From positions 372,001 to 436,000 of the forward strand of contig NZ_VTRT01000003.1 in the NCBI RefSeq assembly GCF_008274585.1: a stretch of 64,000 nucleotides of DNA. Direction: 5' to 3'. The DNA comes from Pedobacter sp. BS3 (lineage in GTDB: Bacteria > Bacteroidota > Bacteroidia > Sphingobacteriales > Sphingobacteriaceae). The notes under the pieces were generated by a model that worked only from the letters and a program-made list of their open reading frames with translations, did not search any database and had not been told where the DNA came from. Positions 1 to 64,000 of the stretch are shown in pieces (the first letter of the stretch is position 1; each line of letters opens with the position of its first letter). Position numbers and translations under genes: made by a program.

Positions 1-904
1 TAGCCACCAGCATACGCACATCGCCCTCCTTAAACGCATTGATCGAGTTGATCCGGGTATTCTGCCCCTTATTAGCATGGATTACCCTCACCTGCTCCTC
101 GCCGTACTTACGCTGCAAAAAGCTGTAAATATTATCGGCAACAGCCTTCGTTTTGCAAAAAATGATCAGACGGTTAAAGTCTTCATCATTTTTCAGCAGA
201 TGCTGCAGCAGGTTAAGCTTGGTTTTCAGGTTAGGCACTTCGTACAGTACCTGACGCACCGTTTGTGCCGGCGTTGCCTGCGGAGCCACCTCCACTACGG
301 TAGGAAACTTCAGAAAATCGCCGGCAATTTTATGTACCAGCTCACTCATCGTAGCCGAAAACAGCAGGTTTTGCCGCTTACGGGGAACGATCTCCAAAAT
401 ACGGTGTATGGAGCCGATAAAGCCCATATCCATCATTTTATCCGCTTCGTCAAGCACCAGCATCTGCAATTGCTTCACCACAATATGTCCGGCAAGGTAT
501 AAATCCAGAAAGCGGCCGGGTGTAGATACAATAATATCAACGCCCTTTTCCAGCGCTGAAATCTGCGCTTTAGGGCCTAATCCGCCATACAGCACCACCG
601 TCCGTAAATCCGTATAACGGGCAAACAAAGCAATATTCTCCGCTATCTGCATAGCCAGCTCACGCGTAGGCGCCAGCACCAGGGCCCGCACATCATTGCC
701 CTGCGCATATTTCAGCTTCATGAGCATGGGCAGCACATACGCCGCCGTTTTGCCGGTTCCCGTTTGCGCAATCCCCATCACATCCTGCCCGGCCAATATG
801 GGATTAATCGCTTTCTGCTGTATCGGCGTAGGCTCGGTATAACCCGCATCGGCAATGGCATTTAACAGTTGCCGGTTCAACTTAAAATCTTCAAACGAAG
901 GCAT
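1..904 (-). CDS. DEAD-box ATP-dependent RNA helicase (3' end outside window)
   Basis: The minus-strand reading frame starts at the ATG at 902-904 and runs off the window edge, giving about 301 residues. Visible in order are a Q motif (F-x-x-F near the start, then PTPIQ at about 25-29), Walker A AQTGTGKT at about 46-53, PTRELA, TPGR, the DEAD box at about 151-154, and SAT at about 182-184, followed by the beginning of the second RecA domain (LIIFCKTK). This is the RhlE/DeaD type of cytoplasmic RNA helicase that remodels RNA in ribosome assembly, mRNA decay or cold adaptation. The C-terminal tail that distinguishes subfamilies is missing, so no symbol is given. Confidence 0.95.
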   Translation of the reverse strand, partial: MPSFEDFKLNRQLLNAIADAGYTEPTPIQQKAINPILAGQDVMGIAQTGTGKTAAYVLPMLMKLKYAQGNDVRALVLAPTRELAMQIAENIALFARYTDLRTVVLYGGLGPKAQISALEKGVDIIVSTPGRFLDLYLAGHIVVKQLQMLVLDEADKMMDMGFIGSIHRILEIVPRKRQNLLFSATMSELVHKIAGDFLKFPTVVEVAPQATPAQTVRQVLYEVPNLKTKLNLLQHLLKNDEDFNRLIIFCKTKAVADNIYSFLQRKYGEEQVRVIHANKGQNTRINSINAFKEGDVRMLVA

Positions 905-1072
905 AACCGCAAAGATAAATTTATCAGGCAGCTTCAAGACAATAAATTATGAAAAGCAAAGCTATTACCTTATTTGCTCCGCCAGTCCCGCCATCCGCTA
1001 TAGCCCTCATTGCAATCGGGGCTGCCGCTCCTGTCGGGTTTAGCTTGGTCAAGGCAGTGCTGCTATTCTGAG

Positions 1073-1103
1073 ACTTTGACAACTTTTAGAAAGTTGTCAA
1101 AGT
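1073..1103. repeat. REP-like perfect hairpin, 14-bp stem
   Basis: The arms ACTTTGACAACTTT and AAAGTTGTCAAAGT are exact reverse complements around the 3-nt loop TAG. There is no T-run directly after it, so it is not an ordinary terminator. The TT-NNN-AA centre is shared with the hairpins at 17650 and 22751-22877. Confidence 0.8.
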
Positions 1104-1423
1104 TAACGCAGGCAGTTTAAACTATAGGTTTGAGATACTGAAAAACAATACCTTATTTATGCAACAGCCACCGGAACTTAGCGCTATCTGGGCTGCACAA
1201 ACCAATTGATTTCAATGTTACCCTTCTTCAACTCTTCAACGGAACAGCACCCTTTGTCCCATCGGGACAACCGCTTTGTAAAGAGTATTCATATCAAGCA
1301 AAATACCATTGTACCTACAGCACGTTTATCTCCTCTGATGTTAACTTCGAAGAGCTCGCTCAGCCCGGTTATTAATACCTAAGCCATGAGCCTGCGCCTA
1401 TTGCAGAAACCATTTCAATCATT

Positions 1424-1512
1424 CAACAATCTAACAATGCAACAATTTTAGCAATAGAACAATTCAATCACAAATTCAAAATCGTAATTCGTAAATCCAA
1501 AATCGTAATCCA
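1424..1512. repeat. Word-repeat spacer tract
   Basis: Imperfect iteration of short words (CAACAATCTAACAATGCAAC, then AATCGTAATTCGTAAATCC and similar). It belongs to the spacer class that recurs at about 2848-2991, 13470-13575, 25461-25660, 47966-48125 and 49975-50060. Confidence 0.6.
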
Positions 1513-1573
1513 CCAGTAGTTTTCTATCAATCTAATTTTTAAATTCAGGGCGTATTTAAGTTAAGCCCTTTAT

Positions 1574-2848
1574 ATGGAAAGATTTACCGGCCTTATCGGC
1601 ATTGCGCTCATTTTTGCCATTGCCTTTTTAATTTCCAATAACCGCAAAGCAATCAATTACCGGGTAGTCCTGTCCGGTTTGGCTATTCAGGTGGCATTAG
1701 CGGTATTCATTCTCAAAGTACCTGTAGGTCAGGTTATTTTCGGATGGCTTGGTGCGGCCGTTACCAAAGTGCTTAACTTTTCGCAGGCCGGCGCATCGTT
1801 TGTATTTGGACCGCTGGTCAATAAAGAATACATGAGCAAAGCCTTCGGCGTAGGCAATGATTTCGTATTCTTTTTCGGCATCATCCCTACCATCATCTTT
1901 GTGGCCGTGCTGGTCAGCATGGCCTATTACCTGGGCATTATGCAGAAGGTGGTTCGTTTTTTTGCTTATATCGTATACAAGATCATGGGCGTTTCGGGAG
2001 CGGAAGCCTTATCGAATGTCGCCAGTGCTTTTGTTGGCCAGGTGGAAGCGCAGATCATGATCAAACCCTATCTTAAAGGTATGACCATGTCGGAGTTGCT
2101 GGCATCCATGTCCGGAAGCATGGCCTGTATAGCCGGCGGTGTGATGGCCGTTTACATCGCGTTGGGCGTTCCGGCCGAATACCTGATCGCGGCTAGCATT
2201 ATGGCGGCGCCTGCGGCCTTGGTCATTTCCAAAATCGTATGGCCTGAAACGCAGGTATCCGAAACCAAAGGCGTGGTATCGCTCGACGTGAAAAAAAATG
2301 ATGCCAACCTGGTCGACGCCGTTTCACACGGCGCCAGCGACGGCCTGAAAGTCGGACTTAACGTTATCGCCATGCTTATCGGCTTTATTGCTATCATCGC
2401 CCTGCTGGATTACGTGCTGGGCAAGCTCGGCCTGGGCTTATGGCACCTCGGCCTCTCGCTTGATTTTCTGGGAATTGATATTAAGACCCTGAGTCTGAAC
2501 CAAATATTAGGAGCGTTATTCTCTGTTTTTGCCTGGGCAATGGGCGTTCCTGCCCGCGATGTACATGCAGCCGGCTCATTAATGGGCACTAAAATGGTGA
2601 TTAACGAGTTTGTCGCTTACCTCGACCTTGCCAAAATCAAAAGCACGCTGGATCACAAAACCCTGATCATTACCAGCTTCGCCTTATGCGGATTTGCCAA
2701 TTTCAGCTCCATCGCCATACAGGTTGGCGGCATCGGCGAGCTGGCTCCCGAACGGCGCTCAGACCTTGCCCGCTTAGGTTTGCGGGCATTAGTATGCGGC
2801 ACACTGGCCTCTTACCTGTCGGCCACCATCGCGGGAATATTGTCGTAG
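1574..2848 (+). CDS. Concentrative nucleoside transporter, NupC/CNT family
   Basis: This 424-residue protein is very hydrophobic throughout, with about ten membrane segments. It has the CNT-family layout: an N-terminal Nucleos_tra2_N part, a central gate-like region (SASMSGSMACIAGGVMAVYI), and the C-terminal conserved part with WAMGVPARD, a GTKMVINEFVAY helix and GFANFSSIAIQVGGIG. The family imports nucleosides by cation symport across the inner membrane. The length is typical for bacterial CNT proteins and the ATG at 1574 opens directly into the first membrane helix. The gene stands alone, with word-repeat spacers on both sides. Confidence 0.93.
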   Translation: MERFTGLIGIALIFAIAFLISNNRKAINYRVVLSGLAIQVALAVFILKVPVGQVIFGWLGAAVTKVLNFSQAGASFVFGPLVNKEYMSKAFGVGNDFVFFFGIIPTIIFVAVLVSMAYYLGIMQKVVRFFAYIVYKIMGVSGAEALSNVASAFVGQVEAQIMIKPYLKGMTMSELLASMSGSMACIAGGVMAVYIALGVPAEYLIAASIMAAPAALVISKIVWPETQVSETKGVVSLDVKKNDANLVDAVSHGASDGLKVGLNVIAMLIGFIAIIALLDYVLGKLGLGLWHLGLSLDFLGIDIKTLSLNQILGALFSVFAWAMGVPARDVHAAGSLMGTKMVINEFVAYLDLAKIKSTLDHKTLIITSFALCGFANFSSIAIQVGGIGELAPERRSDLARLGLRALVCGTLASYLSATIAGILS

Positions 2849-2991
2849 TTGGTTGGTTAGTTGTTAGTTTGTTAGTGGTTAGTATCTGGCGTTTATCCAT
2901 ATCGTAACAATCCAACAATAGAGCAATTAAACAATCCCTACCTCAACTCGATACTCAATACTCAATACCCGATACTCAATACTCGATACTT
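2848..2991. repeat. Three adjacent word-repeat tracts
   Basis: Between nupC and the ABC-F gene lie iterated GTTAGT/GGTTAG words (2848-2888), AACAAT words (2905-2936) and ACTCAATACTCGATACTCAA-type words (2941-2991). The unit is 7-10 nt and imperfect. The last tract runs right up to the -7 element of the downstream gene. Confidence 0.65.
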
Positions 2992-3004
2992 GATTCGAAG
3001 TTTG

Positions 3005-3012
3005 TAACTTTG
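3005..3012 (+). promoter_or_regulatory. Bacteroidota -7 promoter element TAACTTTG
   Basis: Exact match to TAnnTTTG ending only 4 nt before the GTG start at 3017. No good -33 TTG lies at the ideal spacing; the nearest TTG is at 2990-2992. If functional, the transcript would be leaderless or nearly so. Confidence 0.55.
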
Positions 3013-3016
3013 CGCC

Positions 3017-4924
3017 GTGATTGCGATTAACAACCTTACGTTTGAGATTGGTGCAAGGGCCTTATACGATGAAGCCAACTGGCACATTAAACCCGGTGAA
3101 AAAATTGGCCTGATTGGCGCCAACGGCACGGGAAAAACCACTTTACTGAAAATTATTGTAGGCACTTACACGCCTACCAGCGGCACCATTTCTATGGCTA
3201 AAGACCTGAAAATGGGTTACCTGAACCAGGATTTGCTGTCGTACCATTCCGAAAAAAGCATCCTGCATGTAGCGATGGAAGCCTTTGAGCGCCAAAACCA
3301 GTTACATACCGAGATTGAAAGCCTGCTGAAAAAGCTGGAAACCGATTATTCGGAGGAACTACTGCATAAATTAAGCGACAAGCAGCACGAATTTGAAACG
3401 CTTGACGGCTACAACATCGAGTATCGCACGCACGAAATACTGGCCGGACTTGGCTTCAGCGACGAAGACCAGCAACGTCCGCTGTCCGAATTTTCGGGCG
3501 GATGGCGCATGCGGGTCATGCTGGCACGTATCCTTTTGCAGGCGCCCGATATCCTGTTGCTCGATGAGCCTACCAACCACCTTGACTTACCCTCTATCAA
3601 ATGGCTGGAATCGTATTTGCAGGCCTTCGAAGGCGCTATCGTGGTGGTGTCGCACGACCGCTATTTCCTGGATCGGGTAGTCAATAAAATTGTAGAATCC
3701 CGAAAAGGCAAGCTCATTCCTTATGCAGGCAATTACAGTTTCTATCTTGAAGAAAAAGCTTTACGCGAAGAAATTCAGGCCGGGCAGTATAAAAATCAGC
3801 AAGCCAAGATACGCCAGGAAGAGCGGCTGATCGAACGTTTCAGGGCCAAAGCCAGCAAGGCCAAAATGGCCCAATCACGCATCAAGGCGCTTGAACGGAT
3901 GGAACGTGTGGAAGATGTGGATAACGACAACCCGACGGTTAATTTCAGCTTTAAATTCAGCAAGCAATCCGGTCGTCATGTGGTTCGGCTGGAAAATATC
4001 AGCAAATCATATCCTGGCATTGATATTCTCAAACATGCCAATGCCGTTATTGAGAAAGGCGATAAAATCGCCCTGATCGGCGCCAACGGACGGGGAAAAT
4101 CTACCTTGCTACGCATCATTGCTAATGCCGATAAGGATTTTACCGGAACCAGCGAAACCGGCCATAATGTAACTACAACGTTTTTCGCCCAGCATCAGTT
4201 AGAATCACTGCACCTGGAAAATGAGATATTGCGGGAATTACAGGCCTTTGCGCCTAAACATACCGAAACCGAGCTTCGCTCTATCCTGGGCTGCTTCCTG
4301 TTCTCGGGCGATGACGTGTTCAAAAAGATCAAAGTATTATCCGGAGGTGAAAAATCGCGGGTAGCGCTGGCAAAAGCGCTTACAGCCGATGCTAACTTCC
4401 TGATACTGGACGAGCCTACCAATCACCTCGACATCCAGTCGGTGAATATCCTGATACAGGCCTTGCAGCAATACGAAGGCACCCTGATCGTCGTATCGCA
4501 CGACCGTTATTTCCTGGATAGCATCGCTAACAAGATCTGGTTTATCGAAAACCAGCAGATCAAGGAGTACCCGGGCACGTATGCCGAGTATGAAGAATGG
4601 CAGGCCAAACGTCCGGTAGTTAAACAAGCAGTCTTGCCGAAGAAAGAGGATCTGAAACCTACAGAAAAGCCATCTCCTGAAAAGGATAAAAGTGCCGATC
4701 TCAAAAAGCTGAACCAAACGTTACAAAAGCTGGAGGATACCATCGCTCAGCTTAAAAAAGATATTAAAGCTACCGAGGATGCGCTTGCTGACAGCACTAT
4801 TTACAGCGACAGCCGGAAACTTGCCCAAACCAACGAGGAATATCTCCGGTTGAAAACAGAACTTGAAACCGTACAAAGTGATTGGGAAATCCTGGCCGAG
4901 CAGATATTGGAAATGAGCAATTGA
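3017..4924 (+). CDS. ABC-F family ATPase
   Basis: A 635-residue soluble protein with two ABC ATPase domains and no membrane segments, the hallmark of ABC-F translation factors acting at the ribosomal E site. Walker A motifs are at about 34-41 (GANGTGKT) and 354-362 (GANGRGKST), with signatures FSGGW (about 157) and LSGGE (about 440), and Walker B/D-loop ILLLDEPTNHLD and its second copy. The interdomain linker is at about 235-315, and a Lys/Glu-rich C-terminal coiled coil follows (about 555-635), as in Uup/YdiF-type members. The start is GTG and directly follows a TAnnTTTG element. Exact subfamily cannot be fixed by eye. Confidence 0.93.
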   Translation: MIAINNLTFEIGARALYDEANWHIKPGEKIGLIGANGTGKTTLLKIIVGTYTPTSGTISMAKDLKMGYLNQDLLSYHSEKSILHVAMEAFERQNQLHTEIESLLKKLETDYSEELLHKLSDKQHEFETLDGYNIEYRTHEILAGLGFSDEDQQRPLSEFSGGWRMRVMLARILLQAPDILLLDEPTNHLDLPSIKWLESYLQAFEGAIVVVSHDRYFLDRVVNKIVESRKGKLIPYAGNYSFYLEEKALREEIQAGQYKNQQAKIRQEERLIERFRAKASKAKMAQSRIKALERMERVEDVDNDNPTVNFSFKFSKQSGRHVVRLENISKSYPGIDILKHANAVIEKGDKIALIGANGRGKSTLLRIIANADKDFTGTSETGHNVTTTFFAQHQLESLHLENEILRELQAFAPKHTETELRSILGCFLFSGDDVFKKIKVLSGGEKSRVALAKALTADANFLILDEPTNHLDIQSVNILIQALQQYEGTLIVVSHDRYFLDSIANKIWFIENQQIKEYPGTYAEYEEWQAKRPVVKQAVLPKKEDLKPTEKPSPEKDKSADLKKLNQTLQKLEDTIAQLKKDIKATEDALADSTIYSDSRKLAQTNEEYLRLKTELETVQSDWEILAEQILEMSN

Positions 4925-5043
4925 GAATTTATGACCAGGATTGCTATAGTGTTTGATTGTTAAATTGTTAACTACTAATTCTATCAACTATAATCAACAG
5001 GCAACAGATAACTCGTAACCTGTAACATAAAAACTAACAACTT

Positions 5044-6342
5044 TTGAAGTATTTAAGCATTTTATTCATTATCCTTTTTGGCTTCGTAGAAGCAAACGCA
5101 CAAAAACGTAAACGTGATGTAGTAACCGAATCACCGAAACAAACGCTACGTTATGAGGATTATGTTTACCTGCCGGAGATTAAGTCGGTGGAATTTTACA
5201 ATCGCAGCAAGGAGCAATCCATGCCGGTACTGGTTCTGGGCACTTCCGAGCAATTGCTGCTGGCCTTTGATGATCTCCGCGGAGGCACCCGCAATTACTG
5301 GTATTCCATAGAGCATTGCGATGCCGAATGGAACAGCAGCAGGCTGTCGCCAATGGATTATGTAGAGAGCTTTACGGAAGACCGTATTACCGATTACCGC
5401 TACTCGTTCAACACACTGCAAAAATACACACATTACGAGGTCACGCTGCCTAACTTCACCATTAAGCCTAAAATTTCGGGAAATTACCTGCTTAAAGTGT
5501 ATGAAAACGGTGACCAGCAACGGCTTATTCTTACCCGCCGGTTTTACATTGTTACCCCCAAAGTTTCAATAGCAGCCGAAATGGTACGCTCTAACAGCAT
5601 CGCCGAACGGGACAAGGCTCAAAAAATAAATGCAACCGTTGCCACCGGTGCCGTAGCTATCCAGAATCCTTATCAGGATGTCCGTTTAAAGGTATTGCAA
5701 AACAGCAGACCCGACAATGCGCAATGGGCCGGAAAACCAACTTTTATCCGGCAAAATCAGCTGGTTTATACCGACTTGCAAAACCTGGATTTCCTGGGTG
5801 GCAACGAATTCCGCTTCTTCGACCTGCGGAGCCTGCGCCTGCAATCAGAACGTGTTGGCAGAATTTATAAAGATACAGCCAACCTGGTGCTGCTTCTCCC
5901 CGACCCTGATCTGGGTAAGGTAGCTTATACCACCAATTTTGACAACAACGGCAATTTTTACATCCGCAACCAGGATGGCAGCGACAGTCGTACCGATGCT
6001 GATTACGCAACGATACAGTTATCCCTGGTAGCCAATGCGCCGGATAATACCGGCAATGCGTATATTGTAGGCAGGTTTAATGATTATACCCTGAACGATG
6101 CCAGCAAGCTGACATTTGACAACAACCGTAAACGATTCTACGGCACGCTTTTCTTAAAGCAGGGACTGTATAATTACCATTATGTGTGGGCCGATGAGAA
6201 CGGGCGTATCATCAGCGATTCTGTTTTCGACGGCACACACTATGAAACAGAAAATAACTACCAGCTATTCTTTTATTACCGTCCCGTTGGTTCGCGATGG
6301 GAAGAGCTGGTTGGTTATACCGAATTTAACACAAGAAGATAA
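5044..6342 (+). CDS. Type IX secretion plug protein domain (DUF5103)
   Basis: The 432-residue secreted protein begins with a clear signal peptide (start TTG at 5044, hydrophobic core [12 protein letters not shown], cleavage after ANA). The mature part matches the DUF5103 family by [13 protein letters not shown], a [11 protein letters not shown] segment, [12 protein letters not shown] and DYRYSFN, and is rich in beta strands. In the T9SS, a protein of this family plugs the SprA translocon on its periplasmic side (known for the family in Flavobacterium). Other T9SS genes are not nearby, which is usual because they are scattered. The TTG start is chosen because it gives a complete signal peptide. 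Confidence 0.85.
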
Positions 6343-6425
6343 TTTAAAAGTAAAAAGTAAAAAGGCCCTACACAGGCCATTCCGCATTTCTGAACATTTG
6401 AATAATTATACGATACTAATAATGT

Positions 6426-6935
6426 ATGGAACCTAAAACTCCCAAAGATTCGCTGGTAATTATGAACGAACTGGTATTACCCAATGATACCAATATGCTG
6501 CACAACCTGATGGGCGGACGTATGCTGCACTGGATGGACATTGCGGCGGCCATCTCAGCGCAAAAACACTGCAATTCCATCGCCGTAACCGCATCGGTGG
6601 ACAACGTATCGTTTAAACAGCCCATTAAATTAGGCGATGTGGTTACCATTGAAGCTAAAGTTACCCGGGCCTTTACTACATCTGTGGAAGTTAAGCTGAC
6701 CGTTTGGGCGCAAAACATTCCGTCAAACACTAAAATAAAATCCAACGAAGCATATTATACGTTCGTAGCCGTTAATGAATTGGGAACCGTACCGGTACCC
6801 GAACTCATCCCCGAAACGGAAGAAGAAAAAACATTGTGGGAAGGCGCTTTACGGCGTCGTGAACTACGTTTAGTACTAAGCGGAAAAATGAAACCCGAAG
6901 ACGCCACAGCCATACGCTCCTTATTTATTAGTTGA
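6426..6935 (+). CDS. Acyl-CoA thioesterase, hotdog fold (YciA/BFIT type)
   Basis: This 169-residue cytoplasmic protein has the hotdog signature region TNMLHNLMGGRMLHWMDIAA, where the catalytic acidic residue sits on the central helix, then VTASVDNVSFKQPIKLGDVV and a VEVKLTVWA strand. It should hydrolyse acyl-CoA thioesters to free fatty acid and CoA. Length and motif order match single-domain bacterial acyl-CoA hydrolases. A tract of TTTTTACTTTTGAC-like words separates it from the next gene, so co-transcription is uncertain. Confidence 0.88.
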   Translation: MEPKTPKDSLVIMNELVLPNDTNMLHNLMGGRMLHWMDIAAAISAQKHCNSIAVTASVDNVSFKQPIKLGDVVTIEAKVTRAFTTSVEVKLTVWAQNIPSNTKIKSNEAYYTFVAVNELGTVPVPELIPETEEEKTLWEGALRRRELRLVLSGKMKPEDATAIRSLFIS

Positions 6936-6972
6936 GCCAACTGTAAGATTAACTTTTGACTTTTTAACTTTT

Positions 6973-6980
6973 TACTTTTG
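6973..6980 (+). promoter_or_regulatory. -7 promoter element TACTTTTG
   Basis: Matches TAnnTTTG 13 nt before the ATG at 6994 and lies inside a tract of TTTTTACTTTTGAC-like words, so chance similarity cannot be excluded. Confidence 0.4.
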
Positions 6981-6993
6981 ACTTTGTAATTCT

Positions 6994-7818
6994 ATGTCGC
7001 TTTTCATCGCATCATTAAATTCAGGCAGCAACGGTAATTGTTATTACATTGGCAATTCAACCGAAGCCATCCTGGTTGATGCAGGTATCTCCTGCCGGGA
7101 GACCGAACGGCGCATGAAACGACTTGGCCTGTCGCTTAACAACGTAAAGGCCATTTTTGTATCGCACGAACATACAGACCACATCCGTGGCATACCGGTG
7201 CTCGCGAAAAAATACCAGGTACCGGTATACATTACCGAAGCCACCTGCCGGCACGGAAGGCTGCTACCTGAAGAACACCTGTTCCTGTCCTTCTGTACCC
7301 ATCAGCAGGTTAGTATTGGCGGATTTACCATTACCGCATTTCCCAAATTTCACGATGCTGCGGAACCGCACAGTTTCCTGGTTAGTTATGGAGATATTAA
7401 CATAGGTGTGTTCACCGATATTGGCCGTGTTTGCGAACATGTTATCCATCACTTCAAGCAATGCCACGCCGCGTTTTTAGAAGCCAACTACGATGAAGTA
7501 TTACTGGAAACAGGCCGCTATCCCTATTACCTGAAAAACCGCATACGCGGCGGGTACGGACACTTATCCAATACACAAGCGCTTGAGCTGTTTAAATTGC
7601 ACAAACCGGATCACATGAGTCATCTCATTCTGGCGCATCTTTCTAAAGATAACAACCGCCCCGAGCTGGTACAGCAGCTATTCGACCAGCATGCAGGTAA
7701 CACTCAAATCATTGTGGCCTCACGATACGAAGAAACAGCTGTTTACCGTATTGGCGCCGCTGCTGTGGATGATTCTGCAACGACTAATTCGGTAGCTCAG
7801 CAAATCCCGATGTTTTAG
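6994..7818 (+). CDS. MBL-fold metallo-hydrolase, YycJ/WalJ-like
   Basis: A 274-residue cytoplasmic metallo-beta-lactamase fold protein. The N-terminal SLNSGSNGNCYYI and the metal site HEHTDH at residues 58-63 are visible, with a later FHDAAEP histidine/aspartate, VFTDIGR, an LEANYDE segment, a GHLSN segment and LAHLSKDNN near the C-terminus. This matches the YycJ (WalJ) clade, proposed in other bacteria to act as a nuclease-like hydrolase linked to cell division and DNA processing. The substrate cannot be read from sequence. Confidence 0.85.
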   Translation: MSLFIASLNSGSNGNCYYIGNSTEAILVDAGISCRETERRMKRLGLSLNNVKAIFVSHEHTDHIRGIPVLAKKYQVPVYITEATCRHGRLLPEEHLFLSFCTHQQVSIGGFTITAFPKFHDAAEPHSFLVSYGDINIGVFTDIGRVCEHVIHHFKQCHAAFLEANYDEVLLETGRYPYYLKNRIRGGYGHLSNTQALELFKLHKPDHMSHLILAHLSKDNNRPELVQQLFDQHAGNTQIIVASRYEETAVYRIGAAAVDDSATTNSVAQQIPMF

Positions 7819-7926
7819 TGATTTGGCTATCAGCCAGGGCTTCTATCCACGTAAAACGTATAACTTAAAACCTACAACGTAAAACTTACAACCTTCCGCC
7901 TTCCTACCCTATTTCAAAGAATTTCT

Positions 7927-7934
7927 TACATTTG
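7927..7934 (+). promoter_or_regulatory. -7 promoter element TACATTTG
   Basis: Exact TAnnTTTG match 13 nt before the ATG of the Pif1-like helicase gene, giving a predicted 5' leader below 10 nt. Confidence 0.5.
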
Positions 7935-7947
7935 AAACTGCCAGTTT

Positions 7948-10182
7948 ATGCAACTATCCGGAACAGACAATAAGTTATTTCAACAGGCGGCGGCTTTTGT
8001 TAACCAAACGCAGCGTCACATTTTCCTGACGGGAAAAGCAGGCACCGGCAAAACCACCTTTCTGAAACATATCCGCGAAAACAGTCATAAGAAAATGGCT
8101 GTCGTCGCTCCAACCGGTGTAGCGGCTATCAACGCCGGCGGTGTTACCATTCACTCGTTCTTCCAGATTCCTCCGGGATTATTTCTGCCTACCACGGCGG
8201 GAGGCAATTCACTGGGCGATAACGCGGTTTACAACAGCAGTAGCCTGTTATCAAAGCTTCGCCTTAACCAATCGCGACTGGAAACATTACGTGAACTTGA
8301 ACTACTGATTATCGATGAAGTATCTATGGTACGGGCTGATGTTCTGGATGCGATGGACACCATCCTGCGTCATGTACGCAAACGCGGCTCACAGCCTTTT
8401 GGTGGTGTGCAGGTGCTCTATATCGGCGATTTGTTCCAGCTGCCGCCGGTGACCCGGAACGTGGAGTGGATGATGATGCAGGAATATTACCAGAGTCCCT
8501 TCTTTTTTGATGCACTGGTAATAAAACAGGCTCCGCCCGTATATATTGAGCTTAAAAAAATTTACCGCCAGGCCGATGATTCCTTTATCAGGATACTGAA
8601 CAATATCCGTAACAATTGCTGCAATCCTGCCGATCTTGAACAGCTAAACACATATTACAAGCCCGATTTTGAGCCGGAGGACGACGCCAATTACATCACC
8701 CTGACTTCGCATAATCATCTTGCCGACCAGATTAATCGCAAAAAGCTGGAGAAGCTGCCCGGAGAAGCCCGAAAGTTTGAGGCCCGGGTTAAGGGTGATT
8801 TTTCGGAAAACGCTTACCCCGCCGATTATACGCTCACCTTGAAGGAGGGCGCACAGGTCATGTTCATCAAAAACGATAAAGGCGAGGAACGGCGGTACTA
8901 TAATGGAAAGATCGGGATCATCAAAAAGATCCTATCCGAGGGCGATAAGATCCTTATCCACTTTCCGGGTGAGGAAGATGATTTTGAGATGACGACCGAA
9001 AGATGGCAAAATATCCGGTATAATTACAGTAAAGAAAACGACGCCATTGACGAGGAGGTTCTGGGCACGTTTACGCAATATCCCATACGGCTGGCCTGGG
9101 CCATCACCATCCATAAAAGCCAGGGCCTTACGTTCGATAAAGCCATTATTGATGCCGGCGCATCGTTTGCTCCGGGACAGGTATATGTAGCGTTAAGCCG
9201 GCTCACCTCCATGAATGGATTGGTGCTAACCTCAACCATACAGGCGCAAAGCATCCAAACCGACAAACGGATCGTTGATTTTACCCGGAATGAGCTTCCC
9301 GACGAGATTTTGCAGCAAACGCTTGAGCAGGAACAATTGCTTTACGTACAGCAAAGTTTGTTGAACGCCTTTGATTACAGTCGCTTTGCAGCCGAAATTG
9401 AGGAACACGCCGGCACTTACGAAAATCGCTTGTTGCCGGACGAGGAAGCTGCCGGCAACTGGCTGCTCAGCCTGCAACAGGCGGTAGAAAACCAGAAAAC
9501 CGTATCAGAAAAATTTACCGGGCAACTGCAGAACATCATCAATATCGCACCGGTAAACTATGCCTTACTCCATGAACGCACCGCATCTGCCTCGGCATGG
9601 TTTACCCAACAGCTTGAACAGCATGTTTTAGTTCATATTGAAAATTATATCGATACGGTCAGGGCAAGGCCACGTACCAAAAAGTATGTGAAGGAGTTGA
9701 AGCTGCTTGCACTTTCGGCACGTCGCAAAAAGGAGCAGATATCGCAAGCTGCTGTCATTACCGGCAGCCTGCAATCGGCCACGCAGCTTAGCGAATTGCT
9801 GGAGCAGGTAGACCGCATGAACCGGCCTTCGCTCACTACAGAAAGCGCATCCATCAAACCGGCCCGTGGCGAAACCAAACTGATTACCCTTGAAATGTAC
9901 AAGCAAGGGATGCCACCCGAAGAGATTGCAGCGAAGCGGGAACTTACAACAGGCACTATTATCGGACACCTGGCAGAATTTATCGGGAATGAAGTCCCGG
10001 CAACGGTCCTTATTCCAGAAGATAAGCTGAATCACATCCTGCAACTCATCAAAACCAACCCAAATGCACGTTCGTCAGAATTGAAACAGCAGCTAAGCGA
10101 CGACTACAGCTATACGGATATTAAAGTGGCACAGAAGTATTTTGAGGTTAAGAAGGCGGAAGGTATAAGGCAAAAGGCTTAA
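7948..10182 (+). CDS. Pif1-like DNA helicase with C-terminal helix-turn-helix domain
   Basis: The 744-residue protein has the SF1B Pif1/RecD2 core: Walker A GKAGTGKTT at about 29-37, VVAPTGVAAINAGG, HSFFQIPPG, Walker B IIDEVSMV at about 121-128, GDLFQLPPV, and the C-terminal helicase motifs with the SH3-like insert ending in TIHKSQGLTFDKAIID and VYVALSR. After about residue 480 the sequence turns helical and ends in a helicase-associated helix-turn-helix (ITLEMYKQGMPPEEIAAKR and a second HTH-like unit). This layout is a common Bacteroidota 'helicase plus HTH_40' protein, inferred to unwind DNA 5' to 3' in repair or replication restart. Confidence 0.9.
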   Translation: MQLSGTDNKLFQQAAAFVNQTQRHIFLTGKAGTGKTTFLKHIRENSHKKMAVVAPTGVAAINAGGVTIHSFFQIPPGLFLPTTAGGNSLGDNAVYNSSSLLSKLRLNQSRLETLRELELLIIDEVSMVRADVLDAMDTILRHVRKRGSQPFGGVQVLYIGDLFQLPPVTRNVEWMMMQEYYQSPFFFDALVIKQAPPVYIELKKIYRQADDSFIRILNNIRNNCCNPADLEQLNTYYKPDFEPEDDANYITLTSHNHLADQINRKKLEKLPGEARKFEARVKGDFSENAYPADYTLTLKEGAQVMFIKNDKGEERRYYNGKIGIIKKILSEGDKILIHFPGEEDDFEMTTERWQNIRYNYSKENDAIDEEVLGTFTQYPIRLAWAITIHKSQGLTFDKAIIDAGASFAPGQVYVALSRLTSMNGLVLTSTIQAQSIQTDKRIVDFTRNELPDEILQQTLEQEQLLYVQQSLLNAFDYSRFAAEIEEHAGTYENRLLPDEEAAGNWLLSLQQAVENQKTVSEKFTGQLQNIINIAPVNYALLHERTASASAWFTQQLEQHVLVHIENYIDTVRARPRTKKYVKELKLLALSARRKKEQISQAAVITGSLQSATQLSELLEQVDRMNRPSLTTESASIKPARGETKLITLEMYKQGMPPEEIAAKRELTTGTIIGHLAEFIGNEVPATVLIPEDKLNHILQLIKTNPNARSSELKQQLSDDYSYTDIKVAQKYFEVKKAEGIRQKA

Positions 10183-10200
10183 GTTGTAGGTTTTAGGTTT

Positions 10201-10610
10201 TACGTACAAGCTGAAAAGAAAGGTATAACGATAGCACTACTAAACTTCAACTCTTTAATCGTCCGCGTTTGTAACCCGATTGCCCGGAAACAGCCATTGC
10301 ATCGCTTTAACAAAATAAGCTAAGTCTGTGCACCAGCAGCTCAAGCTAAGCCAGCAGGCTTTAAAATGGTAGAATGAAGCTGGAGCTTCGCTCTATCGGG
10401 ATTTTACGTTTTACGTACAAGCTGAAAAGAAAGGTAACGATAGCGCTACTAAACTTCAACTCTTTAATCGTCCGCGTTTGTAACCTGGTTGCCCGGAGAC
10501 AGCCATTGCATCGCTTTAACAAAATAAGCTAAGTCTGTGCACCAGCAGCTCAAGCTAAGCCAGCAGGCTTTAAAATGGTAGAACGAAGCTGGAGCTTCGC
10601 TCTATCGGGA
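10201..10610. repeat. Tandem duplication, period 211 bp, two copies
   Basis: Copy 1 starts TACGTACAAGCTGAAAAGAA at 10201 and copy 2 repeats it at 10412. They differ by a 2-bp deletion (GGTATAACG against GGTAACG) and a few substitutions. Each copy ends in the hairpin word GAAGCTGGAGCTTCGC followed by TCTATCGGG. Confidence 0.9.
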
Positions 10611-10680
10611 TCACTTTAACAAACTTAGACAGAATAGCTTAAGCTTTCGGTAAGTAAAAGCCGGAGGCTTTAAAGTAGCA

Positions 10681-10709
10681 GAACGAAGCTGGAGCTTCGC
10701 TCTATCGGG
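10681..10709. repeat. Third, solo copy of the CGAAGCT/AGCTTCG hairpin
   Basis: GAACGAAGCTGGAGCTTCGC plus TCTATCGGG is identical to the end of copy 2 of the tandem block. The stem CGAAGCT / AGCTTCG surrounds GG. The upstream 70 bases resemble the block only loosely, so this looks like the most mobile part. Confidence 0.8.
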
Positions 10710-10725
10710 CCCTTGGGTGGGCTAC

Positions 10726-11970
10726 TTATTTAAACCCAATAGCCTTTACGGGAGTTATCCGGCTAACCAGCATGGATGGAATGATCAGCACCAGCAAGCA
10801 TATAATTAATGTACCGGCATTGAGCAGTAACACATCCGGTAAATGTAACTCTATCGGCACAAAGTTCATATAGTACGATGCCTGATCGAGGGCAAAAAAG
10901 TGTGTGGATTGCTGAAACACGGCTACACCGAGCCCCAGCAGGTTCCCCAGCAACAGGCCCAGACCTATCAGGTATGCAGCGTTATAAAGAAACACTTTCC
11001 GCAGGTTCCAGTTGGTTGAACCTAAGGCTTTCAAAATACCGATCATATTGGTGCGTTCCAGGATAATGATCAGCAATGCCGACACCATATTGATAATGGC
11101 CACCGCCAGCATCAGCACCAGGATAACCTGCGCATTTACATCCAGCAAAGAGAGCCATTGAAAAATCATCGTATAGTATTCCTTTACGGTATAGGCCTTC
11201 AGATTTATCGCCGACCGATCGGCAATACGCATGGCCATATTATCCAAATCGCTGAAATTGCTGATACGTATTTCATAACCGCCAACCTCGCCATCTTTCC
11301 AGTTGTTTAATCGCTGGATCAGGCTTAAATCGCCAATAACATACATTTTATCTACGTCCTCTACCCCAAGTTCATAAATCCCTACAATCTTAAACTTGCG
11401 CTTACGTAGCGGCTGCTGCACAAAATACATCAGGAAATCATCTCCCACATCCAGGTTAAGCCTGTTAGCCGTATAGCGGGAAATGATGATCTGTTGCCGG
11501 GCTTTCAGGCTGTCTGTAAAGTCGATCACATTGCCTTTTACCAGGATGCTTTTAAAATACTGCCAGTTATAGGTTTTATCCACACCTTTCAACACCACAC
11601 CTTCAATTTCATTATTGGCATTAATAATACCGGGCTTATTGGCATAGGGCTGTATAAATTCAACCCCTTTTAACCGGCGTATCGCCGCAATATTATTGGC
11701 ATCGACGGTAACCGGCGTATTCTCAAGCGAAGTATTCAAATCGTATTTATTGATGATCACATCGCCGGCAAAACCGCGTATCTTATTGGTAACCTCCGAT
11801 TTAAAGCCTTTTACAACAGCAACCGATAAGATCATAACGGCCAGTCCCAGCATAATGCCCAATACGGCAATCCGCACACTCAATTTTGAAAACGAGCGTT
11901 TGGATTGGAAAGTAATGCGCTTTGCGATGAATAAAGGCAGATTCAAAATCGTATTTTTGTATTTTAGCAA
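10726..11970 (-). CDS. FtsX-like ABC transporter permease (LolC/LolE type)
   Basis: The 414-residue inner-membrane protein opens with LPLFIAKRITFQSKRSFSKLSVRIAVLGI, the conserved cytoplasmic lead and first membrane helix of LolC/E-type permeases. A long periplasmic MacB-like core domain follows, then three C-terminal helices of the FtsX domain (LVLMLAVAIINMVSALLI, an NMIGILKALGSTNWNLRKVF coupling segment, and two more helices). The family moves lipoproteins or other substrates out of the inner membrane with a separate ATPase. No ATPase gene is adjacent. The gene is transcribed toward the repeat block at 10.2-10.7 kb. Confidence 0.88.
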   Translation of the reverse strand: MLKYKNTILNLPLFIAKRITFQSKRSFSKLSVRIAVLGIMLGLAVMILSVAVVKGFKSEVTNKIRGFAGDVIINKYDLNTSLENTPVTVDANNIAAIRRLKGVEFIQPYANKPGIINANNEIEGVVLKGVDKTYNWQYFKSILVKGNVIDFTDSLKARQQIIISRYTANRLNLDVGDDFLMYFVQQPLRKRKFKIVGIYELGVEDVDKMYVIGDLSLIQRLNNWKDGEVGGYEIRISNFSDLDNMAMRIADRSAINLKAYTVKEYYTMIFQWLSLLDVNAQVILVLMLAVAIINMVSALLIIILERTNMIGILKALGSTNWNLRKVFLYNAAYLIGLGLLLGNLLGLGVAVFQQSTHFFALDQASYYMNFVPIELHLPDVLLLNAGTLIICLLVLIIPSMLVSRITPVKAIGFK

Positions 11971-12064
11971 AGATGCAATTTTTTAAGATGCGGCAAAAAC
12001 CGATTATACCGGGAATTGATCCGTGTTCTGTTCTGTTTAATAACAACAAACAGAGAGTGTTTGG

Positions 12065-12155
12065 GTGCATTTCAAATTTTCGCCGATTGGTGAAGACACC
12101 AACCGGGGCAGTTCGTCCACAAACAGTACGGCAAATTACGAAGATCTGAAATGCA
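12065..12155. repeat. Spacer inverted repeat with GGTGAAGACACC hairpin
   Basis: Outer arms GGTGCATTTCA (about 12064-12074) and TGAAATGCACC (about 12147-12157) enclose a smaller hairpin TTGGTG-AAGA-CACCAA at 12087-12102. The inner hairpin belongs to the dispersed GGTG/CACC family. Its frame happens to be open into the next gene, but it precedes the signal peptide and is not thought to be translated. Confidence 0.6.
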
Positions 12156-12202
12156 CCGAATGGTTAGGCATCATGCTGTTTTTTACTTTTAACTTTCAAC
12201 TT

Positions 12203-13468
12203 ATGCTAAACCGGATTCTATTTTTATTTGCTGCCCTGGTACTGCTCAGCGGCGATTTTGTTTGCGCTCAGATCATCTATAACGGCAATCGCGACCCGAG
12301 GAAAGTGCGTGTTGAAGATATTGACAAGCCTAAAATCAAAGGGAAGATCATCACCGGCGCCGATCAAACCGGTCAATATCTTTCCTATCTTAAAGGTAAA
12401 CGCATCGGTATGGTGGTCAACCCCACTTCCATTATCGGCAATAAACCAAGTGTTGACAGCCTGTTATCGCTGGGGGTAAAAATTGTTAAGATATTTGGCC
12501 CCGAACATGGTTTCAGGGGTAATGCCAGCGCTGGCGTCAAAGTAGACGATAGTGTTGATCCTCAAACAGGCATCCCGGTTATTTCGCTTTACGGCAAGCA
12601 TTATAAACCAACCAAACAGGATCTGGATGGCATTGACCTGATGATATTTGATATACAGGATGTTGGTGTTCGCTTTTACACGTATATCAACACCTTACAG
12701 CATGTTATGGAGGCTTGTGCCGCGAACAACATGGAGCTGATGATACTCGACCGGCCTAACCCGAACGGGTTTTATGTAGATGGCCCCATACTGGACAGCC
12801 GCCTTAAATCCGGGATCGGGTTACAGCCCATACCGATTGTACACGGGCTAACCGTAGCCGAGTATGCACAGATGCTTAATGGCGAGGGCTGGCTGGAAGA
12901 TCATGTAAAATGCCGCTTAAAGATCATTAAAGTGGCCAATTACAGCCATGACCGGCCTTATACCTTACCGGTAAAGCCGTCACCAAATTTGAACACTCAG
13001 CAATCCATTTTGCTATATCCGTCGCTATGCTGGTTTGAAGGTACTATCATCAGCCAGGGACGCGGAACTTATTTCCCGTTCCAGGTACTGGGAAATCCCG
13101 ATCTGAAGGGAAAATATACCTTTAGCTTTACACCGGTAAGCATACCCGGTATGAGTGAAACACCACTGCATCAGGATAAGGCTTGCTATGGCCTTGATCT
13201 GCGTAAATACAACACAGAAAAGATCCGCAAAAGCAGAAAACTTAACTTGCAATGGCTGATGGAGATGTACAATGCTTATCCTTACAAGGATAAATTTTTT
13301 GATGCCAAACAAAGTAACCAGATCGGCAATTTTGATAAGCTGGCAGGAACGTACGATCTGAAAAAACAAATTATAGCAGGCAAATCCGAAGCCGAGATAC
13401 GCCAAAGCTGGGAACCCGATCTGTCACGTTACAAGCTGATGCGAAGGAAATATTTATTGTATCCCTGA
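12203..13468 (+). CDS. Exo-beta-N-acetylmuramidase NamZ-type protein (DUF1343)
   Basis: From the ATG at 12203 the product is 421 residues, with a signal peptide MLNRILFLFAALVLLSGDFV and cleavage near VCAQ. The frame is open upstream to 12065, but that extension is repeat DNA and would bury the signal peptide. Family features are GKRIGMVVNPTSI, VKIFGPEHGFRG, VISLYGKHYKPT, IDLMIFDIQDVGVRFYTYI, LDRPNPNG and a C-terminal GTYDLKKQI with W-EPDL. NamZ enzymes remove terminal MurNAc from peptidoglycan fragments, so a periplasmic role in wall recycling is inferred. Confidence 0.87.
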   Translation: MLNRILFLFAALVLLSGDFVCAQIIYNGNRDPRKVRVEDIDKPKIKGKIITGADQTGQYLSYLKGKRIGMVVNPTSIIGNKPSVDSLLSLGVKIVKIFGPEHGFRGNASAGVKVDDSVDPQTGIPVISLYGKHYKPTKQDLDGIDLMIFDIQDVGVRFYTYINTLQHVMEACAANNMELMILDRPNPNGFYVDGPILDSRLKSGIGLQPIPIVHGLTVAEYAQMLNGEGWLEDHVKCRLKIIKVANYSHDRPYTLPVKPSPNLNTQQSILLYPSLCWFEGTIISQGRGTYFPFQVLGNPDLKGKYTFSFTPVSIPGMSETPLHQDKACYGLDLRKYNTEKIRKSRKLNLQWLMEMYNAYPYKDKFFDAKQSNQIGNFDKLAGTYDLKKQIIAGKSEAEIRQSWEPDLSRYKLMRRKYLLYP

Positions 13469-13469
13469 G

Positions 13470-13575
13470 AATAAAGGTTACGAGTTATGTGTTACCTGTT
13501 ATGGGTTGTAAGAGATAATTCTCGTAACTCATTTCCACTTTTAATTTTGAATTTTAACTTTTTACTTTTCACAAC
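13470..13575. repeat. Word-repeat spacer before fmt
   Basis: Contains GTTACGAGTTATGTGTTACC-type words and then a T-rich run TTTTAATTTTGAATTTTAAC. It is the same class as the other word-repeat spacers, and the T-rich half may carry the fmt promoter. Confidence 0.55.
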
Positions 13576-14493
13576 ATGAGAATAGTTTTTATGGGTACGC
13601 CCGATTTCGCTGTAGCATCTTTAGATGCACTGGTTACTGCCGGTTTCGATGTTGTGGGCGTGATAACCGCTCCTGATAAACCTGCGGGACGTGGACAGAA
13701 AATTGCCGAACCGGCGGTAAAGAAATATGCTGTTTCTAAAAATCTGCCGGTATTACAACCCGAAAAATTAAAATCTCCTGAATTTATTGAGCAGTTGCGT
13801 GCCCTAAATGCCGACCTGCAGGTGGTTGTAGCATTCCGTATGCTGCCCGAAGTGGTCTGGAACATGCCTCCCAAGGGAACCATCAATCTTCACGCCTCGC
13901 TCCTTCCGCAATACCGCGGCGCCGCTCCTATTAACTGGGCGGTAATTAACGGCGAAACCGAAACCGGTGTTACTACCTTTTTCCTGAAACACGAAATTGA
14001 TACCGGCAACATCCTGTTTTCTGAAAAAGTGCCTGTTGACGATGAAGATACCGCCGGCGACATCCACGATAAGCTGATGCAAACCGGAGCAGCCCTGCTG
14101 GTTAAAACCGTACAGGCCATAGCCGATGGTCAATACCAGGAGATTCCCCAAAGCTCAATTGACGATGAAGCGCTTAAACATGCGCCTAAGATATTTAAGG
14201 AAACCTGCCAGATAAACTGGAACCAGCCGGTTAAGCAGGTACATAACCTGATACGGGGATTAAGTCCTTATCCTACAGCGTTTACCACGTTCGACAACAA
14301 AACGTTAAAAATTTTCAAGGCCGAAGTACAAGAAAAAGAACCCGGTATCCAGCCCGGCGGTTACCTCACCGACAGCAAAACCTACCTTAAATTTGCCTGC
14401 CGTGACGGATTTATCTGTGCAAAAAATGTACAGCTTGAAGGCAAAAAGCGGATGGATATTGAAGAGTTTCTGCGGGGATTGCGGGTTGGTTAG
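13576..14493 (+). CDS. fmt: Methionyl-tRNA formyltransferase
   Basis: The 305-residue enzyme formylates initiator Met-tRNA using 10-formyltetrahydrofolate. It begins MRIVFMGTPDFAVASLDAL, then VITAPDKPAGRG. The formyltransferase motif NLHASLLPQYRGAAPINWA carries the catalytic Asn and His, followed by TGVTTFFL and the catalytic-region DTGNIL. The C-terminal OB-like domain starts at about 205 (INWNQPVKQVHNLIRGLSPYP). Length and motif order are standard. No def gene is adjacent. Confidence 0.97.
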   Translation: MRIVFMGTPDFAVASLDALVTAGFDVVGVITAPDKPAGRGQKIAEPAVKKYAVSKNLPVLQPEKLKSPEFIEQLRALNADLQVVVAFRMLPEVVWNMPPKGTINLHASLLPQYRGAAPINWAVINGETETGVTTFFLKHEIDTGNILFSEKVPVDDEDTAGDIHDKLMQTGAALLVKTVQAIADGQYQEIPQSSIDDEALKHAPKIFKETCQINWNQPVKQVHNLIRGLSPYPTAFTTFDNKTLKIFKAEVQEKEPGIQPGGYLTDSKTYLKFACRDGFICAKNVQLEGKKRMDIEEFLRGLRVG

Positions 14494-14790
14494 TGGTTAG
14501 TGGTTAGTGGTTAGTTAGTTATTAGTTATTAGTTGGTTAGATCTTTAGTTATTGGAACATATTAAATTTCATATATGTGGTAATTACAAATGGACAGTGA
14601 AGACACACCGTCCATGGCTTCGGGCCCTGCTGGTGGAGATATCAGCAGCAATAAAACATGAGCCCACAACTCGTAATTCATAACATGTTTCTATTTCCGG
14701 TCCTTTCTGACTTTCCAGACTTCGGGACTATGAACTATGAACCATAAGCTATTAGCTACCCATGCCTTAAACCTTCTGCCTAAAACAAAC
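14494..14790. repeat. Spacer with TTAGTGG words, a degenerate GGTG/CACC element and GAACTATGAACC words
   Basis: After the fmt stop come iterated GGTTAGT words (14492-14540), then a degenerate repeat at 14591-14650 (GGACAGTGAAGACACACCGT, CTGCTGGTGGAGATATCAGC). Next are AACTCGTAATTCATAACATG words and a GGACTATGAACTATGAACC phrase at about 14725-14760. No gene is seen. Confidence 0.6.
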
Positions 14791-15546
14791 CTACAACCAT
14801 CGCTGCCTCACCGCCTCGTACAAAATAATTCCGGCCGAGACCGATACATTCAACGATTCTATCTCACCATACATGGGTATCTTAGCCAGGTGATCGGCTA
14901 TCCGCAATAACTCGTTAGAGATACCATCCTCTTCAGAGCCCATAATTACCACGGTAGGAACCGTATAATCAGGCTTGTACAAATAATCGGAAGTTTTTTC
15001 GGTGCAGGCTACCAGCTGCAAGCCCGATCCCTGTAAAAATTTTGCAGTTTTTAATAAGCTCTCATGCCGGCATACCGGTATCTTATATAAAGCGCCGGCC
15101 GATGTTTTAATAGCATCCGGATTAACCTGTGCCGAACCTTTAGCCGGAACAATAATGGCATGTACACCGGCACATTCGGCGGTGCGTGCAATAGCCCCGA
15201 AATTACGCACATCGGTAATGCCATCCAGCATCAGCAACAGCGGAGTCTCGCCTTTCTCATAAATGGCGGGCACAATATCTTCAATCCTTTGGTAAATAAT
15301 CGGTGAGATGAACGCAATAACGCCCTGGTGATTTTTAGCAGTGATACGGTTCAGCTTCTCAACGGGTACAGTTTGATAGGCCAGCTCACGCTCACGCAAC
15401 AGGCTTTTCAGCTCGTGGAACAAACCACCGGCAAGGCCACGTTGCACCAAAACCGATTCCAGTTCCTTGCCGCTTTTCAGCGCCTCAATCACAGCCCGGA
15501 TACCAAATACCATCTGGTTGGTTTCGCGTTTAGGGTTAGTGTGCAT
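14791..15546 (-). CDS. rlmB: 23S rRNA (guanosine-2'-O-)-methyltransferase RlmB, TrmH/SPOUT family
   Basis: Starting at the ATG at 15544-15546 the protein is 251 residues; an upstream in-frame Met at 15588 adds 14 hydrophobic residues not usual for the family. The N-terminal RNA-binding part has VFGIRAVIEALKSGKELESV. The SPOUT domain has LLMLDGITDVRNFGAIARTA (motif 1), VVIMGSEEDGIS (motif 2) and IPMYGEIESLNVSVSAGI (motif 3), forming the knotted SAM site. It 2'-O-methylates a 23S rRNA guanosine near the peptidyl transferase centre. Related TrmH-family members cannot be wholly excluded. Confidence 0.9.
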   Translation of the reverse strand: MHTNPKRETNQMVFGIRAVIEALKSGKELESVLVQRGLAGGLFHELKSLLRERELAYQTVPVEKLNRITAKNHQGVIAFISPIIYQRIEDIVPAIYEKGETPLLLMLDGITDVRNFGAIARTAECAGVHAIIVPAKGSAQVNPDAIKTSAGALYKIPVCRHESLLKTAKFLQGSGLQLVACTEKTSDYLYKPDYTVPTVVIMGSEEDGISNELLRIADHLAKIPMYGEIESLNVSVSAGIILYEAVRQRWL

Positions 15547-15790
15547 TAATAAAAAATTTAGCACGAAAAATAGGCAATATTTATTCAAAAAAAGGCTTCG
15601 CCCGGAAGGTTTCTCTTAATTATAAACATCCAAAAAATTTATTAACACTGGTTCGATGTGGTATATCCCTTGAATTTCATGCCTTTTAACAGTTTATTAA
15701 CAGCTAAATGTGGAAATTAAACCAGCGTTTCTAATGCAAATAAGTAAGTGTAAAACGCACACTGTGTACAACACTTCGGCACTTTATAAG

Positions 15791-15798
15791 TACATTTG
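15791..15798 (+). promoter_or_regulatory. -7 promoter element TACATTTG before dnaB
   Basis: Exact TAnnTTTG match ending 2 nt before the in-frame GTG at 15801 and 5 nt before the ATG at 15804. With initiation about 5 nt downstream, the message would begin at or next to the ATG. Confidence 0.55.
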
Positions 15799-15800
15799 CG

Positions 15801-17372
15801 GTGATGAGCCTTGAAAACGATCAACCCTTTAATTCCGGCAGAAAAAATATCACTGCTGCCGATAAGCGCACACGGTTAAATAACCTGGTAAGCGGTCTGG
15901 GCAAACTACCACCACAAGCTGTAGACCTGGAAGAAGCCGTACTGGGCGCATTAATGCTCGAAAAAGATGCGCTATCGGCTGTTATCGATATCCTGAAGCC
16001 TGAAATTTTCTATAAAGAATCTCATCAAAAAATATTTGAAGCCATTTCAACGCTGTTCCAGAAATCGTCGCCGGTAGATATTCTTACCGTTACGGCACAG
16101 CTGCGCCAGCAGGGCGACCTGGAAATGGTTGGTGGCGCCTATTACATTACCGAGCTGACCAACCGTGTGGCATCGGCTGCCAATATTGAGTATCACGCCC
16201 GTATCATCTCGCAAAAATACATCCAGCGGGAGCTGATACGCATCTCTACCGAGATCATTAACAACGCTTACGAAGACACCACCGATATTTTCGACCTGCT
16301 GGATCACGCCGAAAAAAACCTGTTTGATATTGCCCAGAATAACCTCCGGCGTGACTCACGCAGAATGGACGACATTGTCCGCGAGTCGCTGGAATCGCTG
16401 GAAAAGCTCAAAGACCGCGTAGATGGCCTTACCGGCGTACCGTCCGGCTTCACCGCTTTAGACCGCATGACGTCCGGCTGGCAGGCGTCCGACCTGGTTA
16501 TCATCGCCGCAAGGCCCGCCATGGGTAAAACGGCCTTTGTGCTAAGCTGTGCCCGTAATGCCGCCGTGCAGTTTGGTAAGCCGGTGGTGGTATTCTCGCT
16601 CGAAATGTCGTCGGTGCAGTTGGTAAACCGTTTAATATCCGGCGAAACCGAAATTGAACAGGAAAAAATACGAAAAGGGAACCTGGCAGAATGGGAATGG
16701 CAACAGCTGCATTCTAAGATCGGCAGGCTTACCGAAGCACCGCTCTTTATTGATGATACGCCCGGCCTGAATATTTTTGAATTCAGGGCCAAATGCCGGC
16801 GTCTGAAAGCACAGTACGATATCCAGATGATCATCATCGACTACCTGCAGCTGATGCACGGAAAAGGTGAAGGCAAGGGCGGAAACCGCGAACAGGAGAT
16901 CGGCAGCATATCGCGGGCATTGAAATCGGTAGCCAAAGAGCTGAACGTTCCGGTAATTGCGCTTTCACAGCTAAGCCGGGCGGTAGAAAACCGGCCGGGA
17001 GGCAGCAAACGGCCTATGCTTTCAGACTTGCGTGAATCGGGCTCTATTGAGCAGGATGCAGATATGGTGCTTTTCCTATACCGCCCGGAATATTACGGTT
17101 TAACCGAAGATGAGAACGGGCAGCCAACGGCAGGTATCGGCGAGGTGATCATCGCCAAACACCGTAACGGCGAAACCGGTGTGGTTCCCCTGCGCTTTAT
17201 TGGCAAGTACGTAAAATTTGCCGACCTCGATAATGATTTTGCGGCTTTCAACGGCGGCGGCTCACCCGATCCCTTTGCCGGAATGGCGCCATCAGCAGAC
17301 TTCGATAAGCCCAATAATTTTATCATTCGCCCATCCCGAATGGACGACATAGACGAAGAACCGCCGTTCTGA
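15801..17372 (+). CDS. dnaB: Replicative DNA helicase DnaB
   Basis: This 523-residue helicase unwinds DNA ahead of the replication fork. The N-terminal DnaB domain begins around KLPPQAVDLEEAVLGALMLE. The RecA-like C-terminal domain carries LVIIAARPAMGKTAFVL (Walker A at about 241-248), VVFSLEMSS, IIIDYLQLM (Walker B), LSQLSRAVE, and LRESGSIEQDADMV, ending in an Asp/Pro-rich tail. The start is either the GTG at 15801 or the ATG at 15804; the adjacent -7 element favours the ATG. The length is slightly longer than E. coli DnaB because of the C-terminal tail. Confidence 0.97.
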   Translation: MMSLENDQPFNSGRKNITAADKRTRLNNLVSGLGKLPPQAVDLEEAVLGALMLEKDALSAVIDILKPEIFYKESHQKIFEAISTLFQKSSPVDILTVTAQLRQQGDLEMVGGAYYITELTNRVASAANIEYHARIISQKYIQRELIRISTEIINNAYEDTTDIFDLLDHAEKNLFDIAQNNLRRDSRRMDDIVRESLESLEKLKDRVDGLTGVPSGFTALDRMTSGWQASDLVIIAARPAMGKTAFVLSCARNAAVQFGKPVVVFSLEMSSVQLVNRLISGETEIEQEKIRKGNLAEWEWQQLHSKIGRLTEAPLFIDDTPGLNIFEFRAKCRRLKAQYDIQMIIIDYLQLMHGKGEGKGGNREQEIGSISRALKSVAKELNVPVIALSQLSRAVENRPGGSKRPMLSDLRESGSIEQDADMVLFLYRPEYYGLTEDENGQPTAGIGEVIIAKHRNGETGVVPLRFIGKYVKFADLDNDFAAFNGGGSPDPFAGMAPSADFDKPNNFIIRPSRMDDIDEEPPF

Positions 17373-17480
17373 TCTTTATTAGAAAAGCAAAGCCTGTGCA
17401 TTGTGGGGGCAGATAGCCCTGCTTTCCGTTCATACGCCTGCAAGCCTTGCCCCCGATACCTCGCAGGGGCATTCCGCACA

Positions 17481-17568
17481 GGCCGGTATCCACTTCAATC
17501 AGGTTTATTCTGGCCGGGGCAGTGCTAAAAAAGACTTCCGGAGCTGCTGTGTTACCAGCAAATTAAAC
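17481..17568. repeat. Direct repeat copy 1 (GGCCGGTATCCACTTC ... AAATTAAAC)
   Basis: Shares with the block at 17874-17952 the words GGCCGG/GGTCGG-TATCCA, GCCGGGGCAGTGC, AAAAA-GACTTCCG, GCTGCTGTGTTACC and CAAATTAAAC, in the same order and orientation. Confidence 0.75.
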
Positions 17569-17649
17569 TTCGGAAGCCTGGGTTACCCTATTTGTCTACT
17601 ATATGAACAGATTTAACATTTTAAAAGATGAAAGAATACTAATTTCTTT

Positions 17650-17684
17650 TACCGCAGACAGCGTTTGGAACGCTGTCTGCGGTA
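17650..17684. repeat. REP-like perfect hairpin, 16-bp stem
   Basis: Arms TACCGCAGACAGCGTT and AACGCTGTCTGCGGTA are exact complements around the loop TGG. No T-tract follows. The GTT-NNN-AAC centre links it to the hairpin array at 22751-22877. Confidence 0.85.
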
Positions 17685-17691
17685 CTAATAT

Positions 17692-17877
17692 AACCTGAGT
17701 TCGATTATTATTTAGTTGATTATTAGCAGATTACTTCACTCTAATGCTCACTTCCAACACTTTCCCGAAATCTCGGGACAATGACGCACCTTTTTTCGTC
17801 ATTGCGAGGACGATAGGACGAAGCAATCTCTGTTAAACCTGTTTTGAGCAGGATTATTAATCGAACTCAATATAGGT
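17692..17877. mobile_element. MITE-like composite repeat, copy A
   Basis: Starts AACCTGAGTTCGATTA and ends TAATCGAACTCAATATAGGT, so its ends are inverted repeats. The interior has TCGTCATTGCGAGGACGATA followed by GGACGAAGCAATCTC. The reverse complement of this element aligns with 35877-35980. No coding capacity is seen, which fits a non-autonomous miniature element. Confidence 0.6.
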
Positions 17878-17952
17878 CGGCATCCATTTACTTTTGCCGG
17901 GGCAGTGCATAAAAATGGCTTCCGAAGTTGCTGTGTTACCAACAAATTAAAC
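17874..17952. repeat. Direct repeat copy 2
   Basis: Second copy of the 17481-17568 block, about 393 bp downstream, with scattered substitutions. Confidence 0.75.
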
Positions 17953-18006
17953 AGTAAAAATCAGTCAATCACAACCGAACTTGAACGGCTGATCTTACTC
18001 TCTTCA

Positions 18007-19440
18007 TCAGCATACCTGTACTGTTTCCATACCTAATAAACGGCCTAACTTCTGTATACGCGACGCGATATGCCCTACTCCTACAGCACAGTGATGTGCC
18101 GGCCCGTGAACATTCCAGTTATTTACAAAACTCCGGGCTCCAATCGGGAAGCGATAACGGCTGTTGGTATTACCGATCTGCAAAATAGGCCCTGCAACCG
18201 ATTCTCCTTCGGCCATTAAAAGCATCAGCTTACCGTTAGCCTGCTGCACTACCGACAGCAACGTTACGGGGCCATTTTTCACCGACATTTCTACCGACAG
18301 CCCCCGGCCAACCTTACCATGATATACATACAGCGGTCGTACCTTGGTTTTGCCTTCGGCAATGGCAATGTGTCCCGGCCCGTCATGCCCCATCAAAACA
18401 ATATCATCCTGGTAATCCATGGCGTAATATTCGGTAAACGAACCTCCTACACCAAAGCTGTCCATAATTTTCATGGCCTGGGCGTTTTTGATTTCATATT
18501 CGCCGGCCACCGGTATTCCCCTTGCTGTTAACAGGGAATTTCCCAGAATAATGGAGCTGATGGTATCCTCGTTGTCAAAATTTCCCGTTCCTTTATAATA
18601 ATAAGCCATTGAGCCGAGCTGATGCCGTTCTACCAGGGCATCCAACGCCACCGATGTCCGTGCTGCACGTGCCAGCTCTTCGACAGCACAATCCGGCTGA
18701 ACATCAAACACCTCGTTAAAATAATCAACCCGTTCTTTAATAGCGGCATCACTAACCTGCTTTCTCAGGTCGGCAAGCTCATCAACTTCAATAATTTCAA
18801 TATGGCCGCCAAAATGAGCGTACTGCTGGGTCAGGTCAGAATAAATATCCAGCATGCCGCTGTAATAATGTCCCATACATCCCATACGGTTATGGAACAT
18901 GGTATTAGCCACCCGTGCAGCTTCAATCCATTCCTTTACCTCGTTCCAGCAAAGCTCATCGTGATGAAGCATCCCGGTTATCTGATGAAAAGTAATGCCT
19001 GTACGGTTAAATACATTGGCAATCTCAGGAACGGGACAAGCCGAACAATACGCCAGCCACTCACCGGTCATTTTAGTACGATCGGTCATCCGGTTAAATG
19101 CATCGTAATCAATGGCAGCCTCCGGCGAAAGGTTGAGGATAATTACGGGTACCTTTGCCCGCTGAACAACCGGCAGCACCGTTGACGAAAGCGCATAGGT
19201 AGTAACGTGCAGGAAAATAATGTCCACATCTTCCTGCCTGAACCGGTGTCCCGCTTCAAAAGCCTTTTCGGGCGTATCAATGAGCCCCAGGTTAACAACC
19301 TGCGGGTGAATGCCGGCTAATTTCCGGTGCACTTCCGAAAGGTAGCCCTCCAATCGTTGTTTTAATCCATCGAACTGTTCCCAGTAGGCATCTAACCCGA
19401 TGCCAAAAAGGCCTATTTTTAACGTATTGTTGTTCTGCAT
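18007..19440 (-). CDS. L-fucose/L-arabinose isomerase-family protein
   Basis: From the ATG at 19438-19440 the protein has 477 residues. The frame extends 15 codons upstream, but the N-terminal TLKIGLFGIGLDAYWEQF segment fits a family start directly after this Met. The fold is that of AraA/FucI ketol isomerases: an N-terminal Rossmann-like region (DVDIIFLHVTTYALSSTVLP, KVPVIILNLSPE), a middle domain, and a C-terminal part with conserved His and Glu residues (LMGHDGPGHIAIAEG, FVNNWNVHGPAHHCAVGVGH). Sugar specificity is unknown. It is monocistronic, between the repeat spacer and the PIG-L operon. Confidence 0.82.
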   Translation of the reverse strand: MQNNNTLKIGLFGIGLDAYWEQFDGLKQRLEGYLSEVHRKLAGIHPQVVNLGLIDTPEKAFEAGHRFRQEDVDIIFLHVTTYALSSTVLPVVQRAKVPVIILNLSPEAAIDYDAFNRMTDRTKMTGEWLAYCSACPVPEIANVFNRTGITFHQITGMLHHDELCWNEVKEWIEAARVANTMFHNRMGCMGHYYSGMLDIYSDLTQQYAHFGGHIEIIEVDELADLRKQVSDAAIKERVDYFNEVFDVQPDCAVEELARAARTSVALDALVERHQLGSMAYYYKGTGNFDNEDTISSIILGNSLLTARGIPVAGEYEIKNAQAMKIMDSFGVGGSFTEYYAMDYQDDIVLMGHDGPGHIAIAEGKTKVRPLYVYHGKVGRGLSVEMSVKNGPVTLLSVVQQANGKLMLLMAEGESVAGPILQIGNTNSRYRFPIGARSFVNNWNVHGPAHHCAVGVGHIASRIQKLGRLLGMETVQVC

Positions 19441-19735
19441 AAGAATAAAGTTAAGATCTAAAATTGAACGAATCGAAATCCCCACTTACCCGGGTAACTC
19501 GGAATCAAAATACTTTCCAACACACGCCCCGTGTAGTTAAGCTTAGTTTATAATTCGTAATTCCAAAGATAAGTTGCCAACCGGCGTATTTGTAATAGGT
19601 ATTATGATGAAAGCCTTATCGTTTCTGATATAAATAGCTTCTCCTTATAAAATCATTGCAAAACGGTTGCAAGCCAAACATCCCCGACCATTGTATGTTA
19701 CATTAACGAAAAAAGTTTTTCCTCTGCTCCTGCCG

Positions 19736-20374
19736 ATGAAGCATCCGTTAAAAACAGTAGCCGTTATCATCGCCCATCCGGATGACGAGACCTTGTGGGC
19801 CGGAGGATTACTGCTAAGCCACCCGGAATGGCACAAATACATAGCCTGTCTTTGCCGGAAAAACGATGCAGACCGTGCACCCAGATTTCAGCAGGTATTG
19901 AAGCAATTGAATGCACAAGGCATTATGGGCAATTTAGATGATGGCCCCGAACAGGTTCCGCTGGCCGAAGATGTAGTGGAACAGGCCATATTGCAGCTCT
20001 TACCACAGCGCCGGTTCGATTTGGTGATCTCGCATAACCCGAACGGTGAATATACCCGGCATTTGCGTCACGAGGAGATCAGCAGGGCAGTAATTAAATT
20101 ATGGCACGCAGGTAAGATCATTACCAATGAGCTCTGGACATTTGCCTACGAGGATGGCGGGCGCCAGTATTATCCCCGGCCGGTTAAAACTGCCGATCTG
20201 TATATACCGCTCACTTACAAAGACTGGCAACATAAATATCATATCATGACAAAAACTTACGGATTTCAGGAAGACGGCTGGGAGGCAAGGACATGCCCGC
20301 AGGCTGAAGCGTTCTGGCAATTTACCAGTTCTGGCCAGGCGGTAAGCTGGCTTAATCAGGGAGGGCGCCCATGA
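19736..20374 (+). CDS. PIG-L/LmbE-family deacetylase
   Basis: The ATG at 19736 gives 212 residues and places the metal-site motif AHPDDE at residues 13-18, as usual; an upstream TTG would add 23 residues of no recognised type. Further family features are LVISHNPNGEYTRHLRHEEIS, with the second zinc histidines, and a Trp-rich C-terminus. PIG-L proteins remove N-acetyl groups from GlcNAc-type sugars or related substrates (MshB, BshB, PIG-L). The stop codon overlaps the next gene by ATGA, so it is translationally coupled to the glycosyltransferase. The substrate is unknown. Confidence 0.85.
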   Translation: MKHPLKTVAVIIAHPDDETLWAGGLLLSHPEWHKYIACLCRKNDADRAPRFQQVLKQLNAQGIMGNLDDGPEQVPLAEDVVEQAILQLLPQRRFDLVISHNPNGEYTRHLRHEEISRAVIKLWHAGKIITNELWTFAYEDGGRQYYPRPVKTADLYIPLTYKDWQHKYHIMTKTYGFQEDGWEARTCPQAEAFWQFTSSGQAVSWLNQGGRP

Positions 20375-21513
20375 AAGTGTTGTTATTGTATGATTACCCG
20401 CCGTCGCCCAGCGGCCTGGCAACCCAGGGCGACCTGCTACGCAGGGGATTAACAGAAATGGGCATCGAAGCTCATGCGGCGCATCTTGAGTCTGCCCAGG
20501 AGAAAGAATGGTATTACCGCTGGTTTGCACCCGATGTAGTGGTTGGCGTTGGTTACTGGGGCTACACACCACACCTCATCCTGCATCCGCAGCAACATGG
20601 AGCACAACCTGTTCCCTGGCTGGTTGCCAACGGGTACATCGCCCGGTACCAGGATGTTCTGAACAGGCTTCCGCTGATACTGGTAACCTCGCACTGGGTA
20701 AAAGAAATGTACGTACGCGATGGCATTAAAGGCGATAATATTGAAGTGTTGCCTGTGGGATGCGATACAGATGCGTTCCGGCCATTCGTTAACGATGAGC
20801 CTAAAGTAACCGCCATTCGCCAGATGCTGGGCATTTCGCCGGATGAATTGCTGATACTGACCGTTGGTGGCGATGCCGCATCCAAAGGTGCCCGTGAAGT
20901 GATGCAGGCGCTGGCTGCCATTGACGGACAGGTACCTGCCTGGAAATATGTATGCAAGGTGTGGCCGCAGGAACGTACCCGGATACAAAACCTGGCGGAT
21001 ATGGAACTGGCCAAAGAATTGGGCATCGAGAAAAACATTATGTATGCTACCGATATTGTTTCGCGTAATTTTATACCTTACCTGCTGGGCGCCTGCGATA
21101 TTTACGCAGGGCCGTCACGGCTGGAAGGATTTGGGATGCTGCAAGTGGAAGCCGGAGCATGCGAAAAACCTGTTATCGGCATTAACGCCATGGGCATGCT
21201 TGATACGCTGAAAAACGGCGAAACCGCTTTGCTGGCCGGTGTAGCCGAGAAAATAGTGGTGAGCCAGGTACAGATACAGGATGAGCTTGACCTGAATATA
21301 TCACGAACAATAACCTTTAACGAACCCCGGACGGTAGATTACCGGGCAAGCGTGCAGGAGATAGCCACCCACCTGCTGGAGCTGATGAACAAGCCGCAGT
21401 TACGGCAGCAATTAGGCAAAGCCGCCCGCGAACATGTTATACAACATTTCGATTACCGGGTGGTGGCCCGGAAATTTGTGGATATTATTAACCGACGCCT
21501 GGGGATTACATAA
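20371..21513 (+). CDS. Glycosyltransferase family 4 (GT-B)
   Basis: A 380-residue soluble glycosyltransferase. It starts MKVLLLYDYPPSPSGLATQG, a GT-B N-terminal motif, has VLPVGCDTDAFRPF, a LILTVGGDAASKGAREVMQA segment opening the second Rossmann domain, and the donor-binding GPSRLEGFGMLQVEAGACEKPVIG, whose Glu residues fit the E-x7-E motif of GT4. A PIG-L gene overlaps upstream and a glycosidase gene follows 10 nt after the stop. It does not resemble BshA at its start, so bacillithiol synthesis is not supported. Confidence 0.88.
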   Translation: MKVLLLYDYPPSPSGLATQGDLLRRGLTEMGIEAHAAHLESAQEKEWYYRWFAPDVVVGVGYWGYTPHLILHPQQHGAQPVPWLVANGYIARYQDVLNRLPLILVTSHWVKEMYVRDGIKGDNIEVLPVGCDTDAFRPFVNDEPKVTAIRQMLGISPDELLILTVGGDAASKGAREVMQALAAIDGQVPAWKYVCKVWPQERTRIQNLADMELAKELGIEKNIMYATDIVSRNFIPYLLGACDIYAGPSRLEGFGMLQVEAGACEKPVIGINAMGMLDTLKNGETALLAGVAEKIVVSQVQIQDELDLNISRTITFNEPRTVDYRASVQEIATHLLELMNKPQLRQQLGKAAREHVIQHFDYRVVARKFVDIINRRLGIT

Positions 21514-21523
21514 ACAATATGGT

Positions 21524-22693
21524 ATGCAAACTGAAAACTGGCAGGAAATAGAACAGGCAAAAAAGGCGGCGCTGGATGTATTGATCTACAATGCACGGGG
21601 CCCGTTTCATGGCCTTCCGCGAACAGCCGGCTGGGGATACCCGGAACCTTACACCCGCGATCTGTTATTTTCTATCCTGGGTATCGGCGTTTCGGGTAAC
21701 CAGCAATTACTGAAAAGCATCAGGAAAGTGCTGGAAACCCTGGCCAAAAATCAATCTAACAAAGGGCATATTCCCTCTCTGGTACACGATAGCGAAGACC
21801 GCGGCGCCAGCGATACCACGCCTTTGTTTTTACTGGGAACCGGCATTTTCAGGAAAATAAGCGGTGAGCCGGATTTCCTGGACAATGCCGTACAAAAAGC
21901 ACTGACCTGGATGGAATACCAAAGCCCGTCGGATTGTTACCTGGTTGCCCAGCAACCTACCAGCGACTGGCGGGATGAACAATGGGTTATCGGCTATGGG
22001 TTGTTTGTTAATACATTAACGTACAGCTATCTCCGGCTTTTCGGACAGCATGAACGGGCCAGCGCTTTTAAGCGGGAAATGGATCGTTTTACCATTACCG
22101 GTGGAGTGCAGCATCATCATGTTCATGAAGGACTGGTTGTAAAACATAAGCCATATTATGCTTTTTGGTCGTATAAGGTGTATAGCAATGAGCGCTTTGA
22201 CCTGCTGGGAAACAGCCTGGCTATTCTCTCTGGGTTGGCCTCACCGACACGGGCAGCCGAAATGGTTACCTGGATCGAAGAAGAATGTAAGCACCTGCAA
22301 CAATGCGGTGATCTGGCGGTAAACCTTCCTCCTAATTTCTTTCCGTACACTCAACCTACAGATCCCGACTGGATTTCGCGTTACGCGGATTTTAATAATC
22401 CCGGCGATTACCATAACGGCGGCATCTGGCCTTTTATCTGCGGATTTTATATAGCTGCCTTAGTAGCCGCCAAACGTTATAAGCTGGCCCGTGAAAAACT
22501 GTACGAGCTCACCCAATTGGTTAAACAGTCACAAAACCCGGATCTGCAATACGGCTTTAACGAGTGGCACAAAGCCCAGACCGGTAAGGTTATGGGCCAG
22601 GACTGGCAAACATGGTCGGCCGCCTTGTACCTGTACGCCGCAACCTGTGTGCAGGAAAACCGCACACCTTTTTTTGATGAGATACGGGGATAA
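21524..22693 (+). CDS. Six-hairpin glycosidase (GH100/GH63-like)
   Basis: The ATG at 21524 gives 389 residues; the frame is open upstream inside the glycosyltransferase gene, but the family-like sequence starts after this Met. It has TAGWGYPEPYTRDLLFSILG with acidic residues near a Trp-Arg-Asp cluster, GHIPSLVHDSEDRGASDTTP, DWRDEQWVIGYGL, YHNGGIWPFICGFYIAAL, and GFNEWHKAQTG followed by WSAALYLYA, as in (alpha/alpha)6-barrel invertases and debranching enzymes. It has no signal peptide, so it is cytoplasmic. Third gene of the PIG-L/GT4 operon; substrate unknown. Confidence 0.75.
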   Translation: MQTENWQEIEQAKKAALDVLIYNARGPFHGLPRTAGWGYPEPYTRDLLFSILGIGVSGNQQLLKSIRKVLETLAKNQSNKGHIPSLVHDSEDRGASDTTPLFLLGTGIFRKISGEPDFLDNAVQKALTWMEYQSPSDCYLVAQQPTSDWRDEQWVIGYGLFVNTLTYSYLRLFGQHERASAFKREMDRFTITGGVQHHHVHEGLVVKHKPYYAFWSYKVYSNERFDLLGNSLAILSGLASPTRAAEMVTWIEEECKHLQQCGDLAVNLPPNFFPYTQPTDPDWISRYADFNNPGDYHNGGIWPFICGFYIAALVAAKRYKLAREKLYELTQLVKQSQNPDLQYGFNEWHKAQTGKVMGQDWQTWSAALYLYAATCVQENRTPFFDEIRG

Positions 22694-23089
22694 CCTGACC
22701 GATCACAAACTTATTACTTTAACGTGAGTTCGGGTTAAGGCGCAGGCTCGTCCCGATTTGCAATCGGGATGCCATAAAACGGCGTTTGCAACGCCGCACT
22801 GTTGCTTAAAACAAGCAAAGGCAGCTATTATCGGCGTTACAAACGCCGGAGATTTATGCACTCGTTTTGCAAACGAGCGCAAACAGGTTTATGGATAAGA
22901 TGATTTATGAATTACGATTTTAGATTTACGAGTAACAAACAACAATTTTGTTCGACTGTCACGTCTCATATCTAAAATCTCACATCTCAATACTCAAAAT
23001 CAGGTAAATAGTTCTTGACGAACGTACACTAAACACCGAATATCATTATCTTTACCTAAAAAAAGTTAAACCATCCTTATTACCATATT
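22694..23089. other. Spacer with a four-hairpin array and word repeats
   Basis: The first 190 bases hold four consecutive hairpins (22751-22877). From about 22905 to 23000 there are ATTACGATTTTAGATTTACG and CATCTCAATACTC-type words. No gene is visible. Confidence 0.75.
22751..22877. repeat. Array of four short hairpins with TT-NNN-AA centres
   Basis: Hairpins: TCCCGATT-TGC-AATCGGGA (22751-22769), CGGCGTT-TGC-AACGCCG (22780-22796), CGGCGTT-ACA-AACGCCG (22832-22848) and CTCGTTT-TGC-AAACGAG (22861-22877). All stems are perfect, 7-8 bp, with 3-nt loops. Confidence 0.85.
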
Positions 23090-25459
23090 ATGAAGACCAA
23101 ACAGCTTTTATATGCTGTAGTATTGTTATTATTTCATATTAGCGCTGCCTTTGGTACTTCATCCAAAACTGTTATTCCCGTTGCTAAAAACGGAACAATA
23201 GACCTCCGGCACGAATCATTTACTCAACCGATCCCGCTTGACGGCGAATGGAAATTTTACTGGCGCCAGTTGATCAATCCGCAAGACTCCTTGCCGGGCG
23301 AAAGCGAAAAAGTTCAGTTTCCGTCTACCTGGAATGGCTTTATATTTAACCATACCGGCCGGCCGGCTATGGGTTATGCAACCTATACACTTATCGTATT
23401 GTTACCTCGCAAAAGGGAGAAATTACAATTAGCCATGCCCGAGGTTTACTGCGCCTATAACCTGTTTATGAACGGTAGGCTGGTAGCAGCAAATGGCCGC
23501 GTAAGCACTAATAAAAAAGATTTTATTCCCTATTGGGAGTATAAAGCTGTGGGTATACCCAGAAACACAGACACGCTTCGGTTTGTATTACAGATCGCAA
23601 ACTTTGTGCACAGCAAAGGCGGTATCAAAAAATCCATATATCTGGGTTTAAAAAATGATATTGAACTGGGCAGACGGCAAAAAGAAGCCATTGACTGGTT
23701 ATTGTGCGGCTGTTTATTTATGGGCGGCCTGTTCTTCCTGGGGCTGTACCTGTTTGGCAGCCGCGATAAAGCCATCCTGCTTTTCTCACTATATTCCATT
23801 ATATACAGCTACCGTATAGTGGGTATTGACAATTATGTGCTGCATACGGCATTCCCCGGAATTGACTGGTATATCACAGTACGGCTGGAATACATCACGC
23901 TGTTTCTGGGCATTGGTTTGTTTGGTATTTACACCCGTTATCTGTTTGATAAAGACGTCAATAAGCTTTTTATAAAAGTTATTACAGCAATATGCTTTAC
24001 ATTCGCATTAGCCTCATTACTACTGCCACCATTATATTTTACCCAACTGGTCAATCCGTTTCTGGTGGTCATGCTGATTTGCCTGATATACATTCCATAC
24101 GTCTATATACAGGCGTATAAAAGGCGGCGTCCCGGCTCGGTATATACACTGATCAGTTCGCTTGCGCTGATGTTCGTATTCGCTATTTCATTGTTCCATT
24201 ACTGGGGGCTTATTCCGCAGCTACAATTACTTAGCTTCGCCGGCTATGTCAGCTTTTTCTTTTTACAGTCGCTGGTATTATCGCACCGGGTTTCATTTGT
24301 CCTCAAACAAGCTAAACAGCAGGCAGAACAGGGGTTAACAGCCAAAAGCGAATTTTTAAGCACCATGAGCCACGAGATCAGAACACCGCTGAACTCGGTA
24401 ATCGGCATGAGTCATTTACTGCTGAAAAACAACCCGCGTGAAGACCAGGTTGAGCAACTGAACGTGATGCTGTTCTCGGCAAACAATCTGCTGGCTATTG
24501 TGAATGACATCCTGGACTACACAAAAATTGAGGAGGGAAAAATTTCGTTCGAGCAGATTGAAATGGATGTTACTGCCATTACCCGGAACATTATTTCGGG
24601 CCTGCAAAACTATGCCGACGATAAGAACATTGCCCTGAAGCTTTCTATTGATAAGGCCTTACAAAATAAGGTATACGGAGATCCAACCCGTTTATCGCAG
24701 GTAATTACCAACCTGGTGCACAATGCCATTAAATTTACACAGGCAGGGTATGTAGAAGTACAGATCGGCGTACAATCACAGACCGATAAAGCCATTACGC
24801 TGCAAATCCAGGTAAAAGATACCGGCATTGGCATATCCAAGGAAAAGCAAAAGATCATTTTTGAGCGTTTTACCCAGGCCGATTCTTCTACCTCAAGAGG
24901 TTTTGGAGGTACCGGCCTCGGACTGGCCATCTGTAAAAAGATACTGGAGCTTCAAAATTCATCATTACAACTGGTAAGCGAAGAAGGCAAAGGTTCTACC
25001 TTTTACTTTGTGCAAACCTTCGAAAAAAGCAGCCGGATAATAGAACAGCAGAGATCGGCAAACAAAGTACCGGCCGAAGATGACAAACCCCTAACCGGCA
25101 TCCATATTTTACTGGTTGAGGATAACCAGATGAATATCATGGTGGCGCAAACGTTTCTGAAACGCTGGGGTGCCAGTATTGATGTTGCCGTAAACGGGCT
25201 CGAAGCGCTGAATAAGCTCGATGTTTCAAAGCATAAGCTGGTATTGCTGGATCTGCACATGCCCGTAATGGATGGCTACGAAGCAGCAACAAGAATGCGT
25301 GCCAATGGCGTTACCATTCCAATTATTGCCCTTACTGCCATTCTTCCCAAAGAAATAGAAGACAAAGTAAAACAAACCGGCATCGACGATATGGTCATCA
25401 AGCCATTTTTACCCGATGAACTGTACAGGAAAGTGCTGCATTATGTTTTTAGGACATAA
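23090..25459 (+). CDS. Hybrid sensor histidine kinase/response regulator, 7TMR-DISM type
   Basis: The 789-residue protein has a signal peptide and an N-terminal extracellular carbohydrate-binding-like domain ([16 protein letters not shown], as in 7TMR-DISMED2). Seven membrane helices follow at about 205-400, then HisKA with [18 protein letters not shown] (phospho-accepting His about 428). The HATPase has an N box [18 protein letters not shown] and GGTGLGLAI. The C-terminal receiver domain begins [10 protein letters not shown] and has [12 protein letters not shown] with phospho-Asp about 721. It should sense an external ligand and pass phosphate internally to its receiver. No HPt or output regulator gene is adjacent. 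Confidence 0.94.
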
Positions 25460-25460
25460 A

Positions 25461-25660
25461 GATGTGAGACGTGAGATTTTAGATGTGAGATTGTGAAATT
25501 CGTGACACCTTCTCTGATTATGTGAGCCACGTAAAACTTATAACGTAAAACCTACAACGTAAAACTTATAACGTAAAACCTACAACCTACAACCTGCTTC
25601 GCTTCCAGTCTTTTCCGACGTCCGGACTATATGCCATGAACCATGAACTATAAGCCATCT
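25461..25660. repeat. Dense word-repeat spacer
   Basis: GATGTGAGACGTGAGATTTT words, then repeated CGTAAAACTTATAACGTAAA / CCTACAAC words, then GGACTATATGCCATGAACC and ATGAACTATAAGCC. It combines three phrase types seen separately elsewhere. Confidence 0.7.
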
Positions 25661-25664
25661 TCTT

Positions 25665-27293
25665 TCACTTTTCCTCAAAAACCGGGTAACGGTAATCAAC
25701 CGGCGGATTAAACGTTTCTTTAATAATTCGCGGCGATACCCAACGCAATAAATTGATCATTGAACCGGCCTTATCATTTGTACCCGATGCCCTTGCTCCG
25801 CCAAAAGGCTGCTGGCCTACAACAGCGCCTGTACATTTATCATTGATATAAAAATTCCCGGCGGCATTTTTCAGTATTGAGCAGGCCTGCTCAATAACAT
25901 GACGATCTGTAGCGATAATAGCCCCGGTCAAAGCGTAAACAGAAGTTTTATCTGCCAATTTAAGAGTCTCCTCATAGCTATCATCAGCATAAACAAATAC
26001 CGTTAAGATTGGGCCGAACAGCTCCTCCTTCATGGTAAAATACTGCGGATCGGTAGTTTCTATAATGGTTGGCTCAATAAAATAGCCGCCCGACTTATCG
26101 TGACCGCCACCGGCAATAATAGTTGCTTCCACATCGTTTTCTGCCTGTTTAATTACATTCACCAGCTTATCAAAAGCATTTTCATCGATCACCGCATTTA
26201 CAAAGTTGCTGAAATCTTCTACCGGGCCGGTGGTAATGGAAGCCAGATCTTCCAGCAGCTCCTTTTTTAATGAGGGCCAGACAGAAGCGGCCACATACAG
26301 CCTGGAAGCTGCCGAGCATTTTTGCCCCTGGTATTCAAAAGCGCCACGAACAATAGCCGCAGCAGCTACCTGGACATCGGCAGAATGATGTACAATGATA
26401 AAGTCTTTCCCGCCGGTTTCGCCTACAATACGCGGGTAGCTTTTATAGTTTTGGATATTAGCGCCAATAGTTTTCCATATTTGCTGGAAAACACCGGTAG
26501 AACCGGTAAAATGTATACCGGCAAAATCCGGATGGCTAAAAATCACTTCGCCCGCTACAGGGCCGGGCACATATATCAAGTTAATAACGCCATCGGGCAA
26601 ACCGACTGCTTTGAGCACTTTCATAATAACGTGTGCCGAGTAAATTTGCGCATGCGATGGTTTCCAGACCACCACGTTGCCCATCATAGCTGCCGATGTG
26701 GGCAAATTACCCGCAATGGCTGTAAAATTGAACGGCGTAAGGGCAAACACAAAACCTTCCAGCGGCCGTTGCTCTGCCCTGTTCCAGGTGCCCTTGGCCG
26801 AAATGGGCTGCTGCGCATAAATCTCCGCCATATATTTTACGTTGAACCGCAAAAAATCAACCAGCTCGCAGGCCGAATCAATTTCTGCCTGGTAAGCATT
26901 TTTAGACTGCCCCAGCATGGTAGCCGCATTAATTTCGTAACGGTATGGCCCGGCAATCAGATCGGCAGCCTTTAAAAATATAGCGGCACGTTGTTCCCAG
27001 GGTAATTGCTCCCAGTTCGGTTTAGCCGCTAATGCGGCATGAATAGCGTTGGTAACATCTGCGTCTGTTCCCTGGTGATAATAACCCAGGATATGCTGAT
27101 GATTGTGCGGTGGCCTGATGGCTACTTTTTGTCCTGTTCTCACTTCTCCGGCACCAATATACATCGGTATATCCGCCTGGGTCTCGTAAGCCTTATTGAG
27201 CGCCTGCTTCAGCAGCAAGCGCTCTGTACTTCCTGCACCATATTGCAATACCGGCTCGTTTACCGGCTCCGGAACATTAAAAAAACCGTTCAT
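25665..27293 (-). CDS. pruA: L-glutamate gamma-semialdehyde (1-pyrroline-5-carboxylate) dehydrogenase
   Basis: This 542-residue aldehyde dehydrogenase oxidises glutamate semialdehyde to glutamate with NAD, the second step of proline catabolism. It shows FALTPFNFTAIAGNLP, NVVVWKPSH, the nucleotide-loop FTGSTGVF, the general-base region IVGETGGKDFIIVH, the nucleophile region YQGQKCSAASRLYV with the catalytic Cys, FGPILTVFVY, and the C-terminal GQQPFGGARASGTNDKAG. Length matches the monofunctional Bacteroidota and eukaryotic P5CDH group. No proline dehydrogenase gene is in the window. Confidence 0.95.
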   Translation of the reverse strand: MNGFFNVPEPVNEPVLQYGAGSTERLLLKQALNKAYETQADIPMYIGAGEVRTGQKVAIRPPHNHQHILGYYHQGTDADVTNAIHAALAAKPNWEQLPWEQRAAIFLKAADLIAGPYRYEINAATMLGQSKNAYQAEIDSACELVDFLRFNVKYMAEIYAQQPISAKGTWNRAEQRPLEGFVFALTPFNFTAIAGNLPTSAAMMGNVVVWKPSHAQIYSAHVIMKVLKAVGLPDGVINLIYVPGPVAGEVIFSHPDFAGIHFTGSTGVFQQIWKTIGANIQNYKSYPRIVGETGGKDFIIVHHSADVQVAAAAIVRGAFEYQGQKCSAASRLYVAASVWPSLKKELLEDLASITTGPVEDFSNFVNAVIDENAFDKLVNVIKQAENDVEATIIAGGGHDKSGGYFIEPTIIETTDPQYFTMKEELFGPILTVFVYADDSYEETLKLADKTSVYALTGAIIATDRHVIEQACSILKNAAGNFYINDKCTGAVVGQQPFGGARASGTNDKAGSMINLLRWVSPRIIKETFNPPVDYRYPVFEEK

Positions 27294-27413
27294 TACGTTA
27301 TTTATTAGTTTAAAACTGATATTACCACAGTTTCAACACACCCCGACGAAACAAAAGAATATAAATAACACGCAGAACGGGCATTTTGTGTTCGTATCAG
27401 GTATGCAAAAAAT

Positions 27414-28268
27414 CTATTGCAGGTTAAACGCAATCGGGACGGTATATTGTACGCGTACTTTTTTACCATTCTGCTCACCGGCCTGCCATTTAGGCGATCT
27501 TTTCAGCACACGCACCGCTTCTTCATCGCAACCAAAGCCTATACCTTTTATTACCTTGATATTTGATACCGAACCGTCTTTTTCAACGACAAAGCTTAGC
27601 ACTACCTTTCCTGTGATGTTATTTTCCTGGGCATCGGCCGGATAACGGAGATTTCTTTGTAAAAATTTATAAAAAGCCTGCAAGCCACCGGCAAATTCAG
27701 GATTTTTTTCAACCCCTATAAAGATATCATTACTGCTTTCGCCCATATCTGTTCCCTGGCCACTCCCGGTTCCTGTGCCACTGCCCGAAAGGCTGGCGTT
27801 AACACCTGCACCGGCCATTTCACCTTTGCTATCTGTGCTGCCCACAGCAGCAGTTTTTAATTCCTCAATTGTTGGAATTTCATTAGTGGGCTGAGCAGCC
27901 GAAACCACTTTCACCGCAGCAGTAAACTTCCTGGTTTCTACTTTTTCCGGAGTAGTTTTTTCTACGGCAGGCGATGCCCCAGCAGCTTTAGGTTCTTTAG
28001 GTTTCACTTTTTTTAGCTGAACATCCACCATTCTAAATACCTCTTCGGTTGGCTTGGCTACAACTACATCCGGCTTATGACCTGATAATTTTTTCAGGTA
28101 TGGCATCATGATCATCACCGATACGGCCGTACAGGCAATGAATAAAGAGTAGATAAGACGGCGTTCGTAATTTGCACGCAATTCATAAGCGCCATATTCT
28201 TTGTTCCGGTTTTTAAATACAATATCGAGCCACCCGGTATTGTAAAGATTTGACTTAGAGGTTAACAT
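27414..28268 (-). CDS. TonB-family energy transducer
   Basis: The 284-residue protein has a short cytoplasmic start (DIVFKNRNKEYGAYELR, typical of Bacteroidota TonB proteins), one membrane helix at about 33-52, a Pro/Lys/Glu-rich and then Gly/Ser-rich periplasmic spacer, and a C-terminal TonB domain (NLRYPADAQENNITGKVVLSF and VKGIGFGCDEEAVRVLKRSP). Such proteins transmit proton-motive force from ExbB/ExbD to outer-membrane TonB-dependent receptors. No exbB or exbD is adjacent. Confidence 0.9.
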   Translation of the reverse strand: MLTSKSNLYNTGWLDIVFKNRNKEYGAYELRANYERRLIYSLFIACTAVSVMIMMPYLKKLSGHKPDVVVAKPTEEVFRMVDVQLKKVKPKEPKAAGASPAVEKTTPEKVETRKFTAAVKVVSAAQPTNEIPTIEELKTAAVGSTDSKGEMAGAGVNASLSGSGTGTGSGQGTDMGESSNDIFIGVEKNPEFAGGLQAFYKFLQRNLRYPADAQENNITGKVVLSFVVEKDGSVSNIKVIKGIGFGCDEEAVRVLKRSPKWQAGEQNGKKVRVQYTVPIAFNLQ

Positions 28269-28464
28269 AATTGATTCAATTTATCTATAAGATGATGCAG
28301 CTAACCGGATTCCATAAATGAGAAATCTCAGGTAAAAAATCAGATTTCTCAATAAAAACAATTCAAATCCGGGCTTAAAAAAGATATTTTATCATTTTTA
28401 CGACTTTTTTTTATTCTTTTTTGATTTTTTTCAAACTTTTTATGCTAATTTCACCGCCGAAAAG

Positions 28465-28472
28465 TATTTTTG
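28465..28472 (+). promoter_or_regulatory. -7 promoter element TATTTTTG before glnN
   Basis: TAnnTTTG match 32 nt before the ATG at 28505, within a strongly AT-rich upstream region of about 230 bases. Confidence 0.45.
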
Positions 28473-28504
28473 TTTAAAACTTTACAAAACTCACATAAAA
28501 CAAT

Positions 28505-30676
28505 ATGTCAAACCTTCGCTTTCAGGCATTAAATGCCGTTTTAACCAGGAACATTCCTGAAGTTAAACCACCTGCTGTAAAAGTTTCTGATTATTATAGC
28601 AGCAATGTTTTTGATAAAAAGAAGATGAAAGAATTTTTATCAAAAGAAGCATTTGAGAGTATCAGCAACTCTATTAATCTTGGTGTACCCATTGATCGTG
28701 AAATTGCAGAGCAGGTTGCTTCGGCAATGAAAGCATGGGCCATCAGCAAGGGCGCTACTCATTACACCCATTGGTTTCAGCCTTTAACCGGTACTACTGC
28801 CGAAAAGCATGATTCATTCTTTGAGCCAAGTGGCGATGGTGGCATCGAGAAATTTTCAGGCGAAGCCCTGGCACAGCAAGAACCTGATGCGTCAAGCTTC
28901 CCTAACGGTGGTATCCGCAGTACTTTCGAAGCCCGTGGTTACACCGCCTGGGATCCATCTTCACCGGCATTTATCATTGGTTCAACCCTATGTATACCTA
29001 CTGTATTTGTTTCATATACCGGAGAAGCGCTGGACTACAAAGCCCCGTTATTGAAAGCGTTAAATGCTTTAGATAAAGCTGCCGTTGCCGTAGCACAATA
29101 TTTTGATAAAAGCATTGAGAAAGTAAACGCCTCTTTAGGTATTGAGCAGGAATATTTCCTGGTTGACCTGGCGTTATACAACGCTCGTCCCGATCTGTAC
29201 CTTACCGGCCGTGCTTTATTCGGCCACATGTCTGCCAAGAACCAGCAGTTAGAAGATCACTATTTTGGTTCAATCCCTGAGCGGGTTATTGCATTTATGC
29301 AGGATCTTGAGATCGAAGCATTAAAGCTGGGTATTCCATTAAAAACCCGCCATAACGAGGTTGCGCCTTCGCAATTTGAGTGCGCTCCTATTTATGAGGA
29401 GATCAACCTGGCCATAGACCACAACCAACTGTTAATGGATCTGATGGATAAGGTAGCCCGTCGTCATAACTTTAAAGTGCTTTTCCACGAAAAACCTTAT
29501 GCCGGCATCAACGGTTCTGGTAAGCATAACAACTGGTCTATGATCACCAATACCGGCAGAAACCTGCTTGCTCCCGGTAAAACACCGAAAAATAACCTGA
29601 TGTTCCTTACATTCTTCGTAAATACCATCAGGGCGGTATATGAATATTCAGACTTATTAAGAGCATCTATCGCATCCGTAAGCAACGATCACCGTTTAGG
29701 TGCCAACGAAGCTCCTCCGGCAATTATCTCGATCTTCCTGGGAAGCCAGCTAAACGATGTCCTGGATGAGATTGAAACATCACGTGTAACGTCTAAAATG
29801 AAACAGGAGTCGGCATTGTGGACCAACATCCCTAAAATTCCTCAAATTTTATTAGACAATACCGACCGTAACCGTACTTCGCCGTTTGCCTTTACAGGAA
29901 ATAAATTCGAGCTGCGTGCCGTAGGTTCTTCCGCAAACTCTGCCAACCCGATGACAATTCTTAACCTGATTGTTGCCGATCAATTGAATAAGTTCAAGGT
30001 AGAAGTTGACAAGCTGCTAAAAAAAGGCGAGAAAAAAGATGTGGCTTTGATGACAGTTATCAAAAAGTACATCAAAGAATCTAAGGCTATCCGCTTTGAA
30101 GGAAACGGTTACAGCGACGAATGGGCTCAGGAAGCTGAAAAACGTGGCTTATCAAACATCAAAACTACGCCAAAGGCATTAGACGTGCTTGTTGCCGAGA
30201 AATCTGAAAAATTATTTGAAGAGACCGGTGTTTACAGCAAACGCGAATCGCATGCCCGCCATGAGATCCTGCTGGAAAACTACTATAAAAAGCTTCAGAT
30301 TGAAGCCCGCGTTATGGGCGAGCTGGTAAACAACGTGATCATTCCGGCCGCAATTGCTTACCAAACTGAGCTGATTACCAACGTGAAAGGCCTAAAGGAA
30401 ATTGGCCTGGGCGAAGAAACTTATTCAGCACAAATTGACCTGATCAAGAAGATCTCTACTCACGTAAACTTCATCAAAACCAATGTGCATGATATGATCG
30501 AGGAACGTAAAAAAGCAAACGTTATTGAGGATGCCCGTGAAAAAGCGATAGCTTACGATGAAAAAGTAAAATCTTACTTCGATCCTATCCGCTATCACGT
30601 TGATAAACTGGAGCAACTGATCGACGATACAAGATGGCCTCTACCAAAATTCAGGGAATTACTGTTCCTGAAATAG
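28505..30676 (+). CDS. glnN: Glutamine synthetase type III
   Basis: The 723-residue length and N-terminal VFDKKKMKEFL mark the GSIII class, which is much longer than GSI or GSII. Family motifs include AMKAWAISKGATHYTHWFQPLTG, FNGG-like PNGGIRSTFEARGYTAWDP, LGIEQEYFLVD (metal-binding Glu), LKTRHNEVAPSQFECAP, HEKPYAGINGSGKHNNWSM (ATP and glutamate site) and NDHRLGANEAPPAI. It condenses ammonia with glutamate using ATP. GSIII is common in Bacteroidota and cyanobacteria. The gene is monocistronic and ends in a strong terminator. Confidence 0.97.
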   Translation: MSNLRFQALNAVLTRNIPEVKPPAVKVSDYYSSNVFDKKKMKEFLSKEAFESISNSINLGVPIDREIAEQVASAMKAWAISKGATHYTHWFQPLTGTTAEKHDSFFEPSGDGGIEKFSGEALAQQEPDASSFPNGGIRSTFEARGYTAWDPSSPAFIIGSTLCIPTVFVSYTGEALDYKAPLLKALNALDKAAVAVAQYFDKSIEKVNASLGIEQEYFLVDLALYNARPDLYLTGRALFGHMSAKNQQLEDHYFGSIPERVIAFMQDLEIEALKLGIPLKTRHNEVAPSQFECAPIYEEINLAIDHNQLLMDLMDKVARRHNFKVLFHEKPYAGINGSGKHNNWSMITNTGRNLLAPGKTPKNNLMFLTFFVNTIRAVYEYSDLLRASIASVSNDHRLGANEAPPAIISIFLGSQLNDVLDEIETSRVTSKMKQESALWTNIPKIPQILLDNTDRNRTSPFAFTGNKFELRAVGSSANSANPMTILNLIVADQLNKFKVEVDKLLKKGEKKDVALMTVIKKYIKESKAIRFEGNGYSDEWAQEAEKRGLSNIKTTPKALDVLVAEKSEKLFEETGVYSKRESHARHEILLENYYKKLQIEARVMGELVNNVIIPAAIAYQTELITNVKGLKEIGLGEETYSAQIDLIKKISTHVNFIKTNVHDMIEERKKANVIEDAREKAIAYDEKVKSYFDPIRYHVDKLEQLIDDTRWPLPKFRELLFLK

Positions 30677-30694
30677 GCTGTTTTTAGATCACAT

Positions 30695-30740
30695 TACAAG
30701 ACAAAAAGTCCCGCAGCAATTCGGGACTTTTTGTCTTGTA
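30695..30740. terminator. Strong bidirectional terminator after glnN
   Basis: A 19-bp perfect stem (TACAAGACAAAAAGTCCCG and its complement at 30722-30740) encloses an 8-nt loop. The T-run inside the right arm and A-run in the left arm fit intrinsic termination in both directions. Confidence 0.85.
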
Positions 30741-30784
30741 ATCGAAATTCTATCAGTGAAGTTGTTAAACTTTTTTTCCACATC

Positions 30785-30842
30785 GATGCCTTCGACTGAG
30801 CTCAGGCTGACCACATTGGTCATGTTGAGCTTGTCGAAACAC
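30785..30842. repeat. Interspersed TTCGACTGAGCTCAGG-type inverted repeat
   Basis: CTTCGACTGAGCTCAGGCTG and, after ACATT, an imperfect complement GGTCATGTTGAGCTTGTCGA. From memory this word pair is a dispersed repeat found in many bacterial genomes; only one copy is in the window. Confidence 0.65.
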
Positions 30843-30878
30843 ATACAAATGCGGGTTATAAAAAAAGTTTAACAGTTT

Positions 30879-32468
30879 CTATAATTCAATTATTCGTGTG
30901 GCGTTTATCTGCTCCAAGAAGTATTCATCGTGCGATACGGCGATTAGCGTTCCCCGGTATTCGTTAATTGCGGCCGTCAGTATTTCTATATTCTGCATAT
31001 CCAGGTTATTGGTAGGTTCGTCCAATATAATCATATCGGGCGATTGATTGCTAAGTGTCAGGCAGCACAATATCAATCGCATACGTTCTCCGCCGCTTAA
31101 TGTATTACAAGGCTTGTCCCAATCTTCTTTGGAGAACAAAAACCGGTTAAGCCTGATTTTTATTTCATGTTCCTGTAACACGGTTGTACTGAATTGCCGG
31201 GCTTGTTCATATACACTTAACTGATTATTAATCAACGAGTAATCCTGGTCTATATATACAGCCGATTGATTCCCGGCTTTGTAAATCACTCCTGACTTGG
31301 GCAACAATTCTCCTAAAATAAGTTTTATCAACGTGGTCTTTCCAGACCCATTTAACCCTTTCAGGGCAATACGCTCTCCACTGGTTATTTGAAAGTTCAG
31401 GCCTTCTTTCCAAAGCGGCTGATTGCTATAATTAAAGTTGATATCCGAGGCTTTGAACAAGATTTTTCCTGTATGTAAGATGGAATTGCTAAAACCGAAT
31501 TTCATCTTGTCCAGGTCGGGTAATGCCGAACGCAATTCCCGCAGTTCACGTGTAATATCTCCCACCTTTTCACGATGTACACTCTTTATTTTAGAAGTAC
31601 TTCTTTCAGCATTATTCTTTAAGGTATTCATCATTATCCGGGCAACACCGGCTTTCTCCTGTTTCCTTTTCCCACGGATATCCGCCCGCTGTTGTCGTTC
31701 CAATGTTTCGCGTTCTTTTTCCTTAGCCTTTCGCAATACTTTTTCCTTACTCTGAATATCCTGGTTTAAAGCATCACTTGCCAACTGTTTTTGTTCGGCA
31801 TAGAAATCGTAGTTGCCGCCATAACAGGTTATATCTTGTTTACTCAATTCGCAAACCGTATTCAAAAGATTTAACAATGTTCTGTCGTGACTTACAACAA
31901 CCAGGGTACTGGCTGTTGACCGAACAAAATGGTACAACAATTGCCGGCCCCGGGAATCCAGATGATTGCTTGGCTCATCTAACAGCACAAACTCAGGCTG
32001 ATGAATGGAAATACCGGCCAGAAAAACCTTTGTTTTTTGTCCGCCGCTCAATGTTCTCATTTCCTGCATCAAATCCAGGTCGTTTAATTGCCAATGCTCA
32101 AGGGCTTCTTTGCATCGTTCTTCAATTGTCCAGTCGTCATTAAGCAAATCCAGGTTATCCTCGGTTACTTCGCCATTAAGAATCTCTTTCAGGGCCTTAA
32201 GTTTATTTTCTACACGTAAAGCCTGTGCAATGGTCAGGTGGTTATATTGCCCGAACAATTGAGGTACGTAATACGGTGGAATATCCACATGTAGCTGTCC
32301 GCCGGAAGGCTGTAACTCACCTGCCATAATTTTAAGCAAGGTAGATTTTCCAACACCGTTATTGCCAATTAAGGCTATTTTATCGTGACGATTTACAGTA
32401 AGACTAATCTCGCTAAACAGCAAATCGTTATTAGCATGTATATATGAAATATCCTGAAGGGTAAGCAT
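30879..32468 (-). CDS. ABC-F family ATPase with regulated leader
   Basis: This 529-residue protein has two ABC ATPase domains, no membrane segments, and a highly charged linker (about 225-320, rich in KEKE and RQQRADIRGKRKQEK). Walker A motifs are GNNGVGKS at about 35-42 and GLNGSGKT at about 365-372. Signatures are LSGGQ and LSGGE, with FVLLDEPSNHLD and MIILDEPTNNLD. It is shorter than the ABC-F at 3.0 kb and lacks its C-terminal coiled coil. Several ABC-F proteins of this size protect ribosomes from antibiotics, and the leader upstream can sequester its start codon, which fits drug-responsive control, but resistance is only an inference. Confidence 0.9.
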   Translation of the reverse strand: MLTLQDISYIHANNDLLFSEISLTVNRHDKIALIGNNGVGKSTLLKIMAGELQPSGGQLHVDIPPYYVPQLFGQYNHLTIAQALRVENKLKALKEILNGEVTEDNLDLLNDDWTIEERCKEALEHWQLNDLDLMQEMRTLSGGQKTKVFLAGISIHQPEFVLLDEPSNHLDSRGRQLLYHFVRSTASTLVVVSHDRTLLNLLNTVCELSKQDITCYGGNYDFYAEQKQLASDALNQDIQSKEKVLRKAKEKERETLERQQRADIRGKRKQEKAGVARIMMNTLKNNAERSTSKIKSVHREKVGDITRELRELRSALPDLDKMKFGFSNSILHTGKILFKASDINFNYSNQPLWKEGLNFQITSGERIALKGLNGSGKTTLIKLILGELLPKSGVIYKAGNQSAVYIDQDYSLINNQLSVYEQARQFSTTVLQEHEIKIRLNRFLFSKEDWDKPCNTLSGGERMRLILCCLTLSNQSPDMIILDEPTNNLDMQNIEILTAAINEYRGTLIAVSHDEYFLEQINATRIIEL

Positions 32469-32545
32469 AATTTCTTTCTTTAAGGGGTTAATGAATCCGG
32501 CAAACCCTTATATAAGGCTGCCGTTTATTGTCCGAAAGAAATTAT
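32466..32545 (-). promoter_or_regulatory. Start-codon-sequestering leader of the ABC-F gene
   Basis: In the minus-strand transcript, 32534-32545 and 32467-32478 are exact 12-nt complements (ATAATTTCTTTC with GAAAGAAATTAT). The second arm includes the first two bases of the ATG. Between them lies an inner hairpin CGGCA/TGCCG (32498-32502 with 32519-32523) around the palindrome CCTTATATAAGG. Pairing would hide the start codon. Confidence 0.6.
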
Positions 32546-32580
32546 ATCCTACATTAAATCGTTTTTTGTTTTTGGGTCTG

Positions 32581-32588
32581 CAAATATA
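32581..32588 (-). promoter_or_regulatory. -7 promoter element TATATTTG of the ABC-F gene
   Basis: TAnnTTTG on the minus strand about 112 nt upstream of the ATG. It would give a leader of roughly 107 nt that contains the whole start-codon-sequestering structure. Confidence 0.5.
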
Positions 32589-32698
32589 CGAATACTTTGG
32601 CGATTAGTTGTTACTCTCCATCCGGTATCAGGCAATGAGCGACAATTCAACAATCCTAACATTCGTAAACCTAAAATCTCAAATCGTAATTACCTCTA

Positions 32699-33355
32699 TT
32701 ACCACGCCTGGTCGCCAACTAAAGGCACAAAACGGAAGGTATCCAGCACAATCTTATCGTATTCGGTTTCGCTGACCCTCAGAACGGTAATCATTTTTTG
32801 TTGGTTCTCATCCCCTACCGGGATAACCATAATACCACCGATACGCAATTGCTTCAGTAATATTTCGGGCACAAACGGAGCTCCGGCTGTAACCAGTATC
32901 TTATCAAAGGGAGCCTGTTCCGGGATACCTTTTGAGCCATCGCCTAAGTAAAACTCCGGGCGATAACCCATTTTAGGCAGCACCAGGCGGGCCCGGTTAT
33001 ACAAATTCTCCTGCCGCTCTATGGTGTACACCTTTGCTTTCAGTTCCAGCAAGATACAGGTCTGGTAACCCGAGCCTGTACCTATCTCAAGCACCTTGTC
33101 GCCGGGCTGTATATGCAGTAATTCTGTTTGATAGGCCACGGTATACGGCTGCGATATGGTCTGACCGTCGCCGATAGGAAAAGCAATATCCTTATAAGCC
33201 TGCACCCAGAAGGTTTCGTCGAAAAAATAATGCCGCGGAACTTTCCCTATCGCACTCAGTACTGCTTCGTCAGCAATTCCCCGTTCTCTGAGCTTGACAA
33301 CCAGACGTTTACGGGCACCTTTTTCGCGATAATTATCTATGAGTTTATAGGCCAT
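32699..33355 (-). CDS. pcm: Protein-L-isoaspartate O-methyltransferase
   Basis: The 218-residue SAM-dependent enzyme repairs isoaspartyl residues in damaged proteins. It shows the family sequence RELLxxRGI-like KLRERGIADEAVLSAIGKVP, PIGDGQTISQPYTVA, the SAM motif VLEIGTGSGYQTCIL, KVYTIERQ, GDGSKGIPEQAPFDKILVTAG and GGIMVIPVG. Length and order are standard. Transcribed away from the ABC-F region's word-repeat spacer. Confidence 0.96.
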   Translation of the reverse strand: MAYKLIDNYREKGARKRLVVKLRERGIADEAVLSAIGKVPRHYFFDETFWVQAYKDIAFPIGDGQTISQPYTVAYQTELLHIQPGDKVLEIGTGSGYQTCILLELKAKVYTIERQENLYNRARLVLPKMGYRPEFYLGDGSKGIPEQAPFDKILVTAGAPFVPEILLKQLRIGGIMVIPVGDENQQKMITVLRVSETEYDKIVLDTFRFVPLVGDQAW

Positions 33356-33507
33356 TTCAGCACAAAAATACGGCCTAATCTTTATTTAAATACTATTTAA
33401 AACAAAAGCCGTTCAAAAACATTATATATCAGTAAAATACTTTTTAAGTACTTGTTCATGAAGATAATATTTTTGTTACTTTCGGGCAATTATTTATTTC
33501 AGGATAA

Positions 33508-34251
33508 ATGAAAAGGACGCTCAACCTCACACTTCTTATTATTCTATTCGTCAATTATCTGTCTAACGCTCAGCAGATAGTTAAAATAGACACCGTAAAA
33601 ACTAAATTTAGTTACAAGACCAAAAGCAATGAATATCCCCAGGAATATGCCTATTCCATAGGCTTCAATTTTATACAGTACCTGCAGATACCGGGTATAT
33701 TAAGCACCCAGAACGACAGTTACTATACGCCTTATTTTAGCGGGGTGATACTGAAACTGACCGATAACCAGATCAGCTATCGCTTACAAGGGTCTTACTT
33801 TAAAAAAGATCTTTCGTTTGAGAACAATTGCCCCGATTGCGAAATAGCGAACGGCAAAGTAGAAGATTATACCGTAAAGGTAGGCTTTGAAAAAAACATC
33901 ACCTACACACGCCTGCGCCCCTATTATGGCGCCGATATCGGGTACCGGGACAACGAATTTAAGGGTATTTCAAGCGATGGAAAAAGTCCGGGCACTACGC
34001 TTTACGATGCCCAGGCAAAGAAAAATTGCCTGGTGATAACCCCATTTATAGGTTTGCGGCTTAATATTATCGACCACTTAAGCATCACTGCCGAAGCCGC
34101 CATGGATATTATGTATGCTTACGAAAAGCAGGATAAAATTTATTATGACACCCCTCGTACGCATACACAGGTCAAATACAAAAAAATGGAGTACCTGTTC
34201 AGGCCGCTCAGCATGTTAACACTGCAATACAATTTCGGTACGCGTTACTAA
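33508..34251 (+). CDS. Predicted outer-membrane beta-barrel protein, unknown function
   Basis: I do not recognise the family. The 247-residue product has a signal peptide (NLTLLIILFVNYL, cleavage near SNAQQ). The mature part has alternating aromatic/hydrophobic strands with periodic turns (YSIGFNFIQYLQIPG, ISYRLQGSYFKKD, YTVKVGFEKN, PYYGADIGYRD, ITPFIGLRLNI) and ends in YNFGTRY, a C-terminal aromatic-rich strand typical of outer-membrane barrels. Two Cys in CPDCE could form a loop disulfide. It is monocistronic. Confidence 0.65.
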   Translation: MKRTLNLTLLIILFVNYLSNAQQIVKIDTVKTKFSYKTKSNEYPQEYAYSIGFNFIQYLQIPGILSTQNDSYYTPYFSGVILKLTDNQISYRLQGSYFKKDLSFENNCPDCEIANGKVEDYTVKVGFEKNITYTRLRPYYGADIGYRDNEFKGISSDGKSPGTTLYDAQAKKNCLVITPFIGLRLNIIDHLSITAEAAMDIMYAYEKQDKIYYDTPRTHTQVKYKKMEYLFRPLSMLTLQYNFGTRY

Positions 34252-34288
34252 GAGTGTTGTTGGTTGAAAAGCATGTTAATTTTGTGGA

Positions 34289-34346
34289 TGGACGGTGTCT
34301 TCACCGTCCATGGTTTCCTGCCGGGGCTGGTGTTATCCCCAGCCCC
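34289..34346. repeat. Two adjacent hairpins of the GGTG/CACC family
   Basis: TGGACGGTG-TCTT-CACCGTCCA (34289-34310, 9-bp perfect stem) is followed by GGGGCTGG ... CCAGCCCC (34323-34346, 8-bp stem). Similar units occur at 12087, 14591, 36055 and 56103. Confidence 0.8.
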
Positions 34347-34472
34347 AATAAAACCATTGTTTCATGAATGTTCTTAGGATAGTGGAGCATTCTTTACACT
34401 AAGGTAATTTTTGTAATAATTTTTTCCACTTTTATCTAATTAGTATCTTTAGCCCCTAAATATCAATATACT

Positions 34473-35168
34473 GTGCAGGAGCCCGAACATAAATTTGAAT
34501 CTATCTTTACTGTTGACTGCGTAGTCTTTGGCTTTGATGAAGGTGAGCTGAAAATATTACTGATTGAACGTAATGAAGATCTTTTTAAAAGCTGGTGGGC
34601 TTTGCCTGGCTACTATGTAGGCCAGGATGAAGGTATAGAGCATGCGGCTGAACGTATTTTGTACGAGCTTACCGGTTTGCGGGATATTTACATGGAGCAG
34701 CTGTTTACCTTTGGCGATGTTGACCGGCACCCTAAAGGACGGGTTATCACAGTAGCCTATTTTGCCATGATCAGGCTCAATGGACAGAAGGAATTAAAGC
34801 CTGTAACCAGCTATGCCCGAAAAGCCTTCTGGCATCCCATCAAGGATCTGCCTCAACTGGCATTTGACCACGACAAGATCGTTGAGAAGAGCCTGCAAAA
34901 AATCCGACGCAAGATCAGTTATCAGCCTATAGCTTTTGAGCTCCTGCCTGAAAAGTTTACGCTGACGCAGTTGCAAAACCTGTACGAGATCATTCTAAAC
35001 TGCAAACTGGATAAACGGAACTTCCGCAAGAAAATGCTTAATTATGATATCCTGAAAGAGCTGGATGAAAAACAGCGAGGCGTTTCATACCGTGCAGCCA
35101 AATACTACAAATTTGACCGGAGAAAATATAACCGGCTATTCCAGAAAGAACTATCATTTAATAAGTAG
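34473..35168 (+). CDS. NUDIX-domain transcriptional regulator (NrtR/AraR-like)
   Basis: From a GTG start the product is 231 residues: a NUDIX-fold domain (about 10-145) and a C-terminal winged helix-turn-helix (about 150-225; LTQLQNLYEIILNCKLDKRNFRKK). The NUDIX box region GQDEGIEHAAERILYELTGL has lost the catalytic REUxEE pattern (reads RILYEL), so hydrolase activity is unlikely. In Bacteroidota, proteins of this layout regulate sugar use (AraR in Bacteroides) and elsewhere NAD metabolism (NrtR), with the dead NUDIX domain as ligand sensor. The target here is unknown. Confidence 0.82.
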   Translation: MQEPEHKFESIFTVDCVVFGFDEGELKILLIERNEDLFKSWWALPGYYVGQDEGIEHAAERILYELTGLRDIYMEQLFTFGDVDRHPKGRVITVAYFAMIRLNGQKELKPVTSYARKAFWHPIKDLPQLAFDHDKIVEKSLQKIRRKISYQPIAFELLPEKFTLTQLQNLYEIILNCKLDKRNFRKKMLNYDILKELDEKQRGVSYRAAKYYKFDRRKYNRLFQKELSFNK

Positions 35169-35246
35169 GTAACGAAAAACCAGACCTTAGGGATTGCTCA
35201 TAGAGGAAAGTTAAAACAACTCAAATAAATTTAATTTTTTAATGCT

Positions 35247-35780
35247 ATGAAAGGTCTATTCAATGGTTTAAAAATTTTGCCAGTGGCCACCTGTATGCTG
35301 GTTGCTTCGGCAAGCTTTGCGCAAAGCAAAGACATTGAGGTTTTCAAGGCTCAGGAGGTTATTCCTGATAAGCCTGCTACGCAGAACAAAAACAATGTTA
35401 AGCGACCTGCGTCTTCTAAAGTTACAGGCAATTTAAATGTATTTTTCGGCACGTATTATTACTGGGTTCCGGGAACTTCGTACGTTGTTCCGGATTATAG
35501 CCGAAAACAGGAAGTAATACATACTTCTGCCGGGACGGGTGTGTTACCCGGAAGCATCAGGATCAACGCTGACGGCACTTATGTTTGGAACAGCAGTTGG
35601 GATCAAAAGATTATTAAAGGAAAATGGCAACAAACGGGCGATAAAGATTATCCGATTGAAATGATCCATGCACAGGAACAAAAGAACTGGCAGGTAGGCC
35701 TCCACGATCGTCCTAAAGAAGCCGATATCTATATTAAAGATGGCAGTACATGGTATTGCGGTAAAAAGGTTAAGCAATAA
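35247..35780 (+). CDS. Small secreted protein, unknown function
   Basis: I do not recognise this 177-residue protein. It has a signal peptide (LKILPVATCMLVASASFAQ). The mature part contains GNLNVFFGTYYYWVPGTSYV, PGSIRINADGTYVWNSSW, IKGKWQQTGDKDYPIEM and a C-terminal DIYIKDGSTWYCGKK. The Gly-Thr-Tyr-x-Trp / I-x-G-x-W pattern resembles small beta-sandwich proteins that measure like lipocalin-type domains. It is followed by a terminator at 35812. Confidence 0.6.
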   Translation: MKGLFNGLKILPVATCMLVASASFAQSKDIEVFKAQEVIPDKPATQNKNNVKRPASSKVTGNLNVFFGTYYYWVPGTSYVVPDYSRKQEVIHTSAGTGVLPGSIRINADGTYVWNSSWDQKIIKGKWQQTGDKDYPIEMIHAQEQKNWQVGLHDRPKEADIYIKDGSTWYCGKKVKQ

Positions 35781-35811
35781 CATTTTGCCTGTTGGCCTGC
35801 CATATAAACGA

Positions 35812-35853
35812 AGCTAAAAAGCCACGGCTTGTTGACCGGGGCTTTTTTTAGCT
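35812..35853 (+). terminator. Intrinsic terminator
   Basis: AGCTAAAAAGCC (35812-35823) pairs with GGCTTTTTTTAGCT (35840-35853), with the T-run in the right arm. Confidence 0.7.
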
Positions 35854-35876
35854 AAAGCAGGTAAAAGGCTTACAAA

Positions 35877-35990
35877 CCTGAGTTCGATTGATAACCCTGT
35901 CCAAAAGATTGCTTCGTCCTATCGTCCTCGCAATGACGAAAAAAAGTGCGTCATTGCGAGTGTAGCGAAGCAATCTCTTTGTTCATTTAT
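35877..35990. mobile_element. MITE-like composite repeat, copy B
   Basis: Begins AACCTGAGTTCGATTGATA. A very large hairpin follows: AGATTGCTTCG (35906-35916) and CTCGCAATGACG (35927-35938) pair with CGTCATTGCGAG (35949-35960) and CGAAGCAATCT (35966-35976). It aligns in inverted orientation with copy A at 17692-17877. Confidence 0.65.
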
Positions 35991-36004
35991 GCATTAATAC
36001 CCAG

Positions 36005-36072
36005 ACATACCAAGAGCTGTTTAAAAATGAAAAAGTTAAGTTATACAGAGGCTGCTGGTGTCTCCACCGTCT
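36005..36072 (-). repeat. Dispersed repeat copy (partner at 56105)
   Basis: Read on the minus strand it matches 56105-56163: the GCTGGTG-TCTC-CACC hairpin, then TCTGTATAACTTAACTTTTT and CATTTTTAAACAGCT. The other copy has CATTCTTAGACAGCT. Confidence 0.75.
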
Positions 36073-36099
36073 ATTGTTTAACCCTGTAAAACCATTCTT

Positions 36100-36510
36100 C
36101 TACGGCTCAATGGTTATTTCCAGCTCCTTTACATCTGTTTTTGAGCCATAAACGGTAGTATTGCTGGCTACAAATGTGACCTTGTAAGTACCTGCTGCCG
36201 TGTAAATATAAGAGTACGAATCCATCCGGGTAGACATATTCTTTAACGGAACTCCAATATCTGTTCTCACACTGGTAGTTGCTGTTTCATTCACCCTGTC
36301 CCTGAATTCATATTGTTTTCCGGTTTCGCCAGACCAAAATGTAATGTTATTGGGATTTCCCGAAAAAATAAACTTCACGTTTTCGCCGGCTTTATAGGTA
36401 TTTGCAGGGTCGAGTGTAACCGAAAAATCGGGTGCAGCCACCTCTTTTTTGTTACAGGCATTGATTATAATTACCAGGAGAAACAAGGGTATATAAACTA
36501 TCTTTTTCAT
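36100..36510 (-). CDS. DUF5017-like surface lipoprotein of the SusCD locus
   Basis: From the Met at 36508-36510 the product is 136 residues with a lipoprotein signal MKKIVYIPLFLLVIIINAC (lipobox Cys 19). An upstream in-frame Met adds 13 charged residues and is unlikely. The mature domain shows FSVTLDPANTYKAGENVKFI followed by FSGNPNNITFWSGETGKQYEF, the pattern of DUF5017 domains often encoded after SusD genes. It would be outer-membrane anchored and may help bind the substrate of the SusCD system. Last gene of the minus-strand operon. Confidence 0.75.
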   Translation of the reverse strand: MKKIVYIPLFLLVIIINACNKKEVAAPDFSVTLDPANTYKAGENVKFIFSGNPNNITFWSGETGKQYEFRDRVNETATTSVRTDIGVPLKNMSTRMDSYSYIYTAAGTYKVTFVASNTTVYGSKTDVKELEITIEP

Positions 36511-36569
36511 CTGTGTTTTTTCTATTTTCTTGATCATCAAAGATTTCATGATGCCTAATTCTGTTAATG

Positions 36570-38414
36570 TTAATATCCTTCGTTTTGTACCATGGCTTTG
36601 TTGAGAGACATTTCCAGAATTGGTATCGGATACAATAAATGCTTTTTCTCAACCCGCTCGGCAGCATCGTGGCCCAGCTTATAAATGGTTGTGCTCATGC
36701 TGGCGTGGGCAGCAAAATCCTGCGCAGTTTGGTGCATAGCCGTAATAAAATCGCCCCAGCGAATTAAATCATGCTTGCGCAAACCTTCAAAGCAAAGCTC
36801 TCTTGCACGTTCATCTTTAATAGCCTGCAAAAAGTGTTCTTTACTGTCTGTTTGTGCCGCGGTAAGGTCGGCATCGGTAATAACTGATATTTCGGCAATA
36901 GCCGTTGCGCCGCTTCCGCCACCACCGCTAATGGTTATGGTTGGAGCAGAGGTATATCCCGAACCGGTATTAGTAAGGTTAATAGCAGTTACGGCATTGC
37001 CTGTGCGGGTTGCTGTAGCTGTTGCTCCGGTTCCACCACCGCCGGTAATGGTAACGGTCGGGTTGCTGGTGTATCCTGAACCGCCAGAGGTGAGCACTAT
37101 TCTTTTAACTACTTCACCAATACTGTATTTTCCATATCCTCTTCTCCGTACATCATTTACTGCGGCTATAGCCTCGGGAGTGGGGCCACCATTTACTTCG
37201 TTCTCGGCTTCGGCGTACATCAGTAATACATCAGCGTAACGTAAGATCTGGAAATTCGTGGGCGTGTAGTTCTTATTCAAGGGCCGTACCGCTTCGTATT
37301 CACGACGCCATTTGGCACAATTCCTACCGTAAATATTAGTGGCAGCAATGTTTGATTTGGTACCAGCCGCATTGAGTGTGTAAGTTGAAATAGCCCAATC
37401 CCGCCGTAGATCTCTTTTACCGAAATTATCGGTAGTGTTATATTCGTACAGGTAGTACAGTTTCCAGGTGGTACTGTTAAAGCCATAAGCATAACCTACG
37501 TTTGCAGGATCTGAGGCTGAACATTTCACCCCATTCTCATTGCCAATACGACCGCCTTCACGAAAGGCATCGTTATTGGTTCCGTACTCCTCGGCTTCCC
37601 AGATACTTTCTTTGATATCGTATTTATCCTGGCACAGGTTAATAAAAACCTGCTTATAATCGGGATTTAATGAATGTATGCCAGAATTTTTCACCTTAAG
37701 AGCCCAATCCCGTGCATCTTTATACTTGGAAACATCCTTTAACGGCTCGCCGGCCATGGCCAGGCACACACGGGCAAGAATGCCTCTTACGGCAGATTTA
37801 GAAACTCTGCCGCCATAATTCAGGGTAGATATTTCGCTTACCAGCCCTTCTGCCTCTGTCATGTCCTGCAATATCCGGGCATAAACTTCTCTCATAGGCG
37901 TACGGGCAATATTGACATTATTTACCGATGAGGTTGGTGTTAGCTTTAACGGCACATCGCCCCAGTTCTGAACCAGCAGAAAATAATAATAGGCACGTAA
38001 AAACAGAGCTTCGCCCTTTACCTGCAAGCGCTTATCTTTATCCATATCTGCTTTATCCAGGTTAGCTAATAATACATTAGCCCGCTCTATACCATCGTAC
38101 AGGTACTGCCATAAAATACGAATGGTGGCATCGTCTGAACCGAAATTGTAAAAGAACGGCCCTGTAGGAAAAGACGCATACGAGAAAAAGGATTCGTCTG
38201 TAGACGGAGTATGCCGGATGGGATACTGACCTCCGTAGATCTGCTCACGCCCGAGAATATCATACACGCCATTAAGCGCCATGTTTACTTCTTCTTCGTT
38301 ATTAAAATAGTTGGCGGGAGAAACAAAAGTGGTAGGATGTTCTGCCAGAAATTTTTCACAACCGGCAAACGCAAATACAGTTACCAGAATGCCTGTAAAA
38401 ATTATTTTTTTCAT
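36570..38414 (-). CDS. SusD/RagB-family nutrient-binding lipoprotein with Gly-rich repeat insert
   Basis: The product is 614 residues from the Met at 38412-38414, with a lipoprotein signal ending AFAGC (Cys 19). The further upstream open frame is not family-like. It has SusD features: [23 protein letters not shown]-like helices with [21 protein letters not shown], and near the C-terminus [19 protein letters not shown] and [11 protein letters not shown]. It should cap the SusC channel and bind the substrate at the cell surface. Between about residues 438 and 510 it carries two copies of a roughly 34-residue unit with GSGYTS-x-PT-TI-GGGG-GATA, which SusD proteins normally lack. Confidence 0.93.
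36880..37105 (-). repeat. Two tandem Gly-rich units inside the susD-like gene
   Basis: Unit 1 reads [20 protein letters not shown] with [15 protein letters not shown]. Unit 2 reads [20 protein letters not shown] with GATAIAEIS. At DNA level they are diverged copies in the same orientation, in frame with the flanking SusD fold. Confidence 0.85.
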
Positions 38415-38460
38415 TGTTGCTCTGAGTTTAGTATTTAATCTTATTTGCATTATTACGTTA

Positions 38461-41400
38461 CTACAGTGACACATTAACTCCAAACGTGATGGTTCGGGCC
38501 CGTGGATAGGCCGAATAATCAAATCCGGGAGTGAGTGCAGTACGTTTAACAGATACTTCCGGGTCTGAACCGCTGTATTTGGTCCAGGTGGCCAGGTTTT
38601 GTGCCGACGTATACACCCGCACACTCTTTACTTTTACATGCTGTAATAAACTTTTGGGAAGATTATACCCCAGCGATACGGTTTTTAACCGCAAAAATGA
38701 ACCATCTTCAATAATGCGTGTAGAATAGGCGTAGCCGTACTGACCGCCGGCACGCGGCATATCGGTATCGGTATTATCAGGCGTCCAGCGGTTCTCAAAG
38801 GTGGCAAACTGGTTCAGGTAAAGTTTATTTCCTGCTTCAAATATCAGGCGGTTGGCATTAACAATGTCATTACCGTACGACCATTGAAGAAATACATTCA
38901 GATCAAAATCTTTGTACCTGAAATTATTTGAAAAACCGCCCTGGTGTAACGGGTAAGCCCGGCCTATAACGGTACGGTCAAAATCGTTCACAACGCCGTC
39001 ACCATTAATATCGCGGTATTTCACATCTCCCGGCTTAATGGACGTCTGGCCATTGCCATTGGTTGCTACACTTGCTTTAAGCAGGTAAGAGCCATCCGGC
39101 TTTTTTATAAAATCGTCGTATTGATATACACCATCCCAGATATAACCATAGATCTGCCCCATAGGCTGCCCTATTTTGGCAATATATAAAGGCACGGCGC
39201 TATAAAAGCTGTCCCAGCTTATTGTACTGACCAGGCTTTCCTGGTTAGCGGTTAATCCTATAACCTTATTCCGGTTAAAGGCAATATTAAAGTTGGTGCT
39301 CCAGGTAAAGTCCTTTGTACGGATATTGGTACTGTTCAGGGTAAATTCCAAACCTTCATTTTGTGTTTGTCCAATATTCACCAGCGAGCTGGTGTATCCC
39401 GTAGTATACGGCAGCTGTGCATTGAGCAGCAATTTCTTCGTATTCTTTTTATAATAATCCACCGTTAAGGTAAACCGCTCTTTTAAAACACCAAGGTCTA
39501 AGCCGATATTGGCCATTTCGGTACTCTCCCATCTCAGATCAGGACTACCCACATTGGTTACAATAATGCCCTGTGCCAGCTCGTTGTTAAAAGAATAATA
39601 AGATGTAATAGGATAGGTCATTTGCGGAAAGGTAGAATATTCAACTACCCTGTTATTACCTGTAGCGCCCCAGCTAAGCCTTAGCTTGGCATTGGAAACA
39701 AACGACAGATCTTTCATAAAATCTTCCTTATTGATGCGCCATGATAAGGCTGCCGAAGGGAAATAGCTCCATTGATGGCCGGGAGCAAATTTAGAGGAAG
39801 CATCTGCACGCAATGATGCCGTAGCATAATATTTATCCTGGTAAGAATAATTAACACGGGCTAATCCTGACACCATTTGCCATGCCGAATTATAAGAAGA
39901 AACAGGCTGGGGTGTTCCTGATGATAAGCCGCTTAAGCCCAATGATTCGTTAGGCAAAGCATTGGCAGATAATCCGTAATAGCTGTAATTATTACCCGAC
40001 AGATCGAAACCGGCCAACGCATCAAATTTATGTTTACCAATTTTAGTAGCGTAAGTAAGCAGGTTTGAATTTTGCCAGGCCCTGGTTTCATAATACATAA
40101 TGCTGCCATTGGGGCCGTTTGAAAACGGATTGGATTTACTACCGCTGTAGGTATTGGAGTTATTAAATACTTCGCGACGGCGCACTGTTCTGTTTATACC
40201 GCCTGTGGTTTTAAATTTCAGTCCTTTTATAATGGTATACTCGGCATAAGCATTACCGATCAGGTTATTTGAGATATAGTTACGCAGTTGGTTTTGCGCT
40301 GTTTTAATCGGGTTAAAGCGATAATCGGTACCACTGGCCACAAAATCGTCGGTATCTTCATCAATAATTTCTGCTTCTGAACCATCAAGGGGCGCCAACG
40401 GACGGTATCCCCACACACTATACAGAAAGTTGTTCATGGATGAATTATTGGCATCAGACGTTGATGATCCATACGTTAACGAGTTGGTATACCTTAAGTC
40501 TCCACCTACTTTCAGCTTGTTGCTTACGGTTTGATCGAGCGTAATTTTTCCCTGATAACGTTTGTACCCGGAGTTGATGATGGTTCCCTCCTGCTCAAAC
40601 AGCTGACCGGATATAGAATAACGTGTTTTTGGTGTTCCGCCCGACATGGATAGTGAATGGCTTTGCATTGGCGCTGTCTGGAATAACTGGTGCTGCCAGT
40701 CAATACCCTGCGCATCCTTATAGTCATCAAGTGTATACTGGTATTCCTGGGGAGTAGTTCCTGTTATCGGGCCAAAATAACGACTACGTGTGTCGCCCGG
40801 ATTGATCTCATACTGGAGTTTCAGGTATTCATAAGCGTTCATAAGCGGCACCTCATAAATATTCTTTGAAAATCCGTAATAGCCATTGTAATTGATAACA
40901 GGCTCGCCAACCTTGCCGCGTTTGGTAGTGATGATAATTACACCATTTGCACCCCGTGCACCGTATATTGCGGTTGCCGAAGCATCCTGAAGCACGCTTA
41001 TCGATTCTATTTCTGAAGGGTTGAAGATATTGTTATCCGGATTCTCTATCGGGAAACCATCAATAACATACAGCGGCGAGTTATCCTGGGTCAGTGAATT
41101 TGCGCCACGGATCAGGATGTCTGCAGTGGCTCCGGGCTGACCTTCGGATGAGGTAACCTGTACACCGGCTACGCGGCCAGCCAACGCTTCCTCGAACGAA
41201 CGTACAGGCGCCTGTTCCATATCGCCCATTTTCACGGTACCAACCGCTCCGGTCAGATCGCTTTTGGTTGATGTACCGTAACCGATAACCACCACTTCGT
41301 TTAAGCTGTTGGCAGCTACCTGCATACTGGTATTAACGGTAGTGGTTTGCTTTGATTTTACCACCACATTTCTAACCACTTTCTCTTCAAAGCCGATATA

Positions 41401-41937
41401 CCTGAACGATACGTCGTATGTTCCCGGCTGCAGGCTGATGGTAAACTTACCATCAGGGCCGGTCTGATAACTGCGTTGTACACCTTTTACTGTAATACTT
41501 ACGCCAATCAGGGTTTCGTTGGTTGAAGCGTCAAAAACCTGGCCCGTTATTGTTCCCGGGTCAGCAGCCAGCGGTTTAACATCGATCATAATATACCTGC
41601 CGGCCTGCTTGTATATAAAAGGTGTATTGGCTAAGATGCGGCTCAACGCCTGCTCAAGACTGATATTATTGCCTGTAAGATTAACTTTCCGGGTTTCTTT
41701 ATCTACCAAATCTTCACGGAATGAAAATTTATAGCCTGTCTGGTTTTCGAGCTTTAAAAAACTCTCTTTAAGAGAAAGGTTTTTAAAATTTACATTCACT
41801 GATACTTCATTGATACTTTGGCTTCTAACGGGCAGAGCCGATAAAACTCCCAGGGTTGATAGCTGGATAGCTATTATCGTTATGGAAATTCTCATGATTT
41901 TGAAAGCACATAAATGTACATGTAGTAATTTTTGCAT
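38461..41937 (-). CDS. SusC/RagA-type TonB-dependent receptor with STN domain
   Basis: This 1158-residue outer-membrane transporter has a long signal region, then an STN (secretin/TonB short N-terminal) domain at about 45-120 ([18 protein letters not shown]). A carboxypeptidase-like beta-sandwich follows ([20 protein letters not shown]), then the plug with [30 protein letters not shown] and a GFPIENP segment, and a 22-strand barrel ending TFGVNVSL. The STN domain is the part that signals to FecR-type anti-sigma factors, matching the fecR and sigma genes just upstream. Substrate is probably a glycan or peptide but no degradative enzyme is adjacent. Confidence 0.96.
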
Positions 41938-42032
41938 AATTTTGGTTAGGGTTTAGTTTCATTGAATTACTCTTAGGTTCTTAATGGAAACATTGAATGT
42001 TTGCGGGTTTCTAAAACCGGCACAACACCCTG

Positions 42033-42055
42033 CCGCCCTGCTCGCAACAGGGCGG
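42033..42055. repeat. Stable hairpin between fecR and susC
   Basis: CCGCCCTG and CAGGGCGG form an 8-bp GC stem with loop CTCGCAA. The T-run follows on the plus strand, while for the minus-strand operon it precedes the hairpin as A's. It may attenuate or stabilise the susCD part of the message rather than end it. Confidence 0.6.
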
Positions 42056-42088
42056 TTTTTACTTTTTCTTAGCTTAACTTTCTGGTCA

Positions 42089-43096
42089 TTATTTAGATTT
42101 ATGTGTTAGTGTGATTATTCCGTTATTTATCTGATAATTTATCCCCGCGGTATTGCCCAGTATTTTCATCACATCGGTAATACTGATCTGCTCAAAGGAC
42201 GCCGATATACGATATGCCGCTATCCTGGGGTTAGCAAATACGATCTGTACATTGTAGTTACGCTCCAGTTCTTTGCAAAGCGAATCCATACGCACGTTGC
42301 GGAATACCAGTTCTCCCTGCTTCCACTTTTGAAGATCGGTTGTTCGTATTTCTGTTTTCTGAGCCGTTCCGGTCTCTGCATTCCATTGAATTTGCTCGCC
42401 CGGCGTAAGCAGGCCAAGCACCCGCGTTTGTCCGGCTTGTAATTGCGAAACCTGTACCTTACCGGTTGCCACACTCACTGTAGTTCTGTTTTCATTATCA
42501 AACGCCCGTACCTTAAAGGTTGTGCCCAAAACAGCGGTCTGAATATCGCCCGACTCGATAATGAAAGCCTTTGCGGGATTATGTTTCACTTCAAAAAAGG
42601 CCTCCCCGTTAAGCTTTACAACGCGTTTATGTTCATCAAAAACGGCAGGATAAACAATTTTACTGCCAGAGCCCAGGTATACTATGGAACTGTCTGACAA
42701 CGTGATAATGGAACGCTGACCGTTAGGATTGTACTTTGTGATATATTCAATGTGCTTTGAATGCCCGGATCTGAGGTAATTATTCATTAGCTGCCCAACA
42801 GACAGGATGATTATCAGTACAGCAGCATATTTTAATAACCTGATAAACCTAAGCCCAGAGCGTTTGCCGGTATATTCGTCCGGCAATTGATATTTATCTT
42901 TAAATTTCAGGTAGAAATCCTGATTGGCAGGATTATCGTAGCTGTCAAAATGGATCCAATCCTCATCCAGAAACTCGCTTAAAACTTCGCGAAAGCGATC
43001 TTCTTTAATATATTTTTCAACAATGCGTCTTTCTGCATCGTTACAGGTTCCGTTTACATATTTTATAAGCAGATCCTTAAAGCGGATTTCATCCAT
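42089..43096 (-). CDS. FecR-family anti-sigma factor
   Basis: The 335-residue protein has an N-terminal cytoplasmic sigma-binding region (FKDLLIKYVNGTCNDAERRIVEKYI), one membrane helix at about 85-106 (LLKYAAVLIIILSVGQLM), a FecR domain (RSIITLSDSSIVYLGSGSKI, VVKLNGEAFFEVKHNP, FIIESGDIQTAVLGTTFKVRA) and a C-terminal DUF4974 domain that contacts the receptor STN domain. It transmits substrate occupancy of the SusC receptor to the ECF sigma factor encoded upstream. Confidence 0.95.
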   Translation of the reverse strand: MDEIRFKDLLIKYVNGTCNDAERRIVEKYIKEDRFREVLSEFLDEDWIHFDSYDNPANQDFYLKFKDKYQLPDEYTGKRSGLRFIRLLKYAAVLIIILSVGQLMNNYLRSGHSKHIEYITKYNPNGQRSIITLSDSSIVYLGSGSKIVYPAVFDEHKRVVKLNGEAFFEVKHNPAKAFIIESGDIQTAVLGTTFKVRAFDNENRTTVSVATGKVQVSQLQAGQTRVLGLLTPGEQIQWNAETGTAQKTEIRTTDLQKWKQGELVFRNVRMDSLCKELERNYNVQIVFANPRIAAYRISASFEQISITDVMKILGNTAGINYQINNGIITLTHKSK

Positions 43097-43162
43097 TATA
43101 GCTGTCTTTTTCTGTACATACGCAGATTGTACAGACAGCCACTAATTGAATGCTAAAAAATT

Positions 43163-43747
43163 TTAAAGAAAGTAATTAACAAGCAGCAAGGAAAGGAAGG
43201 TTACCAGGTCATTTTGCCGCAGATAGGCCCTTAAAAAACGTAACGAGGCCGAAATATGATTTTCTACCGTATTAACTGATAAACCCAGGCGGGCCGCTAT
43301 TTCGCGGTGACTCAGACCCTGAATGCGACTTAATTCATACACAGTCCGTCTTTGCGGACTGAGTTTTTCCAGCGCTTGCCGGTATATAAGGTTTAACTCT
43401 TTGTCTACCAGTATATCTTCTACAGAATTTGTGCAATACTGGCTGTCGGGTAAATCGGTAAATGACGCTGTTACCGGCGCCGGACGCCGGTAATGATCTA
43501 TAATTCTGTTTTTAAGCGCTTTGTACAGGTATTGGTCAAACGGGCCGTTTAGTTGTATGGATTCCCTTCTTCGCCATACGCTAAAGAAAATATCCATGAC
43601 GGTTTCTTCGGCATAACCATCATCCCGGAAATGACGGGCAGCAAATTTATACAGGCGCACAAAATGGCGACTGAATAACTCCTGGAAACAACGTTCATTG
43701 CCACCTTTCCATAACTCAAAAAGCTCATTATCAGAATGCGGCATCAT
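43163..43747 (-). CDS. ECF sigma factor of the SusCD/FecR system
   Basis: This 194-residue RNA polymerase sigma-70 factor has region 2 at about 20-85 (FSRHFVRLYKFAARHF, YAEETVMDIFFSVWRRRE, YLYKALKNRIIDHYRR) and region 4 at about 120-175 (LEKLSPQRRTVYELSRIQGLSHREIAARLGLS with VNTVENHISASL). A hydrophobic tail follows. It belongs to the Bacteroidetes-type ECF group paired with FecR anti-sigma factors. First gene of the minus-strand operon; it probably activates susC and itself. Confidence 0.95.
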   Translation of the reverse strand: MMPHSDNELFELWKGGNERCFQELFSRHFVRLYKFAARHFRDDGYAEETVMDIFFSVWRRRESIQLNGPFDQYLYKALKNRIIDHYRRPAPVTASFTDLPDSQYCTNSVEDILVDKELNLIYRQALEKLSPQRRTVYELSRIQGLSHREIAARLGLSVNTVENHISASLRFLRAYLRQNDLVTFLSLLLVNYFL

Positions 43748-43890
43748 ACAATGTTAGTTTAAACTAATTTACAAATATAATTGCATGTCAAAACAAAAAG
43801 CAATTGCTTCTTATTCTCATTGTTTTCAATGCCAATATAGAATTGTTTCGATATATTATCTAAAATTATTTTTCAAGAATGGTTAACAGT

Positions 43891-44961
43891 TTATATCCGG
43901 GGTTCCTGCTGACTCAGGCAGTGGAAACTTCCCAAGCCCCAGATAATATCGGTTGAGTCCAGGCCTACCACCTGCCTTCCGGGGAAACAGGAGGCTATGA
44001 TATCCAACGCTTTTTCGTCTTTAGCGCAGCGGTATGTGGGTACAATGACGTGCTTATTGCTGATGTAAAAATTAGCGTACGAGGCCGGCAGCCGTGTATC
44101 TTCATAAATTACCGCATCGGGCATAGGAAGTTCCACAATAGTAAGCTGCTTACCGTTAAGCAAACGCATAGCCTTCAATTCTTTCAGATTTTGTTGTAGC
44201 AATTCGTAGTTCTCATCGGTACGATCTTCTTCAACAACGGTTAATACGGTATCCTCATTCACAAAACGGATAGTATCGTCAATATGCCCGTCGGTATCAT
44301 CACCAACTATGCCTTCGCTTACCCAAAGCACTTGCTCTACACCGTAGTAGCTGCATAAATATTCTTCAATTTGGGCCTGGGTTAAGTGCGGGTTACGGTT
44401 TTTATTCAGCAGGCAGCAGGTTGACGTAAGCACCGTTCCATTTCCGTTAAACTCAACTGAACCGCCTTCCATAATAATACCCGGATGAAATACTGGCAAG
44501 TTCAGCGCTTTGCCGATAAGCGTTGGAATGACATCATCCAGATCATACGGCGGATATTTGCCGCCCCAGGCATTAAATCCCCAATCTACAATAACTTTCT
44601 TTTGCTCTGCCTGCGGATTAATCAAAAATGCCGGGCCATGGTCGCGACACCAGGCATCGTTGGTTGGATGAAAAAAGAATTCTATCTGCGAAAGGTCTGC
44701 ACCGGCCTGCTGGATGTATTTAATGGCCTTTGCCTTAAGCCATTCATCGGCTACGTTGATCCGTACTTTCTCGCCCTCAGACAATAATTTAATAAACTGG
44801 CTGTAAACCGGAAATATACTATCTATCTTCCCGGGCCAGCTCGCCTCTTTATGTGGCCAGCTTAACCAGGTAGCTTCATGCGGAGCCCATTCGGGGGGGA
44901 AGTGGTAGTTTAATTGTTGGGGGGTATTTTGTTGGCTTATAGCCGATGGTTCATAGTTCAT
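43891..44961 (-). CDS. aguA: Agmatine deiminase
   Basis: The 356-residue enzyme converts agmatine to N-carbamoylputrescine and ammonia. Family features are FPPEWAPHEATWLSWPHKEASW, NDAWCRDHGPAFLIN, WGFNAWGGKYPPYDLDD, IIMEGGSVEFNGNGTVLTS, GDDTDGHIDDTIRFVN (catalytic His/Asp) and the C-terminal nucleophile region SFHCLSQQEPRI. The only good start is the ATG at 44959-44961, but the first about 16 codons (MNYEPSAISQQ) are made of the ATGAACTATGAACC phrase that is intergenic elsewhere, so the N-terminus seems recruited from repeat DNA. Confidence 0.95.
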   Translation of the reverse strand: MNYEPSAISQQNTPQQLNYHFPPEWAPHEATWLSWPHKEASWPGKIDSIFPVYSQFIKLLSEGEKVRINVADEWLKAKAIKYIQQAGADLSQIEFFFHPTNDAWCRDHGPAFLINPQAEQKKVIVDWGFNAWGGKYPPYDLDDVIPTLIGKALNLPVFHPGIIMEGGSVEFNGNGTVLTSTCCLLNKNRNPHLTQAQIEEYLCSYYGVEQVLWVSEGIVGDDTDGHIDDTIRFVNEDTVLTVVEEDRTDENYELLQQNLKELKAMRLLNGKQLTIVELPMPDAVIYEDTRLPASYANFYISNKHVIVPTYRCAKDEKALDIIASCFPGRQVVGLDSTDIIWGLGSFHCLSQQEPRI

Positions 44962-44963
44962 GG
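44936..44963. repeat. GAACTATGAACC-type phrase at the aguA start
   Basis: On the minus strand it reads CCATGAACTATGAACCATCG and then GGCTATAAGCC. It overlaps the aguA start codon and first codons. The same phrase occurs at about 14725, 25628 and 45330-45362. Confidence 0.75.
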
Positions 44964-44970
44964 TAATAGC

Positions 44971-45321
44971 TTATAAAGAATTTTTGAGCGATGTAATCAT
45001 TTTAGACAAGCTTTCATATCCTGAATACAGCGCAGTAAATGTCTCATCATTAATATATCCTCTTTTCTTTGCCAGAAAGAGGCAACTTACAACTTCTATA
45101 GCAGAACGCAGGGCGTAAGTTAAGAATCTGGCAAATTCAGGCTTAGTTTGTCCTGTTGAACCTTCTGCAATATTTAAAACAACGGAATCTGACGCTCTCT
45201 TAATTTGAGTTGCTAAACTGAACATCTCAATTTTGGGGAAAGATTTAGCAATTTTATCGACCTCATCACTTAGCTCAAACGCCTTTTGCCATACCACAAG
45301 ATTTTCGAAGCGAAAAGCCAT
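44971..45321 (-). CDS. Four-helix-bundle protein (S23/IVS family)
   Basis: The 116-residue all-helical protein begins FRFENLVVWQKAFELSDEVD and has FPKIEMFSLATQIKRASDSV followed by VLNIAEGSTGQTKPEFARFL, the hallmark of PF05635 proteins first found in 23S rRNA intervening sequences and related to the diversity-generating-retroelement protein Avd. There is no rRNA or reverse transcriptase here. It lies between aguA and aguB with phrase repeats on both sides, suggesting a small inserted element. Function outside rRNA is not established. Confidence 0.9.
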   Translation of the reverse strand: MAFRFENLVVWQKAFELSDEVDKIAKSFPKIEMFSLATQIKRASDSVVLNIAEGSTGQTKPEFARFLTYALRSAIEVVSCLFLAKKRGYINDETFTALYSGYESLSKMITSLKNSL

Positions 45322-45327
45322 ATTTAT

Positions 45328-45365
45328 GAGATAATTGACTATAAACTATGAACCATGAACTATCC
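45328..45365. repeat. ACTATGAACCATGAACTAT phrase upstream of the four-helix-bundle gene
   Basis: ACTATAAACTATGAACCATG and AACTATCCGC. Partly inverted relative to the phrase at 44936-44963, so the two bracket the four-helix-bundle gene. Confidence 0.7.
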
Positions 45366-45366
45366 G

Positions 45367-46239
45367 CTACTCCTCATCAATAAACCTCTTTGTTATCTGC
45401 TGGTATGAGTCAATGCGGCGGTCTCGCATAAAGGGCCAGTGAGTGCGGTAGCTGTCTGTTTTTGCCAGATCGAGTTCAACTATTTTAACCTCTTCATGAT
45501 CATGCGATGCCTGGTAAAGCACCGTACCAAAAGGATTGGCTACAAACGAACCTCCCCAAAACCTGATACCGGCTTCAGAGCCTACCCGGTTTACGCTTAC
45601 CACGTGAACACCATTAGCCACGGCATGGCTGCGCTGGATGGTTTGCCAGGCATTATATTGTTCGGTATTTGTTCCTTCATCCTGGGTGTGTGCCCAGCCT
45701 ATAGCGGTTGGATAGAACAATATTTCGGCTCCCATCAATGAGGTGATACGTGCTGCTTCGGGATACCATTGATCCCAGCAGATAAGCACGCCAATGGTGG
45801 CATATTTTGTTTTGAATACCTTGTAGCCTAAATCGCCGGGAGTGAAATAGAATTTTTCGTAAAAACCCGGATCATCCGGAATGTGCATTTTGCGGTATTT
45901 ACCCAGGTAAGCGCCATCGGCATCTAAAACAGCAGTGGTATTATGATAAATTCCCTGTGTGCGTTTCTCAAAAAGCGAAGCAATAATGACCACATTCAGT
46001 TCGGCGGATACTTTGCTCAACGCCTCTGTGGATGGCCCCGGAATAGATTCAGCCAGACTGAAATTGTCATATTTTTCTTCATCACAGAAATACAGCGATG
46101 TAAAAAGCTCCTGTAAACAAATAACATGCGCCCCTCCTGCTGCTGCCTCCCTTATCTTCACTACCGCTTTATCCAGGTTCTCCTGCTTGTTGCTGGTGCA
46201 GCTCATTTGCACTAATCCTACATTCACGTGTTGGCTCAT
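45367..46239 (-). CDS. aguB: N-carbamoylputrescine amidase
   Basis: Starting at the Met at 46237-46239, the 290-residue nitrilase-superfamily enzyme hydrolyses N-carbamoylputrescine to putrescine, the step after AguA. The catalytic triad is visible: Glu in VICLQELFTSLYF, Lys in YLGKYRKMHIPD, Cys in IGVLICWDQWYPEAAR. The C-terminal region has VVSVNRVG and FWGGSFVANPFG, typical of AguB. The upstream Met at 46263 adds eight residues and is less likely. The pathway order aguB to aguA is broken by the four-helix-bundle gene. Confidence 0.95.
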   Translation of the reverse strand: MSQHVNVGLVQMSCTSNKQENLDKAVVKIREAAAGGAHVICLQELFTSLYFCDEEKYDNFSLAESIPGPSTEALSKVSAELNVVIIASLFEKRTQGIYHNTTAVLDADGAYLGKYRKMHIPDDPGFYEKFYFTPGDLGYKVFKTKYATIGVLICWDQWYPEAARITSLMGAEILFYPTAIGWAHTQDEGTNTEQYNAWQTIQRSHAVANGVHVVSVNRVGSEAGIRFWGGSFVANPFGTVLYQASHDHEEVKIVELDLAKTDSYRTHWPFMRDRRIDSYQQITKRFIDEE

Positions 46240-46491
46240 GATATTTGATTTTTTGACGGGCACAAAGGTAACTAATGTTAAGTTAAAAGTTAAAGGTCAG
46301 AAGTTAAAAGACCTTAATTCCGGGCACGTAAGAGAAAGTCATAAAGATGAACAATAACCCCGGAAGAATCTCACCCCATGCTCCGGTTCAGTACTAACAT
46401 AATTTATTTCAGGCTCTTTATACTTTCACAATAAATTAATACGTTTAGTGCCTGCAAACAAAACGCACATTTTAAGCATTATAAGGCAATT

Positions 46492-47247
46492 ATGGGTAAC
46501 AATACGCCAACAGCAGATAAAGACCAGGTCTTTAAAGATGAAATAAAAAAAGTCAGCGACTTTAAATTCGGCAGCAAGGTTGCCAGTGTGTTCGACGATA
46601 TGGTGAGCCGGTCTGTTCCGTTTTACGGGGAAATACAACGGATGGTTGCCGAGCTGGCTACCGATTTTATACAGGAAAGCTCGGACGTTTATGACCTGGG
46701 TTGCTCTACCGGAACGACCATGATCGGCATGAATGAATTTGTTCCGGATAACATCCGATTTATCGGCATTGATGATTCGCAGGATATGCTTAATAAATGC
46801 GACAGTAAACTAAAAGAGGCCGGATTCAAAAGGCCTTATGAGTTACGGATTGCCGATTTAAACGAAGGAGTGAACATACAGAATGCATCCGTTGTAGTAC
46901 TTTGCCTTACGCTACAATTCGTACGCCCCATCAGTCGCCAGAAATTATTAAATACTATTTTTAAAGGCCTTAAGCCAGGCGGTGCATTAATTATTGTTGA
47001 GAAAATTCTGGCTGAAGACAGTAATTTTAACCGCGATTTTATTAAATATTACTATAATTATAAACGACGCAATCACTACAGTGAGCTGGAGATCTCGCAA
47101 AAACGCGAGGCTTTAGAAAACGTGCTGATCCCTTATAAGCTGAGTGAAAATCATCATATACTTCGCGAAGCCGGCTTTGCACACTGTGAAACCTTTTTTA
47201 AATGGTATAATTTCTCCGGTATAATAGCAGTAAAAAATAAAATATGA
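46492..47247 (+). CDS. CmoA-like carboxy-S-adenosylmethionine synthase or related methyltransferase
   Basis: The 251-residue Rossmann protein closely follows the CmoA pattern: FKFGSKVASVFDDMVSRSVPFY, SAM motif VYDLGCSTGTTMIGM, FIGIDDSQDML, VVLCLTLQFVRPISRQKLL, GGALIIVEKIL and a C-terminal FFKWYNFSGIIAVK. CmoA makes carboxy-SAM from SAM and prephenate for tRNA wobble uridine modification together with CmoB. No cmoB is seen here. The last codons overlap the next gene by ATGA, implying a functional link to a membrane methyltransferase instead. Confidence 0.82.
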   Translation: MGNNTPTADKDQVFKDEIKKVSDFKFGSKVASVFDDMVSRSVPFYGEIQRMVAELATDFIQESSDVYDLGCSTGTTMIGMNEFVPDNIRFIGIDDSQDMLNKCDSKLKEAGFKRPYELRIADLNEGVNIQNASVVVLCLTLQFVRPISRQKLLNTIFKGLKPGGALIIVEKILAEDSNFNRDFIKYYYNYKRRNHYSELEISQKREALENVLIPYKLSENHHILREAGFAHCETFFKWYNFSGIIAVKNKI

Positions 47248-47966
47248 TCAGCATAGGTAATTTCTTTTTTAAGTACCGGAATTTTTTGTTCATTTTTCTG
47301 TACCTGGCACTTTTTATTCCTTCACCACGGGTATTTACCCCTGAATCTTTTGGCGAATCCTATTATCTATGGCCCATTATTATCGGCTTAATTATAACTG
47401 TCACCGGTCAGGCTATACGCGGCGCCACTATTGGCCTGGCCTATATTGTGCGTGGGGGAAAAGACAAAAAGGTTTACGCTGAAGATCTGGTAACCCAGGG
47501 CATCTTTAACCATTGCCGCAATCCGTTATATGTTGGCAATATCCTGATGCTTACCGGAGTAGGAATTTTATCTAATTCTGTTCTTTATCTGGTAATATTC
47601 ATTCCGCTGTTCCTGTTTATTTACCAGGCTATTGTATTAGCGGAAGAAAACTTTCTTCGTCATAAATTCGGTCAGCAGTTTGATGCGTATTGCAGTCGTG
47701 TAAACCGTTGGTTTATTAACCTGAAGAATCTCGGTCAAACCTTTAAAGGAATGAAATTCAATGCCAAACGCTGGATCCTGAAAGAATATAATACACAATT
47801 TGTATGGCTTGCCGGTATTGCCCTAGTATTGCTAACCCGCTATCCTGAGATCACTGATTTTGATACTAATTTCAGGAATGTCTTACTCACCATCATATTA
47901 ATTATCCTGGTATTGATCTACCTGACTGTACGTTACCTGAAAAAATCGGGAAAACTGGTGGCTTGA
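47244..47966 (+). CDS. ICMT/PEMT-family membrane methyltransferase-like protein
   Basis: This 240-residue membrane protein has about six hydrophobic helices and the isoprenylcysteine carboxyl methyltransferase-like core: VTQGIFNHCRNPLYVGNILM, where R-N-P-x-Y is the SAM-side motif, then VLAEENFLRHKFGQQFDAYC with the conserved Glu and Tyr. Such enzymes methylate lipids, amines or protein carboxylates at the inner membrane using SAM. It is translationally coupled to the CmoA-like gene. Substrate unknown. Confidence 0.83.
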   Translation: MISIGNFFFKYRNFLFIFLYLALFIPSPRVFTPESFGESYYLWPIIIGLIITVTGQAIRGATIGLAYIVRGGKDKKVYAEDLVTQGIFNHCRNPLYVGNILMLTGVGILSNSVLYLVIFIPLFLFIYQAIVLAEENFLRHKFGQQFDAYCSRVNRWFINLKNLGQTFKGMKFNAKRWILKEYNTQFVWLAGIALVLLTRYPEITDFDTNFRNVLLTIILIILVLIYLTVRYLKKSGKLVA

Positions 47967-48130
47967 TGGAGAGACAAGAATACAGATACAAGAGACAAGA
48001 CAAGGCGACCTAAATGCGTGTCGCTCATGGTTCACAGAAACATGTTATGGGGTTATGAGCCCGTAACACGTAACTCATAACAGGTAACAATAGAACAATT
48101 CAGCAATCTAAAATCGCAATACCAGTTCTT

Positions 48131-49003
48131 CTAACCAAACAAATCGCTGCTCAGGTAACGGTCACCGCGATCACATACAATAAATACAATTACCCCCTGC
48201 TCTAATTCCCCGGCCAGTTTGATGGCTGCTGATGCGGCTCCCCCACTGCTCATGCCGGCAAATATGGCTTCTTCTTTTGCCAGTTTACGGGTTACATCCG
48301 TAGCTTCGGCTTGCGATACATCCATCACACGGTCTACCCTGGAGCTATCGAATATTTTAGGCAGGTATTCTTCCGGCCAACGGCGTATTCCCGGTATGGA
48401 TGATTCTTCCGTGGGCTGGCATCCAACGATCTGCACCCCCGGATTCTGCTCTTTCAGATACATGGAGCATCCCATAATAGTACCTGTAGTACCCATGGCG
48501 CTCACAAAATGAGTAATGGTTCCCTTGGTATCCCGCCAGATCTCAGGCCCTGTGGTCTGGTAATGCGCCATATAATTATCCGGATTGGCAAACTGATTAA
48601 GCAGATAGTAGCCTCCTTCGGCAGCTTTTTCTTCGGCATAATCGCGGCAGGCTTCTATGCCATCCAGCAAAGTCACTTTGGCGCCGTAGGCTTCCATAAT
48701 TAATGTGCGCTCGCGGGTTGAATTAGCCGGTAATACTATTTCTATGTCCAGATCGTAAATACGGGCCATCATAGCCAACGCAATACCGGTATTTCCGCTG
48801 GTTGCCTCGATAAGCCGTGTGCCGGGTTTGATATCGCCACGGGCAATGGCGCTTTTGATCATGTTCAATGCAGCCCGGTCTTTCACACTCCCGCCCGGAT
48901 TATTGCCCTCAAGTTTAGCCAGTATCTTCACCGATGGCTTGGGGCTCAGCTTTCTAAGCTCCACTAAAGGTGTATTGCCTATTACATCTATAATTCCTGC
49001 CAT
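48131..49003 (-). CDS. cysM: Cysteine synthase (O-acetylserine sulfhydrylase)
   Basis: The 290-residue PLP enzyme makes cysteine from O-acetylserine and sulfide or thiosulfate. It has IGNTPLVELRKL, the Schiff-base lysine in NNPGGSVKDRAALNM (Lys 41), ATSGNTGIALAMMA, VSAMGTTGTIMG and a MSSGGAASAAIKLA phosphate-binding end. Sequence style favours CysM over CysK, but that distinction is not certain by eye. It starts 1 nt after the cysE stop, so both steps of cysteine synthesis form one operon. Confidence 0.93.
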   Translation of the reverse strand: MAGIIDVIGNTPLVELRKLSPKPSVKILAKLEGNNPGGSVKDRAALNMIKSAIARGDIKPGTRLIEATSGNTGIALAMMARIYDLDIEIVLPANSTRERTLIMEAYGAKVTLLDGIEACRDYAEEKAAEGGYYLLNQFANPDNYMAHYQTTGPEIWRDTKGTITHFVSAMGTTGTIMGCSMYLKEQNPGVQIVGCQPTEESSIPGIRRWPEEYLPKIFDSSRVDRVMDVSQAEATDVTRKLAKEEAIFAGMSSGGAASAAIKLAGELEQGVIVFIVCDRGDRYLSSDLFG

Positions 49004-49004
49004 G

Positions 49005-49814
49005 CTATTCTAAAACTCGTTTAACTACGCGTATTTCGGCTTTGTGATAAACCGTTGATCCCGGAGCTACACTTTTGGTGATCCACACGTTACCGCCAAT
49101 AATGCTATCGCGACCGATGACTGTATCTCCTCCTAAAATGGTCGCACCGGAGTAAATAATTACATTATCTTCTACCGTTGGATGCCTCTTTACGCTGCTC
49201 ATGCTTTTATCCACGCTCAATGCACCTAAGGTAACTCCCTGGTACAACTTAACGTGATTGCCTACCTTAGTAGTTTCGCCGATTACAATTCCGGTACCAT
49301 GATCGATGTACAGGTATTCGCCAATATCAGCTCCCGGATGAATATCTATACCGGTTTTTGAATGGGCATATTCCGTCAATATCCGCGGCAGCAAAGGAAT
49401 ATCCAGCTTAAACAGCTCGTGCGCCAGGCGATAAAAACAAATAGCAAAAAAGCCGGGATAGGTACGGATGATCTCAAATTCGCTGCGTGCCGCCGGGTCG
49501 CCTTCCATAATGGCGGAAACATCGGTATTTAATATGCGGTGCAGCTCGGGTAAAGTCTCAAAAAACAGCTTTGCACGGGCTTCGTTATCACAATCGGTAC
49601 ATGCTTTGGTGGCATTCAAAATGTGCACCAGTTCGCTTTGCAGCTGTACAAAAGTATGTGCTACATCCTGCTCGGTTTTAAAAGGCTTGCCGGCCTGTTC
49701 CGGGTACAGCAGGCGGATAACCCGCAGAGCCCACTGGGCAATTTCCTTGTTTGAAGGAACGGCCTCTATTTGCTGCTGCTTTTGATATATCTGTTTATAA
49801 AAATCCTCGTTCAT
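49005..49814 (-). CDS. cysE: Serine O-acetyltransferase
   Basis: The 269-residue enzyme acetylates serine to O-acetylserine. An N-terminal helical domain (about 1-130) is followed by a left-handed beta-helix with hexapeptide repeats: HSKTGIDIHPGADIGEYLYI, the catalytic DHGTGIVIGETTKVG, VKLYQGVTLGALS, RHPTVEDNVIIYSGATILG. Its length fits the epsilonproteobacterial/Bacteroidota SAT type. First gene of the cysE-cysM operon, divergent from smc. Confidence 0.95.
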   Translation of the reverse strand: MNEDFYKQIYQKQQQIEAVPSNKEIAQWALRVIRLLYPEQAGKPFKTEQDVAHTFVQLQSELVHILNATKACTDCDNEARAKLFFETLPELHRILNTDVSAIMEGDPAARSEFEIIRTYPGFFAICFYRLAHELFKLDIPLLPRILTEYAHSKTGIDIHPGADIGEYLYIDHGTGIVIGETTKVGNHVKLYQGVTLGALSVDKSMSSVKRHPTVEDNVIIYSGATILGGDTVIGRDSIIGGNVWITKSVAPGSTVYHKAEIRVVKRVLE

Positions 49815-49974
49815 GTGCAGTGAATCGTCCGGGTAGGACGAAGATGCAATTTTAGGAAAAAGAATCTTGTTTTATTGTAAAATAATGATCGTGTAGTGCA
49901 TATTGCAAAAGCCTCGCCCCAACTTGGAAGTGTTATCTGGTTATACCGGTGCCTAAAGCTCCTTATGCTTCCGC

Positions 49975-50060
49975 TTCAACTGTCAACTCTCCATTCTCAA
50001 TTGTCCACTGTCCACTGTCAATTGTCAATTGTCCACTGTCAATTGTCCGCTGTCAATTAT
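49975..50060. repeat. TCAATTGTCCACTG word-repeat tract
   Basis: At least eight imperfect units of CAATTGTC/CCACTGTC in a row between cysE and smc, e.g. TCAATTGTCCACTGTCCACT. The clearest tandem example of the word-repeat class. Confidence 0.85.
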
Positions 50061-50167
50061 TAAAATTCTTTCCTGTCTTTCCTGACTTCCGGACTATCCT
50101 ATCAAAAAACAAGAAAAGATTTTATTACTTTGCAGGTTGAACAAGCATATATACATTTACACAACAG

Positions 50168-53100
50168 ATGCAGCTTAACCGGCTTGAAATTAAGGGGTTT
50201 AAGAGTTTCGGGGATAAAATTACCATTAACTTTAACGAAGGAGTAACCGCTATTGTAGGGCCTAACGGGTGCGGAAAATCCAACGTAGTAGATTCCATAC
50301 GCTGGGTTTTAGGCGAGCAAAGTACCCGCATGCTTCGCTCCGAGAAAATGGAGAACATTATTTTTAACGGCAGCAAAACCCGCAAGCCCGCTAACCTGGC
50401 CGAAGTTTCGCTGACCTTCGACAATACCAAAAACATTCTGCCTACAGAATTCTCGCAGGTAACCATTACCCGAAAGCTCTATCGCAGCGGCGAAAGCGAA
50501 TATCGCTTAAACGACGTACAGTGCCGGCTCAAGGATATTACCGATCTTTTCCTGGATACCGGCATCGGGCCCGACTCCTACTCGATTATTGAGCTGAAAA
50601 TGATCGATGAGATCATCGCCAACAAAGAAGGCTCACGAAGGGCGCTTTTTGAGGAGGCTTCGGGCATATCGAAATACAAGCTTCGTAAAAAACAAACGTT
50701 TAACAAGCTGAAAGATACCGAGGCCGATTTAAGTCGTGTGGAGGATTTGCTGTTTGAAATTGAGAAAAACCTGAAAACCCTGGAAAACCAGGCGAAAAAA
50801 ACCGAACGGTATTACCGCATTAAAGAGCAGTATAAAGCGCTGAGCGTTGCGCTGGCATCGTTTAAAATAACCGGTTTTCGTGAAGCGCTGGAACGCCTGG
50901 AAACCCAGGAGCAGGAACAGGTTACACAGAAAAACAACATCGCTGCCGAAATGGATAAAACCGAGGCGCTTTTACAGCAGCAAAAACTGGACAGCCTGAC
51001 CAAAGAGAAAAACCTGTCGGTACAGCAAAAAGCTACTAACGAGTATATTGCCAAAATCCGGGCTTATGAAAGCGATAAGAAGATCAGGAATGAGCAGCTT
51101 CGTTTTTTGCAGGAAAAAGAAAAACGCCTCACTGAGGAAATTGACAGGGATAAAGGCCAGCTTAATCATATATTATATAATATCAAGCGCCTGACCGAAG
51201 AACATACGCTGGAATCGGAGAAACTGTTGGCATTGAAAGCGTCGCTCGAAGAGCAAAAAATCGCCCTTGATGAATTACGCGGCCAGCAACATTCGTCTAA
51301 AACCCGGCTGGATATTTTTAATAAAGAGAATACCGAACTGCAAAACCAGATTTATAAGCTGGAAAAGGATATTGCCGTGCTGCATATCCAGAAAGATGCG
51401 CTGGCACAGGAAAGCAGCCGGAATATTGCAGATGCCGAATCAAAAGAGATTGAGCTGAATGAGTTTAATAAGGCCATAGCCGACCTGGAAAGTCGCCTGG
51501 AAGGAAGGAAGGCCGAATACAGCTCGCTGCAGGAAATGGAAGATGCACTGCAACAGCAAATACAGGAAATCGAATCGCTTATTGTATCGGATAAAGACGA
51601 ACTGAACGCATTAAGTCGCAAGCTGGATGCCCGGCAGAACGAATATAATTTAACCAAATCGCTGGTAGATAACCTCGAAGGTTTTCCGGAATCTATCCGT
51701 TTTCTGCGCAAGCATGCCGGGTGGACAAAAAATGCACCCTTATTGTCGGATGTATTGTTTTGCCGCGAGGAATACCGCATTGCCATTGAAAATTACCTGG
51801 AACCGGTGATGAACCATTACGTGGTTTCAACGGCTGCCGAAGCCGCGAAAGCCATTCACCTGCTCAGCGATTCGTCAAAGGGACGGGCTAACTTTTTCGT
51901 TTTGGATGCGATCCCAGCTAAGGAAAAAACCGCAGCTAAACCACAGGATGGTTTAATTCAGGCACTCGAAATCATTGATGTAGAAGCCCGGTATCGCCCG
52001 CTGTGCGAAATGCTGCTGCATAATGTGTTTATTTTGCCTTCCGGCGATGAGAAGGAACTGGAGCAGCCTCTGCCCGGCGAACCGGTGGTGATACTCAGCG
52101 GAACCGGTAAATTTTCTAAAAGCCGGTATACCCTGTCCGGGGGATCGGTAGGTTTATTTGAAGGTAAACGTATCGGCCGGGCAAAAAACCTGGAAAACCT
52201 GTCGAAAGAAATACGCCGGCTGGAAACCGAGATCGGAAAGCTGAAAACCGATATTGAACAGAACTCGCAAAAGCTGGTCACCTTAAAGGAAAGCTCTAAA
52301 AAAGCCGAGATACAGGAGCTGCAAACCCAGGTAAACCGCCTGCAAAACGAGCTGATCACGGTAAAAACCAAGCAGGAACAGTATGCCGCATTTATACAAA
52401 ACAGCCAGAACCGCAAGCAGGATATCGAGACCAAAATTACGAACATTAATAATGAGCTGCTCACCGCCGAACCTGCATTAGCCGAACTAAAGGCTAACCT
52501 GCAGCTAAAAAGCGAAGAGCTCATTGAAAAACAACAGGCTTTCCAGGAACTGTCGGAACAGGTAACTACCGTTTCTACGGCTTACAACCAGGAAAATATC
52601 CGATTTCACCAGCAGCAAAATAAGGTTTCGGGCCTGGATAAAGACCTGGAATATCGCGACAGCCAGAAACGTAACCTGAGCGAACGGCTGGAAACTAATG
52701 GCTCTGAATTAACAAAAACCCAGGCTGATATTAAGGAAACGTTGCAGCATGTCGACCATTCGGACGATGATCTGCTGGCCATGTATACCGAAAAAGAGAA
52801 TCTTGAAAAAGGGCTGAATGAAGCCGAGCAGGATTATTATGCTTCGAAAGGGCTGATCACTGAAACGGAAAACAGGCTTTCTGCACAGCGTAAGCTCAAG
52901 GAACAAGCCGACCTGCTGCTGAACGAGATCAAGGATAAAAAGAACAATCTGCGTATCGACCTGAACGCGTTGAAGGAACGTTTATCGGTAGAGTTCTCCA
53001 TTGATATTAATGATCTGCTGGATAGTGAAGCCGATGAAAACATATCGGATGAAACCGAGGACAGCTTACGCGATAAAACCGAAAAGTTGAAACGGCAACT

Positions 53101-53713
53101 CGAAGATTTCGGCGCTATCAACCCAATGGCCATGGAAGCCTACCAGGAAATGGATGAACGCTACACGTTTATCCAGAACCAGAAAAAGGATTTGCTGGAT
53201 GCCAAAACATCCCTGCTGGAAACCATTAAAGAAATTGACGACACTGCCCGTGAACAGTTTATGAAGGCCTTTACCGCCGTTCGCGAAAACTTTATTCATG
53301 TTTTCCGCTCCTTGTTTAACGAAGAGGATTCCTGCGATCTTATCCTAACTGATCCGGATCAGCCTTTAGATTCCGACATTGAAATTATGGCCCGTCCTAA
53401 AGGGAAACGCCCTTTGTCTATCAACCAGCTTTCGGGCGGCGAAAAAACGCTGACAGCCACTGCCCTGCTCTTCTCGCTGTACCTGCTTAAACCGGCGCCT
53501 TTCTGTATTTTCGACGAAGTTGATGCTCCTCTGGATGACACCAACATCGACAAATTCAACAACATTATCCGCAAATTCTCAGATAATTCGCAATTCATTG
53601 TAGTATCGCACAACAAGCGCACCATTGCCAGCACCGATATTATTTATGGCGTAACCATGGTTGAACAAGGTGTTTCGCGGGTGGTAGCTGTAGATATGCG
53701 GGAAGTAGCGTAA
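50168..53713 (+). CDS. smc: Chromosome segregation protein SMC
   Basis: The 1181-residue condensin ATPase has an N-terminal head with MQLNRLEIKGFKSFGDK and Walker A GPNGCGKS at residues 31-38. Two long coiled-coil arms run at about 170-480 and 660-1000, and a hinge at about 500-650 (LVDNLEGFPESIRFLRKHA, FFVLDAIPA). The C-terminal head has LSGGEKTLTATALLFSLYLL and Walker B CIFDEVDAPLDD. It compacts and segregates chromosomes with ScpA/B. Length is standard. Confidence 0.97.
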   Translation: MQLNRLEIKGFKSFGDKITINFNEGVTAIVGPNGCGKSNVVDSIRWVLGEQSTRMLRSEKMENIIFNGSKTRKPANLAEVSLTFDNTKNILPTEFSQVTITRKLYRSGESEYRLNDVQCRLKDITDLFLDTGIGPDSYSIIELKMIDEIIANKEGSRRALFEEASGISKYKLRKKQTFNKLKDTEADLSRVEDLLFEIEKNLKTLENQAKKTERYYRIKEQYKALSVALASFKITGFREALERLETQEQEQVTQKNNIAAEMDKTEALLQQQKLDSLTKEKNLSVQQKATNEYIAKIRAYESDKKIRNEQLRFLQEKEKRLTEEIDRDKGQLNHILYNIKRLTEEHTLESEKLLALKASLEEQKIALDELRGQQHSSKTRLDIFNKENTELQNQIYKLEKDIAVLHIQKDALAQESSRNIADAESKEIELNEFNKAIADLESRLEGRKAEYSSLQEMEDALQQQIQEIESLIVSDKDELNALSRKLDARQNEYNLTKSLVDNLEGFPESIRFLRKHAGWTKNAPLLSDVLFCREEYRIAIENYLEPVMNHYVVSTAAEAAKAIHLLSDSSKGRANFFVLDAIPAKEKTAAKPQDGLIQALEIIDVEARYRPLCEMLLHNVFILPSGDEKELEQPLPGEPVVILSGTGKFSKSRYTLSGGSVGLFEGKRIGRAKNLENLSKEIRRLETEIGKLKTDIEQNSQKLVTLKESSKKAEIQELQTQVNRLQNELITVKTKQEQYAAFIQNSQNRKQDIETKITNINNELLTAEPALAELKANLQLKSEELIEKQQAFQELSEQVTTVSTAYNQENIRFHQQQNKVSGLDKDLEYRDSQKRNLSERLETNGSELTKTQADIKETLQHVDHSDDDLLAMYTEKENLEKGLNEAEQDYYASKGLITETENRLSAQRKLKEQADLLLNEIKDKKNNLRIDLNALKERLSVEFSIDINDLLDSEADENISDETEDSLRDKTEKLKRQLEDFGAINPMAMEAYQEMDERYTFIQNQKKDLLDAKTSLLETIKEIDDTAREQFMKAFTAVRENFIHVFRSLFNEEDSCDLILTDPDQPLDSDIEIMARPKGKRPLSINQLSGGEKTLTATALLFSLYLLKPAPFCIFDEVDAPLDDTNIDKFNNIIRKFSDNSQFIVVSHNKRTIASTDIIYGVTMVEQGVSRVVAVDMREVA

Positions 53714-53840
53714 CGTAGTTGGGTAGTTGTTCGCAGGTAGCGGTTAGTTTTTAGCCTGGTATCAGGCAGTAAGTTTATGCCAAGATAGCGCCAGACAGTG
53801 TAAATCCAGAAGAAGCTGATAAAATATAGGCTTAAAATCA

Positions 53841-53876
53841 AAAAAACCACGCTCTTTAAAAGACGTGGTTTTTTTC
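53841..53876. terminator. Bidirectional terminator between smc and the small lipoprotein gene
   Basis: AAAAACCACG pairs with CGTGGTTTTT around a CTCTTTAAAAGA loop that can itself pair. T-runs exist on both strands, serving the two convergent genes. Confidence 0.75.
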
Positions 53877-53892
53877 GTTAGGCTCTGTTAAA

Positions 53893-53995
53893 TTATTTTG
53901 CAACAGAATCTTTAGCAGCAGAAGCAGCTGAATCTACAGTATCTTTAGCAGCAGAAGCAGTTGAATCTACAGTATCTTTAGCAGCAGAAGCAGCT
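53893..53995. repeat. 33-bp tandem repeat in the small lipoprotein gene
   Basis: The unit TCTTTAGCAGCAGAAGCAGC-TGAATCTACAGTA occurs about three times with one or two substitutions, so copy number could change by slippage without breaking the frame. Confidence 0.85.
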
Positions 53996-54102
53996 GAATC
54001 AATAGTGTCAGAAGTAGATTCTGAAGTTTTGTTTGAGTTACAAGCAGCAACTGATAAAGAAATAGCTAAAGCTAAGAAACCGAATTTGAATAAATTTTTC
54101 AT
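53893..54102 (-). CDS. Small repeat-containing lipoprotein
   Basis: From the Met at 54100-54102 the product is 69 residues: a lipoprotein signal MKNLFKFGFLALAISLSVAAC (Cys 21) and a tail of repeated DTVDSAASAAK units (about four, the first and last shorter). The upstream part of the frame is AT-rich and not family-like. The repeats are nearly identical at DNA level (33-bp unit) and would form an amphipathic, LEA-like helix. Function unknown; an envelope stress or spacer role is only a guess. Confidence 0.8.
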   Translation of the reverse strand: MKNLFKFGFLALAISLSVAACNSNKTSESTSDTIDSAASAAKDTVDSTASAAKDTVDSAASAAKDSVAK

Positions 54103-54337
54103 TGTCTTTTGTCTAAAAGTAATTAATAAGTTTACTCTTAATACCGGTATCATCAAAAGGTAACCTCAAAAAATAAAAAAAAATAAAAAAAGATATATAG
54201 TGTTGATTTCCAGTACGAAAAAAATAGCATAAAAATGAGATACCCTATCGCCATCACCTCAATGTATATAAATTGCTATTCGTGAATAATTTTTTTTCTA
54301 TCATTGGGTTACAATTTACCGTATAGCGTATTAAGTA

Positions 54338-54928
54338 GTGAACAGACCGATAAAGAGATCATTTCCAGAAGATAAAGGGTTTATACTGGGTATTTTAAAC
54401 AACTCAAAAGAAACCCTGGATGAATTGTATAGAACCTATTTCCCGGTGATCTTGCAGTTTGTCTTATCCAATAATGGTGATGAGGACGATGCTAAGGATA
54501 TTTTTCAGGAGTCTGTTATTGTTCTTTATAACAAGGTAAAAAGCGGAAATTTTGAATTAAGCAGTAAGCTTAAAACGTTTCTTTATTCGGTTGCCCGGCG
54601 GTTGTGGTTAAAACGCTTAACACATCAAAGCCGTAATACCAGCAATATTTCCGATTTTGAAGAAATTATCCCGGTAGAGAATGATATTGAGATGCACGAG
54701 GAGCGGGATATACAATTTAAAAAAATGGAACAGGCCTTACACCAGATCGGCGAGCCCTGTAAAACCATTTTAGAAGATTTTTACATGAACGGCAGATCCA
54801 TGCAGGAGATCTGCGAACGCTTTGGCTATACCAATGCAGATAATGCTAAAAATCAGAAATACAAATGCCTGCAACGCCTTAAAAAGCTGTTTTTTCAAGG
54901 CACAAACCAGATAGAATATGAAAAGTGA
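54338..54928 (+). CDS. ECF sigma factor coupled to an anti-sigma/protease gene
   Basis: From a GTG start, the 196-residue sigma-70 factor has region 2 (LDELYRTYFPVILQFVLSNN, DAKDIFQESVIVLYNKVKSG, LKTFLYSVARRLWLKRL) and region 4 (MEQALHQIGEPCKTILEDFY, GRSMQEICERFGYTNADNAK). Its 3' end overlaps the start of the downstream gene by 11 nt, so the two are translationally coupled. The partner has a cytoplasmic helical domain, one membrane helix and a periplasmic protease domain, suggesting it is the cognate anti-sigma factor. Confidence 0.93.
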   Translation: MNRPIKRSFPEDKGFILGILNNSKETLDELYRTYFPVILQFVLSNNGDEDDAKDIFQESVIVLYNKVKSGNFELSSKLKTFLYSVARRLWLKRLTHQSRNTSNISDFEEIIPVENDIEMHEERDIQFKKMEQALHQIGEPCKTILEDFYMNGRSMQEICERFGYTNADNAKNQKYKCLQRLKKLFFQGTNQIEYEK

Positions 54929-56021
54929 AACAGACATGATCGATCGTATTGAGGCATACCTGAGGGACGAGATGAATGCAGAAGAGCGTGCCGCTTTTGA
55001 TCAGTTGCGCAGACAGCATCCCGGCATAGACCATCAGGTAGTAGCTCATCAAACCCTGATGAAGCAATTTGAAGATTACGCAGCTCAGAAAAAGCTGATG
55101 GCAGATATGGAAGATATTCATGCCAGCCTGGATATTGCCCGGATCAGGCAGGAAGTGATGCCTGAACCTGGTATGGTTGTTTCGCTTTGGAAAAAATATC
55201 AATCAATTGTATCTGTGGCTGCTTCGGTAGCGGTTGTTGCCGTAGTTGGCACCTTACTGGCCACCGGAACGCTGTTCAATAAAAACGCTCATTCTGATTA
55301 CAATGCATTGCGCCGCGAAATGAGCCAGAAGATCAATAATATTGCCCGCTCGCAAAATGCGCTTATACGCGACATTAAAAAGCCGGCAAACAGCACTGTT
55401 AATCCCGGAGAATATGGCGGAACCGGCTTTGCTTTAACCGCAAACGGTTATGTGGTAACTAACTATCATGTGGTTAACGGCTCTGATTCTGTATACATCC
55501 AAAATACCGAAGGCGATTCGTATAAGGTGCGCACCGTGTATGTGGATCCGGCTTATGATATTGCCATTTTGCAAATCATTGATCCGGCCTTTAAAGCATA
55601 CCGTTCATTACCCTACACTATTAAAAGATCCTCGTCAGACCTGGGAGAAAACGTATATACCATTGGTTTTCCGCGTGATGAACCCGTGTTAGGTATCGGT
55701 TACCTGAGTTCGCGAACAGGCTATTCAGGCGATACGACGGCATACCAGGTTTCTATCCCGGTAAACCCGGGCAACAGCGGCGGCCCTTTGCTGGATAATC
55801 GCGGAAATGTTATCGGTATCATCAGCGGCAAGCAAACCCAAACCGATGGCGCTGCTTTTGCCATCAAATCAAGCTACCTGCTTAAGGCCATACAAAATAT
55901 CCCACAGGATTCACTGAAAGAAAAGCTGAGCCTGAGCAAAAAGAATACGTTGGCAGGATTAAGCCGGACAGACCAGATACGTAAAATGCAGGATTACATC
56001 TTTATGGTGAAAGTGTATTAA
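54918..56021 (+). CDS. Membrane-anchored trypsin-like serine protease with anti-sigma-like N-terminus
   Basis: This 367-residue protein has three parts: a charged helical cytoplasmic region (1-92) that opens like an anti-sigma/zinc-finger-type factor (DMIDRIEAYLRDEMNAEERA), one membrane helix (about 96-118), and a periplasmic S1C protease domain. The triad is His 184 (TNYHVV), Asp 214 (AYDIAIL) and Ser 287 (GNSGGP), all intact. There is no PDZ domain, unlike DegS and DegP. Coupling to the sigma gene suggests that envelope signals sensed by the protease part control sigma release. Confidence 0.88.
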   Translation: MKSETDMIDRIEAYLRDEMNAEERAAFDQLRRQHPGIDHQVVAHQTLMKQFEDYAAQKKLMADMEDIHASLDIARIRQEVMPEPGMVVSLWKKYQSIVSVAASVAVVAVVGTLLATGTLFNKNAHSDYNALRREMSQKINNIARSQNALIRDIKKPANSTVNPGEYGGTGFALTANGYVVTNYHVVNGSDSVYIQNTEGDSYKVRTVYVDPAYDIAILQIIDPAFKAYRSLPYTIKRSSSDLGENVYTIGFPRDEPVLGIGYLSSRTGYSGDTTAYQVSIPVNPGNSGGPLLDNRGNVIGIISGKQTQTDGAAFAIKSSYLLKAIQNIPQDSLKEKLSLSKKNTLAGLSRTDQIRKMQDYIFMVKVY

Positions 56022-56330
56022 GCTGGCGCACCGTTTTGCAACTTACGGTCAATAGTTTCCAGCCCCCACCCCGAAGCCTAAAAGTTTTAAGCTCCTGCCG
56101 GGGCTGGTGTCTCCACCAGCAGCTCTGTATAACCTAACTTTTTCATTCTTAGACAGCTTCTTAGGTTTAAATACCGAAAATACCTGTTACAGGTCTCTCA
56201 ATAATAACGGACGGCTCATAATCTGCCAGATCCCTGTTTGTTGTGCGGTCCGTTTTTCATATAAGGAAAGTAACCGCCTACGCATTTTACTTTCTGTTCC
56301 CTTTCGCCTTATTTTACTACCTTAGCAAGC
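56022..56330. other. Spacer with a dispersed repeat
   Basis: No gene. It holds the repeat at 56103-56165 and, at about 56207-56253, a weak long-loop hairpin ACGGAC/GTCCGT followed by five T's. The remainder has no recognised element. Confidence 0.6.
56103..56165 (+). repeat. Dispersed repeat with GCTGGTG-TCTC-CACCAGC hairpin
   Basis: A 7-bp perfect stem at 56103-56120, then AGCTCTGTATAACCTAAC and TTTTTCATTCTTAGACAGC. It matches 36005-36072 read on the other strand. Confidence 0.75.
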
Positions 56331-57680
56331 ATGCAATCATTTGAACTTGACAGATCCGATATCCAGCGGCTCAGGCAAGCCTTAGAGCAGGACGATGAAG
56401 CCTTACGGGTCTTGCTGAAAGAATATCATGCTTCAGAAATTGCTATTCTATTTGAGCGTTTACCGCAGGAATCACGAGAGCGCATTATTCATATCCTCCC
56501 GGCGGATGTCGCCTCAGAGGTGATCTCAGAAATGGATGCCGAGATCCATCCCGAGAAGATACTCGATAACCTGCATCCCGAAAAACGCTCTGAAATTGTG
56601 CAGGAGTTGGATTATGATGATGCAACCGACATTATCAGTCAGTTGCCTGAGCATCGCCAGAATGCTATTCTGGAAGATCTGACCGACGAAAATGCCCGTC
56701 ACATACGCAGCCTGCTTGCTTATCCCCAGGATACCGCCGGTGGAATAATGAACACCCGGGTTATCAAGATCAACCAGGGATTAAGTAAAAAAGATGCTAT
56801 CGATGAGATCATCCGGCAGTCGGAAGAAATGGAAGAATTTTATACCATTAACGTAGTCGACGACGATAATCGCCTGATAGGCATCGTTTCATTAAAAGAT
56901 ATTATCCGCTCAAAGCACAATGCCCACATCAATGAATTAGTTAATACCGAATTTGTATACGTAAAGGCCGAAACCGACCAGGAAGAAGTTGCCCGGCTCA
57001 TTGCACAATATAATCTCACCAGCATTCCGGTAGTAGATGATACAATGTATTTATTGGGTCGTATCACATTCGATGATGTAATAGATGTACTGGAACAGGA
57101 AAATACCGAGGATATGCTGAAGTTTTCGGGCGTTTCTGAAGACGAGGAACTGTCAGGTAACTGGAAAGATGCTGTAAAAAGCCGTTTGCCCTGGCTGATA
57201 ATTAACCTGGGAACAGCTTTTTTAGCAGCTTCTGTAATGCGTTATTTTGATTCAACCATTGCCCGGTTGGTAGTACTTGCCGGATACAGCACCATCATTG
57301 CCGGAATGGGCGGAAACGCCGCTACCCAATCGCTGGCTGTAACCATCCGGCGTATATCACTCAGCGATTTAACCGATATGCAGGCCTATCGCACCGTATT
57401 AAAAGAAGTAACCGTAGGCGTAATAAACGGCGCTGCAAACGGCTTTATCGTATTTTTATTTGCCCTGGTGTATGATCATAACCTGATGCTGGGTATTGTA
57501 ATATTCCTGGCCATGATCGGCAACCTGTTTATTGCCGGTATTACGGGAGCATCCATACCGTTGTTGCTCAAACGTTTAGGCATTGATCCGGCCATAGCCT
57601 CATCCATCATCATCACTACCTTTACAGATGTATTCGGTTTTTTGCTTCTACTGGGTCTTGCCAGTAAGTTGCTGCTTTAA
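56331..57680 (+). CDS. mgtE: Magnesium transporter MgtE
   Basis: The 449-residue protein has an N-terminal helical MgtE_N domain (about 20-125; HPEKRSEIVQELDYDDATDI, LLAYPQDTAGGIMNTRVIKI), two CBS domains (about 130-250) that sense cytoplasmic Mg, and five membrane helices from about 285 with AGMGGNAATQSLAVTIRRIS, GAANGFIVFLFA and IAGITGASIPLLLKRLGIDP, then a C-terminal TDVFGFLLLLG helix. It is a Mg2+-gated channel of the inner membrane. Length and order are standard. Confidence 0.97.
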   Translation: MQSFELDRSDIQRLRQALEQDDEALRVLLKEYHASEIAILFERLPQESRERIIHILPADVASEVISEMDAEIHPEKILDNLHPEKRSEIVQELDYDDATDIISQLPEHRQNAILEDLTDENARHIRSLLAYPQDTAGGIMNTRVIKINQGLSKKDAIDEIIRQSEEMEEFYTINVVDDDNRLIGIVSLKDIIRSKHNAHINELVNTEFVYVKAETDQEEVARLIAQYNLTSIPVVDDTMYLLGRITFDDVIDVLEQENTEDMLKFSGVSEDEELSGNWKDAVKSRLPWLIINLGTAFLAASVMRYFDSTIARLVVLAGYSTIIAGMGGNAATQSLAVTIRRISLSDLTDMQAYRTVLKEVTVGVINGAANGFIVFLFALVYDHNLMLGIVIFLAMIGNLFIAGITGASIPLLLKRLGIDPAIASSIIITTFTDVFGFLLLLGLASKLLL

Positions 57681-57908
57681 TGTCATGCAAATAAAACAAT
57701 GCCTTATTCACACGCTCAAAAATACGGACTGGGTTAACTTTTTGATTTTTTAATTATTGATATGCACTTTATATTTTCTTAGGTATCAATGAGCCCTGCA
57801 GGGTTTTAACTTTTTAATTAGCACCTGTTTAAAAGTATTTCATTAATATTTAGACAGCGTGGTTTGATTTTTTATTTTTGACATGGATTTATCAAATATC
57901 ATCATTCA

Positions 57909-58913
57909 ATGACCGAAATCAGGAATAACTGGACCAAAGAAGAAATTTCTGCCATATATCATAGTCCATTGCTGGATTTAATTTACCGGGCGGCAACCGT
58001 GCACCGTGAAAATAAGGACTATGCCGAAGTACAGATCAGCAGCCTGCTCTCCATCAAAACCGGCGGATGCCCGGAAGATTGCGCCTATTGTCCGCAGGCA
58101 GCACGTTATCACACCGATGTAGAGGTGCAGGCCTTAATGTCGGTAGAGCAGGTAACCGATGCAGCGCAAAAAGCAAAAGCAGCCGGTGCATCACGTTTAT
58201 GTATGGGCGCTGCCTGGCGTGAAGTGCGTGATAACCGCGATTTTGACCGGGTTATTGATATGGTAAAAGCCGTTAATTCAATGGATATGGAAGTATGTTG
58301 CACTCTGGGCATGTTAACAGAATCGCAGGCCCAACGCTTAGCCGATGCCGGTTTGTATGCATACAACCATAACTTAGATACTTCTGAAGATGATTACAAA
58401 CGCATTATTACCACACGCACCTACGATGAGCGCCTCAAGACCATAGAAAATGTCCGCAAAGCAAAGCTGACCGTATGTAGTGGCGGCATCATCGGTCTGG
58501 GCGAAACGGTAGAAGACCGGATAGCTATGCTGAAAACTTTATCCAATATGCCCAAGCATCCTGAATCGGTACCCATCAATGCATTGGTTCCGGTTAAAGG
58601 AACACCTTTGGCAGATCAACCCAGGGTTCCAGTATGGGATATGGTTAGAATGATCGCTACAGCACGCATTATTATGCCCAAAACAGTAGTACGTTTATCT
58701 GCAGGTCGTACGGAAATGAGCATGACCGACCAGGCCTTATGTTTTATGGCTGGAGCTAACTCCATTTTTGCCGGCGATAAATTACTCACTACACCAAATC
58801 CGGCATTCAGTGAAGATATGCAGATGTTTGAGATACTCGGATTAAAACCCCGTGAAGCATTTAAAAATGGACGGCCTGTTGTCACACAACAAGAAGCGCT
58901 TCATGTAGAATAA
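57909..58913 (+). CDS. bioB: Biotin synthase
   Basis: The 334-residue radical SAM enzyme inserts sulfur into dethiobiotin. The [4Fe-4S] cluster motif [12 protein letters not shown], with Cys-x3-Cys-x2-Cys, is at about 50-61. Further features are [55 protein letters not shown] and RLSAGRTEM, the last with the conserved [2Fe-2S] cluster Arg. Length matches E. coli BioB. No other biotin genes are in the window. Confidence 0.97.
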
Positions 58914-58958
58914 ACTTTTTAATAAATATATTGTTAGAGAGTAAATTAGTTTAAAAAC

Positions 58959-59438
58959 ATGAAAAGAATAATTGCTATTATAGCCTTAGCCTGCGTCGCC
59001 TCATTTTTTGTTATTTCGTGCTCATCCACACGGAATACTTCCGGTACTTCGGTAAGTCGCGGTAAAATTACAGGCACCTGGACCGTTAGTACGGTTAATT
59101 ACGAGAATTTGTTAGAAAATGCCGTACAATCTGCCTTTAACCAGGCTCCCCCTCGCGATTTCGTTGGCAGCACCTGGAAACTTACCAACAGCGGAAACGG
59201 TATGTACACCTTAACTAATGGAACCTCGCAATCCATTTACTGGTCGCTGTACGAGCAAAGTGATATGCGTCCGATGTTCCAGTTCAAAAAAGTATATCAG
59301 GGCGAAAAGCCAAAGGACATTGATGAAGCTTATCGTCTTGAAATAGGCACTGCCGATGGAAACAATCTGGTATTAAAAATTCCTGTACCTTATGGCGGAA
59401 AAACGGGTTATGTAGTGTTTACAATGGTTAAACAATAA
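58959..59438 (+). CDS. Lipocalin-like lipoprotein, unknown function
   Basis: This 159-residue product has a lipoprotein signal MKRIIAIIALACVASFFVISC (Cys 21). The mature domain starts RGKITGTWTVSTVNYE, the G-x-W pattern of lipocalin-like small beta barrels, continues STWKLTNSGNGMYTLTNGTS and ends GKTGYVVFTMVK. It would be anchored to the periplasmic face or outer membrane. Family-level similarity is weak by eye. It ends in a strong terminator. Confidence 0.7.
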   Translation: MKRIIAIIALACVASFFVISCSSTRNTSGTSVSRGKITGTWTVSTVNYENLLENAVQSAFNQAPPRDFVGSTWKLTNSGNGMYTLTNGTSQSIYWSLYEQSDMRPMFQFKKVYQGEKPKDIDEAYRLEIGTADGNNLVLKIPVPYGGKTGYVVFTMVKQ

Positions 59439-59462
59439 TACAAATTCTGCTAAAACGTATGT

Positions 59463-59495
59463 AAAAGGCCCTTCAGATAAGGGCCTTTTCTTTTT
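59463..59495 (+). terminator. Intrinsic terminator
   Basis: AAAAGGCCCTT-CAGAT-AAGGGCCTTTT, an 11-bp perfect stem followed by CTTTTTT, about 25 nt after the lipoprotein stop. Confidence 0.9.
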
Positions 59496-59560
59496 TAGAT
59501 AAGTTTTGTATCTCATTTTTAGACACTTAAACAATGAGTGAAAAAAAAAGCAATTGGCTG

Positions 59561-59591
59561 TTTGCAGATTTAGGCAGAGTTTGTACTTTTG
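59561..59591 (+). promoter_or_regulatory. tRNA operon promoter TTTG-N19-TACTTTTG
   Basis: A -33 TTTG at 59561-59564 and a -7 TACTTTTG at 59584-59591, 19 nt apart, the consensus Bacteroidota spacing. The tRNA-Ser gene starts 6 nt after the -7 element, which sets an upper bound for the distance to the transcription start. Confidence 0.8.
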
Positions 59592-59596
59592 CCCCC

Positions 59597-59681
59597 GGAG
59601 AGATGGCAGAGTGGTCGATTGCGGCGGTCTTGAAAACCGTTGACTGTAACAGGTCCGGGGGTTCGAATCCCTCTCTCTCCG
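59597..59681 (+). tRNA. tRNA-Ser(TGA)
   Basis: The acceptor GGAGAGA pairs with TCTCTCC (59674-59680) and discriminator G follows. The anticodon loop CTTGAAA gives TGA, read between the stem halves GCGGT and ACCGT. A long variable arm and the T-loop GGTTCGAATCC fit class II tRNA-Ser. CCA is not encoded. Confidence 0.97.
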
Positions 59682-59734
59682 CAACAGTTGCCTGCAGCTG
59701 TTACCTGAAACACAAAGTGTTGAAGTTACAAGAT

Positions 59735-59808
59735 CGGGGTGTAGCGTAGCCCGGTATCGCGCCACATTTGGGATGTGGAGGTCGTAGGTTCGAATCCTGC
59801 CACCCCGA
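59735..59808 (+). tRNA. tRNA-Pro(TGG)
   Basis: Acceptor CGGGGTG pairs with CACCCCG (59801-59807), discriminator A. The anticodon loop TTTGGGA gives TGG between CCACA and TGTGG. T-arm GTAGGTTCGAATCCTGC. The gene sits at the boundary where AT-rich accessory DNA begins. Confidence 0.97.
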
Positions 59809-59836
59809 CAAAAGCCACTGATTATCAGTGGCTTTT
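59809..59836 (+). terminator. Terminator after tRNA-Pro
   Basis: AAAAGCCACTGA-TTA-TCAGTGGCTTTTT, an 11- to 12-bp stem with T-run, immediately after the tRNA. Confidence 0.85.
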
Positions 59837-59838
59837 TC

Positions 59839-59861
59839 TATTTTCGGACATATTTCGGACA
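59839..59861. repeat. Direct repeat TTTCGGACA next to the tRNA
   Basis: TTTTCGGACATATTTCGGAC contains TTTCGGACA twice, 12 nt apart, just outside the tRNA-Pro terminator and near the recombinase gene. It could be an attachment-site remnant, but no partner copy is in the window. Confidence 0.4.
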
Positions 59862-59990
59862 AATTATATCTGAATATTGATTATTCAATAACCTAAGCAA
59901 AGTTAAGTTAAGCTAGAAGAATAACCCTTCTTAAAGAATGATTGGAGCATAATGTTTGTTTCTATAGAGCGTGAAAAGTTCATCTTATTC

Positions 59991-60908
59991 TTATAAAAAA
60001 TCAAGAGGGCTAGGAGTCTTTTGCTTGTCTATGTCAGTGATATGAGTGTAGATCATAGTCGTTTTTATATTTTCATGACCCAATAACTCTTTTACAATTC
60101 GGATATCGATACCTGATTGGATTAAATGTGTGGCATAAGAATGTCGCAATGTATGTACAGAGCCTTCCGACTGAACATTTGCTTTGACCAATGCTTTTTT
60201 CAGAATCAACTGTACACTTCGTTCGCTATACTTGCCACCCTTCACACCTTCGAAGATGTACTCCTTTGGCTTGAATGCTTGATAATAATGTCTCAAAGTC
60301 GCCAGCAATTTGTCTGGTAATGATACAATCCGATCTTTATTACCTTTGCTTTGATGGATTCTGATAATTCCATCGGAAGATTTTATGTCTTTGATTTTGA
60401 GATTCAACAGTTCGCTAAGACGTAGTCCACAACTATAGATTGTCATCAGAATAGCCTTGTGTTTTAGATTTTGAGTGTTATCGAGAATATTTCTTACTTC
60501 TTCTTTTGAAAAGAATTTAGGTAATTTAGAAAAGGAGCGTTTCGGGTATAAGTAATCCAGTTGGATTTTTTTGTCCAATATCAGTTCGTACATCTTCTTG
60601 ATTGCGCCCACTAATCCTTTTTGATAGGAAACACTAATTTTCCCATTTTGAACTTTTTCGTTTATAAACGCCTCAATATCTGACAGTGGAATTTCTTCGA
60701 GGGAGGGATATTTGCTAACATGTTTAAGAAATATACTAGCGTAATCCTTGTACGATCTAATGGTATTGCCAGCATATCTCTGCATCAGCAATCTCTTTTC
60801 GAAGGTTTCAAGTATGATTTCGCTATTCATATCAGGGAAATAGTATTTTATAATATTTTGTTTCGCTATTTGTGCGGTTTTATTTTTTAAAGACAAATAT
60901 ATCAACAT
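59991..60908 (-). CDS. Tyrosine recombinase with IntI-like C-terminus
   Basis: The 305-residue integrase has an N-terminal SAM-like core-binding domain (about 30-115) and a catalytic domain with all active-site residues: Arg 163 (GLRLSELLNL), Lys 188 (HQSKGNKDR), His 252 and Arg 255 (HTLRHSYATHL), His 278 (LLGHENIKTTM) and Tyr 287 (YTH). It ends TPSPLDFL, and SPLD is a typical end of integron integrases, but the extra IntI helix insert before the HxxR box is not seen. A second Met at 60830 is a plausible alternative start. It points away from the neighbouring kinase cassette, as intI genes do. Lower GC than the tRNA side suggests transfer. Confidence 0.93.
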   Translation of the reverse strand: MLIYLSLKNKTAQIAKQNIIKYYFPDMNSEIILETFEKRLLMQRYAGNTIRSYKDYASIFLKHVSKYPSLEEIPLSDIEAFINEKVQNGKISVSYQKGLVGAIKKMYELILDKKIQLDYLYPKRSFSKLPKFFSKEEVRNILDNTQNLKHKAILMTIYSCGLRLSELLNLKIKDIKSSDGIIRIHQSKGNKDRIVSLPDKLLATLRHYYQAFKPKEYIFEGVKGGKYSERSVQLILKKALVKANVQSEGSVHTLRHSYATHLIQSGIDIRIVKELLGHENIKTTMIYTHITDIDKQKTPSPLDFL

Positions 60909-60930
60909 CTTATGTAGAAAGAAAAGTCAA

Positions 60931-60989
60931 ATAACGAAACACGTATATAGGGTTGGTTAAGCGAAATTTTCCGTATATTCGTTTCGTTA
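60931..60989. promoter_or_regulatory. Inverted repeat between recombinase and cassette boundary
   Basis: ATAACGAAACACGTATAT (60931-60948) and GTATATTCGTTTCGTTA (60973-60989) are near-complementary arms about 24 nt apart. Placed between the recombinase start and the cassette boundary, they could be recombinase sites of an attI-like region or an operator. Confidence 0.5.
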
Positions 60990-60994
60990 AAACA

Positions 60995-61007
60995 GATGTT
61001 ATGTGGC
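60995..61007 (+). other. Left cassette boundary core site, GATGTTATGTGGC
   Basis: This 13-mer is the exact reverse complement of 62863-62875 at the other end of the kinase gene. GTTATGT at 60998-61004 takes the place of an integron R' core site (GTTRRRY-like), with predicted exchange after the G at 60998. Confidence 0.7.
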
Positions 61008-61029
61008 ATTTTAAAACGACACCGCACCA

Positions 61030-62871
61030 ATGACAGAAACGAAGAAAACAATTGGCGGAGAATATAAAGTCCTGAAACAATTTGGTGGGGCAATGGGACA
61101 CGTATTTCTTGTTGAAAAAGAAGGAATCTCGTTTCCCTTTGTTTTAAAAAGCTACCAAGACATAAAACCACACCTTGAAGAACTTTTTTTCACTGAAGCA
61201 AAAAATTGGACTTCTTTTGGGGTTCATCAAAACATCGTAAAGACACTTTTCGCAGAAAAAATTGAAGGAAGAATTTTTGTTGCTGCCGAATTTGTTGAGC
61301 CGAATGACAACAACGAAAATAGACTAACAAGTTACATAGGAAAAGACGTTCCTTTAGCGTTAATAATCAAATGGGCTATTCAGTTTACCTATGGTATGAA
61401 TCATTGTGTTGGTAAGGGAATGATTGCACATTCAGACATTAAACCTGATAATATACTTATTGACCGTGAACTGAATTTAAAGATTACTGATTTTGGACTA
61501 TCCAAATCTATTTTAAATGACGACAGAATTGGTGGTGGAACGCCACTTTACTATTCGCCTGAACAAATTTTTCAGCCTGATAGAATAGACCATAGAAGCG
61601 ATATATATAGTTTTGGAATAGTATTGTATCAACTCATTACAAAAGGAAACTACCCTTATGTAATGTCAAGCCCCGACATAAGACAAGTTCACCTTAAAGA
61701 ACCTGTGAAAAGTATTAACCATCCACTTTTTGAGATTTGCAAGAAGTGTATGGAAAAGGATTTATCTAAAAGATACCAGCAATTTCAAGAACTTTTTAAA
61801 GATTTGGTATCTGTTGCTAAAGAAAACTCAATTGACATTCCTAAACAAACTATAACCAAAGATGATAAATTAGAAGAGCTATACATTCTATCTCGTTCTT
61901 TATCTGCCATTGGAAATAAAAATGGTGCATTACAAGCAATAAACGAATATTTACGTCATCAGCCTGACCATTTTACAGCTTGGTCACAAAAAGGGCGACT
62001 TGAATATGAATTAGGTCAACTTCAAAATGCTTTAGAATCAACAAAAAAATCTGTTTTTCTATATCAATACAATCCAACCGCATTAAATAATCTTGGAATT
62101 ATTTATTTAGAGCAAGACAATAATAAAGATGCGAAAACTTGTCTTTTAAGAGCCGTTGAACTTGACCCTAATAATAGTGGAGCGTTGATGAACTTGGCAA
62201 ATACATTGGTTGAAACAGGAGATATTAGCGAATCAGCACAATGTATTTTACGTTGTTTTGAACTTACACCTGAAAAGCTATCATTACATATAAATGCAAA
62301 AAACCTTCTTCCTAAGTTTGTTCAAAACCAACTATTTGAGTTCGCTTCAAGAATTTACACAAAATTGGCTGACTATTCAGACCTAACAATTAACGAATCA
62401 TTTAATGCGGCAATGTGTTGTTATCAGGTTCACGATTTCAAAAACGCTATCAAATTTTTTAAAGTTGTATTAAGCAATAACGAAAATGACGGAGAAACAA
62501 TAATCAACTTATCTAAATCATATTTCTTCATTGGCGACATTTCAAATGCTATTAAATATGCAGAGTTTCTAATTGATAAACAAATTAATCCTGCACAAGG
62601 AATGTCAATGAAAGCACAATATTTACATCAATCAGGACTGTTCAATGAAGCGGTTTCATACCTTGACAACATACTAAAAAAGTATCCTATGACTGACTAC
62701 TTATGGTTAACATTGGGTGATATCTATAAAAAAGAAGGACAGACAGACGAAGCATTAAATTGCTACTTAAAAACCAGACAAATTAAAATTCAAAAAGGAG
62801 CAAATATGAATGACAAAGACATACAATTTATTGACAACAAAATTAGAGAAACGAAACAAAACGCCACATAA
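61030..62871 (+). CDS. Ser/Thr protein kinase with C-terminal TPR array
   Basis: The 613-residue cytoplasmic protein has an N-terminal Hanks-type kinase domain: Gly-rich loop FGGAMGHVFLV (18-28), ATP lysine Lys 40, catalytic loop HSDIKPDN (134-141; Ser replaces Arg, so a non-RD kinase), DFG 154-156, SPE 176-178 and Asp 191 (HRSDIYSFG). From about residue 285 to the end it is built of TPR helices (AWSQKGRLEYELGQLQNALE, ALNNLGIIYLEQDNNKDAKT). There is no transmembrane segment. The gene is AT-rich, and its stop codon lies inside the right-hand boundary repeat, as in tightly packed gene cassettes. The target is unknown; terD follows. Confidence 0.92.
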   Translation: MTETKKTIGGEYKVLKQFGGAMGHVFLVEKEGISFPFVLKSYQDIKPHLEELFFTEAKNWTSFGVHQNIVKTLFAEKIEGRIFVAAEFVEPNDNNENRLTSYIGKDVPLALIIKWAIQFTYGMNHCVGKGMIAHSDIKPDNILIDRELNLKITDFGLSKSILNDDRIGGGTPLYYSPEQIFQPDRIDHRSDIYSFGIVLYQLITKGNYPYVMSSPDIRQVHLKEPVKSINHPLFEICKKCMEKDLSKRYQQFQELFKDLVSVAKENSIDIPKQTITKDDKLEELYILSRSLSAIGNKNGALQAINEYLRHQPDHFTAWSQKGRLEYELGQLQNALESTKKSVFLYQYNPTALNNLGIIYLEQDNNKDAKTCLLRAVELDPNNSGALMNLANTLVETGDISESAQCILRCFELTPEKLSLHINAKNLLPKFVQNQLFEFASRIYTKLADYSDLTINESFNAAMCCYQVHDFKNAIKFFKVVLSNNENDGETIINLSKSYFFIGDISNAIKYAEFLIDKQINPAQGMSMKAQYLHQSGLFNEAVSYLDNILKKYPMTDYLWLTLGDIYKKEGQTDEALNCYLKTRQIKIQKGANMNDKDIQFIDNKIRETKQNAT

Positions 62872-62998
62872 CATCGGTTTTGCGTAATGGCGGGTGACGG
62901 CTTTCTATTGAACATTTGTGCTAAATTGAACGATAGTAATTCTAATCAACAGCAGTGCTAAAATGCCGCCACTACGCAAAGCCGTGAACCGTTACCTG
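62863..62998. other. attC-like folded element at the end of the kinase cassette
   Basis: It opens with GCCACATAACATC (62863-62875; R''-like ACATAAC). An imperfect hairpin follows with arms CGGTTTTGCGTAATGGCGG (62875-62893) and CCGCCACTACGCAAAGCCG (62966-62984; 17 pairs, one wobble, one mismatch), and it closes with GTTACCT at 62991-62997 (R'-like). About 135 nt, within the attC size range. Conserved AAC and GTT ends are present, though the rest deviates from RYYYAAC/GTTRRRY. Confidence 0.65.
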
Positions 62999-63226
62999 CA
63001 AGCCGATTTGAACAGCCGTACTAAATTGAAACTTCGGAAAAAACAAAAAACAACGAATGGAATTATTTTTATTTTTTGCCACACACATTTTAAAACAATT
63101 TTATCCAACCGCACAAACAGCACATTTGGTTTTTGCCGACACGCAAAGCCAACGCTGAAAAAACCAAAAGAGCCATTTTTTGCCTACATTCTAAAAACAA
63201 GGCTGTTAAATATTTACTAAAATTTT
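62999..63226. other. Non-coding stretch before the terD promoter
   Basis: AT-rich DNA with no convincing gene. It holds a 10-bp inverted repeat TTTGGTTTTT (63125-63134) / AAAAACCAAA (63159-63168) around GCCGACACGCAAAGCCAACG, which shares ACGCAAAGCC with the attC-like arm at 62975-62983. Confidence 0.5.
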
Positions 63227-63234
63227 TATCTTTG
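63227..63234 (+). promoter_or_regulatory. -7 promoter element TATCTTTG upstream of terD
   Basis: TAnnTTTG match 280 nt before the terD ATG. A transcript from here would carry a leader of roughly 275 nt that includes the folded RNA and terminator at 63343-63468. Confidence 0.5.
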
Positions 63235-63342
63235 AAATAACTAAAAACGAATTAATGAACTAAAAAGAAGAATTTAAACATATTAAAAAAATAGCGTTTC
63301 GCTTTAAAAATCCTGTATTCTGAAAAATTGCGAATTTTCAAA

Positions 63343-63468
63343 GTAGCACAGGAGAGTAAAAGTTGAAACGCCTACGATAAAGCGTGGGCGCTCCTTTTTG
63401 CTTTGTGCTACGGGTTTTGCAAGGACCTCAGGATACAAGAAGTGGGAATTAGCTCACGTTCTTTTTTT
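63343..63468 (+). ncRNA. Structured leader RNA or small RNA upstream of terD
   Basis: P1: GTAGCACA (63343-63350) with TGTGCTAC (63404-63411). P2: GGAG (63351-63354) with CTCC (63391-63394). P3: CGCCTACG (63369-63376) with CGTGGGCG (63383-63390), one G-U pair. A single-stranded GGGTTTTGCAAGGACCTCAG then leads to an intrinsic terminator. The layout of folded domain followed by terminator, then the gene, is that of a riboswitch or attenuator. I could not assign it to a known RNA family; a free-standing small RNA is the alternative. Confidence 0.65.
63437..63468 (+). terminator. Intrinsic terminator inside the terD leader
   Basis: AAGAA-GTGGG-AATTAG-CTCAC-G-TTCTT followed by T's to 63468: two stem segments of 5 bp separated by one bulged G, then a run of seven T's, 46 nt before the terD start. 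Confidence 0.75.
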
Positions 63469-63513
63469 GCGTAAACGCCAAATTGAAACTAAAATTTTAA
63501 AACAATTATCAAT

Positions 63514-64000
63514 ATGGCAATCAACTTACAAAAAGGTCAGAAAATTGACATCGGACTTAGCAAAATGACCATTGGTTTGGGATGGGATCCAAACGAAGGA
63601 ACAGGACACGACTTCGACTTAGATGCTTCGGCATTTATGATTGACGAAAAAAGACAAATTCCAAGCGAGCAGTTTTTCGTATTTTACAGCAACACAGATT
63701 CTCCTGACGGAGCATTACGCCACACAGGAGATGACCCAACAGGTGGAAACAGCGATGACGGAGATGACGAAAGTATCGAAGTGGATTTATCAAAAGTTGA
63801 CCCTCGCATCAACGAAATCCTATTTGTGGTAACCATTCACGATGCAGCTACAAGAAAACAAAACTACGGACAGGTTCGTAACTCGTATATCAGAATTGTG
63901 GATGACAGCAATGGACAAGAAGTAGCAAAATATGAATTGGGAGAAGACTTCTCTATTGAAACTGCCGTAGAGTTTGGACGACTTTACAAAAGAAATGGAC
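63514..64000 (+). CDS. terD: TerD-family stress protein (3' end outside window)
   Basis: The frame runs from the ATG at 63514 off the edge; 162 residues are seen. It is a typical TerD domain: MAINLQKGQKIDIGL, GLGWDPNEGTGHDFDLDASA (Ca2+-binding Asp cluster), FFVFYSNTDSPDGALRHTGD, GDDESIEVDLSKVDP, LFVVTIHDA, NSYIRIVDDSNGQEVAKYEL, FSIETAVEFGRLYKRNG. TerD proteins bind calcium and work in tellurite, phage and stress responses together with other Ter proteins. Only a few C-terminal residues should be missing. Neighbours beyond the edge would show whether a full ter cluster follows. Confidence 0.96.
   Translation, partial: MAINLQKGQKIDIGLSKMTIGLGWDPNEGTGHDFDLDASAFMIDEKRQIPSEQFFVFYSNTDSPDGALRHTGDDPTGGNSDDGDDESIEVDLSKVDPRINEILFVVTIHDAATRKQNYGQVRNSYIRIVDDSNGQEVAKYELGEDFSIETAVEFGRLYKRNG

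Follow-up and report, generated by a model that had tools for sequence, protein, structure and literature searches.

Two overlapping genes in the genome of Pedobacter sp. BS3 encode an ECF sigma factor and a membrane protein in which an anti-sigma-like domain and an HtrA-like serine protease are joined in a single chain. We consider it probable (roughly 0.6) that this fusion combines the anti-sigma factor and the site-1 protease of a RIP switch, in which a signal would lead to site-1 cleavage, cleavage by RseP, release of the sigma factor, and induction of the operon together with a small lipoprotein. The pair represents a conserved system that is nearly universal in one Bacteroidota family and also occurs in nine others; in it, a single protein appears to serve as both the brake and the site-1 protease. 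The system makes two questions testable, i.e., the switching of an HtrA domain that lacks a PDZ domain and intramolecular site-1 cleavage.

Organization of the locus

The window (i.e., the whole 64,000-nucleotide stretch of DNA that was analyzed) carries the ECF sigma factor gene at positions 54338..54928 of the forward strand (196 amino acids; GTG start) and the fusion gene at 54918..56021 of the same strand (367 amino acids; ATG start). An initial annotation of this DNA had given the span of the two genes, their 11-nt overlap, and the numbers of the catalytic residues, and these proved right. The product of 54338-54928 is an ECF sigma factor: it scored 83.3 bits against TIGR02937 (sigma70-ECF; cut-off, 42.9), also matched Pfam Sigma70_r2, and contains sigma2 and sigma4 regions with no sigma3. 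The neighboring genes, as read by eye from their translations, encode SMC (50168-53713), an MgtE-type Mg2+ transporter (56331-57680), and BioB (57909-58913).

Distribution and linkage of the sigma/fusion pair

The fusion occurs as a single copy in 137 of the 151 sampled genomes of the window's family (130/138 among the good genomes), one of the 137 being spread over two contigs, and an ortholog of the sigma factor was found in 136 of the 151. The named relatives comprise Pedobacter, Pelobium, and other Sphingobacteriales. In all 135 family genomes that have both genes on a single contig, the two are adjacent and co-directional, and the gap between them has a median of 16 nt; the two exceptions to adjacency in the family are one match at a contig end and one truncated match. 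A class-wide sample yielded 37 further full-length or near-full-length fusions from nine other families (as counted from the table of matches), and 36 of these 37 loci have a sigma gene immediately upstream. This proportion is quoted as 36/36 testable loci, locus L078 having been set aside because its DNA gave no sigma match. In L078 (G368:C1:2312-3379), the fusion match starts about 2.3 kb into the contig, with upstream flank present on that strand, and the locus may be a true exception or may hold a diverged or broken sigma copy. A phylum sample searched at an E value of 1e-60 yielded no full-length fusion beyond the class. The linkage is kept in all testable loci across ten families, very divergent members included, and the pairing is, on the evidence of gene order, far beyond chance.

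Conservation of the pair was one of the points that the initial annotation had left to be checked, and the counts above uphold it. The opposite case that it had raised, i.e., homologs that keep the protease and lack the adjacent sigma gene, was also sought. Six sampled paralogs have the same protease and C-terminal tail behind other N termini, and the DNA fetched around each of them contained no sigma gene beside the paralog (6/6). Because these sigma-less paralogs are also without the N-terminal domain of the fusion, the N-terminal domain travels with the sigma gene and the protease alone does not. Among seven family genomes without the pair that were checked, six encode a Do-type protease.

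The N-terminal domain as a candidate anti-sigma domain

The N-terminal cytoplasmic domain of the fusion (N-domain; residues 1-85; 54918..55172, forward strand) was delimited from modeled helices and from the family matches of its homologs. An AlphaFold model of the fusion, built from 39 aligned sequences, had a mean pLDDT of 83.6 and placed N-terminal helices at residues 4-15, 21-33, 35-70, and 73-80 with high confidence. These predicted helices, together with the membrane helix behind them, give the fusion the layout of a class I anti-sigma factor (ASDI type), which has an N-terminal cytoplasmic domain of three to four helices, here with one membrane helix after it. Searched as a single sequence, the N-domain of the window gave weak matches to NF052375 (E, 0.002) and zf-HC2 (E, 0.035), the former scoring 17.8 bits against a cut-off of 100 and thus lying below the curated level. 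When 75 N-domains were scanned against NCBIfam, anti-sigma models were the three most frequent matches (NF052375 in 27 members, with a best E value of 6e-7; LIMLP_03685 in 6; and PRK13920 in 5), and zf-HC2 was the most frequent Pfam match (14 members). Since these matches lie below curated cut-offs, we take them as support for the anti-sigma reading and not as membership. The zinc-binding Hx3Cx2C motif is absent from the N-domains: H44 is present in 80 of the 97 homologs, and there are no cysteines at the required places. A survey of ECF systems described this motif as optional in class I anti-sigma factors; among the ECF genes of Bacteroidetes, it found only 6% with a class I anti-sigma domain next to them and left the control of the rest unexplained (PMC7406223).

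Several relatives have the sigma and fusion genes in one frame, with the sigma stop codon as the sole interruption. For one of these relatives (L063), the sigma factor and N-domain were modeled as one chain of 283 residues by in-frame read-through of the stop, the AlphaFold input holding 16 such read-through rows and 51 single-gene rows. The model had a mean pLDDT of 90.8, with sigma2 and sigma4 at high confidence. Its pTM of 0.86 therefore places sigma2, sigma4, and the N-domain together in one predicted body, in a type of prediction (one chain with a short linker) that in itself favors sigma/N-domain contact. The sigma part of the model differed from anti-sigma-bound ECF structures by rmsd values of 8-14 A (8.3 A for RsbN-BldN, 11.6 A for SigmaE-RseA, and 12.1 A for AlgU-MucA) and from RNA-polymerase-bound ECF structures mostly by about 20-22 A, with one at 15.8 A. 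The predicted conformation is nearer to the anti-sigma-bound than to most of the polymerase-bound structures and is identical to none. Read-through of the sigma stop was also considered as real biology and was rejected; the genes are in frame in 23 of about 100 loci, which does not exceed the one-third that chance alone would give.

The initial annotation had read residues 1-92 as resembling an anti-sigma N terminus and had proposed a structure prediction of the complex with the sigma factor. This reading is well supported in silico by the linkage, by the recurrent family matches, and by the compact sigma/N-domain body predicted for the relative. The same evidence bears on a simpler view, in which the N-domain has no anti-sigma function and the protease is merely a target gene of the sigma factor that is co-transcribed with it. 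Target genes are common in sigma operons, and the scores under the curated cut-offs would suit this view. We nevertheless consider it very unlikely: the fusion is never parted from its sigma gene in any testable genome, the paralogous proteases that lack the N-domain have no adjoining sigma gene, anti-sigma families lead the N-domain matches, and the N-domain is predicted to form a compact body with the sigma factor.

The N-domain might instead be a positive partner of the sigma factor, i.e., a pro-sigma domain as in some FecR-type regulators, so that the freed N-domain/sigma complex would activate transcription. Such N-domains have been described for cell-surface signaling systems (PMC7593790). 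In our case, the modeled sigma2/sigma4/N-domain body should interfere with the binding of polymerase, and the leading N-domain matches are classical anti-sigma families, which makes a pro-sigma role highly improbable.

The HtrA-like protease domain

The protease domain (residues 164-326; 55407..55895, forward strand) matched Pfam Trypsin_2 at residues 168-301 with a score above the cut-off (E, 4.9e-26). In the model, it adopts a trypsin fold, and the chain then forms a helix and a strand at its C terminus, both modeled with high confidence. Foldseek matched the protease part to HtrA1 and DegS structures (E, about 1e-12), and VIA-align to the same proteins gave a Z score of about 20 and rmsd values of mostly 2-4 A over 160-170 residues. 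The catalytic triad, which had been described as intact, comprises His184 (55467..55469), Asp214 (55557..55559), and Ser287 (55776..55778), all on the forward strand. These three residues are invariant in 97/97 homologs, and catalysis by the fusion protease is, judging from this conservation, under selection. The claim that the protein lacks a PDZ domain was likewise confirmed; a Pfam search gave no PDZ match in the fusion, and in the model only about 40 residues follow the protease core before the chain stops, where DegS continues into its PDZ domain. With no PDZ domain, the signal would therefore not be read in the manner of DegS, through OMP C termini.

A Trypsin_2 scan of the window's genome returned two proteins, i.e., the fusion and a Do-type protease, and no DegS-like candidate. 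The genome also encodes a single M50 site-2 protease of the RseP type (E, 1.7e-56). The intact triad and the missing DegS-like candidate are compatible with self-cleavage that would need no separate site-1 protease, as had been proposed.

At the C terminus, a conserved helix and strand (residues 348-367, ending in YIFMVKVY; 55959..56018, forward strand) have a pLDDT of about 94 and low entropy. The strand is conserved to the last residues of the fusion, and YIFMVKVY or a similar strand is also present in the paralogs with other N termini (L120-L125). A circular permutation with YIFMVKVY as the first HtrA strand was tried and gave no better match, the permuted profile scoring 60.6 bits against the Do protease versus 60.9 bits. 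Alignments of the protease to HtrA structures mostly begin past the first HtrA strand, and the C-terminal strand may replace this first strand by permutation.

The membrane helix and a candidate site-2 region

The membrane helix (residues about 96-116; 55203..55265, forward strand) was assigned from hydrophobicity, from a charge bias in the 97 homologs, and from the model, in which a helix spanning residues 86-115 contains the membrane segment and a low-confidence linker lies behind it. Lys and Arg residues are more numerous before the hydrophobic segment than after it in 79 of the 97 homologs and less numerous in 10, a distribution consistent with an N-in topology of the fusion. Outside the protease, A101 and A102 are the only residues invariant in the 97 homologs. 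The triplet at residues 100-102 (V100-A101-A102 in the window; 55215..55223, forward strand) reads VAA in 55 and IAA in 36 homologs, i.e., (V/I)AA in 91/97, and xAA in the rest. The AA pair sits inside the hydrophobic stretch at a depth of 3 to 10 residues, in most cases 5 to 7, and the spacing between A102 and T169 is fairly steady across the homologs (53-74 residues).

In the membrane helix of RseA, RseP cleaves behind a Val-Ala-Ala, and the new end is recognized by ClpXP. For FecR, the cut made by E. coli RseP falls near residue 85, about 5 residues into the membrane segment 80-100 (PMC8144685). By analogy, the invariant AA provides a suggestive lead to a site-2 cleavage region at V100-A101-A102; the invariance could stem from helix packing instead.

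A probable one-chain cascade and its main rival

At rest, the N-domain would grip the sigma factor through sigma2 and sigma4, as the model predicts. A periplasmic signal would then reach the PDZ-less protease or its periplasmic linker (residues 117-163; 55266..55406, forward strand; low model confidence), which is the proposed site-1 target region, and the protease would cut this linker, either in the chain to which it belongs or in a neighboring copy. At site 2, the single RseP-type M50 protease would cut the membrane helix near (V/I)-A-A. The N-domain would be degraded or opened, and the freed sigma factor would transcribe its own operon and a divergent lipoprotein gene from GGGTTAC-N15-GTATTAA promoters.

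The main rival to this cascade is signaling without self-cleavage, in which the protease would handle damaged or mislocalized envelope proteins and its occupancy would free the sigma factor through a change in the membrane protein, or an outside protease (e.g., of the Do type) would cut first. A quality-control enzyme would also keep an intact triad, a Do-type protease is encoded in the genome, and the DegS and AlgW systems have the protease and its target on separate chains (PMC7593790 and PMC8545111). The obligate fusion of protease and N-domain in the 97 homologs and the steady length of the linker suit a short-range action, however, and the invariant AA suggests that the membrane helix is itself a substrate. 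We regard signaling of this kind as unlikely.

The cascade would resemble the SigmaE-RseA-DegS-RseP system of E. coli and the AlgU-MucA-AlgW system, with an ECF sigma factor, a one-pass anti-sigma factor, a membrane HtrA protease facing the periplasm, and a site-2 protease encoded in the genome. Unlike SigmaE-RseA-DegS-RseP, the putative anti-sigma factor and the HtrA-like protease here form one chain that has no PDZ domain, no RseB-like partner is encoded in the operon, and the promoter and the predicted regulon (a small lipoprotein) differ. In IutY of P. putida, as in further sigma/anti-sigma fusions, two parts of a sigma switch likewise share one polypeptide under proteolytic control (PMC8999054). 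BlaR1-type receptors unite a sensor and a protease in one membrane protein and undergo signal-triggered autocleavage (PMC7593790), but BlaR1 targets a DNA-binding repressor rather than an anti-sigma domain and contains another kind of protease. The MarP/HtrA membrane-anchored serine proteases share the anchored trypsin-like domain and gave the best NCBIfam match of the fusion protease, but this match is far under the cut-off (90 of 250 bits), the membrane part of MarP differs, and MarP has no anti-sigma domain. Autoproteolysis of FecR-type proteins follows another chemistry, an N-O acyl shift. The FecR-type anti-sigma factors FoxR, PupR, and FpvR are reported to process themselves before signal recognition (work cited in PMC7593790); unlike the fusion, they have no trypsin-like domain. 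The literature searched contained no account of a trypsin-like protease joined to an anti-sigma factor, and an earlier listing in a large ECF reclassification is possible. The pieces are thus known, and their combination in one protein appears to be new.

Promoter motif, small lipoprotein, and predicted regulon

When the DNA upstream of the sigma genes was listed, the motif GGGTTAC-N15-GTATTAA was found directly before the sigma start. In the window, this putative sigma-dependent promoter lies at 54306..54334 on the forward strand, 3 nt before the GTG of the sigma gene, and a divergent copy, GGTTAC-N15-GTATTAA (54138..54165, reverse strand), leads to a small lipoprotein gene (53893..54102, reverse strand; 69 amino acids, MKNLFKFGFLALAISLSVAACNSNK...) that is a predicted member of the regulon. 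The window contains two matches to the motif, compared with 0.02 expected. A relaxed form of the motif is present at the sigma gene in 57/57 family loci and 33/36 loci of other families, versus 0.0006 in shuffled upstream DNA, and among family genomes the exact motif was detected in 20/20 that carry the pair and in 0/5 that do not (Fisher P, about 2e-5, with relatedness ignored). From this co-occurrence, we infer that the motif is recognized by the paired sigma factor, which would be autoregulated. Both the conserved putative promoter of the sigma gene and its divergent counterpart at the small lipoprotein gene are new here.

In 54 of the 57 family loci, 2-3 nt separate the end of the motif from the sigma start codon (mostly GTG), and spacing between motif and start is longer in the other families. 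With the predicted -10 element ending so close to the start codon, the sigma mRNA of the family is therefore probably leaderless. A divergent lipoprotein gene with the motif is present in 33/35 family loci and in 20/36 loci of other families; in the other 16/36, the combination was not found by the filter used. The pair appears, on this pattern of motifs, to switch on itself and the small lipoprotein, and this defined promoter pair, together with the lipoprotein, supplies a ready readout. A more elaborate form of the self-cutting one-chain switch, in which the induced lipoprotein would feed back on the protease and the cell would gauge lipoprotein export by making more of it, is speculative, and we think it rather doubtful.

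The regulon looks small because matches are found mainly at the sigma locus in most of the family genomes that bear the pair. In the whole genome of the window, the relaxed motif has 6 matches, two of them in the window, versus 5 for the reversed pattern. A wide regulon was thus rejected, the relaxed matches elsewhere in this genome being at chance level. One of them, a copy with the exact motif, is located a short way ahead of an apparent glyA gene in the window's own genome (L118, about 2442-2504; G000:C6:12241-12269), but a genome of the same genus has exact matches at the sigma locus only. The lipoprotein of the window is of low complexity, with DTVDSAASAAK-type repeats, and two other loci (L012 and L020) have two or three tandem copies of the lipoprotein gene, with the motif before each copy.
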